Shown in pieces: positions 1 through 33,550 of a DNA stretch of 33,550 bases. How positions within the stretch are numbered: the stretch's first letter is position 1; each line of letters begins with the position of its first letter. The translations under genes were made by a program, and so were the position numbers. The DNA lies in the NCBI RefSeq assembly GCF_000172555.1, contig NZ_ABOX02000062.1, positions 1-33,550 on the forward strand, written 5' to 3'. This DNA comes from Pedosphaera parvula Ellin514. GTDB taxonomy: Bacteria; Verrucomicrobiota; Verrucomicrobiia; Limisphaerales; Pedosphaeraceae. Under the pieces are notes generated by a model. The model worked only from the letters and a program-made list of their open reading frames with translations. It made no database searches and was not told where the DNA came from.

Positions 1-1
1 T

Positions 2-502
2 GCCAGCGTTTTCGGTGTAAATCTTCCTGATGGTATTCAGGTGATTAAGTGGAATCCTGGTGCTGCGACCTTTACTCAGCCTGATACCATCATCGGTGGT
101 ACCTGGTATGATGTTGATTTCAATCCCAGCGCAACCACTATCTCGCCTGGTGAAGGTATATTTGTGTTAAACAACACTGGTGTTAATACGAATGTCACAT
201 TTACGGGTGAAGTGGTTCAGGGATCAAAGACCATCAATATTAACCCAGGCTATGGTTTCTATTCCTCGATTCCGCCAGTTTCTCAAGACTTGACCACGAA
301 CGGGTTGCCAACGGTGAATGGTTTGCAGTATATGACTTTCACCAGTGGTTCCTATAGCCAGCCCATTACATATATTGACGGTTACGGATGGTCTGATACC
401 TCGTTCAATCTTGTGCCAGTCGCACCTGCAGTTGGCCAAGGGTTTGTGCTCCTGAATCCAGGTTCATCGACCAATTGGACTCGTGGTTTCACTGTTCAAT
501 AA
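2..502 (+). CDS. Secreted hypothetical protein, 3' end only
   Basis: The reading frame is open from the first bases of the window, so the gene starts upstream and only the last ~166 codons are present; a GTG at 41 is in frame but has no reason to be the real start. The visible part has two related halves, each with a glycine motif (GEGIFVLN and GQGFVLLN) after a Trp-containing segment, and it is rich in Asn, Thr, Gly and Pro, as in extracellular beta proteins. I do not recognise a named domain. It ends 44 bp before a PEP-CTERM gene on the same strand. A function cannot be assigned. Confidence 0.7.
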   Translation, partial: ASVFGVNLPDGIQVIKWNPGAATFTQPDTIIGGTWYDVDFNPSATTISPGEGIFVLNNTGVNTNVTFTGEVVQGSKTININPGYGFYSSIPPVSQDLTTNGLPTVNGLQYMTFTSGSYSQPITYIDGYGWSDTSFNLVPVAPAVGQGFVLLNPGSSTNWTRGFTVQ

Positions 503-546
503 ATTATTAAAACCTACTTAAAACCTACAATCAAAAAACAAAAAAC

Positions 547-1119
547 ATGAAAAAACTTATTCTCAGTGCAGTCTTGGGTGCCGGAGTTCTGGCTTCGGCG
601 GTAAGCTCCTATGCCCAAGGCACGGTGAACTTCAATAACACTGGGTTCAACATTACCACCAACAATTTGGCTGGTACTAGTGGTGTAATGTCGGGTTCAA
701 AAGCTTACACCTTCGGCCTTTATCTGGCTGCGGATGCAGGTTCTCTGAGTGCCGTCACTACTCCAGTGATGTTGTTTTCCAATGCTCCCATTGCGGGCGT
801 TATTTCGCTCTCAACCGTTACGTTGCCAAGTGGTTTTGCCGCAGGCAGCACATACGCCTTTGAAGTCAAAGGCTGGTCCTCTACCGGCGGTTATGGTAGC
901 TATGACGCAGCCTTTAATGGCAATCCGAATGGATACTTCGGTATCTCCTCAATCGGAACTGTAACGCTGGGTGGTGGTGCAACCCCTGCGGGAGTCATCT
1001 GGGGTAATAACGCTGGTCAAGTTCAAGGCTTTACCTTGACGCCAGTTCCTGAGCCTTCCACAATCGCTCTTGCCGGCCTTGGCGCAGCTTCGCTGTTGCT
1101 GTTCCGCCGCCGCAAGTAA
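547..1119 (+). CDS. PEP-CTERM sorting-domain protein (first of a tandem pair)
   Basis: A 190-aa exported protein. Residues 1-23 form a signal peptide (MKK, a hydrophobic core, then a YAQ cleavage region). The mature protein opens with QGTVNFNNTG. The last ~25 residues are a full PEP-CTERM anchor: VPEPSTIALA, a hydrophobic stretch, then RRRK. In this system an exosortase is expected to cleave the anchor after export; no exosortase gene is in the window. The middle is a Gly/Ser/Thr-rich beta domain of unknown role. The start is the ATG after an A-rich tract. A strong hairpin terminator follows directly, so it is transcribed separately from its downstream paralogue. Confidence 0.93.
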   Translation: MKKLILSAVLGAGVLASAVSSYAQGTVNFNNTGFNITTNNLAGTSGVMSGSKAYTFGLYLAADAGSLSAVTTPVMLFSNAPIAGVISLSTVTLPSGFAAGSTYAFEVKGWSSTGGYGSYDAAFNGNPNGYFGISSIGTVTLGGGATPAGVIWGNNAGQVQGFTLTPVPEPSTIALAGLGAASLLLFRRRK

Positions 1120-1137
1120 TTGATTAGTGTATTTTTC

Positions 1138-1164
1138 AAGCCGCCCGAAAGGGCGGCTTTTTTT
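1138..1164 (+). terminator. Intrinsic terminator after the first PEP-CTERM gene
   Basis: A GC-rich stem (GCCGCCC and GGGCGGC arms) with a GAAA tetraloop is followed by a run of T. It lies 19 bp past the stop codon of the gene ending at 1119. Confidence 0.92.
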
Positions 1165-1321
1165 GTGTACATTTTTACAGGAAGCCGCGCGAGGAATTTT
1201 CATTGTGCTGATGCCTGGTCATTTTCCATGGAAGGGACTCTGTAAGATTACGCTTGAAGTCAATCTCTGTATTTGTATTATCTGCTGTATAGATAGGAGC
1301 TTAAAAACCAATTTTCAAAAA

Positions 1322-1891
1322 ATGAAAAAAATCCTAAGCACCATTTTGGTTGCCGGATACCTAGCCATGGCTGCGGCTGCGCACGCTCAAGGCACGATAA
1401 ACTTCAATAACACCGGGTTCAATATTACCACCAACAATTGGTCTGGTACTTCAGGTCTGATGAGTGGTAAGGGTAATTATATTTTCGGCCTTTATCTGGC
1501 TGCGGATGCAGGTTCTCTGAGTGTCGTCACTACTCCAGTAATGTTGTTCACCAATTCTCCAATTGCGGGCGTTATTTCGCTCTCAACCTATGCGTTGCCA
1601 ACTGGTTTTGCCTTGGGCAGCACATACGCCTTTGAAGTCAAAGGCTGGTCTGCTACCGGCGGTTATGGCAGCTATGAAGCAGCCATGAATGGCAATTCGA
1701 CTGGATACTTCGGTATGTCCTCAATCGGAAGTGTAACGCTGGGCGGTGGTGCAACCCCTGCGGGAGTCATCTGGGGTAGTGGTCCTGGTCAAGTTCAAGG
1801 CTTTGTCATCGGTGTTCCTGAACCTTCCACGATCGCGCTTGCCAGTCTCGGCGGAGCCGCTCTTTTGCTGTTCCGCCGTCGCAGCAAGTGA
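1322..1891 (+). CDS. PEP-CTERM sorting-domain protein (second of a tandem pair)
   Basis: A 189-aa paralogue of the gene at 547-1119. The signal peptide, the opening QGTINFNNTGFN, the middle domain and the anchor VPEPSTIALA...RRRSK align almost residue for residue, and long stretches of DNA are identical (for example around 1490-1560 and 1617-1660 against 713-783 and 840-885). The frame is open back to 1127, but that part crosses the previous terminator and has no signal-peptide character; the ATG at 1322, which encodes MKKIL, is the credible start. Recent tandem duplication is the simplest explanation. The protein is probably surface-attached or secreted after exosortase processing; its job is unknown. 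Confidence 0.92.
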   Translation: MKKILSTILVAGYLAMAAAAHAQGTINFNNTGFNITTNNWSGTSGLMSGKGNYIFGLYLAADAGSLSVVTTPVMLFTNSPIAGVISLSTYALPTGFALGSTYAFEVKGWSATGGYGSYEAAMNGNSTGYFGMSSIGSVTLGGGATPAGVIWGSGPGQVQGFVIGVPEPSTIALASLGGAALLLFRRRSK

Positions 1892-2008
1892 TCATGAGAG
1901 GCGGCGGTTTTCAGGCTTAGGGAGTTGCATCCTAATTATGTCCAGGAAAACGGTGAGGCGATAAACAAGGAAACTCTCGGGATGAATATGTCCCAGTTCA
2001 GCCTCGCG

Positions 2009-3007
2009 CTATTTAGCTAATGAACCATGATCCGCTTTAGCATCCAACTGTTGCAGCAGGCGAGCGGCTGTATCATGAACTTCCTGGTTCGGCTCAGCCA
2101 AACTTGCGGCCAGCATTTCCCTGGCTTCCTGGTAATCCAAAATACGGGTTAAACATATCATCGCGACGCGGCGCGTTCCCAGACGGGAATCCAGCTGACA
2201 TTCCTTCAGTGTTGGGATTGCAGGCCGGGCCTCGGCACCGAACGCGCTCAAGGCGAACATACTGGCTTGCACCCTCGAGGGAGAGGCGAGGGGAGCAGAG
2301 CGAAAGCGTTTAATGTTTTCCACGAGTGCAGGCACGGAAATTCCGGCGTCCGTGTGAAGTTGGCCAAACGCTCGGGTGCAAGCCAAACTTACCCATTCAT
2401 TGGTGGAAGACAGGCCCTGACAAAGCGCCGGAATGGAGGCATGAGCATTCGTGCTACAGGAGGCCAGCAACGCGGTAACCTCAATCTCTCCTCTTGTGTT
2501 GCCATTCTCCATTGCTTCAATCCACTGTGCTGCAGATTCCCCGCGTATTTGTTGTAGCGCTGTCCTGGCTTCCGCACACCTGGCATCTTTGTGTCTGGCT
2601 GCCCATTCAAGAGCGGGAATGGCACTGCCGGCCAGCGGACCCAATTGTCCCAAGGTCACAATGGCCTGCTGACGGTCCGCGCTTTGAAGCAAGGGGGGAA
2701 ACCATTTATACAGGAAAGGATGCTTTATTCCATATCGGTCTCTCGCCTTTTGCCTGAACCAGGATTCATCGGGTTTCACGATGTTAGCCAGATAGGATAC
2801 GGCTGATTCGTGCATGGCTTTTATCGCATCCAGGGCTTCAGCGCGTTCCGTTTCACTTCCTGACTGGTCATGCAATTGATGCATCCAGGTAGTTAGCAGT
2901 CGACCGCGAAATTCCGGCTCGCCTTGCGTATGTTTCCACCAGAAAAAACAGGCCACGCCTATTGCGAGGAACAATGGCAAGCTGAACCTTTTGAAAAAGC
3001 GTATCAT
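2009..3007 (-). CDS. HEAT-repeat protein with an N-terminal membrane anchor
   Basis: A 332-aa protein. Residues ~9-24 are a single hydrophobic segment after a basic start (MIRFFKRF), so it is probably an inner-membrane anchored or exported protein. The rest is alpha-helical with HEAT-like units, recognisable by patterns such as GPLAGSAIPAL, TNAHASIPAL, TDAGISVPAL and AEARPAIPTL, each about 35-40 residues apart. HEAT solenoids serve protein-protein contacts; no catalytic domain is seen. It converges on the PEP-CTERM gene ending at 1891, with a 117-bp gap without a clear terminator. The ATG start is at the gene's right edge. Confidence 0.85.
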   Translation of the reverse strand: MIRFFKRFSLPLFLAIGVACFFWWKHTQGEPEFRGRLLTTWMHQLHDQSGSETERAEALDAIKAMHESAVSYLANIVKPDESWFRQKARDRYGIKHPFLYKWFPPLLQSADRQQAIVTLGQLGPLAGSAIPALEWAARHKDARCAEARTALQQIRGESAAQWIEAMENGNTRGEIEVTALLASCSTNAHASIPALCQGLSSTNEWVSLACTRAFGQLHTDAGISVPALVENIKRFRSAPLASPSRVQASMFALSAFGAEARPAIPTLKECQLDSRLGTRRVAMICLTRILDYQEAREMLAASLAEPNQEVHDTAARLLQQLDAKADHGSLAK

Positions 3008-3107
3008 AGCGCGGATTTCACCTGTTAAAAATCAGCATTTAATCTATATCGAATAGGAAATTAATGCCAAAATTTATTTCTGGAAGCGGATGTTCCTATT
3101 CCGTGTA

Positions 3108-3135
3108 TTGACAGATGAAAAGAGTCAGATAGCAT
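3108..3135 (+). promoter_or_regulatory. Putative sigma-70 type promoter for tRNA-Glu
   Basis: A perfect TTGACA box (3108-3113), a 16-nt spacer and TAGCAT (3130-3135) lie 20 bp before the tRNA 5' end. Position and match to consensus suit a stable-RNA promoter; this is prediction only. Confidence 0.6.
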
Positions 3136-3155
3136 CTTAGGAGAATTGCCGGTCA

Positions 3156-3230
3156 GGCGCGTTCGTCTATCAGTTAGGACACGGCCCTCTCAAGGCTGAA
3201 AGACGGGTGCGATTCCCGTACGCGCTACCA
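3156..3230 (+). tRNA. tRNA-Glu (CTC anticodon)
   Basis: A full cloverleaf can be drawn. The 7-bp acceptor is GGCGCGT with ACGCGCT (first pair G-U), the D arm holds TTCGTCTATCAGTTAGGAC, the anticodon stem is CGGCC/GGCTG with loop CTCTCAA (anticodon CTC, reads GAG), and the T stem is ACGGG/CCCGT. The CCA end is encoded. The T loop reads TGCGATT rather than the usual TTCGATT form. The TTCGTCTA start of the D region is typical for glutamate tRNAs. Confidence 0.95.
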
Positions 3231-3240
3231 ATTTTATTAA

Positions 3241-3618
3241 ATGCGGCCTTTTCAAATTATTTTTAACCCCACGAGTGCTGGCGAACTGGCCCGCATGCCG
3301 AAGGAACTTCAGTTGCACATTTTGGGTGAATTTCGCGGTCTTCCCCAGCAGGTGATGAATACGGACTTGGATGCCTTCGGAAAGCTCGAACGCGCCGGCC
3401 GCACGCTGCATCGCTTCAGGGTGGGGGATTACCGGGTTTATTTTGAAAAGCACGACCTTGGGTTGGTGGTTTATCGAATCCTTAGCCGGCATACCTTGAA
3501 GGATTTTTACTTTCGCTCCGGGTTGAAGCTGGATGAGGATGAAGCGCTCCAACAGAATCCGAAGTTCTGGGAACTGATTGAAGCGGCACGTTCTGCTTCT
3601 GCTAAAACCGCTGAGTGA
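3241..3618 (+). CDS. RelE/ParE-superfamily toxin-like protein, no antitoxin next to it
   Basis: A 125-aa protein with the RelE/ParE fold signature. It has a short N-terminal strand, two helices with an L..MP..L pattern, then the beta sheet carrying LHRFRVGDYRVYFEK (residues ~56-70) and YRILSRHTLKDFYFR (~78-92). The basic and aromatic residues R60, R65, R83, H84 and Y90 sit where RelE-type mRNA interferases carry catalytic or RNA-contacting side chains. It is longer than classic RelE by an acidic, alpha-helical C-terminal tail of ~30 residues. It starts 10 bp after the tRNA-Glu CCA end with no visible ribosome binding site, and no small antitoxin gene lies on either side. A ribosome-linked nuclease role is inferred from the fold only. 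Confidence 0.75.
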   Translation: MRPFQIIFNPTSAGELARMPKELQLHILGEFRGLPQQVMNTDLDAFGKLERAGRTLHRFRVGDYRVYFEKHDLGLVVYRILSRHTLKDFYFRSGLKLDEDEALQQNPKFWELIEAARSASAKTAE

Positions 3619-3661
3619 CTTAATCTGCCGAAAATTTTGGAGAGCGAGGTCTCCGGCTGGA

Positions 3662-4285
3662 TCAGGGCCCTATATCTTCCCCAAGTTCTACGTTCCAATA
3701 GGCCAGGTCGAGGAAATGCTTCCAACTATCGTGATGGTTCAGGCCCAGATTAACCTGCACGAAAGGCCGCCATTTCGGGCGTTTCGGCTTGCGAATTAAG
3801 TGCATGCCTGCTTCATAGGGTGTATGATTGGCCTTGCGAGTATTACAAGGAATGCAAGAGCAGACGATGTTCTCCCAGGTTGTTGGTCCGCCACGATCCC
3901 GCGGAATCACGTGATCAAGATTCAGGTCTTTTCGATCAAACACCGTTCCGCAGTATTGGCAGGTATTATTATCGCGTTCGAAGATATTGTGCCGGGTAAA
4001 CTTCACTTCCTTCTTCGGTAAACGGTCGAACATGACCAAAAGAATCACTCGCGGGACACGGATCTTGAAAGAAATGGTGTGGATGCTTTCGGGATGCGGT
4101 TGTTGCTCTGAAAAATCCTGCCACTGGCTGAAGTTGAACGTTTGGAAAGAACCGTCCTGGCCATCGAGAACAACGTGAGCGTGCCCTTCGAATAATAAAG
4201 TCAGGGCCCGCCGCGCAGTGCAGATGTTCACCGCCTGCCAGAGGCGATTCAGCACCAGCACATGTTGGTTTAGAAAAGAATTCAT
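3662..4285 (-). CDS. HNH endonuclease family protein
   Basis: A 207-aa protein. The HNH/McrA-type core sits at residues ~100-150: a first CxxC (C109, C112), the LNLDHVIPRDRGG motif with D124-H125 as the metal and catalytic pair, then Asn139 in WENIV and a second Cys pair (C144, C147). The zinc-ribbon cysteines hold the fold, and the His activates water to cut DNA. About 95 N-terminal residues precede the core, starting LNQHVLVLNR, a layout common in free-standing bacterial HNH proteins of unknown role. There is no neighbouring methylase or phage gene, so restriction or phage packaging is not supported. The gene converges on the RelE-like gene with a 43-bp gap. Confidence 0.9.
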   Translation of the reverse strand: MNSFLNQHVLVLNRLWQAVNICTARRALTLLFEGHAHVVLDGQDGSFQTFNFSQWQDFSEQQPHPESIHTISFKIRVPRVILLVMFDRLPKKEVKFTRHNIFERDNNTCQYCGTVFDRKDLNLDHVIPRDRGGPTTWENIVCSCIPCNTRKANHTPYEAGMHLIRKPKRPKWRPFVQVNLGLNHHDSWKHFLDLAYWNVELGEDIGP

Positions 4286-4985
4286 AACCGAGTGCGTCCG
4301 GCGGCAAAATTAACATATTGTGTTTGTTCGTGTCAATGGCCACTGAAGAACACATCTAATGGTAGAGGACTTTCTGAGTCAACGGGTGCCTATACCGAAT
4401 CCCAAAATTAATTTCCGGAATGGGGAAAAGAACCGGAAGGAAAGCAGGCAATAAGCCTGATGAAAGTGAGGACTGAAAAGCCATGGTCTTGGGGGTGAAG
4501 AAATTCACTAATCATTGGCTGCAGGGTGCTTTTGATTTGAGGCGGCGTTGTCGGCCTGGTCGCTATCTATGGATAGCGCCTGCGGCCTCCGCCTTGCCTC
4601 AAACCAAAATCCCTCCTGCCATTCGGAAATTTCTTTCGGCATTCGGTATATGCAGACAGGATCGAGCTTCTGGAGCGGGGACGAGCGACGTGTTTTAACA
4701 AGTATCAAATCAAAGTTATTTAAACAGAGAGGGTTGTAATTTCTTTGAAACTTCCCGAAAAGAAACTAGAAAAAGTGTTGCAATTTTTTAGCTTTTGTGG
4801 TGATATAGCAGCGTTCCAAATGGGAGACGTTCCAGGCGAGCCGCTTTAAAAATTCTTACCCAGGGATCGCCTTTTTAAGCAAACCTAACCTGATCTAACT
4901 TGCATCGTCATTACACTCGCTATTCGCATTGGATACAATGGGAATTTAGCCAGAGGTAACAACCGGTCTTGGTTAATTATTGGGT
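4286..4985. other. 700-bp gene-poor stretch
   Basis: No convincing gene is present on either strand. A minus-strand frame of 66 codons (4508-4708) has no start context and resembles no family I know, but its base composition is richer in G+C than the flanks, so it may be a decayed or repeated fragment. Around 4562-4578 a short palindrome (GCTATC, then GATAGC) occurs. From ~4740 to 4985 the sequence turns A/T-rich and probably holds the promoter and leader of the PEP-CTERM gene. A weak candidate is TTGCAA at 4778 with TGATAT 17 nt later. Confidence 0.5.
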
Positions 4986-5552
4986 ATGAAAAGGATACTA
5001 TTTCTGATTTTTGGGCTCATCACGTACGTCGTGGGCGCGTTTGGGCAGGGGACAATCTATTTTGCCAACACCCCTCAATTTCCTGTCTACACGAACAACG
5101 GCATAAGCACTTATGGCAATGCTCCCCAGAACAATTTCCATGTAGCTTTGTATTGGGGAATACTCGGTTCCACCGAAGCTCAACTCGTCCAGATTGGACC
5201 TGCTGTGGGCGGAGTGGCGGACGGTGTTTTCAACGGCGGCGTTTACACCACACCCAACGGGACCGCGCCCGGAGCCAATGCTATGTTTGAGGTGAGGGGG
5301 TGGACTGGCAATTACACTACTTATGAAGCTGCACTGGCTGCTGCTCCGAACAATCTCTCCGTGGAGATCGATACTTCAGGAGCCTGGATAAATCCTACCG
5401 GACCCAACGCTGGCGCCCCCGCCGCCATGCTCTTCGGCCCGACTGGATTTAAGCGCTTATTTTTGTCATCTGTTCCGGAACCTTCAACGATCGCCCTGGC
5501 AGGAATGGGTGGGACTATGATACTCATCATGCTCCGGCGTCGGAAAAAGTAA
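4986..5552 (+). CDS. PEP-CTERM sorting-domain protein (third copy, diverged)
   Basis: A 188-aa exported protein. The signal peptide MKRILFLIFGLITYVVGAFG leads into QGTIYFANT, the same opening style as the pair at 547-1891. The C-terminus is a standard anchor: VPEPSTIALA, a hydrophobic stretch and LRRRKK. The interior shares the pattern F.V.LYWG...GV..GG.YT and FEVRGWTGNYTTYEAAL with the other two, so all three belong to one family, but this one is clearly older in divergence. A TTG two codons upstream is also in frame; the ATG encoding MKRIL fits a signal peptide better. Expected to be processed by an exosortase outside the window. Confidence 0.9.
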   Translation: MKRILFLIFGLITYVVGAFGQGTIYFANTPQFPVYTNNGISTYGNAPQNNFHVALYWGILGSTEAQLVQIGPAVGGVADGVFNGGVYTTPNGTAPGANAMFEVRGWTGNYTTYEAALAAAPNNLSVEIDTSGAWINPTGPNAGAPAAMLFGPTGFKRLFLSSVPEPSTIALAGMGGTMILIMLRRRKK

Positions 5553-5711
5553 GTGTTGCGAAATTCATTTCACATTTGCTTCAGTCTCTCACTTCTGCCG
5601 TCAACGGGGAAGTGGAGGCTGCTCTTTTGCTTTTGCTACCGGTCTACTTAACCTTTCAATGGGCAGATGTTGGGATTGCAAAGTGCCGCCTGACCTGACT
5701 AATATAAACTA

Positions 5712-7646
5712 ATGAAACGTTTCTTCACCTTCGTGGTTTTAGCCTCGCTATCGCTTGCTCCGGGAGCATGGGCTGAAGGGGCAGATGATCAATACATCGC
5801 TATTTATAATTTAATTCAGCAGGCAGACGCGTTGAATGAAAAAGGTCAGGCGGGCGCCGCCATGGCCAAGTATCTCGATGCTCAGGCTGCACTGAAGAGG
5901 TTCCAGGCCGGAAATCCGAGTTGGAACAGCCAAGTGGTGAACTATCGCCTTAATTACCTCGGCAGCCGGATTTCCCAAATTTCTTTAAAGACCCAGGCCC
6001 AGGCGGCGGCAACGAATGCTCCCGTTCCTGTGAATGCCGCCACCAATGCTCCGACCGAAACCCCGGCCACTACCAACGAACCAACAACTCCTGCACCTGT
6101 GGCCGTCCCCAGCGAACCCGTTGCGCCGGTTCCAGCAACCACGAATGCAACGCCGCCTTCGGCTTCAATTGAACTGAACTCCCAGATCAAGGCGATGGAG
6201 ACGCAGATTCAGCAGTTGCAGGCTGACAAATCCTCGCTCGAAGCCAAGCTGAAAGAGGCTTTGAGCGCCCAACCGGCTTCGATTGATCCCCGTGAACTTG
6301 CCAAGGCAGAACAACACATCAACGAACTTCAGAAGGAAAATGATCTGCTCAAAGTGACCTTCGCCCAGGTTAAGACCAATGCGAGTCAGGTCGATGCCGC
6401 TGCTTTGGAGCAAGCCCGCAAAGATCTGGCCGAAGCGAATGTCAAAGTAAATGCTTTGATTGAGGCTAATAAATCTTTGACCACCGAAAAGCAGGCTCTC
6501 CAGGTCAAAGTTAAGGTCGCTCCTGCAAAGGATGAGAATAGTGACGCTCTGCGTAGTGAAAATGAAATTCTTAAAAATGAACTGGCTGATCTCAAGGGCA
6601 AGCATGGAACCCTGGCCAAAGGTGACGACTTGAGCCGCCAATTACTCCAAGCTCAGGCCCAGGTTGCTGCCTTACAGTCAGACAAGGAAATCCTTCGCCT
6701 CGAAAAAATTGCCCTCGAGAGCCGTCTAAAACAAGTTACTGCGAGTCAGCCTGCGGTTGCCGCCGCCCCAGCCCTCGACGCTGCCACTGTTGAAAAGATC
6801 AAGATGTTGGAAGCTCAACGCGACGAGCTGCAGAAGAGCCTCGACGTCGCAACAAAGGAACTCAACGGTCGGAAGAAGGGCAAGGAAACTTCCGCTCGCA
6901 TTGTAAGCATGACCAAAGAGTTGGCCACGCTTCGTGCTCGCGTCGATACCCTCGAAGCACATCAAATTCCCTATACTACTGAGGAACTTGCTCTCTTTAA
7001 TAATCCCGATTCCAAACTGTCCACCGCGGACACAACTCCGGCGAAAAAACCTCGCAAACAGTTGTCCGCTGAATCCGGCAAACTGGTGGCTGAAGCTCAA
7101 AGTCTCTTCGTCAAACACCAGTATGACAGGGCAGAGGAAAATTATTTGAAGGTTCTCAAGGAAGATGACAAAAACGTTTTTACCCTGGGCAACCTGGCCA
7201 TGATTCAAGCGGAGCGCGGGCAGTTTGATGAGGCAGAGAAAAATCTAAAGCAGGCTTTGAGCGTTGATTCCAATGATGCTTATTGTCTCTCCATCCTCGG
7301 ACGCGTCAAGTTTCAGGAAGAGAAATACGACGAGGCATTGGATGCTCTAAGTCGCGCGGCTCAGTTGGATCCTCAAAACGCCGAAACCCAGAATTACCTT
7401 GGCATTACCCTCAGTCATAAAGGCCTTCGTGGGCCGGCTGAAACGGCTTTGCGCAAAGCCATCCAGCTCGATCCCGGGTACGGCAGCGCACACAACAATC
7501 TCGCTGTGGTTTACGTCACTCAAAAGCCGCCGTTGACGGAACTTGCCCGCTGGCATTACCAAAAAGCTTTGGCAGCTGGACACCCAAAAAACTCTGATTT
7601 GGAAAAGCTGCTTGAAGTCACCAAAACTGCTCAGAATAATCCTTGA
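5712..7646 (+). CDS. Secreted coiled-coil protein with C-terminal TPR repeats
   Basis: A 644-aa protein in three parts. A signal peptide (residues 1-21, ending AWAEG) leads into a ~80-residue helical segment and an Ala/Thr/Pro/Asn-rich linker (~100-150). A long coiled coil follows (~155-430), with many heptad stretches such as IKAMETQIQQLQADKSSLEA. The last ~190 residues are tetratricopeptide repeats: NVFTLGNLAMIQAERGQFDEA, AYCLSILGRVKFQEEKYDEA, AETQNYLGITLSHKGL and SAHNNLAVVY each begin a unit. This suits a periplasmic scaffold, but no partner is shown by the sequence. The YjbQ gene follows within 40 bp and may be co-transcribed. Confidence 0.88.
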   Translation: MKRFFTFVVLASLSLAPGAWAEGADDQYIAIYNLIQQADALNEKGQAGAAMAKYLDAQAALKRFQAGNPSWNSQVVNYRLNYLGSRISQISLKTQAQAAATNAPVPVNAATNAPTETPATTNEPTTPAPVAVPSEPVAPVPATTNATPPSASIELNSQIKAMETQIQQLQADKSSLEAKLKEALSAQPASIDPRELAKAEQHINELQKENDLLKVTFAQVKTNASQVDAAALEQARKDLAEANVKVNALIEANKSLTTEKQALQVKVKVAPAKDENSDALRSENEILKNELADLKGKHGTLAKGDDLSRQLLQAQAQVAALQSDKEILRLEKIALESRLKQVTASQPAVAAAPALDAATVEKIKMLEAQRDELQKSLDVATKELNGRKKGKETSARIVSMTKELATLRARVDTLEAHQIPYTTEELALFNNPDSKLSTADTTPAKKPRKQLSAESGKLVAEAQSLFVKHQYDRAEENYLKVLKEDDKNVFTLGNLAMIQAERGQFDEAEKNLKQALSVDSNDAYCLSILGRVKFQEEKYDEALDALSRAAQLDPQNAETQNYLGITLSHKGLRGPAETALRKAIQLDPGYGSAHNNLAVVYVTQKPPLTELARWHYQKALAAGHPKNSDLEKLLEVTKTAQNNP

Positions 7647-7685
7647 ACAAAGTCTTGGTAAAACGAGTCTTTGATTGAGGAAACA

Positions 7686-8108
7686 ATGCTGCATCAGGCG
7701 TCTTACGAATTTTCAGTGGCTACTCGTGGCCGTGGTTTTTATGAGATCACCAGGCAAGTCTCCGCCTGGATAGGTGACTGTGCTGTCCAACAAGGGCTAA
7801 TAACGCTACATCTGCGTCACACCTCCGCTTCACTCCTCATTCAGGAAAACGCCGACCCGGAAGTTCGTCGCGACCTGGAGCGTTTTTTCTCACGATTGGT
7901 GCCGGATGGCGATGCGCTTTTCCAACACACTGCTGAAGGGGAGGACGACATGCCTGCGCATGTGCGGACTGCGCTCACTGCCGTCAACCTTAGTATTCCC
8001 ATCATGGACAGCCGCCTGGTTTTGGGCACCTGGCAGGGAATCTATGTTTGGGAACATCGCGTCGAACCACATTCCCGGCGCGTGGCCGCACATATCCTGG
8101 GTGAATAG
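7686..8108 (+). CDS. YjbQ/UPF0047 family enzyme
   Basis: A 140-aa cytosolic protein covering the whole YjbQ (UPF0047) family. Conserved blocks are LHLRHTSASLLIQENADPEV, then HTAEGEDDMPAHVRTAL, then DSRLVLGTWQGIYVWEHR near the C-terminus; the His, Asp and Glu residues in these blocks form the probable active or metal site. Members are annotated as secondary thiamine-phosphate synthases because the E. coli protein can rescue thiE loss, but the physiological reaction is uncertain. The start at 7686 is preceded by a GAGG ribosome binding site 5 nt upstream; an upstream in-frame TTG at 7671 is less likely. No thiamine genes are nearby. Confidence 0.92.
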   Translation: MLHQASYEFSVATRGRGFYEITRQVSAWIGDCAVQQGLITLHLRHTSASLLIQENADPEVRRDLERFFSRLVPDGDALFQHTAEGEDDMPAHVRTALTAVNLSIPIMDSRLVLGTWQGIYVWEHRVEPHSRRVAAHILGE

Positions 8109-8165
8109 ACTAGCCAACTTGCACAACCAATGGCACTTTCCCCGTTAGTTTATTAAATATTTACA

Positions 8166-10505
8166 ATGCAAAAACCGAATCTAACTAAAACCCTCCTGCG
8201 CGCGGGCTCTCTGTTAAGCGCTGCATTTTTTCTTTTAAGTGCTTCGCGCGCAGAGGATGTTACCAACCGCTTCGGCTTTACCGGACCGGAGATTTTCCCG
8301 ATCGATCCTCAAATATCCCTTCTGCGATCCGCTGATCTCGACGGAGATGGCCTGAATGACCTTGTGCTCGTTAATAACGCCAGGTCTAAAATCAATTTAT
8401 TATACAACCAGACCGGCCAGACCAACCGGGTGAAGAAGGCCTCGGCGCGAGACATCAAACAGGAGTTGAACGAACTCCCACCTGATGCCCGTTTTCGCAT
8501 CGAGTCAATTGCCTCGGAAAAGCGTATTTCGGCACTCGTGGTAGCTGATTTAAATGGTGACGGTAAACCCGACATTGCCTACTACGGCGAGCCAAAGGAA
8601 CTCGTGGTAATTTACAATCAGGGCACAAATGGCTGGAGCGCGCCCAAACGTTGGGCAATTGATGACGGTCAGCTCACAGGAAACGCTCTGGTTTCCGGTG
8701 ACTTGAATGGGGACCACCTTACGGACCTGGTATTGCTTGGCGAAACGCAGGTGTATGTTTTAAGCCAAAAGAAAGACCATACCCTGGGCGAGCCCGAAAA
8801 AATTCCGTACTCAGGCTCAGTCAAAGCTGTGCAAGTGCTGGATATTGATGGGGATGGACGTAACGACCTTATGCTGGTCAACTGGGAGAGTCCTAATCCA
8901 TTCCGTTTCCGACTGCAAAATGACTCCGGCCAGTTGGGACCTGAAATTTATTTTGCAGTGCCTCCGATCCGTTCCTATACAACGGACAATCTGGAGGGAA
9001 ATGAAAAGAATCAAATTATTACGATCGCCCAGAACTCTGGACGCGCCCAGGTTTCTGAATTCACACGGAAAGCGGCGGAGGAACTTTCCGGTGTATTCAA
9101 GAAGGGCCAGTTTCAAGTCATGCCCTTAAACAAGAGCGATAAGGCCCGACGCGGCATGCTCTGGGCCGATGTCAACGGTGACAAGTTGCCCGACTTGCTG
9201 GTGGCAGAACCTGAGAGCGGACAGGTCTCGATCTACCTTCAAAAACCTGACGGCACATTGGAAGCTCCTAAAACTTTCTCTACGCTCACCGGGGTCAGTG
9301 ATCTGGCCGTGGGGGATTGGAACGGGGATGGCAAGCCTGACATTTTCCTTTTGAGTGGTGATGAACGTCAACTTGGCGTGGCCCAAATGGATGAGAAGGG
9401 TGGATTGCCTTTCCCAACCCGCATTCCTTTGGATGGCAAACCTCTAGCCATGGCAGTCGGCAAACTGAAGGCAGATGGCAAGCCAGTGCTGGCAGTCATC
9501 GTGGATCAGGATGGAAAACGTTCCCTGGTGACTCGCACTGCTGATGGTAAGAGCAAAACTCAGAAGTTGAATGAGAATTTCAAATCGAATCCGACTTCCA
9601 TTGCTTTTCAGGACGTGAACCAAGATGGGTTGGCCGATCTGGTTGTGCTGATTCCTTATGAGAAGATCAAAGTTCTGCTTCAAGTGACGGGCAAGGATTT
9701 CGATGAGCAGGATGTCGCGCCGCCCGGCGGCAGTGTCGAAGAGCCTTGGATGAGTTCGGTGGATGTCGATGGTGATGGAAAACCTGAATTGCTCCTGGCT
9801 CAAAAGAATTTTCTGCGGGCCGTGGTGCTCAAGCAGGAAGCTGCAGCTCAAAATTCCACAAATCGCGCTGGCTGGGTGTTCAGCGTTAAGGAACAGATTA
9901 ACGGCGCGGGAAGTAACTCACGACTCGTGGGTGTCGCTGCCCTACCGAATGGGACTAATGCCGTCAATTCGCTGTTTTTGTTGGATGCTGAGCGAAAGGT
10001 TCTGACACTTTCCGAGCGTGACAAAGCGGGTGTCTGGCAGGTCGTCCGCAACATATCCTTGCCCTTTACCTCCTTCACCAGTCTTCAATCGATTGCGCTG
10101 GGAAGCTCCAACCTGAACAGCGTTGCATTCCTTGGAAAGGATGCGGTGGGTTGGATGCCTCTTGAAGGTAAAGTTTGGGAATTTACGGAGTTGGACAGCT
10201 ATGAAACTCCAATCAAAGACGGCCATTTGAACGACATGGTCACGGGTGACTTGGACAACGATGGTCGAAAAGACGTCGTCTTTCTGGAAACCGCCAGAAA
10301 CTACCTCGACGTGGTTACTTTCGACGCCAATCGGAAACTGGTTCCAGCCAACCGTTGGCAGGTCTTTGAAGAACGCACCTTCCGTGGACGCCGTGGCGAC
10401 CTGCCCGAACCTCGCGAAGGTCTCATCATTGACGTAACCGGCGATGGCAAGAATGACCTCGTCATCATGGTTCACGACCGCCTTCTGGTTTATCCGCAGG
10501 AATAA
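8166..10505 (+). CDS. Secreted FG-GAP/VCBS-repeat protein (beta-propeller type)
   Basis: A 779-aa exported protein. Residues 1-29 are a signal peptide (ending SASRAED). At least ten calcium-loop motifs of the D-x-D/N-x-D-G form are spread along the chain, for example DLDGDGLNDLVLV, DLNGDGKPDIAYY, DIDGDGRNDLMLV, DVNGDKLPDLLVA, DWNGDGKPDIFLL, DVDGDGKPELLLA and DVTGDGKNDLVIM near the C-terminus. Such FG-GAP/VCBS units fold into one or more beta-propellers and are common in verrucomicrobial and planctomycete surface proteins. No enzyme domain or anchor is visible, so the role (adhesion, scaffold or carbohydrate binding) is open. A strong terminator closes the transcript. Confidence 0.9.
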   Translation: MQKPNLTKTLLRAGSLLSAAFFLLSASRAEDVTNRFGFTGPEIFPIDPQISLLRSADLDGDGLNDLVLVNNARSKINLLYNQTGQTNRVKKASARDIKQELNELPPDARFRIESIASEKRISALVVADLNGDGKPDIAYYGEPKELVVIYNQGTNGWSAPKRWAIDDGQLTGNALVSGDLNGDHLTDLVLLGETQVYVLSQKKDHTLGEPEKIPYSGSVKAVQVLDIDGDGRNDLMLVNWESPNPFRFRLQNDSGQLGPEIYFAVPPIRSYTTDNLEGNEKNQIITIAQNSGRAQVSEFTRKAAEELSGVFKKGQFQVMPLNKSDKARRGMLWADVNGDKLPDLLVAEPESGQVSIYLQKPDGTLEAPKTFSTLTGVSDLAVGDWNGDGKPDIFLLSGDERQLGVAQMDEKGGLPFPTRIPLDGKPLAMAVGKLKADGKPVLAVIVDQDGKRSLVTRTADGKSKTQKLNENFKSNPTSIAFQDVNQDGLADLVVLIPYEKIKVLLQVTGKDFDEQDVAPPGGSVEEPWMSSVDVDGDGKPELLLAQKNFLRAVVLKQEAAAQNSTNRAGWVFSVKEQINGAGSNSRLVGVAALPNGTNAVNSLFLLDAERKVLTLSERDKAGVWQVVRNISLPFTSFTSLQSIALGSSNLNSVAFLGKDAVGWMPLEGKVWEFTELDSYETPIKDGHLNDMVTGDLDNDGRKDVVFLETARNYLDVVTFDANRKLVPANRWQVFEERTFRGRRGDLPEPREGLIIDVTGDGKNDLVIMVHDRLLVYPQE

Positions 10506-10536
10506 AATTTCCAGCAGTAAGCTGGATCGAAAATTC

Positions 10537-10567
10537 AAGGCCAGTCTCGAAAGAGGTTGGCCTTTTT
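10537..10567 (+). terminator. Intrinsic terminator after the FG-GAP gene
   Basis: A 12-bp hairpin (AAGGCCAGTCTC pairing with GAGGTTGGCCTT, two G-U pairs) with a GAAA tetraloop is followed by TTTG. It starts 32 bp after the stop codon. Confidence 0.92.
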
Positions 10568-10586
10568 GTTTGACGATGCGGCGATA

Positions 10587-10901
10587 ATGTCTCAGCTTTT
10601 ACGTCAATTTATGCCGTTAATTCCAAGGTCGGGGAGGGATTGGGTTCGCAGTCTGGCTCACGCGCTTTTTGCCGGTTGCCTCATTGTGTGTCTGGTAATC
10701 TTTTGGGTCGGCAGCACTCAAAGCCGAGTCTTGCGTTATGCGGGTTATTCAATCGGACCCTTTCTTATGTCCTTGGCGTTGGGACTGGGACTCATTTGCC
10801 TTGCCCCAAGTCTGGATAAGCGTTTTCGCAAATGCGGCGCAGCCGTTGCTGTTTTTTCGTTTCTGGTCGGCTTTTTGACAATACCGGCGCTGGCGGAATA
10901 G
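10587..10901 (+). CDS. Small membrane protein with three predicted membrane segments
   Basis: A 104-aa protein I do not recognise. Three hydrophobic stretches are evident: residues ~23-42 (HALFAGCLIVCLVIFWVG), ~51-72 (GPFLMSLALGLGLICLAP) and ~83-103 (AVAVFSFLVGFLTIPALA), with basic residues on the loops (RSGRDW near the start and KRFRK between the second and third). The frame is open to a TTG at 10557, but that codon lies inside the stem of the previous terminator, so the ATG at 10587 is chosen. The gene stands alone. Nothing in the sequence tells transport from any other membrane role. Confidence 0.62.
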   Translation: MSQLLRQFMPLIPRSGRDWVRSLAHALFAGCLIVCLVIFWVGSTQSRVLRYAGYSIGPFLMSLALGLGLICLAPSLDKRFRKCGAAVAVFSFLVGFLTIPALAE

Positions 10902-10998
10902 GTGGTGTAACGGCGCCTCAATCAATTCGGTGATGCCAGGATATGTAATTCGGCCGCAGAAATTTTGCAAATTTACCCAGATTGGTTAGGACTACTTT

Positions 10999-11337
10999 AT
11001 GATCTATTCGACACCATTTGCAGAGCGGACCTTGGACCTGGTAAAGCAGAGTGGAGAACGCCTTACTTTGACCGTGCAGTTTGGTCCGATTTATAAAAAG
11101 GACCGCGATTTCAGATGTAAGATTGCGTTTATAGGGTGGGGCGAATCTCCTCCTGATATCTGGGGTGCGGATTCGCTTCAGGCTCTCATATCGGCGATCA
11201 CATTGGTTCACTCAATGCTTCATGAATTCGTAGTTCGCGGCGGGAGAGTGTTATACCCCGGGACCGAAATCGATTTTGACTTGGAGGGTTTCCTCACATC
11301 GCCAGAGTATCCGAGATCCGCTCAGGATGTTTCGTAG
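10999..11337 (+). CDS. Hypothetical 112-aa cytosolic protein
   Basis: No signal peptide or membrane segment. The pattern is mixed alpha/beta: a first strand ERTLDLVKQSG, then LTVQFGPIYKKDRDFRCKI, IGWGESPPDIWGADSLQALISAITLVHSMLHE as a helix, and a last part RGGRVLYPGTEIDFDLEGF. A DSLQAL helix after a strand pair with a conserved Cys or Trp is the style of small bacterial immunity-like or DUF6968-like proteins, but I cannot confirm a family by eye. The start ATG follows CTTT with no strong ribosome binding site. It converges on the large secreted protein, sharing a terminator region. Confidence 0.6.
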   Translation: MIYSTPFAERTLDLVKQSGERLTLTVQFGPIYKKDRDFRCKIAFIGWGESPPDIWGADSLQALISAITLVHSMLHEFVVRGGRVLYPGTEIDFDLEGFLTSPEYPRSAQDVS

Positions 11338-11420
11338 CCCTACCCAAAATTGCGTTACCGATTCCTACTCCGTTTTGTGGACCCGCTCAGAGTGGGGTAT
11401 GAGGAAAGCACCAGCCCAGC

Positions 11421-11450
11421 AAAAAAGGCGGGCCATTTCGGCCCGCCTTT
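11421..11450 (-). terminator. Intrinsic terminator for the minus-strand gene at 11468-13402
   Basis: An 11-bp stem (AAAGGCGGGCC with GGCCCGCCTTT, 5-nt loop) lies 17 bp past the stop codon of the minus-strand gene. Read on the minus strand it is followed by a six-T run. It may also stop the convergent plus-strand transcript, though its T run is only three long. Confidence 0.88.
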
Positions 11451-11467
11451 GATGCTGAAGTCTTCTT

Positions 11468-13402
11468 TTACTTCTTCAATTGAGGAGGCACCGGAGCGAA
11501 TACCTTGAAATTCAACCCGTCGCTATTCGCGCTGGCTCCATACACGGTGAAGTAGAAATATTTCGAAATCTTATCGAATGTAGGTAGCAGGGAAGGGTCA
11601 ATCCATTCCTTGATTTTTTCCGGATCACCCATTCCTGATGCAGCGACTAGTGGTGCCAGAGTACTGGATGCGGTGGCGGCTCCCAGATCCTTTTTCAAGG
11701 CTTCCAAACCGACGCGCATAGATTCGCTATCATTTGAATAGCCGAAAAGGCTTGTGCCGCTGCCGACCACCTTTTGGCTGGCATCACTCAGGCCGGGCGC
11801 GTCACGGAGGGACTTGCCTTCCTTTTCGCTGCTGCGCAAATATTCTTCGAGAATGGAAGTATCAGAAGTAATTGCCACATAGCCTCCGCTGGCGGCAAAA
11901 CTGATGGTGCCCGGCTTCGCATCTTTCTGACCTGGAGTTGCTGGAGTGGATACTGAATAGACCTTGTGCCCTAGAAACTCACGTTCTTTGGGGCCATTCC
12001 CGGATTGCCCCATAAAAATACCTGTCGTAATCTTAAGAGCGGTCGCCAACTGTTCGGCGTTGGGGGAGCCTAAAAGGAACAGGGAAGGAGGATTGTTCAA
12101 GTCGGCAAGCGTCTCACCCTTTGGCAATTTTTGATAAGTAATGATGTCGTTTCCCAGATTCCCGAACAGGTTCTTTTTAATGTCGAAGTTGGGATCCTTG
12201 TCCTTGGCACCGCTGTCAGCAGTGCTGAGCAGAAAGTTCAACGTGTTCAACGCCTGGGGCGAGATATCATTCACAATTTTTTGAATTCCGGCCCAGGTCT
12301 TCTGGCCATCAATCCGCCAACGTTGAAACTTTACGGCATCCATGGGAATGAATGGAGGCGGCACTGTTTCTTTTGGCTCGCCCGCCAATATTTTAAAGAT
12401 GCCCGAGCGACTGCTCTCAGGAACACCCAGGGAAATATTGAATTGAGCACCGTCATTCGCATAAAGATAGTTGAACGCAACCGTGTTCAGGCCGTTCAAC
12501 CCGAGTGCTGCCACAACCTTTTCGGGTTTGAAATCCATGGGATTGCCGGTCGCCGAACCTGATTCTGTAGTGTCTGCCGAACCTGTGAATGAACTAATCA
12601 GTGCCTTGGCATTAATCCAACCGAATAACGGGGCCTCGCGAAAGAGGGAGGCGTTGGCGGCAAACGAAGCTGATTCACTCAAAGTTTTCACCGACGCACC
12701 AGACATACAGGCCAGCACTTTTTCGATCACTTTAGGTGAGTCTCCAAGGATCAGCATCGATTCAGCCTGGCCAATATAAACCTGCTTTTTGGAGTCCGAT
12801 TTTTTCGCATCCCCGCCTTCTTTGGAATCCGAAGAAGTGGCAGTTGAATCGGCGGAGGACGAGCTCTTTCTTAGCGATTTCGGCAAGTCATTGCTGGAAA
12901 GGACCGCCACTGAAAACTCGATGTCACGAATTTTTTCCGTCTTGATACTTTTGCCGGAATCAACCCATTTCTTTTTCAGATCGGTCAGGTTGGTCTTGAG
13001 TTGATCGCTCTTATCCTTCGTATCGATTAGCAGCAACAACGCGGGTTCGGCACCATCCTTGCTTTTCCCATCCCAGCCATTTTGGGTTACGGCGAAAGTG
13101 AATTGTCCTTGCAGCAGGCCAGTATAATCGTCGAAGTGAATTCCCAAATCGCGTTCGAGCGGGGTGACATATTCGGATTTGAATTTCGAAACAAACTTGT
13201 CCTTGAAAGCCTGCACAGAAGGGTCATTCCAGAGCTGGCCTTGCGGCGAGTTTTTGTAAATGTCCTTTGCCTTGACGGTATCCGGAATGCTGAAAACAAA
13301 CAGGGTGTCGTCCGGCAGAAGTTTTTCCGCAGGGAGAACAGTAGCGCCAACCCGAAGGGCCAAACACGCGACTGCAGTCAGTATAGGTATAAGCTTTTTC
13401 AT
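11468..13402 (-). CDS. Large secreted protein of unknown function (DUF3352-like style)
   Basis: A 644-aa exported protein. Residues 1-20 are a signal peptide (MKKLIPILTAVACLALRVGA). The mature start reads LPAEKLLPDDTLFVFSIPD, the kind of opening seen in planctomycete and verrucomicrobial proteins loosely called DUF3352, in which a protein begins by referring to its 'PADT' strand. A low-complexity Ser/Lys/Asp linker lies at about residues 185-205, splitting two alpha/beta halves. The second half has repeated GLxxxxxTVAFNYLYANDG- and SLFGYSNDSESM-like strands. No catalytic motif is recognised. The protease gene follows upstream on the same strand with a 98-bp gap, so the two may be co-transcribed. 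Confidence 0.72.
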   Translation of the reverse strand: MKKLIPILTAVACLALRVGATVLPAEKLLPDDTLFVFSIPDTVKAKDIYKNSPQGQLWNDPSVQAFKDKFVSKFKSEYVTPLERDLGIHFDDYTGLLQGQFTFAVTQNGWDGKSKDGAEPALLLLIDTKDKSDQLKTNLTDLKKKWVDSGKSIKTEKIRDIEFSVAVLSSNDLPKSLRKSSSSADSTATSSDSKEGGDAKKSDSKKQVYIGQAESMLILGDSPKVIEKVLACMSGASVKTLSESASFAANASLFREAPLFGWINAKALISSFTGSADTTESGSATGNPMDFKPEKVVAALGLNGLNTVAFNYLYANDGAQFNISLGVPESSRSGIFKILAGEPKETVPPPFIPMDAVKFQRWRIDGQKTWAGIQKIVNDISPQALNTLNFLLSTADSGAKDKDPNFDIKKNLFGNLGNDIITYQKLPKGETLADLNNPPSLFLLGSPNAEQLATALKITTGIFMGQSGNGPKEREFLGHKVYSVSTPATPGQKDAKPGTISFAASGGYVAITSDTSILEEYLRSSEKEGKSLRDAPGLSDASQKVVGSGTSLFGYSNDSESMRVGLEALKKDLGAATASSTLAPLVAASGMGDPEKIKEWIDPSLLPTFDKISKYFYFTVYGASANSDGLNFKVFAPVPPQLKK

Positions 13403-13500
13403 GATTTAAATGAACCGCGTGTCGTAGGCACGCTCCTTGGTTAACAACAATATTTACGATTAGTTGCGCCCTTGAAGTCCCATGAGCCACTCATTCCAGC

Positions 13501-14364
13501 CTATTTGCTGGCTGTGATCGTCGGAGTCTGCCTACCCTTGCTGGGCGGCGGCAGATAACGATAGGGATTGCTCGGATTATCATTCGAATAGGCGTAGGCA
13601 TCCCGGTGGTCCAGAAAGTATTTCACCGCTCCGATCGGGATGGCAAATCCAAGACCTTCGCCAAAGGTGATTTTCATGTTCGTAATCCCTACCACTTCGC
13701 CACGCATGTTGAAGAGAGGGCCACCACTGTTGCCCGGATTGATCTGGGCTGTGGTTTGCATATAAAGTTCGCCTTGCAATTCACGGGTCTTGGTGCTGAC
13801 GATTCCTTCCGTGACTGTGCGTTCCAAACCGAGTGGACTGCCAATTGCGAAAACAGATTCACCCACTGCGAGGGCATCAGAATCACCCAACAGCACTTTG
13901 GAGAACTTCTGTGAGTCATTGTCTTCAATTTTGAGCAACGCCATGTCTTGAAACTTGTTCATCGCCAGGATTTTTACGTCCTTGTAAACCTTCCGCTCAA
14001 GCTGGCCATCCTTCTGATGGTAAACTTCAACCGAAATCTGGGTTTCGCCTTCAATGACATGGAAATTTGTAATCAGGTAGCCGTTCTCATTAATGATAAA
14101 GCCGGAGCCCAAACCGCCAGGGGTGCGAACCTGAACCACGGATTCACCAAGAGTGTTGACCAATTCCCTGACATCCTTGATCGGCAATTGGGTGTTCCCG
14201 TTTTGGTAATTGCCTGATTTACTTTCCACGGCAGCCAAAGTCGGTGCAGCGGGGCGACTTGCTGCTGTTTTGGATGGTGCAGGGGCGGGGGTTGGGGTGG
14301 TATCACTGGTAATCTTGGCCACTTGGTTACGTGGAATGACCAGGACGGTATAACCGATGTCCAC
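13501..14364 (-). CDS. Trypsin-like serine protease (HtrA/DegP type, no PDZ), 5' end disrupted
   Basis: 287 codons remain open. The protease core covers residues ~75-245 with a complete triad: His in ITNFHVIEG, Asp in FQDMALLKI, and Ser in NPGNSGGPLFN. GSGFIINENGYLITN upstream and the GIVSTKTREL block are also HtrA-like. A Pro/Ala/Thr-rich linker precedes the core, and no PDZ domain follows. HtrA proteins normally act in the periplasm on damaged proteins, so an export signal is expected. The only in-frame start here is a GTG inside what looks like conserved coding sequence, and the signal peptide lies upstream in another frame behind a stop codon (see the entry at 14365-14498). If translated from GTG, the product would be cytosolic. 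Confidence 0.82.
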   Translation of the reverse strand: MDIGYTVLVIPRNQVAKITSDTTPTPAPAPSKTAASRPAAPTLAAVESKSGNYQNGNTQLPIKDVRELVNTLGESVVQVRTPGGLGSGFIINENGYLITNFHVIEGETQISVEVYHQKDGQLERKVYKDVKILAMNKFQDMALLKIEDNDSQKFSKVLLGDSDALAVGESVFAIGSPLGLERTVTEGIVSTKTRELQGELYMQTTAQINPGNSGGPLFNMRGEVVGITNMKITFGEGLGFAIPIGAVKYFLDHRDAYAYSNDNPSNPYRYLPPPSKGRQTPTITASK

Positions 14365-14498
14365 TACCAGTCTCTTAGAAGATCAGCTAAAATTTTTCCT
14401 GAAACCGAGGCTTTATCCTAGAGTTGGATGACATCGGCCATGGAAGCATAGAGCCCCAACGCAAGCAGAGTCATCAAAACAACAGACTGTTTTAACAT
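14365..14498 (-). pseudogene. Disrupted 5' end of the serine protease gene (signal peptide separated by a stop and a frame change)
   Basis: On the minus strand an ATG at 14498-14496 opens 26 codons that make a textbook signal peptide (MLKQSVVLMTLLALGLYAS, then MADVIQL), ended by TAG at 14420-14418. The same frame continues past the TAG with DKASVSGKILAD, which is good coding sequence, then meets a second stop. The protease frame (VVDIGYTVLVIPRNQVAKI) takes over one frame away, at about 14375-14395. So one nonsense codon and one small indel separate the export signal from the protease. Seen directly; whether it is real decay or read error is not known. Confidence 0.72.
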
Positions 14499-14574
14499 GG
14501 CATGACATTACCGGCGGTGGGCATCTTTGACAAGACGCGCTTGCATAAAGTTTTTATGTTGTCGTAACACAACA

Positions 14575-15192
14575 CTATTCGCCAGCTTGACTGTTTGTTA
14601 TGACATTAGCCCTTGCTTGAGTGATGAGTTCCAGAGCGGTTTGGTAGTCCTCTGGTGTGTTGATGTTTCGCAGTTGGTTCTTCCAGGTTCGTGGCGGGCG
14701 AATCGATCTTGCGTCCAAAGCTTTTGCGAGCTCCTGAAGGGATAACTGTTGTGCCTCGATTTGCCGGGCAACCAAGGGGAGGCAAACTTCCCTTCGAAGG
14801 AGCAGGGGAAATCCTGCAAAACCGCCATGATCCACGAAGAGAGCTTTTTGTGAGGATTTCAACATTCGACACAGTTTCATCAATATTTCGGAAGAGAGGA
14901 ATGGCATGTCACAAGCAACGAAAAGCAAAATGTCAGCTTTGCTGCTTTGTAAACCTGTGTAAATACCGCCTAGAGGTCCACAACGGGGAACAATATCCCG
15001 TCGGATAATGCGGACTGGCATGCCTGACTGCTTTCCAACTGCACGAATATGCTCCAACATCGTGAGCCTACCCAGTTTGAGTCTGCTCTTATCCCGGCCC
15101 ATGCGAGAACTCAGTCCTCCGGCTAAAATGCAAATCTCGGCAACCTCTTTAGTGGTAGCATGTTGTGAATTAATTGTTGAGGTTTTAGCCAC
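14575..15192 (-). CDS. mobA: Molybdenum cofactor guanylyltransferase MobA
   Basis: A 205-aa cytosolic protein. MobA joins GMP from GTP to molybdopterin to make the MGD cofactor. The nucleotide-binding start LAGGLSSRMGRDKS (residues ~23-36), RCGPLGGIYTGL (~70-81), the metal-binding ACDMPFLS (~93-100) and the late NINTPEDY (about residues 178-185) are all diagnostic. The GTG start is supported by an AGGGA ribosome binding site about 4 nt upstream; no ATG fits, since the first conserved motif begins ~22 residues in. It stands alone here, without other molybdenum-cofactor or molybdoenzyme genes, and is divergent from rpsB. Confidence 0.93.
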   Translation of the reverse strand: MAKTSTINSQHATTKEVAEICILAGGLSSRMGRDKSRLKLGRLTMLEHIRAVGKQSGMPVRIIRRDIVPRCGPLGGIYTGLQSSKADILLFVACDMPFLSSEILMKLCRMLKSSQKALFVDHGGFAGFPLLLRREVCLPLVARQIEAQQLSLQELAKALDARSIRPPRTWKNQLRNINTPEDYQTALELITQARANVITNSQAGE

Positions 15193-15514
15193 GGATTCCC
15201 TAGCTTATGCTGACTGTTGTTCCTCGTAAATACGTGAATTTATGACTTTTTAAGCCAAATCATCGCGACGAAAAGTGGGGTAACTCTGGTAAAATCCTCG
15301 ATTTAGGCCTAAAATAACAGTTGCCAGTTCGGGTGATTTTGGTATTTTGCTCAGCCCTTTTCGTGGGACTTAGCAATTTGTCGCGCAAGTGGGAACGGTC
15401 TTAAAAATACCTGTGCTCGTGTGAGCGTGGGTGACCACAACAACACTCAAGTCAATCCCGTGTTCCGCGGGATGGTTCGCTGAAAATGGCGGACTTGTAA
15501 CAAAAGGAAATATT
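15193..15514 (+). promoter_or_regulatory. Divergent mobA/rpsB intergenic region with the rpsB leader
   Basis: No gene is seen. A possible rpsB promoter is TTGTCG (15378-15383), a 17-nt spacer and TTAAAA (15401-15406), a weak match. This would give a leader of about 100 nt. Inside it, ATCCCG (15455-15460) can pair with CGGGAT (15468-15473) as a small hairpin. AAAGGA at 15503-15508 is the ribosome binding site that selects the GTG start at 15515. S2 is known to regulate its own leader in E. coli; whether this one does is untested. Confidence 0.4.
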
Positions 15515-16288
15515 GTGAGTATTAATGTCGGTGTAAAAGAATTATTGGAAGCAGGCGTTCACTTTGGTCACCAGACCAAGCGCTGGAATCCCAAGATGAA
15601 ACCTTTCATCTTCGATGCTCGTAACGGGATTCATATCATTGACCTCAGCAAGACACTCGCCGGCCTCCAAGCCGCCTGTGATTTTCTAACCACCACTGTC
15701 AGCAAGGGCGGTCGCGTGCTGTTCGTAGGCACCAAGAAGCAAGCCCAGGAAGCCGTCAAGGAAACCGCGAAGGAATGCGGCCAGTTCTTTGTAACGGAAC
15801 GCTGGCTCGGTGGTACCCTCACCAATTTCCAGACGGTCAAGAAGTCGATCGCCCGGATGAAGCAGATTGAGAAGATGGAAACTGATGGCGGCATCAATCA
15901 GTACGTCAAGCAGGAGCAATCAGCCATTCGCCGCGAACATGCCCGTCAATTCAAGTATTTTGATGGTATCCGCTCGATGGACAAGTATCCAGCCGCGATG
16001 TTCCTTGTCGATATCAAGCGCGAACACAACGCTGTGGCTGAAGCCCGTCGCTTGAACATTCCGGTTGTCGCTCTCGTTGACACCAATTGCGATCCTGATC
16101 TCGTGGATTTTCCGATCGCTGGCAACGATGACGCTATTCGCTCTGTGCGCATGGTTTTGAATACAGTTGGCCAGGTCATCACCCAGGCCCAGGCTGAATA
16201 CGAAGCCAAGCACGCCCGTCGCAAGACTGTGGAGCCAGCTGAAGCTGCTCCTGCTGCCCCGGAGCAGACCATCGGCGCTCAGGCTTAA
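15515..16288 (+). CDS. rpsB: 30S ribosomal protein S2
   Basis: A 257-aa protein, in the usual S2 length range. S2 sits at the head-body junction of the 30S subunit and is needed for S1 binding. The opening [22 protein letters not shown] is invariant in the family, followed by [47 protein letters not shown] and the [12 protein letters not shown] block. An Ala/Pro/Glu tail ends it. The frame is open upstream to 15431, but conservation begins at the GTG at 15515, which has a good ribosome binding site. It heads the classic rpsB-tsf pair. Confidence 0.97.
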
Positions 16289-16298
16289 ACTTATCGGT

Positions 16299-16342
16299 GG
16301 AACGCGGTTCAGGCCGATGGGTCGTACCGCGTTCCTTCTTTT
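16299..16342 (+). terminator. Hairpin with T-rich tract between rpsB and tsf (attenuator or processing site)
   Basis: A perfect 10-bp stem (GGAACGCGGT, 16299-16308, with ACCGCGTTCC, 16326-16335) has a 17-nt loop and is followed by TTCTTTTT. It starts 11 bp after the rpsB stop. It would lower read-through into tsf, as is known for rpsB-tsf in other bacteria. Confidence 0.75.
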
Positions 16343-16368
16343 TAACTCTCAAGAAAAAGGAATTTATT

Positions 16369-17217
16369 ATGGCTGAAATTACTGCTGCCTCTGTAGGCAA
16401 ATTACGGGAAATGACCAACGCTGGTCTGATGGATTGCAAAAAGGCTTTGTCCGAAGCTGCTGGTGACATGGAAAAAGCCGTGGACATTCTTCGCAAGAAG
16501 GGCGCTGCTTCCGCTGCCAAAAAGGCTTCCCGCGAAGCGAATGAAGGCGTTATTGCCCAAAGCATCGCACCGGGAGCAAAAGCTGGCATTTTGGTTGAAA
16601 TCAACTGCGAAACCGATTTCGTGGCCCGCAACGAAGGCTTCCGCGCTTTCTGCGATGAAGTGGCCAAGACCTTGTTGAACAATCCGAAGACTGATTTGGA
16701 AGCCATGCGCACCGCGCAGGTGGCCAAGATTGGTGAAAACATCCAGATCGCGCGCCATCACCGCCTGGAAGTCAGCGGCAACGGCATGGTTGCGGCTTAT
16801 ATCCATACCGGCGCCAAAGTTGGAGTATTGGTTGAAGTCGGTGCCGGCAAGGAATCCACCGTGGCCAACGAGGAATTCAAACAGCTTGTCCGCGACATTA
16901 CTTTGCAGATCGCGGCCGGTAGCCCGGGCGTTGTTTCTCGTGAGCACGTTCCGGCGGACGTGATTGCCAAGGAACGCGAGATTGCTTCTCAGTCGGATCG
17001 TCTGAAAGGCAAGCCGGCGGCTGCGTTGGAAAAAATTCTCCAAGGCGTCCTGGATAAGTTTTATCAGGGGTACTGCCTGGTTGATCAGGGATTCGTGAAG
17101 CGGAACTCGGAAGTCACGGTCAGGGAACATGTCGCTTCTGTATCCAAGCAATTGGGTGACGAAATTACCGTTCGTGGTTTCGTGCGTTTCCAGGTTGGCG
17201 AAGCTCCAGCTGCTTAA
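16369..17217 (+). CDS. tsf: Elongation factor Ts
   Basis: A 282-aa cytosolic protein that regenerates EF-Tu-GTP by exchanging GDP. The N-terminal UBA-like domain reads VGKLREMTNAGLMDCKKALSEAAGDMEKAVDILRKKG (~9-45). The EF-Tu contact NCETDFVARNEGF (~81-93) is intact, and the dimerisation and C-terminal modules, with VREHVASVSKQLG, are complete. The ATG at 16369 is preceded by AAAAAGGA; an upstream in-frame start at 16297 falls inside the rpsB-tsf hairpin and was rejected. A strong terminator follows. Confidence 0.97.
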   Translation: MAEITAASVGKLREMTNAGLMDCKKALSEAAGDMEKAVDILRKKGAASAAKKASREANEGVIAQSIAPGAKAGILVEINCETDFVARNEGFRAFCDEVAKTLLNNPKTDLEAMRTAQVAKIGENIQIARHHRLEVSGNGMVAAYIHTGAKVGVLVEVGAGKESTVANEEFKQLVRDITLQIAAGSPGVVSREHVPADVIAKEREIASQSDRLKGKPAAALEKILQGVLDKFYQGYCLVDQGFVKRNSEVTVREHVASVSKQLGDEITVRGFVRFQVGEAPAA

Positions 17218-17237
17218 GCAATCATTACATCATTTCA

Positions 17238-17263
17238 AAGGCGTCCTTACGGACGCCTTTTTT
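17238..17263 (+). terminator. Intrinsic terminator after tsf
   Basis: A 10-bp stem (AAAGGCGTCC with GGACGCCTTT) with a TTAC loop and six T residues lies 21 bp after the tsf stop. It separates tsf from pyrH. Confidence 0.94.
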
Positions 17264-17339
17264 GTCGTACGATGTTAATCTTAAAAGGAAAGCATTCCGT
17301 TTAAATTCGCGCTGAAACATCAGAATGGCTCCACCTTGA

Positions 17340-18146
<807 letters not shown>

Positions 18147-18180
18147 TTTGGGCTGAGCGAAACTTTCCGGGTTTTGGATA

Positions 18181-18215
18181 AAGAAGCGCTGTCAAACCGC
18201 GCTTCTTTTTCTTTT
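18181..18215 (+). terminator. Intrinsic terminator after pyrH
   Basis: AAGAAGCGC (18181-18189) pairs with GCGCTTCTT (18199-18207) around a 9-nt loop, followed by TTTCTTTT. It lies 35 bp after the pyrH stop. Confidence 0.88.
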
Positions 18216-18270
18216 ATAATGACGCACCCGGCCTATTGCAAATTTTGTCATCCCAGCCGATTGATTATTT

Positions 18271-18900
18271 ATGACCTTCTCATCACGAGAGGATGCCGGG
18301 AGGCAATTGGCAGAAGACCTTGTGCAGCGCGACTTGCAGGTGGATCTAATTGTGGGTTTGCCGCGCGGAGGTGTTGTGGTGGCAGCCGAAGTCGCCCATG
18401 CCCTTCACAAACCGCTTGATGTGCTGGTGGTTCGAAAGATTGGTCACCCCCGCCATCGTGAATATGGAATTGGAGCTATCGCCGAAGGTGGTGTGGTGCT
18501 GTTGCATCAGGACGCCATCCGTGAAAGTTTCGTCAGCAAAGACGAACTGGACGAAGTCATTGCCGAAGAAAATCAGACACTTGCCAATTACCGGGCCCGC
18601 TTTCATGAAGCATCCTTGTACGTCAAGGGAAAGCGCGTGATCCTGGTGGATGACGGTATCGCCACCGGTGCCACCACCGAGGTCGCCGTCAAAGCCGCCC
18701 GAAAACTGGGTGCAACTAGCATAATCGTTGCCGCCCCTGTCGCATCCACCAGCGCCTACCATCACCTGTCCCGGGTTGCTGACGAGGTGATTGCACTCCT
18801 AATTGACCCGGGTTTTATGGCGGTTGGCCAATACTACGACGAATTCGATCAAACCACTGACGAAGAAGTCATCGCGCTTCTCCATGCCCCGACCGTTTAA
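18271..18900 (+). CDS. Phosphoribosyltransferase family protein
   Basis: A 209-aa cytosolic protein with the type I PRTase fold. The PRPP-binding motif VILVDDGIATGATTE is at residues ~123-137 with the Asp pair D127-D128. The hood/start region reads IVGLPRGGVVVAAEVAHAL, followed by PLDVLVVRKIGHP. This is the single-domain form often annotated as a predicted phosphoribosyltransferase (COG1926); its substrate is not known. It is not a standard hpt, apt or upp. It sits between pyrH and mutM, with 57 bp to mutM, which may be read together. Confidence 0.9.
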   Translation: MTFSSREDAGRQLAEDLVQRDLQVDLIVGLPRGGVVVAAEVAHALHKPLDVLVVRKIGHPRHREYGIGAIAEGGVVLLHQDAIRESFVSKDELDEVIAEENQTLANYRARFHEASLYVKGKRVILVDDGIATGATTEVAVKAARKLGATSIIVAAPVASTSAYHHLSRVADEVIALLIDPGFMAVGQYYDEFDQTTDEEVIALLHAPTV

Positions 18901-18957
18901 CTAACCTTTTACTTGCACTCCCGTTGATCCAGTTTGAAACTGGTTCAAAAGACGCTC

Positions 18958-19812
18958 ATGCCTGAACTGCCCGAAGTCGAGATCCTAGTCCGCCATTTGG
19001 CGCCACTCATCACAAACAAGAAGATCACCGACGTCGAAATCCGCCGTTCCAAGGTTCTCGCGCCGACCACCGCATCAGACCTGGAAGAGGCCCTGACAGG
19101 TGCCAGGTTCACTCATTTGTCCCGACGTGGTAAATATCTCTTGTTTTTCCTCAAATCACCCCGCATGCAGTGTCCATTACAGCTTTTAGGGCACCTCGGC
19201 ATGACTGGTCGCATGTACCTGCTGCCAAAAAATGCTGGCTTGCCGAAACATGCCGCCGTCATCCTCGGACTCGGACGTGAAAGGTTCGTGTTTGAAGACA
19301 CGCGCTATTTTGGCCGATTTACCCTCGATACTCGCAGCCTTGCGGCCCTCGGTCCGGAACCTTGGAGTCCAGAATTCACCGACGAATACTTCCATCATGC
19401 CCTCAAACGCTCCACTCAACCCGTCAAAGTAAAGCTTTTGGACCAATCACTCGTCGCCGGAGTTGGAAATATTTACGCCAGTGAGGCTCTTTATCGGGCT
19501 GGTATTTCTCCCAAGCTATCCTCCAGGAAGATCAAACCCATTCAGGCAAAACACCTCCGCAAGGCGATTCAGGAGGTATTGGAACAAGCCATCCAGTGCG
19601 GAAGCACTCTTCCGCTCGATTTTGTGGGCATTGAAGGCAAAAACGGCCACTTCTATTACGGAAGTGCCGGAGACTCCTCCGAGTTTTATCAGGAAAGACT
19701 GCTCGTTTACGACCGTTTAGGCCAATCCTGCGGTAAATGTGGTGCCGGAATTAAGCGATTTGTGCAAGCCGCCCGCAGCACATTTTATTGTCCTCGTTGC
19801 CAGCGCGCATGA
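18958..19812 (+). CDS. mutM: Formamidopyrimidine-DNA glycosylase
   Basis: A 284-aa base-excision repair enzyme that removes 8-oxoguanine and formamidopyrimidines and cuts the abasic site. The diagnostic start MPELPEVE supplies the catalytic Pro2 and Glu3. LSRRGKYLLFFL holds the conserved Lys; GHLGMTGRMY, the DTRYFGRF loop, the H2TH motif around KVKLLDQSLVAGVGNIYASEALY, and the C-terminal four-Cys zinc finger (CGKCG, then FYCPRCQ) are complete. Starting at 18958 gives Pro as residue 2, so upstream in-frame codons from 18934 are rejected. tRNA-Asn follows at 62 bp. Confidence 0.97.
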   Translation: MPELPEVEILVRHLAPLITNKKITDVEIRRSKVLAPTTASDLEEALTGARFTHLSRRGKYLLFFLKSPRMQCPLQLLGHLGMTGRMYLLPKNAGLPKHAAVILGLGRERFVFEDTRYFGRFTLDTRSLAALGPEPWSPEFTDEYFHHALKRSTQPVKVKLLDQSLVAGVGNIYASEALYRAGISPKLSSRKIKPIQAKHLRKAIQEVLEQAIQCGSTLPLDFVGIEGKNGHFYYGSAGDSSEFYQERLLVYDRLGQSCGKCGAGIKRFVQAARSTFYCPRCQRA

Positions 19813-19874
19813 ATCAGGGTAAAATCTGTTGACGCGTAGCCAATCGCTTTGTAAATTGCGCGTCCATTTTGGCA

Positions 19875-19949
19875 TCCAAAGTAGCTCAATGGTAGAGCAA
19901 TCGGCTGTTAACCGATCGGTTGTAGGTTCGAGTCCTACCTTTGGAGCCA
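19875..19949 (+). tRNA. tRNA-Asn (GTT anticodon)
   Basis: A full cloverleaf. Acceptor TCCAAAG pairs with CTTTGGA, D arm GCTCAATGGTAGAGC, anticodon stem ATCGG/CCGAT with loop CTGTTAA (anticodon GTT), T arm TAGGTTCGAGTCCTA, discriminator G and encoded CCA. It lies 178 bp before an integrase on the same strand, the usual arrangement of an integrated element at a tRNA 3' end. Confidence 0.97.
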
Positions 19950-20126
19950 TTCTTCAAGTCGTTGAAAGTCAACGACAGCTCCCACTGTAGTCGCTCAAAA
20001 TGGGCCAACTGTGTAGTAAAGTGAGAGGATACGTGGTTTTGGAGTCACAATTCGCGCCAACTCCGCACCCACTCTCCCATTACTCCCTAACACAGTTGCT
20101 TCGGCTTGGCTTACCCTCGAAAGGCT

Positions 20127-21332
20127 ATGAGGTTGAAGCATCGCTACTGGCTCTACCAGCGAGAAGATGGCTGTTATTACCTGGAAGATACGCAGACCCG
20201 GAAGCGGGAGAGTCTGCGCACCAAAGACGCGGTTGAAGCCGAGCGATTGCGCGATGCCCGAAACCAATCGGTCGAACAACCGGCGCTGAATCTGGCGCTG
20301 GCCAAAACCTATCTCTCCGCCATTGATCCCAACCTGGCTGGTCGCACATGGGCCGTCGTGATCGAGGAATTTTGTAATCGAGGAAAAGAATCGACCCGCG
20401 CCCGTAACCAGCGAGCCATTGCCAGAAAGAATTTCGATCTCCTCCGCCACAAGAAGCTGGTGGAAACCACTGCCGACGACTTCCGCACGATTCTGAAGAC
20501 CATGGGCGCTTTCAATAACCACATTCTGCGGTGCCTGCACAACCTCGCCTTAGGACTGGGCTGGCTGCACTGGCCGATTATTCCACCCAAGCTCTGGCCG
20601 CAACCCAAGGAGAAGGAAAAACGGGGTATCACCCGAGAGGAGCATGCGAAGGTGCTCCAGAGCGAGCAGGACAGGGAGCGCCGACTGTATTATGAACTGC
20701 TCTGGGAAACGGGGGCCAGCCAGTCCGACGCCGCGCTGATGCGAGCGGAAAATATTGATTGGAATAAGCGCGAGCTTTTCTATTTGCGGAGCAAGACCGG
20801 TGAACCAGCTCGTTTGGTGATTGGTCTCCGCATGGAAGCCATCCTCAGGCAGTTGCCCGCCACAGGGCCGCTTTTTTGCAGGCAATCCGCTTTGAGTTCC
20901 TCCGATAGAGCCGCCGAGTTTAGCCGACGCTGTCGCGTTGTTGGCATCAAGGGGGTGAGTCTTCACTCCTACCGCTATGCCTGGGCACAACGGACGCTTG
21001 AGTCTGCCTATCCCGAACGGTATGCCCAGGAGGCGCTGGGACATGCGTCAAAAGCTGTGCACCGAATGTATGCCAAAAGCCGGAATGTGAAAATTCCACC
21101 CCTGGAAGATTATGAAAACCGTCCTGGCTCGGGCAATGTCATCCCGTTGCGGTTTGAGCAGCCGTGCGATCCCGCACCGACGTCGCAAGCAAGCTCGGTT
21201 GCTTTGGTGAAAGGACACTCGAAATACGGCGTTGCCTTTGATCACTTCTGGTTGACAAGTTTGATTCTTTTATTCCTGAATGTCTGCTTAAGCATTATTC
21301 CACGTTTAGGACTCCATTTTCGAGAACCGTAA
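20127..21332 (+). CDS. Tyrosine recombinase / site-specific integrase
   Basis: A 401-aa protein. A basic N-terminal part (RLKHRYWLYQREDG) and a helical SAM-like domain (~50-140) precede the catalytic domain. Visible active residues are H280 and R283 (LHSYRYAW), H306 (LGHASKAV) and the nucleophile Y315 (HRMYAKS). The first Arg of the family is not found: the matching stretch reads TGASQSD (residues 195-201), with Ser where Arg is normal. I recall the same reading in other verrucomicrobial integrases. The last ~55 residues are hydrophobic and unlike a recombinase end, and the stop lies inside the convergent GH76 gene (38-bp overlap). The ATG at 20127 is preferred over a TTG at 20106. Confidence 0.88.
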   Translation: MRLKHRYWLYQREDGCYYLEDTQTRKRESLRTKDAVEAERLRDARNQSVEQPALNLALAKTYLSAIDPNLAGRTWAVVIEEFCNRGKESTRARNQRAIARKNFDLLRHKKLVETTADDFRTILKTMGAFNNHILRCLHNLALGLGWLHWPIIPPKLWPQPKEKEKRGITREEHAKVLQSEQDRERRLYYELLWETGASQSDAALMRAENIDWNKRELFYLRSKTGEPARLVIGLRMEAILRQLPATGPLFCRQSALSSSDRAAEFSRRCRVVGIKGVSLHSYRYAWAQRTLESAYPERYAQEALGHASKAVHRMYAKSRNVKIPPLEDYENRPGSGNVIPLRFEQPCDPAPTSQASSVALVKGHSKYGVAFDHFWLTSLILLFLNVCLSIIPRLGLHFREP

Positions 21333-21650
21333 CGGTCTCCTGCTTTCCTCCTACGCTGTAAACCATTTTCAACTGCTTGACTTTACCTGGGGCGGGATCG
21401 CCTCCCATCGTGTCACTGACTATGGTTACGCCGCGCACAGCGCCGAATCGGCTGGCAACATCTACACCGCCGTTCGAACCGTCAACTGGCGCATAGTTTG
21501 CTGACACTATTGCCCTTGTTCCGGTGCCGCCCATTACGTTAATGCTCGAACCTTCAGCGACAACGACGGTTTGCTGCCACCCTACCGTATAGGTGACGGT
21601 CAACTGTTTGACATGGCCGGAGGCAGGATCACCTCCCATTGTGGTATTGT
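21295..21650 (-). pseudogene. Out-of-frame 3' end of the GH76 gene (repeats 2b and 3)
   Basis: On the minus strand a frame ending with TAA at 21295-21297 carries ...MGGDPASGHVKQLTVTYTVG and a third repeat, and is one frame from the GH76 ORF. Comparing repeats inside this gene places the lesion: the first copy reads GTA AAT AAT ACC near 21886-21875, while this copy reads GTA then ACAATACC near 21653-21643, one base short. Restoring one base joins both frames into a gene 21295-23039 of about 580 codons. Likely a frameshift mutation or a sequencing error in a short A run. Confidence 0.78.
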
Positions 21651-21989
21651 TACCGACATAATGAGCGTGCCATTGCTGATATTCCCGGTGAGGAGGCTGG
21701 TGACGTCGGTCCCACTGTTCGAACCGTCAACAGGCGCATACCTTGCTGATACTATTTGTCCAGATTCGACCCTTATGTTTATGGTTGAATTTTCCGGAGT
21801 GATCACGGTGTTCTGCTCCCCGACCGTACAGATCATGGTTAACTGTTTGACGTGGCCTGGGGCTGGATCACCTCCCATGGAGGTATTATTTACTGCCAAA
21901 CTAAGCGAATTGTTGCTGACGTTGTTGGCGATGCGGTTGGTGACATTCGCCCCACCGTTTGAACCGTCAACTGGCGCATAGGTTGCAGA
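21298..21989 (-). repeat. Three tandem ~75-residue repeats in the GH76 protein tail
   Basis: Copies at about 21774-21989, 21535-21749 and 21298-21504. Each starts with YAPVDGSN, continues with DVT or NVT, then MGGDPAPGxVKQL, a strand Y-x-V-G and an E-x-S/G-x-I/L-N ending. The plus-strand DNA shows the same core (GAACCGTCAAC, then GGCGCATA) three times. The pattern recalls the C-terminal DUF3395 domain of DNAJC11-type proteins (DVT, GDP, K-L, V-Y); that resemblance is from memory. Confidence 0.8.
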
Positions 21990-23039
21990 ATTAATAGTGA
22001 GAATAACTGTATCCGCCGGCGGTACATTTAGCATTCCCATGACAAGTTGCATGGCTGCATAGTTATCTACGGTGGCAGTGTCACTTAGTCGGTACCACCA
22101 TGGGGGAGAAGTCAATCCACGCGAATTGCGGAAACTCCACGCAGTATTGATAGTCTGCTGCGCGCGGGAAACGTTGATTCCGGTTAGCCCCATGGCCCGC
22201 AAACAGAAGCCCGAGGCCCCATCGGAAGAACTATTCATGCCGACACCCCAGCGATTCCACGCATAATCGGCTGCTTTCTGTGCGTAACTGGTATTGCCAT
22301 AAAGGACGGCTGATTGCATGAAGAAGCCGTAATCAGAAGTGGCTAAGCTGCTATCCGTGCTGTTTGGTGTTCCCGATACCATGCCGGTCGTGGGATTAAA
22401 AGTATAGTTTAGCAAATAATTATATAGACCTTGCGCCTTGGTAGCATAACCGGAATCGGGCAAATACTGAGAGAGCATATAACAGGGAATAATTATCCCA
22501 TCAGTGGTTTCAGTGGCCTCAAGGCAATCGGTAGTGCATACATATTCATCTAATCCTCCATTCGCGGGGACGTAGCCTCTGCTGTAACCTAGATCAAAAC
22601 CAGATTTGGCGAGATTCAGCCAAGTCCTGTCCCCGGTTATTTCATAAGCACCGACCAGTGACCTGGACATACCGGAGACATCGTCGTTCCATGTGTTCCA
22701 GGACCAGTCTAATCCGTACTGGTTAGTAAAACCCTGGCACAATGCATCAACCGTGGCTGGACTATCAAGGCCGAGCTGTACAGCACGATTCACGACGTCC
22801 ATGCATGACCCAAACTGCCAGAACCATTGCACAGTGCTACTTCCGTCATGATCCCTGAAATAGCCTCGACCGTTGCTCGTAAAATAGAAAGCATTCTTCC
22901 AAGCTCCATAAGCGGCGGCTCTGTCCGCTGTAGTAAAGGCAAAAGCCGCCCCGGTTGCACTCAACAGGAGTGCGATCGAAATTAATAAACACCATGCACT
23001 ACGCAGATGATACAGGGTTTTGTAAGTTGTCGTTTTCAT
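21600..23039 (-). CDS. Secreted GH76-type glycoside hydrolase (alpha-1,6-mannanase family) with C-terminal repeats
   Basis: A 479-codon frame. A signal peptide (residues 1-34, ending GAAFA) leads into a GH76-like catalytic (alpha/alpha)6 domain (~35-345). NTWNDDVSG holds the paired acids D119-D120, matching the catalytic Asp pair of GH76 endo-alpha-1,6-mannanases; FYFTSNGRGYFRDHDGSS and Trp-rich helices fit the same fold. The product is expected to cut the alpha-1,6 backbone of fungal or bacterial mannan outside the cell. After the catalytic domain come repeats of ~75-80 residues. The frame ends early because of a shift within the second repeat; see the next entry. The gene diverges from the ankyrin/GH76 genes. 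Confidence 0.82.
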   Translation of the reverse strand: MKTTTYKTLYHLRSAWCLLISIALLLSATGAAFAFTTADRAAAYGAWKNAFYFTSNGRGYFRDHDGSSTVQWFWQFGSCMDVVNRAVQLGLDSPATVDALCQGFTNQYGLDWSWNTWNDDVSGMSRSLVGAYEITGDRTWLNLAKSGFDLGYSRGYVPANGGLDEYVCTTDCLEATETTDGIIIPCYMLSQYLPDSGYATKAQGLYNYLLNYTFNPTTGMVSGTPNSTDSSLATSDYGFFMQSAVLYGNTSYAQKAADYAWNRWGVGMNSSSDGASGFCLRAMGLTGINVSRAQQTINTAWSFRNSRGLTSPPWWYRLSDTATVDNYAAMQLVMGMLNVPPADTVILTINSATYAPVDGSNGGANVTNRIANNVSNNSLSLAVNNTSMGGDPAPGHVKQLTMICTVGEQNTVITPENSTINIRVESGQIVSARYAPVDGSNSGTDVTSLLTGNISNGTLIMSVTIPQWEVILPPAMSNS

Positions 23040-23593
23040 TTTTAACGGTTTGTTGTTTTGTTCTGATAATGAGTGAATGTGGAGTAGGCAAAAGTCGCAA
23101 GGTCATTGCTTTGACTCATTATTTGTGGCTGTGCGTGAAATGGTAACAGATAGCCCTGAACCCACAATCCCCTGAAACAGTAAGCGCTTTTCACCGATTT
23201 AAGGGATGCTGAGACCTTGTTTCAGCGATAAGCAAACGCCAAATCGTTTAACGTGCATGAACGGTTCGGCATGCGCTCACCGATGGTTTCCGTCGCTCAC
23301 TATTTGAAGCGACTCCACCACGCACAAGACAACCTTCCTGCGCATTTGAATTATGTTACACGAAAGTGTAATGGCTGGCCGCAAGGCTTGGTGTGAGACT
23401 CCTTTAATCCACTTGGGCTGATCGTGTGTCCAGCGTGGAAGCACTGAACTATGTCACCAACATCCGCACAAAATCGTTTTGAAAATGTCGCCCCTTCATC
23501 TGTCCTCGCAAGGCCGAATCTTATTCACGTGCGGATTGTTGCTGCTTGGTGTGGTCACAATTCAAGCGACCGAAGTTCTCGGACAAAGAGGTG
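23040..23593. other. 550-bp divergent intergenic region between the GH76 and ankyrin genes
   Basis: It must hold the promoter of the minus-strand GH76 gene and that of the ankyrin gene. A dyad TTACAC-GAAA-GTGTAA lies at 23356-23371 and could be an operator. A 38-codon frame at 23485-23601 is listed apart. No other gene, RNA or repeat was seen. Confidence 0.4.
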
Positions 23594-23601
23594 ATGCTTA
23601 A
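23485..23601 (+). CDS. Possible 38-aa leader-like ORF (may be a gene remnant)
   Basis: ATG at 23485 opens 38 codons: MSPLHLSSQGRILF, a hydrophobic core TCGLLLLGVVTIQAT, then EVLGQRGDA. This has the shape of a signal peptide with a cleavage region, yet nothing follows in frame after TAA at 23599. It overlaps the start of the ankyrin gene in another frame. It may be the left-over 5' end of an exported protein gene, a true small peptide, or chance. I cannot tell which. Confidence 0.2.
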   Translation: MSPLHLSSQGRILFTCGLLLLGVVTIQATEVLGQRGDA

Positions 23602-24184
23602 TCACAAGTTAGATACTGAAACCGCCATGTTATCGCTCGAACAAACCTTGTGGCATGCAGCTTGGAACGGCGACCTCATGCTCATCAAGCAGAGCCTTGA
23701 AGCTGGCGCACAGATCAATCTGCCCAGCATTAACAAGGCAAGGCCCTTTGAAGCCGCTGCCTACAATGGGCAAGCAGGCGCTTGCGTGCTCCTTCTCGAC
23801 GTTGGGGCTGATCCAAACGCCTTTGCCGAAGCTACCGGCGAGTCAGTGTTGCATCAGGTCATCACTAAAAGCAGCAACCTGCGCCGCACTCAAATCGTGA
23901 AAGCGCTCATTGCGGCAGGGGCGGATGTGACCCGCAGGACAAGCCCGCAGGTTCGCACTTTTTGTTTTGCTCGTGACGTTCGCACGCGTGGCGAAATGCC
24001 ACTTCACCGTGCTGCCGCTTATGGTGACGCAGAAATGATCGAGTCATGGATTCGAGCCGGAGCAGACAAGAGTGCAAAGGACATCCACGGCGAGTCTGCG
24101 CTGACTTGGGCGAGTTGGCACTTACGCGATCATGCAATTTTGAAACTTTTACTTTATGTTGAGTTTGAAGGATCAATTCCATAG
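23594..24184 (+). CDS. Ankyrin-repeat protein
   Basis: A 196-aa protein with no signal peptide. Ankyrin units are visible at ~LWHAAWNGDLMLIKQSLEAGAQIN, FEAAAYNGQAGACVLLLDVGADPN, ESVLHQVITKSSNLRRTQIVKALIAAGADV, MPLHRAAAYGDAEMIESWIRAGADKS and ALTWASWHLRDHAILKLLL. They make a protein-binding solenoid; no partner or enzyme domain is seen. An AGAGG just before the ATG at 23594 supports translation near there (23627 is another candidate). The end overlaps the first possible start of the next gene by 29 bp. Its role among the hydrolases is unknown; it may be unrelated cargo. Confidence 0.8.
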   Translation: MLNHKLDTETAMLSLEQTLWHAAWNGDLMLIKQSLEAGAQINLPSINKARPFEAAAYNGQAGACVLLLDVGADPNAFAEATGESVLHQVITKSSNLRRTQIVKALIAAGADVTRRTSPQVRTFCFARDVRTRGEMPLHRAAAYGDAEMIESWIRAGADKSAKDIHGESALTWASWHLRDHAILKLLLYVEFEGSIP

Positions 24185-25652
24185 TCCAACGGCAAAGCCC
24201 AACCAAGCGTTTAATCTGGGGTGTTCCACACGAACTGCCGCTCCGTTCCGTGTTGTTTGGATGATCTGGTTGGTTGCGCTGGGCGTTGCCTTTAGTAACT
24301 TCAAGGCTATCGCCTACACCGCTACGGACGCACAGACGATGGTCACGTCGTTTAACAACGCGTTCTATTTCACTACGAATGGGAATCTCGGTTACTTTCG
24401 CAACACCACCGACGGCGGGACAACATGGTTCTGGGGACGCGCGAACCAAATGGAGATGCTGATTGATCTCTACGAGCAGTCAAGCAACACGGTTTACCTC
24501 ACGCAATTCCAGCAACTCTACAACGGCTTCGTCTCCGACTACGGCACGGACTGGATTTGGAATGAGTTCAACGACGACATTATGTGGATGGTGATCGCGT
24601 GTTCGCGGGCGTACCAATACACCGCCAACACGACGTATCGCGACGTGGCCAGGAGCAATTTTGATTCGTGCTACGCACGAGCGTGGTCGAGCGATCTCGG
24701 AGGCGGGCTGTGGTGGAAGTCGCCGTTGAACACGTCGAAGAATGCGTGCGTGAATGGTCCGGCGGCCATCGCTTCGTATCTGATTTACCAAAACTACGGC
24801 GACACAAATTATCTCGCGAAGTCGGAAACCATTTATCAATGGGAGCGCGCGACGCTGGTGGACACGAACACGGGGCGCGTGTACGACAGTATCAATATTT
24901 CCGGGACGAAGGACATGACGCCGATCACCTACAACGAAGGCACGTTCATCGGCGCGGCGAATTTCCTCGGCTATACCAACGATGCAATTCTCGCGGCGAA
25001 TTACACAAAAAACAGCATGGGCACGGGCGGGCAGTTGCCGAATTACGAGGAGGATAGCGATCTTGGCGGCTTCAACGGCATCTTTATCCGCTGGATGGTG
25101 AAGTTCATGAACCAGCGCGGCCTGCAAAGCTCGTATCAACTTTGGTTGCAGCAAAACGCCAATGCTGCATGGAATGTGCGTCGCTCGTCCGACAATCTGT
25201 CCTGGTCCAAGTGGTGGGATCAAACTCCTGATGACGCGCGCTTTTCGTTCGGCTGTTGGGGCTCTGTTCTCATAGTTAATCTCGTGCCGCCGACACAGAA
25301 TCCCGGTGGTTCGGTTGTATTTCTGAATGCCAGCGATGCCGCGAACACGAGTAGTTTTGAAAGTGGCTTGAACTGGGCGGGAGGGGCGGCCCCGTTATGG
25401 ACGACGCATTACGTCGTGGCGGGCAGTCATACGTTGCGCACTCCGCAGGACCCCGCGCATCACACGTTTGCGGGCAGCTCGCTGACTTTGTCAAATGGTG
25501 GCGTGCTGGCTTTTAAGAATACGAGCGGAAGTCGCTATGTTTCCATAGGCACGGATTTGTTTCTCGACGGTGGCGAGGTGGCGAACTGGGCAGGCAACAG
25601 CGCATTGCTCGGCGGCAAAGTCACGTTGCAGTCGGGGCGGCGGGAAAATTGA
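24156..25652 (+). CDS. GH76-type glycoside hydrolase with start of an autotransporter-type beta repeat region (5' part of a split gene)
   Basis: 498 codons. An N-terminal basic stretch is followed by a hydrophobic core (MIWLVALGVAFSNF), giving a signal peptide to ~residue 50. The GH76 domain fills ~50-380: WNEFNDDIMWMV holds the catalytic pair D140-D141, and FWGRANQMEM, GGGLWWKS, NEGTFIGA and CWGSV are conserved in the fold. After residue ~385 starts a Gly/Asn/Thr-rich beta region (FLNASDAANTSS, FAGSSLTLSNGG) of the autotransporter-associated type. The frame stops with TGA at 25650-25652, and the same frame resumes directly afterwards, so this is likely one gene with the next entry. The exact start is uncertain (24156 or 24261). 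Confidence 0.82.
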   Translation: MLSLKDQFHSPTAKPNQAFNLGCSTRTAAPFRVVWMIWLVALGVAFSNFKAIAYTATDAQTMVTSFNNAFYFTTNGNLGYFRNTTDGGTTWFWGRANQMEMLIDLYEQSSNTVYLTQFQQLYNGFVSDYGTDWIWNEFNDDIMWMVIACSRAYQYTANTTYRDVARSNFDSCYARAWSSDLGGGLWWKSPLNTSKNACVNGPAAIASYLIYQNYGDTNYLAKSETIYQWERATLVDTNTGRVYDSINISGTKDMTPITYNEGTFIGAANFLGYTNDAILAANYTKNSMGTGGQLPNYEEDSDLGGFNGIFIRWMVKFMNQRGLQSSYQLWLQQNANAAWNVRRSSDNLSWSKWWDQTPDDARFSFGCWGSVLIVNLVPPTQNPGGSVVFLNASDAANTSSFESGLNWAGGAAPLWTTHYVVAGSHTLRTPQDPAHHTFAGSSLTLSNGGVLAFKNTSGSRYVSIGTDLFLDGGEVANWAGNSALLGGKVTLQSGRREN

Positions 25653-25682
25653 TCCGCAGGAAACTCGTTCAGCTTTCCGGCG

Positions 25683-28600
25683 TTGATCAGCGGGTTGGGT
25701 GCGTTGCGCATCGGCGCGGGCGCAAGTTCGCCGTTAAACGGCACGGTTACGCTTTCCGGGGTTAACTCTTATACCGGAGGCACAGTGATCGAAGCGCCGC
25801 ATACTTTGCAGATCAGTGCAGCGGGAACGCTGGGTAGCTCCGACGGGGCTTTGACTTTTACAAATGCCGGGCGCGGATTCGGCACTTTGAATCTGAACGG
25901 CTCGGATTTGGCGGTTGGGAATCTCAGCGGCGGGGGCGGAACGATTTGGAACAACATGAGCGGGACGAACAACGTTCTCACCATCGGCTCAGGCAACGCT
26001 TCAGGCGGCGTGTTTCAAGGCTTGATTTTGGCGGGGGCAGGGGGCCTGTCGCTGCGCAAGGCCGGCAACGGCACCAATGCGCTTACGGCGATGAATACGT
26101 TCGTGGGCAACACCACCATCTCCGGCGGTGCACTGCAACTGGGTGATGGAATCTCCCGCAACGGCGGAGTCACCGGTGAAATCACCAACAACGCCACAGT
26201 GATCTTTGCGAATCCCTCTACGCAGATATTCAACGGAACTGTCCGAGGCAGTGGGGCGCTGGTCAAGACCGGCGCAGGTCAGCTGACGTTGACGGGAGCG
26301 CAAGCATACACCGGCAACACCGCGGTCAACGCCGGAGTTTTTGCGCTGAGCGGGATCGGTTCAATCACCAACAGCGCCGAAATTTCCATCGCCAGCGGTG
26401 CGTCGTTCGATGTGCTTTCGCGCGCGGATCAAACATTGACGTTGAACGGCGGGCAACTGCTGCGCGGCAGTGGAACAATTATCGGGGCGTTGAGCGTTCC
26501 GGCGGGATCAGAGGTTCAGCCGGGTAGCTCGATGGGAACACTCACAGTTCAGGGCGACGTGACACTCAGCGGTTCGGTGCAGATGGAATTGAATCGCACC
26601 AACGCGCCGGCTTGTGACCAATTGAATTGCACCGGGACACTAACTGGTGGCGGGACGCTGACGGTGGTAAATCCTGGGCCGACGCTGCAAATGGGCGATA
26701 GTTTTCAATTGTTCAATCAGCCCGTTGCTGGGTTTGCGGCGGCTAATCTTCCGTCGCCCGGCCCCGGCAAAACCTGGACGAATCGTCTGGCGCTGGACGG
26801 AAGCATCGAAGTTATTGCCGCAAATGCGATTGCCAGTCCTGACGGTCAGGTGGTCGCGACGGTGGATGTGTGGAATAGCAATCTGACTTACTCCGTTTCG
26901 CATAGTGGCGTGCCCGTCATCGAGACGTCGGCGCTTGGGTTAACTGTGAACGGCACGAATCTTGGTGTCGGCGTCGTGATAATGGCAACCAACAATTACA
27001 CTGTGAACGAGGCGTTTGCTTCGCGTCATGGGATCCATGCGTTTGCTACAAACAATTATCAAGGGCAGGCCATCTCCATCTTTCATCCGGCTTCGGGGAT
27101 ATCATACGTGCTAAACGTGCGGACTTTCAATAATGGCGTCGCGCTGCGTTATGAACTGATGGGCGGCGCCACCAAGAATGTCACTGCTGAATCCACATCC
27201 TTCGTGATTCCTGAGAGCAGCGTTGTCTGGTCGCAGAGTGGAAACTCAGTTTACGAGGGCATGTATGGCAGTGCCGACATTACCGCCCTCGCGACCAACG
27301 CCACGCTTGGTCCGCCAGTAACGATTCAACTCTCCGGCCTGAACGGTTTCGTAGCGCTGACGGAGGCAAATCTCGGAGCATTTCCGAATCCGTATCTAAC
27401 CAAGACAGCCAACGCGCCGGGGCGCGAGTTGCGCGTGCCCTATCCGACGAATCAGGACAGCACAACCGGCGCGGTGATGAACGGTTCAGTTACGAATACA
27501 CCGTGGCACGTCATCATGGTTGGGGCGGATTTGAACGCGCTCGTGAACAATGACATGGTCGAGAGTTTGTCGCCTGCCCCGGATGCGGTGTTGTTTCCAC
27601 AAGGCGCAGCGACAAGTTGGGCGGCGCCGGGACGGTCGGTTTGGGATTGGTTGAATCCGCAGCCGGGTGGAATCACTTACACCAACGCGATGACGAATTC
27701 GTATTGGGCGTCGCAGTTGGGTTGGGAATACAACACGGTGGATGAAGGCTGGGCGAATTGGAATGGCGGCAATCCGTGGCCGCAAGTGCAAGCGGTGGTG
27801 AATTACTCGACCGCGCGCAGCGTGAAGGTGTTGTTGTGGAAGCAATCGTCGGAACTGAACTCGCAGGCGCAACGCACGGCGTTTTTCCAGCAACTCACCA
27901 ACTACGGTGTGGCGGGTTTCAAGGCGGACTTCTTTGATTACAGCTCGGTCAGCGCGGCAGCTAAGGAGCGCGTGAAACTGCAGGAAGACATTTTGCGGGA
28001 AGCGGCGGCGTATAAACTCGTCGCCAACTTTCACGGCACGTCCAAGCCGACCGGGCAATTCCGCACGTATCCAAACCTGCTGCAGTTTGAGGGTGTATTT
28101 GGCAAGGAACAATTCCCCGGGTCGTTCTCGCATTCAGTCCCGCCGTTTGCGCGATTTCTCGCCGGGCCGGCGGATTTCACGCCATTGGCGTTGCAAGGCG
28201 GATTGCGCGGTGCGCGGACGGTGCCATTTGAAGTCGCTTCGATGATTGCGATGCCCGGACCGATGATCACGATTGCCGAGCGTTCTGATGTGGTGGCGCA
28301 AAGCCCGTTTGCCTTGTTGATCAAAAAGATTCCCGCGATGTGGGACGAGACGATTGTTCTGGAGCAAAGTCAGATCGGGCAGACGGCGGTGTTCGCGCGC
28401 CGCAAAGGGACGGATTGGTTTGTCGCGGCGATGAATCCCGGTTCGGTACGAATCTGGAACATTCCGTTGAGCTTCCTAAGTTCCAATGTGACGTATCAGG
28501 CTGATTACATCCGGGACAACAGTTCCTATCTCGAAGTCGGCACGGTGATGCAAACGAATGTACTCGCGGTCTCGGCAGGGGTGGAAGGTGGAATCGTCGC

Positions 28601-29525
28601 ATGGTTTTATCAAAGTCCGACGAATGTTTATCAGCCACCCACGAATCAGCTGGCTGGGATTGGTTTTGATTTCGAGTCGCCGTTCAATTTGCCGGGCAAC
28701 GTCGCGAACACAACAGCCGTTGGCGCGACCAATGCCCAGTTCATTGGGCAGCAAGGCTGGTCGCAATCCACGAGTGGTGGCAGAGGTGCGATTGTTACCA
28801 CCACGGCCTCGGGTTTGTATCCAGGCGGTCAGGCGCTGGGTTCGGGTGATCCAGGCAACGCTTATATCGGCGCAAACACGAACGTGGTGCTGGGGAAAAA
28901 GTTCCGCTTCGACTTGTTCGCACCTGGCGGCAACAAGGCTGGTGTGGCCGGATTTACGGATCCGAATCACGATGGCTTGTTTTCGCAAAGCGAGAGCGGC
29001 GTGTTTGCGGGCGTGAATGACAGCGGCGGTATTTCCTATTTCGGTTTTCGCGATTTGATTGCGGGCGGGGCAACTTATTCCAGCGGCGTCGCGGCAAATA
29101 CTACTGACTGGTATCGCATCACAGTGACGCTGGACGATGCGACTCGCACCGCTACGATGGAGGTGACGAATCTGACAGCGGGTGGTTTGGCGGTGGATTT
29201 AAATGGTGCAACAGCGGGGACGGCGTTTTCCAGGACGTGGTCTGCAGGGCTGTGGGTTTCGCCCACAAACTTTGTCGGCACGCTGGCGCGGGCTTCGGGA
29301 ACGTTGTTGGTGGACAACATCATAGTGTTGCAACCCGCCGTGTCGCAGCCGGTGACGCTAGGGGTCCGATACGCGGGGAGCAATTTGCAACTGACCTGGA
29401 GCAGTGGATTTTTGCTCGAAGCCACGAATGTGCTCGGGCCGTGGACGACCAATCTTAGTGCGACTTCGCCCTTCATTGTGATTCCTAGCGTGCCGCAGAA
29501 GTTTTTCAAAGTGCAACTTCAATAG
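25683..29525 (+). CDS. Autotransporter-repeat/GH97 glycoside hydrolase with LamG-like tail (3' part of a split gene)
   Basis: 1280 codons. Residues ~1-365 are autotransporter-associated beta repeats (VTLSGVNSYTGGTVI, LTLTGAQAYTGNTAV). GH97 (alpha-glucosidase/alpha-galactosidase family) covers ~382-980: ASPDGQVVATVDVW and YSVSHSGVPVIETSALGL, then GWEYNTVDEGW (~682-690), GFKADFFDY (~745), ANFHGTSKPTG and FEGVFGKEQ (~802-810). Whether it retains or inverts cannot be read here. A LamG/concanavalin-like domain (~992-1216) and a C-terminal unit (LTWSSGFLLEATNV, KFFKVQLQ) follow. No good start exists: the frame is already open at 25653 after an in-frame TGA, and the first codon listed is a TTG in mid-domain. 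The sensor kinase follows at 43 bp. Confidence 0.85.
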   Translation: MISGLGALRIGAGASSPLNGTVTLSGVNSYTGGTVIEAPHTLQISAAGTLGSSDGALTFTNAGRGFGTLNLNGSDLAVGNLSGGGGTIWNNMSGTNNVLTIGSGNASGGVFQGLILAGAGGLSLRKAGNGTNALTAMNTFVGNTTISGGALQLGDGISRNGGVTGEITNNATVIFANPSTQIFNGTVRGSGALVKTGAGQLTLTGAQAYTGNTAVNAGVFALSGIGSITNSAEISIASGASFDVLSRADQTLTLNGGQLLRGSGTIIGALSVPAGSEVQPGSSMGTLTVQGDVTLSGSVQMELNRTNAPACDQLNCTGTLTGGGTLTVVNPGPTLQMGDSFQLFNQPVAGFAAANLPSPGPGKTWTNRLALDGSIEVIAANAIASPDGQVVATVDVWNSNLTYSVSHSGVPVIETSALGLTVNGTNLGVGVVIMATNNYTVNEAFASRHGIHAFATNNYQGQAISIFHPASGISYVLNVRTFNNGVALRYELMGGATKNVTAESTSFVIPESSVVWSQSGNSVYEGMYGSADITALATNATLGPPVTIQLSGLNGFVALTEANLGAFPNPYLTKTANAPGRELRVPYPTNQDSTTGAVMNGSVTNTPWHVIMVGADLNALVNNDMVESLSPAPDAVLFPQGAATSWAAPGRSVWDWLNPQPGGITYTNAMTNSYWASQLGWEYNTVDEGWANWNGGNPWPQVQAVVNYSTARSVKVLLWKQSSELNSQAQRTAFFQQLTNYGVAGFKADFFDYSSVSAAAKERVKLQEDILREAAAYKLVANFHGTSKPTGQFRTYPNLLQFEGVFGKEQFPGSFSHSVPPFARFLAGPADFTPLALQGGLRGARTVPFEVASMIAMPGPMITIAERSDVVAQSPFALLIKKIPAMWDETIVLEQSQIGQTAVFARRKGTDWFVAAMNPGSVRIWNIPLSFLSSNVTYQADYIRDNSSYLEVGTVMQTNVLAVSAGVEGGIVAWFYQSPTNVYQPPTNQLAGIGFDFESPFNLPGNVANTTAVGATNAQFIGQQGWSQSTSGGRGAIVTTTASGLYPGGQALGSGDPGNAYIGANTNVVLGKKFRFDLFAPGGNKAGVAGFTDPNHDGLFSQSESGVFAGVNDSGGISYFGFRDLIAGGATYSSGVAANTTDWYRITVTLDDATRTATMEVTNLTAGGLAVDLNGATAGTAFSRTWSAGLWVSPTNFVGTLARASGTLLVDNIIVLQPAVSQPVTLGVRYAGSNLQLTWSSGFLLEATNVLGPWTTNLSATSPFIVIPSVPQKFFKVQLQ

Positions 29526-29568
29526 GCATTGAAGTGGTTGCGGATTACGGCTTACACTCGGAGTAATC

Positions 29569-32500
29569 ATGCAGCCTGCTGAACTCAACGACCGAGCTTT
29601 GCGCGCGCGCGTCTGTTGGCGGGGGAGACGTGGATGGGTGTTGCTGCTTTGTATTTTAGTTTTCTTCAGCGCTATTTTGAGGGGGAAGGCAGCAGAGCGG
29701 TTGAAAAAGGTAATACAGCAATACGCGCTGACTTCAGCGAATGATTTTCCGCAACGCGATCCACAGGACTGGCGGTTGCTCGGTTCAAACGATGGCGGCA
29801 AGACCTGGACGACGTTGGACACGCGCAAAAGCGAGGTGTTTCCCGAGCGCCATCAGCGGCGCGTGTTTGCGGTGAGCAAACCAGCGACGTTTGAGATTTA
29901 CCGGCTGCAAATTGATTTGGTTCGCGATCCCAAGGTGGCGAACTCGGTGCAGTTGGCCGAAATCGAACCCATGGGCGCGACGGAGAATGATCTCGAACCG
30001 ATTCCCATTTTCACCGATACCATCACTGCACAGGGCGACAATCCGCCGTCGGAGCTGGCGGTGAAATTGTTTGATGGCCGGAAGGAAACCAAGTGGCTCG
30101 ACAAACCGAGTAATCGGGAGACTTGCGCTTCATGGATTCAATGGCAGTACGCTGCGCCGACGGGAACGACGGTGACCAATATCAGTCAGTTGATCGCGCT
30201 GCGGGCGCGGGCTGGTGACGGTTATCGAGTGCAAATCGAAGCCGTGGCGGTGGGGCGCACGGGTGCAACTAACGAGTGGAGCATCGCGGATGCTTCGGGT
30301 TGCATGGAAATTTCGGCGTTGACCGGGGAGGAAAATTTGCAACCAGGGCAACCTGTCACGTTTTTGGGGTCAAGCGCGTGGAGTTCCCGAAAAGTTTGCC
30401 TTACAAATGGCTCGGTGCAAATGCGCGGGGAGAAAGCTGCCTCCAAGCCTGAGCAGATTGTCATGGAGCAACCACTGACAGCGCGGGAAAATTTAAAGTG
30501 GGTGGAGGTCGTGGGTGAGGTGCAGTATCGGCGTTTTGGCGACGGGGAAATTTCTTTCGATATTAGTGATGCGGGGGGCGCGATGCGGATTTACTGGCGT
30601 GGAGCGACAGATTCACTCTCATTGCCGCCGACCGGATCGCGCGTGACGGTGCGTGGCTTGTGTCGAGGTGCGTTCAATGATCAAGGGATGTGGGTGGCCG
30701 CTGGTTTATGGGCGGCGGGACCGGATGCTGTAACTGTAACGGGAACGCAATCACGAGATGGAAAAGTTCAGTCAGGTGGAGCAACTGCCAATGGAGCCGC
30801 GCCAGTTCCTGGCACATTGACGAAGATTGAACAGATTCGGCGATTGACGCAGGAGCAATTACAGCAGCGCCCGCATGTGATATTTCGCGGGGTGGTGACG
30901 GAATTGTTTGGCGCGTTCATGCAGGATGACACGGCAGGAGTAGAAGTGGCGTTCCAAGGCAATGAAAGCCGCAAAGTTACCGAGCCGGGCTACTATATCG
31001 AGGTGGAAGGCTGGGGTGGTTTGGGCGACGCCGGCAATCCGGTGGTGTCGGCAGATCGCGTCACGGTGCTGGGCAAAGGGAAATGGCCTGAGCCGCAGCG
31101 GATGTCGCTGAGTCAATTGATGAGCGGGCGGACGGACGCGCAATGGATTGAAATTGAGGGTGTGGTGCGTTCGACCGATGGCGCGCATCTGTTGTTGATC
31201 TGTTATGGACGTGAAGTGACGGCAAGCCTGAGTGCAGGCGCGGCGGGACTGGTAAAAAATTTGGTGGACGCGGCGGTGCGGGTGCGCGGCGTGGGTGTGA
31301 CGGCGCTGGATGATCGCGGTCGGATTCAAGGGCTCCATCTGTTAATTCCTTCACTGGAGAATGTGGACGTGATAGAGCCGCCGGTGAATCCTGCGACATT
31401 GCCAGTGCGACCGATTGGCAGCTTGCTCAGCTTGAGCGGGCCGCGTGAATCGTACCATCGCGTGAAGGTTGATGGTGTCGTGACGTTGCAGGAGAATCAG
31501 AAATTATTTCTTCAAGACACAAACGGGGGGGCGATGGCGATTTTGAAGGAAGACGTCGTGCTCGACGCGCGTTTCGGGCGGTCGCGCTGGTTATTCTGGC
31601 GCACGCAGCAAACAAATGCGCCTGTGCGGGCGGATTTGCGATTTGCGGCGGGCGACCGGGTGGAAGTCATTGGTTTTCCCGAGACACGGAATTACTCGCC
31701 GGTGCTGACTGAAGTGACTGTGAAGAAAATCAGCAGCGGAAATCCAGTGCAACTTTATGAAGCGACGGTAAACGGATTGAATGACGGGCGCGCGGATTCG
31801 CAATTGATTGCGGTGGAGGGGGTGCTGCTCGGACAAAACACCATCGGCGCGCAGGTGGTGATGGCGTTGGAGTGGAACGACCGGACGCTGCAGGTGCTCG
31901 TTCCGGTGCAAGAAGCGGCGGCACTGGCGATTGCTCCTGGCAGCCGGCTGCGCGTGACGGGGGTTTGTCAGGTTGATCCCGCACCGTACGCGGAACTAGG
32001 GCAACGCGTCGCGGCAGTGCGGATCCTGACGCGTTCGGCGGCGGACCTGGTGGTGTTGGCCAAACCATCATGGTGGACGGTGCAGCGGGCATTGATAATG
32101 ATGGGGGGGATGGCGTGCGTGATTTTAGCGGCGCTGGTCTGGATCAAGCAATTGCGGCGACAGGTTGAAGAGCGAACAGTGCAATTGACGATAGAAATCC
32201 AATTGCGTGAACAGACCGAGCGTCGCAGCGCGTTGGAGCAGGAACGATCGCGCATCGCGAAAGATTTGCATGACGACCTCGGCGCGAATCTCGCGCAGAT
32301 TGTTTTCTTGAGTCAGCGGGTGGAGGGACAGAGCGATGCGCAGGAAATGAATCGCTACTTTGGCCTTATTCCCGCCACGGCGCGGCGGACAATCCAGTCG
32401 CTCGATGAAATTGTCTGGGCCATTAATCCACGCCACGATTCGCTGGAAAGCCTGGCGAATTATCTCAGTCAGTTCGCGCAGGAGCATTTGACGCTGGCGC

Positions 32501-32889
32501 GCGTGCGATGTGTGCTGGACGTTCCTACGGTTTTGCCGGTAGTGCCATTGAGTGCGGAGATTCGGCATAATCTGCTGCTCGCCACGCGCGAGGCATTGCA
32601 GAACGCGGTCACTCATGCGGCTGCGACGGAAGTCCGTTTGATATTGCAACTGGACGAGTCGGGATTGAGCATCGCCATCGCGGACAATGGCAAGGGATTT
32701 GATCCGGGTTCGGTCTCACGGGATGGCAATGGGTTGCCGAACATGCGGCGGCGTCTGGAAAGCATCGGAGGACGGTTCCAACTCGACAATCAGCCTGGCA
32801 AGGGAACGACGGTGCGCTTGTTTGTGCCGAGCGAAGTGTTACACGGACGTGTAATTGGCGTAAACGGAGTTTCGAGACAAGAATCATGA
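29569..32889 (+). CDS. Sensor histidine kinase with a very large extracytoplasmic OB-like repeat sensor
   Basis: 1106 aa. A membrane segment at ~24-39 and another at ~840-860 (ALIMMGGMACVILAALVWI) bracket about 800 residues outside the cytosol. The sensor starts with a discoidin-like part (DWRLLGSNDGGKTWTTLDT) and then has five or six OB-like units, each with a G-V-V or V-G strand, an F-x-Q/D-D-x-G-G strand and a G-x-x-V-x-V-x-G strand (for example VDGVVTLQENQKLFLQDTNG). A coiled linker leads to HisKA_3 with H901 in KDLHDDLGA, and a HATPase with N1012 and ADNGKGF (D1039). It phosphorylates the regulator, whose ATG overlaps its TGA by 4 bp. The ligand is unknown, plausibly a glycan. Confidence 0.87.
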   Translation: MQPAELNDRALRARVCWRGRRGWVLLLCILVFFSAILRGKAAERLKKVIQQYALTSANDFPQRDPQDWRLLGSNDGGKTWTTLDTRKSEVFPERHQRRVFAVSKPATFEIYRLQIDLVRDPKVANSVQLAEIEPMGATENDLEPIPIFTDTITAQGDNPPSELAVKLFDGRKETKWLDKPSNRETCASWIQWQYAAPTGTTVTNISQLIALRARAGDGYRVQIEAVAVGRTGATNEWSIADASGCMEISALTGEENLQPGQPVTFLGSSAWSSRKVCLTNGSVQMRGEKAASKPEQIVMEQPLTARENLKWVEVVGEVQYRRFGDGEISFDISDAGGAMRIYWRGATDSLSLPPTGSRVTVRGLCRGAFNDQGMWVAAGLWAAGPDAVTVTGTQSRDGKVQSGGATANGAAPVPGTLTKIEQIRRLTQEQLQQRPHVIFRGVVTELFGAFMQDDTAGVEVAFQGNESRKVTEPGYYIEVEGWGGLGDAGNPVVSADRVTVLGKGKWPEPQRMSLSQLMSGRTDAQWIEIEGVVRSTDGAHLLLICYGREVTASLSAGAAGLVKNLVDAAVRVRGVGVTALDDRGRIQGLHLLIPSLENVDVIEPPVNPATLPVRPIGSLLSLSGPRESYHRVKVDGVVTLQENQKLFLQDTNGGAMAILKEDVVLDARFGRSRWLFWRTQQTNAPVRADLRFAAGDRVEVIGFPETRNYSPVLTEVTVKKISSGNPVQLYEATVNGLNDGRADSQLIAVEGVLLGQNTIGAQVVMALEWNDRTLQVLVPVQEAAALAIAPGSRLRVTGVCQVDPAPYAELGQRVAAVRILTRSAADLVVLAKPSWWTVQRALIMMGGMACVILAALVWIKQLRRQVEERTVQLTIEIQLREQTERRSALEQERSRIAKDLHDDLGANLAQIVFLSQRVEGQSDAQEMNRYFGLIPATARRTIQSLDEIVWAINPRHDSLESLANYLSQFAQEHLTLARVRCVLDVPTVLPVVPLSAEIRHNLLLATREALQNAVTHAAATEVRLILQLDESGLSIAIADNGKGFDPGSVSRDGNGLPNMRRRLESIGGRFQLDNQPGKGTTVRLFVPSEVLHGRVIGVNGVSRQES

Positions 32890-33550
32890 AAATGGTCAAC
32901 GCCAAATCAGAACCGGCTCCCGACGCGACCGTATTGCGACCGGTGCGCGTTTGCGTGGTGGAAGACGACAATGTGGCGCGCGAGCAGCTCTCGCATCAGT
33001 TGCAGCAGGCGAATGGCTTTACGTTTGTGAGCTGCCATAGGTCAGCGGAAAATGCGCTGGAGGAAATCCCGCGCCACAAGCCCGACGTGGTTTTGATGGA
33101 CATCAATCTGCCGAAGATGAGCGGAATTGATTGCGTACGGCATCTCAAGGCGCTACTGCCCGGCACACAATTCGTGATGCTCACGGTTTATGAAGATGCG
33201 GATGCGATCTTCAAATCGTTGCTGGCAGGGGCAGTTGGCTATCTGCTCAAAGGACGTTCTGCAACTGGCGACAAATTACTGGAAGCCTTACGCGATGCGG
33301 GGCGAGGCGGTTCACCGTTGAACAGTTTGATCGCGCGCAAGATTGTGCAGCATTTTCATCATCAACCGTCACGTTCCGGCAAGGAGCATCCTCTCTCAGT
33401 GCGCGAACGCGAGGTGTTGGAGTTGCTTTCAAAGGGGCTGCCATACAAAGAAATTGCCGACATGCTTGGCGTGAACATCGAGACGGTTCGCAAGCATTGT
33501 CACAATATCTATGAAAAACTTCAGGTCAGTTCGCGGACGGAAGCGGTGGT
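32886..33550 (+). CDS. NarL/FixJ-family response regulator (3' end cut by window)
   Basis: 221 codons are visible; the gene runs off the edge. The receiver domain has acidic E26-D27, phosphoacceptor D72 (VVLMDINLP), T100 (FVMLTVYED) and K122 (GYLLKG). The LuxR-type helix-turn-helix at the end reads LSVREREVLELLSKGL, KEIADMLGV and ETVRKHCHNIYEKL. It is a DNA-binding transcription regulator switched by the kinase encoded just upstream; ATGA overlap (32886-32889) indicates translational coupling. Targets could include the GH76/GH97 gene, but no binding site is known. Confidence 0.93.
   Translation, partial: MKMVNAKSEPAPDATVLRPVRVCVVEDDNVAREQLSHQLQQANGFTFVSCHRSAENALEEIPRHKPDVVLMDINLPKMSGIDCVRHLKALLPGTQFVMLTVYEDADAIFKSLLAGAVGYLLKGRSATGDKLLEALRDAGRGGSPLNSLIARKIVQHFHHQPSRSGKEHPLSVREREVLELLSKGLPYKEIADMLGVNIETVRKHCHNIYEKLQVSSRTEAV

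Follow-up and report, generated by a model that had tools for sequence, protein, structure and literature searches.

A histidine kinase of Pedosphaera parvula Ellin514 with a predicted sensor region of tandem OB folds and a circularly permuted CBM32-like domain

The histidine kinase encoded near the right end of the window (the whole stretch analysed, 33,550 nucleotides of contig NZ_ABOX02000062.1) carries, between two hydrophobic segments, a predicted circularly permuted CBM32/discoidin domain followed by an array of six OB folds; sensors built on such OB repeats seem to be widespread. We somewhat favour the view that the whole locus is a two-component system by which an alpha-mannose-rich glycan is sensed and the GH76/GH97 genes alongside are induced. 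In soil, Verrucomicrobiota are regarded as major degraders of polysaccharides, although to our knowledge little has been established on how they sense polymers. The features are listed in Table 1.

Table 1. Predicted features of the kinase locus (window coordinates; residues are those of the kinase; h1 and h2 are the first and second halves of the canonical CBM32/discoidin domain)
Feature	Position	Strand	Evidence
GH76 (alpha-1,6-mannanase family) ORF, in frame with GH97 ORF	24156..25652	+	PF03663 E 9.2e-29
PATR repeats and GH97 ORF	25683..29525	+	PF14508, PF10566, PF14509, PF12951
First hydrophobic segment, residues ~22-40, signal anchor or signal peptide	29632..29688	+	Kyte-Doolittle windows >1.6
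h2, placed first, residues 42-140	29692..29988	+	phmmer to 7nsn, Foldseek/VIA, BLAST and HMM order tests
h1, placed second, residues 143-196	29995..30156	+	weak 7nsn match, order tests
OB1, odd type, residues 201-303	30169..30477	+	HMM, hhalign to OB3/OB5, strands in model
OB2, even type, residues 304-393	30478..30747	+	VIA Z 10.4 to RPA14/32 structure; PF01336 23.2 bits
OB3, odd type, residues 415-507	30811..31089	+	VIA Z up to 11.0, HMM
OB4, even type, residues 508-607	31090..31389	+	hhalign to OB2/OB6 98.8-98.9%, HMM
OB5, odd type, residues 608-727, with orthologue-specific Trp-containing insertion	31390..31749	+	VIA Z 10.0 to Ten1, HMM, alignment
OB6, even type, residues 728-838	31750..32082	+	VIA Z 11.7 to AsnRS OB domains, alignment
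Second membrane segment, residues 841-859	32089..32145	+	hydropathy
HisKA_3 dimerisation/phosphoacceptor domain, His901 at 32269-32271	32242..32433	+	PF07730 E 1.3e-7
HATPase_c catalytic domain	32572..32832	+	PF02518 E 2e-12
Response regulator, receiver and LuxR/GerE	32886..33548	+	PF00072, PF00196; truncated by contig end

The kinase ORF (29569-32889) encodes 1106 amino acids and is read from its Pfam matches as a HisKA_3 histidine kinase. The original prediction had taken all of 29569-33550 as kinase, but 32886-33550 is a response regulator gene, incomplete at the contig end, whose start overlaps the kinase stop when the junction is read. The HisKA_3, HATPase_c, receiver and GerE domains all score above the Pfam cut-offs, as befits a two-component pair; kinase residues H901 (compared in 41 proteins) and N1012 are nearly invariant, and a LuxR-type regulator lies downstream of the kinase in 11 of the 13 orthologue loci. 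Hydropathy alone places about 800 residues between the two hydrophobic stretches, in agreement with the two membrane segments originally predicted at about that distance.

A discoidin-like start of the extracytoplasmic region had also been predicted, and this identity stands, with the correction that the domain, residues 42-196, is by the order of its halves a circularly permuted CBM32/discoidin domain. A phmmer search pairs residues 48-139 with each of the two CBM32 domains of PDB 7nsn (whole-sequence E 1.4e-27), and the h2 part aligns with a CBM32 structure (Foldseek E 8.7e-7; VIA Z 10.1 over 92 residues), with the kinase falling below the gathering score of Pfam F5_F8_type_C (16.1 versus 28.2 bits required). 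The h1 residues 151-178 match 7nsn 94-121 weakly (phmmer, own E 3.5), and since the VIA rows for the CBM32 model cover mostly residues 3-103, the relocated h1 part has no structural alignment to a CBM32 of its own. In BLAST and HMM order tests the canonical order, first half and then second, is not kept in the window kinase: h2 precedes h1 in all 18 OB proteins having both halves, whereas h1 precedes h2 in 15 of 17 other, non-OB ORFs having both, 11 of which begin beyond the sequence retrieved; weak h1 scores also occur in the test (5, 8 and 10 bits in L141, L139 and L143 respectively).

It might be argued that there is no permuted domain here, but a domain broken into two separate halves, or an h1 merged with the first OB fold. 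The h1 part is indeed modelled poorly in the whole-region prediction (block means of 48-63 over model residues 101-160) and no structural alignment covers it convincingly, but a model of the h2-h1 unit alone reaches pLDDT 85.9 and pTM 0.83, and its block means at model residues 111-150 are 89-94. Moreover, where the unit is present two or three times in tandem arrays, 34-44 residues lie between units, as against the 3-4 that separate adjacent halves in most normal-order ORFs, and the candidate contacts of both halves are invariant together. We thus regard broken or merged halves as very improbable, and the permuted domain is the reading adopted below.

In the N-terminal CBM32 of 7nsn, Glu105, Asp148 and Arg152 hold a mannose analogue (PMC10167667, section 3.2). 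A putative mannose site can be proposed by alignment in the window kinase, with predicted contacts D59 (29743-29745) and R63 (29755-29757) in h2 and E162 (30052-30054) in h1; E162, D59 and R63 align with the 7nsn contacts and are kept in all 13 single copies and all five last copies of tandem arrays, the alignment behind the E162 correspondence being local and weak (own E 3.5). R63 and E162 are missing from all five first copies; these copies are, however, altered at 9 of 35 otherwise invariant positions, so the change does not single out the sugar site. In favour of a mannose ligand, among eight normal-order relatives scanned two are carried by GH38 proteins and one by a protein with a GH99 match just under the cut-off. 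Several observations count against it. Other normal-order relatives are on arylsulfotransferase, lectin-like or fn3 proteins, and Phe122 of 7nsn, which stacks against the mannose analogue, has Lys179 as its counterpart in the window kinase. The 7nsn authors report being unable to show binding by the CBM32 in solution (PMC10167667).

The genes around the kinase favour alpha-mannan or high-mannose N-glycan over starch or pullulan. The GH97 ORF ends 43 bases ahead of the kinase ORF, and the GH76 and GH97 stretch is a single ORF in a genome of the same genus. GH76, GH85, GH47 or GH92 genes are found near 7 of the 13 orthologue loci, with no mannan-type enzyme found in the parts scanned near the other six; in six genomes, four of six orthologues are within 20 kb of a GH76 or GH92 gene compared with none of 28 other listed OB loci. 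The oligosaccharide ligand guessed at originally is retained as a prediction and narrowed by this context, with starch and pullulan now less favoured. The system could instead respond to another glycan, such as an alpha-galactoside or a fucoside, with the adjoining mannan enzymes incidental: GH97 is a non-mannan family whose best NCBIfam match here is to an alpha-galactosidase model (183 versus 800 bits, below cut-off), GH95 and GH36 genes adjoin the kinase of orthologue locus L071 in place of mannan-type enzymes, no GH92 match is present in the window's genome, and many sugars are bound by CBM32 domains (PMC10167667). We consider this unlikely, since four different mannan/N-glycan families occur near the orthologues and the candidate contacts match the mannose-analogue site described for 7nsn.

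The remainder of the extracytoplasmic region, residues 201-838, consists of three copies of a two-OB unit with odd and even types, and the chain of OB folds suspected from the sequence is borne out by an AlphaFold2 model and by profile comparison, which together give six OBs. The model of residues 42-838 (pLDDT 77.4, pTM 0.57) matches solved OB folds with VIA Z values of 10.0-11.7 across four stretches; OB1 and OB4, which have no VIA row of their own, are assigned via profile similarity to neighbouring OBs. When the six segments were compared as profiles using hhalign, the six same-parity pairs gave probabilities of 96.8-99.2 %, against 7.5 % or less in 60 comparisons with column-shuffled controls. 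The window protein misses the Pfam tRNA_anti-codon (PF01336) gathering score (23.2 versus 27 bits), and an orthologue fragment, L120, reaches 35.5 bits with this model. OB6 ends in a conserved P-x-W-W-T motif ahead of the membrane segment. The identity set against the OB reading in the original prediction, a Reg_prop beta-propeller sensor, was rejected, since Pfam gives no match in the kinase to Reg_prop or Y_Y_Y at E-values up to 1. Whole-model Foldseek matches to DDB1 and similar large chains were discarded as noise (rmsd >20).

The array had been thought an unusual design, but it recurs across the phylum: an OB-core profile matches 55 of 387 sampled Verrucomicrobiota genomes, with at most four candidates scored per genome such that protein numbers are lower bounds, and the idea of a one-protein oddity is thus rejected. 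A search with the whole outside region matched 51 of 240 genomes, a figure that is not used as a count of OB sensors because it combines OB matches with CBM32-only matches. By HMM, a four-OB core precedes the membrane in many Verrucomicrobiota kinases; of 41 OB-core kinases scanned, 10 have PA14 and two have F5/8 domains, and most are without a recognized sugar-binding domain. Outside Verrucomicrobiota, where plasmids were covered by one search and phages by DNA similarity, the array was found in one of 72,556 plasmid records, in an Acidobacteriota protein in which the four-OB core stands ahead of GGDEF, the sole Pfam match. No DNA similar to the window was found in a phage collection, and a phage origin is unsupported.

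This recurrence of the core without a recognized sugar-binding domain implies that it must sense or transmit without the tip, and the OB array itself may be the ligand-binding part, taking up oligosaccharides, peptides or pieces of nucleic acid, with the CBM32-like domain only anchoring or presenting polymer. OB folds commonly bind oligomers, and the core occurs in a GGDEF-only diguanylate cyclase as well as in kinases. However, glycine occupies eight of the nine invariant columns of the OB core, which look structural, and no ligand site was identified in the core; we hold ligand binding by the array to be possible but rather doubtful, and prefer binding at the permuted CBM32 tip.

Seven kinase paralogues of the same genome carry both Reg_prop and Y_Y_Y. 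In a kinase tree of 60 rows, whose 'other' rows are mostly assigned Reg_prop from separate scans and not from tree labels, five switches between the OB type and the rest are needed, two of them forced by starred branches, suggesting that sensors may have been exchanged among kinases, with some forks open. The tree covered part of the orthologues: nine orthologue rows form one clade, and the kinase of L012 (identical to the L073 protein) groups instead with an OB paralogue, L002. On balance we lean towards tandem two-OB arrays forming a large and so far undescribed class of extracytoplasmic sensor modules in bacteria, modules that can be exchanged with beta-propellers, are joined to other outputs such as diguanylate cyclases, and have glycan-binding tips (permuted CBM32, PA14) that set specificity. 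Judged by titles and the starts of abstracts, the literature matches listed include none on kinases with OB-array sensors or on circular permutation of CBM32.

In the mechanism that we propose, the permuted CBM32 domain would lie at the tip, beyond the inner membrane, and bind fungal alpha-mannan or high-mannose N-glycan fragments, with the three two-OB units acting as a long stalk or receptor. A change in the OB units could then travel through the PxWWT segment and along the second membrane helix until it reaches the HisKA_3 kinase, which would phosphorylate the regulator encoded alongside, and this in turn would induce the neighbouring GH76-GH97 genes. The OB array defines a kind of sensor whose occurrence can be counted across genomes, and the alpha-mannan ligand, though a guess, is tied to three named residues. 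The tip, a naturally occurring circular permutation of a sugar-binding fold that is common, may reveal how domains that set specificity are joined to an OB stalk shared among sensors, and if the proposal is true, the substrate of uncharacterized gene clusters could be predicted from the sensor tip.

Glycan sensing is known for the related HTCS of Bacteroides, which are hybrids with AraC-type output, whereas the window system has a separate LuxR-type regulator. Reg_prop/Y_Y_Y kinases, including the seven paralogues, likewise have a large outside region and HisKA_3 kinases intermixed with the OB type in one tree, but bear a beta-propeller and Y_Y_Y where the window kinase has its OB array. The CBM32 of the Neobacillus novalis GH92 alpha-1,2-mannosidase (7nsn) is 37-38 % identical over h2 and shares the candidate contacts D, R and E; in the window the halves are swapped, the domain is on a kinase and not an enzyme, and a lysine stands at the Phe122 position. 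The diguanylate cyclase WP_114211360.1 of Acidisarcina polymorpha (plasmid pACPOL4) shares the OB3-OB6 array and hydrophobic segment and has a PFWT motif, but differs in its GGDEF output, in having no CBM32 seen, and in belonging to another phylum (Acidobacteriota). Finally, the OB folds of AsnRS, RPA, HIN-200 and YgiW have the fold of the window array (Z 10.0-11.7), although those of the window differ in that they form tandem two-OB units, lie outside the membrane and belong to a signalling protein.

The sensor kinase ORF lies in a window that is one entire contig (33,550 bases) of a 7.4 Mb genome in 102 contigs. About 800 residues separate its two hydrophobic stretches, as the original prediction had it, and HisKA_3 and then HATPase_c follow C-terminal to the second. 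The kinase was also correctly placed beside glycan enzymes, since a PATR-GH97 ORF ends 43 bases upstream and is itself preceded by a GH76 ORF. The GH76/PATR-GH97 pair matches one uninterrupted ORF of the same-genus genome at 1618 of 1789 aligned residues, and the break between the two may come from misassembly or be a genuine disruption. GH76 genes occur at five places in the window's genome, in which GH92 gave no match.

Features of the window and of two related loci (L numbers denote loci elsewhere)
Feature	Position	Remarks
Phage-integrase family ORF	20106-21332	~3 kb upstream of GH76 ORF
Ankyrin-repeat ORF	23546-24184	
GH76 and PATR-GH97 ORFs	24156-29525	in one frame; same-genus counterpart a single 1809-aa ORF, L068:4405-9834
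Sensor kinase ORF	29569-32889	1106 residues
First hydrophobic stretch	kinase residues ~22-40	
Second hydrophobic stretch	kinase residues 841-859	
OB-matching stretches	model residues ~250-355, 375-463, 569-685, 688-797	VIA-align 2
OB5 insertion	~31558-31641 (residues 664-691)	~27 residues; conserved Trp residues, low model confidence
Receiver-GerE regulator	start at 32886	overlaps kinase stop; truncated by contig end
Ortholog without HisKA_3 match	L077:9725-14978	AraC-type regulator instead of LuxR; GH92 adjoining
Acidisarcina polymorpha plasmid diguanylate cyclase	L145:3884-5890	four-OB array; GH27 gene nearby

Full-length or nearly full-length orthologs are found at 13 loci (the window and L068-L079). 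A regulator resembling that of the window comes next in 11 of the 13, window included, the exceptions being L077 and L074, where the sequence ends. Mannan or N-glycan families lie near seven: GH76 at the window, L068 and L069, GH85 and GH76 at L079, GH47 at L072, and GH92 at L075 and L077. They were not found among the ORFs scanned at L070, L071, L073, L074, L076 and L078; the L073 and L074 contigs are short (6.7 and 5.3 kb), L071 has GH95 and GH36 as neighbours, and L076 and L078 have GxGYxYP. Among the matches listed from six genomes, a GH76 or GH92 gene lies within 20 kb of 4/6 orthologs as against 0/28 other OB loci (one-sided Fisher P 0.0003, a guide only, because the OB loci come from the matches listed, contigs are uneven in length and the orthologs share ancestry). 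The simplest reading of the architecture, half order, repeats, conservation and gene context observed here is a glycan-sensing two-component system whose OB stalk bears a tip that binds mannose; we infer mannose binding by the CBM32 tip, a stalk role for the OB array carrying it, signalling, and the targets of the regulator. Literature searches covering part of the open literature found no earlier description.

The outside region can be divided into six OB segments. An AlphaFold2 model of residues 42-838 (input of 33 sequences) has a pLDDT of 77.4 and a pTM of 0.57, values at which individual domains can be trusted but not how they are arranged relative to one another; solved OB folds (AsnRS, RPA, HIN and YgiW) aligned to four stretches of the model with Z 10.0-11.7. 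In profile comparisons OB1, OB3 and OB5 were mutually alike (96.8-99.2 %), as were OB2, OB4 and OB6 (97.7-98.9 %); the nine different-parity pairs gave 8.2-90.4 %, and 60 column-shuffled comparisons gave a maximum of 7.5 %. These results bear out the predicted chain of OB folds, and because same-parity segments resemble one another as profiles the array is read as a two-OB unit repeated three times. OB1 and OB4, without a row of their own among the best 50 structural matches, are putative assignments resting on profile similarity to the other OBs and on predicted strands. Among the 33 rows of the alignment, the OB5 insertion is present in the six orthologs and partly in L014.

OB arrays recur in the phylum. 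In the loci collected, HMMs of the six OBs detected two or more OBs in each of 75 ORFs, after removal of ORFs identical in the first 60 OB residues (L002 and L043, which are the same protein, both remain in the count); 35 have exactly four and the remainder two to nine, some being truncated at locus ends. In 41 proteins picked from these as uncut (that of the window and 40 others), domain scans found HATPase_c in 40, HisKA_3 in 37, PA14 in 10, PAS in 5 and F5/8 type C in 2. A four-OB-core profile matches 55 of the 387 genomes sampled from the phylum, and a single-protein search with the outside region matches 42 of 58, counting the own genome and CBM32-only matches. Four same-genome paralogs (L043-L046) have OB arrays, with PA14 in two of them (L044 is the same as L003), and seven more (L047-L051, L054 and L056) have the kinase in common and carry Reg_prop and Y_Y_Y in place of the array. 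In a tree of 60 kinase domains, nine ortholog rows group together as a single clade (100/100) close to both kinds. L012 (= L073) counts as an ortholog from its outside region, but its kinase groups with the OB paralog L002. In Acidisarcina polymorpha (Acidobacteriota), one plasmid protein annotated as a diguanylate cyclase combines GGDEF with OB3-OB6, a PFWT motif and a hydrophobic segment. That OB units are common to proteins without any recognised sugar-binding domain favours the strongest rival reading, in which they, and not the CBM32 tip, do the sensing.

For sensing by the CBM32 tip, the relevant comparison is with the GH92 mannosidase 7nsn. Kinase residues 48-139 resemble both of its CBM32 domains, and the CBM32 unit modelled alone (pLDDT 85.9, pTM 0.83) has 7nsn as its best structural match (Foldseek E 8.7e-7; VIA Z 10.1 over 92 residues, rmsd 1.5), in agreement with the discoidin-like start originally proposed. 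Glu105, Asp148 and Arg152 of 7nsn hold a mannose analogue and Phe122 stacks (PMC10167667). By sequence alignment the first three correspond to E162, D59 and R63 of the kinase, which are candidate contacts, and Phe122 to K179, one residue past the aligned stretch, at a variable position (K, R, W, F and others). All three candidates are among the 35 of 171 positions invariant across 13 single and five last copies; the chance of three given positions all being invariant is ~0.008, a guide only, as some of the single copies are closely related (that of the window to that of L068, and that of L074 to that of L078). The five first copies of tandem arrays have all lost R63 and E162, and one has lost D59; they have diverged in general, since 9 of the 35 otherwise invariant positions are altered in at least four of them. 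One of two middle copies keeps all three candidates and the other has D59 altered. In the kinases or fragments at L052, L053, L080, L081 and L082 the permuted CBM32 unit occurs two or three times, and its first copy lacks two or three of the candidate contacts. Eight normal-order relatives were scanned, all except L057 truncated at locus ends: GH38 domains occur in L057 and L126, L128 matches GH99 at 31.4 bits against a cut-off of 33, L132 and L134 resemble arylsulfotransferases, L135 resembles lectins, and L131 and L136 have other domains.

The order of the CBM32 halves was assessed with separate HMMs for each, ORFs below 20 bits and near-identical ORFs having been dropped beforehand. Among the matches listed, all 18 OB proteins that have the two halves carry them in second-then-first order, as one to three copies, and 15 of 17 non-OB ORFs with both carry them in first-then-second order; the exceptions are L082, whose neighbouring frame has OB segments, and L139, whose start lies outside the fetched stretch. 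Five further ORFs have the second half alone. Adjacent halves are 3-4 residues apart in most normal-order ORFs (~170 in L133), and 34-44 residues separate successive units in tandem OB proteins. Large proteins at L137, L139 and L141 have tandem CBM32-like arrays of many copies at ~145-residue spacing, and arrays of this type are a possible source of the permutation through loss of the leading half. Ahead of residue 42 the window kinase has no space for a first half; residues 151-178 show a weak match (own E 3.5) to the beginning of the first 7nsn CBM32. That start precedes the rest of the domain in 7nsn, whereas in the window kinase it comes after, and the structurally matched part, last in the 7nsn domain, is first in the kinase.
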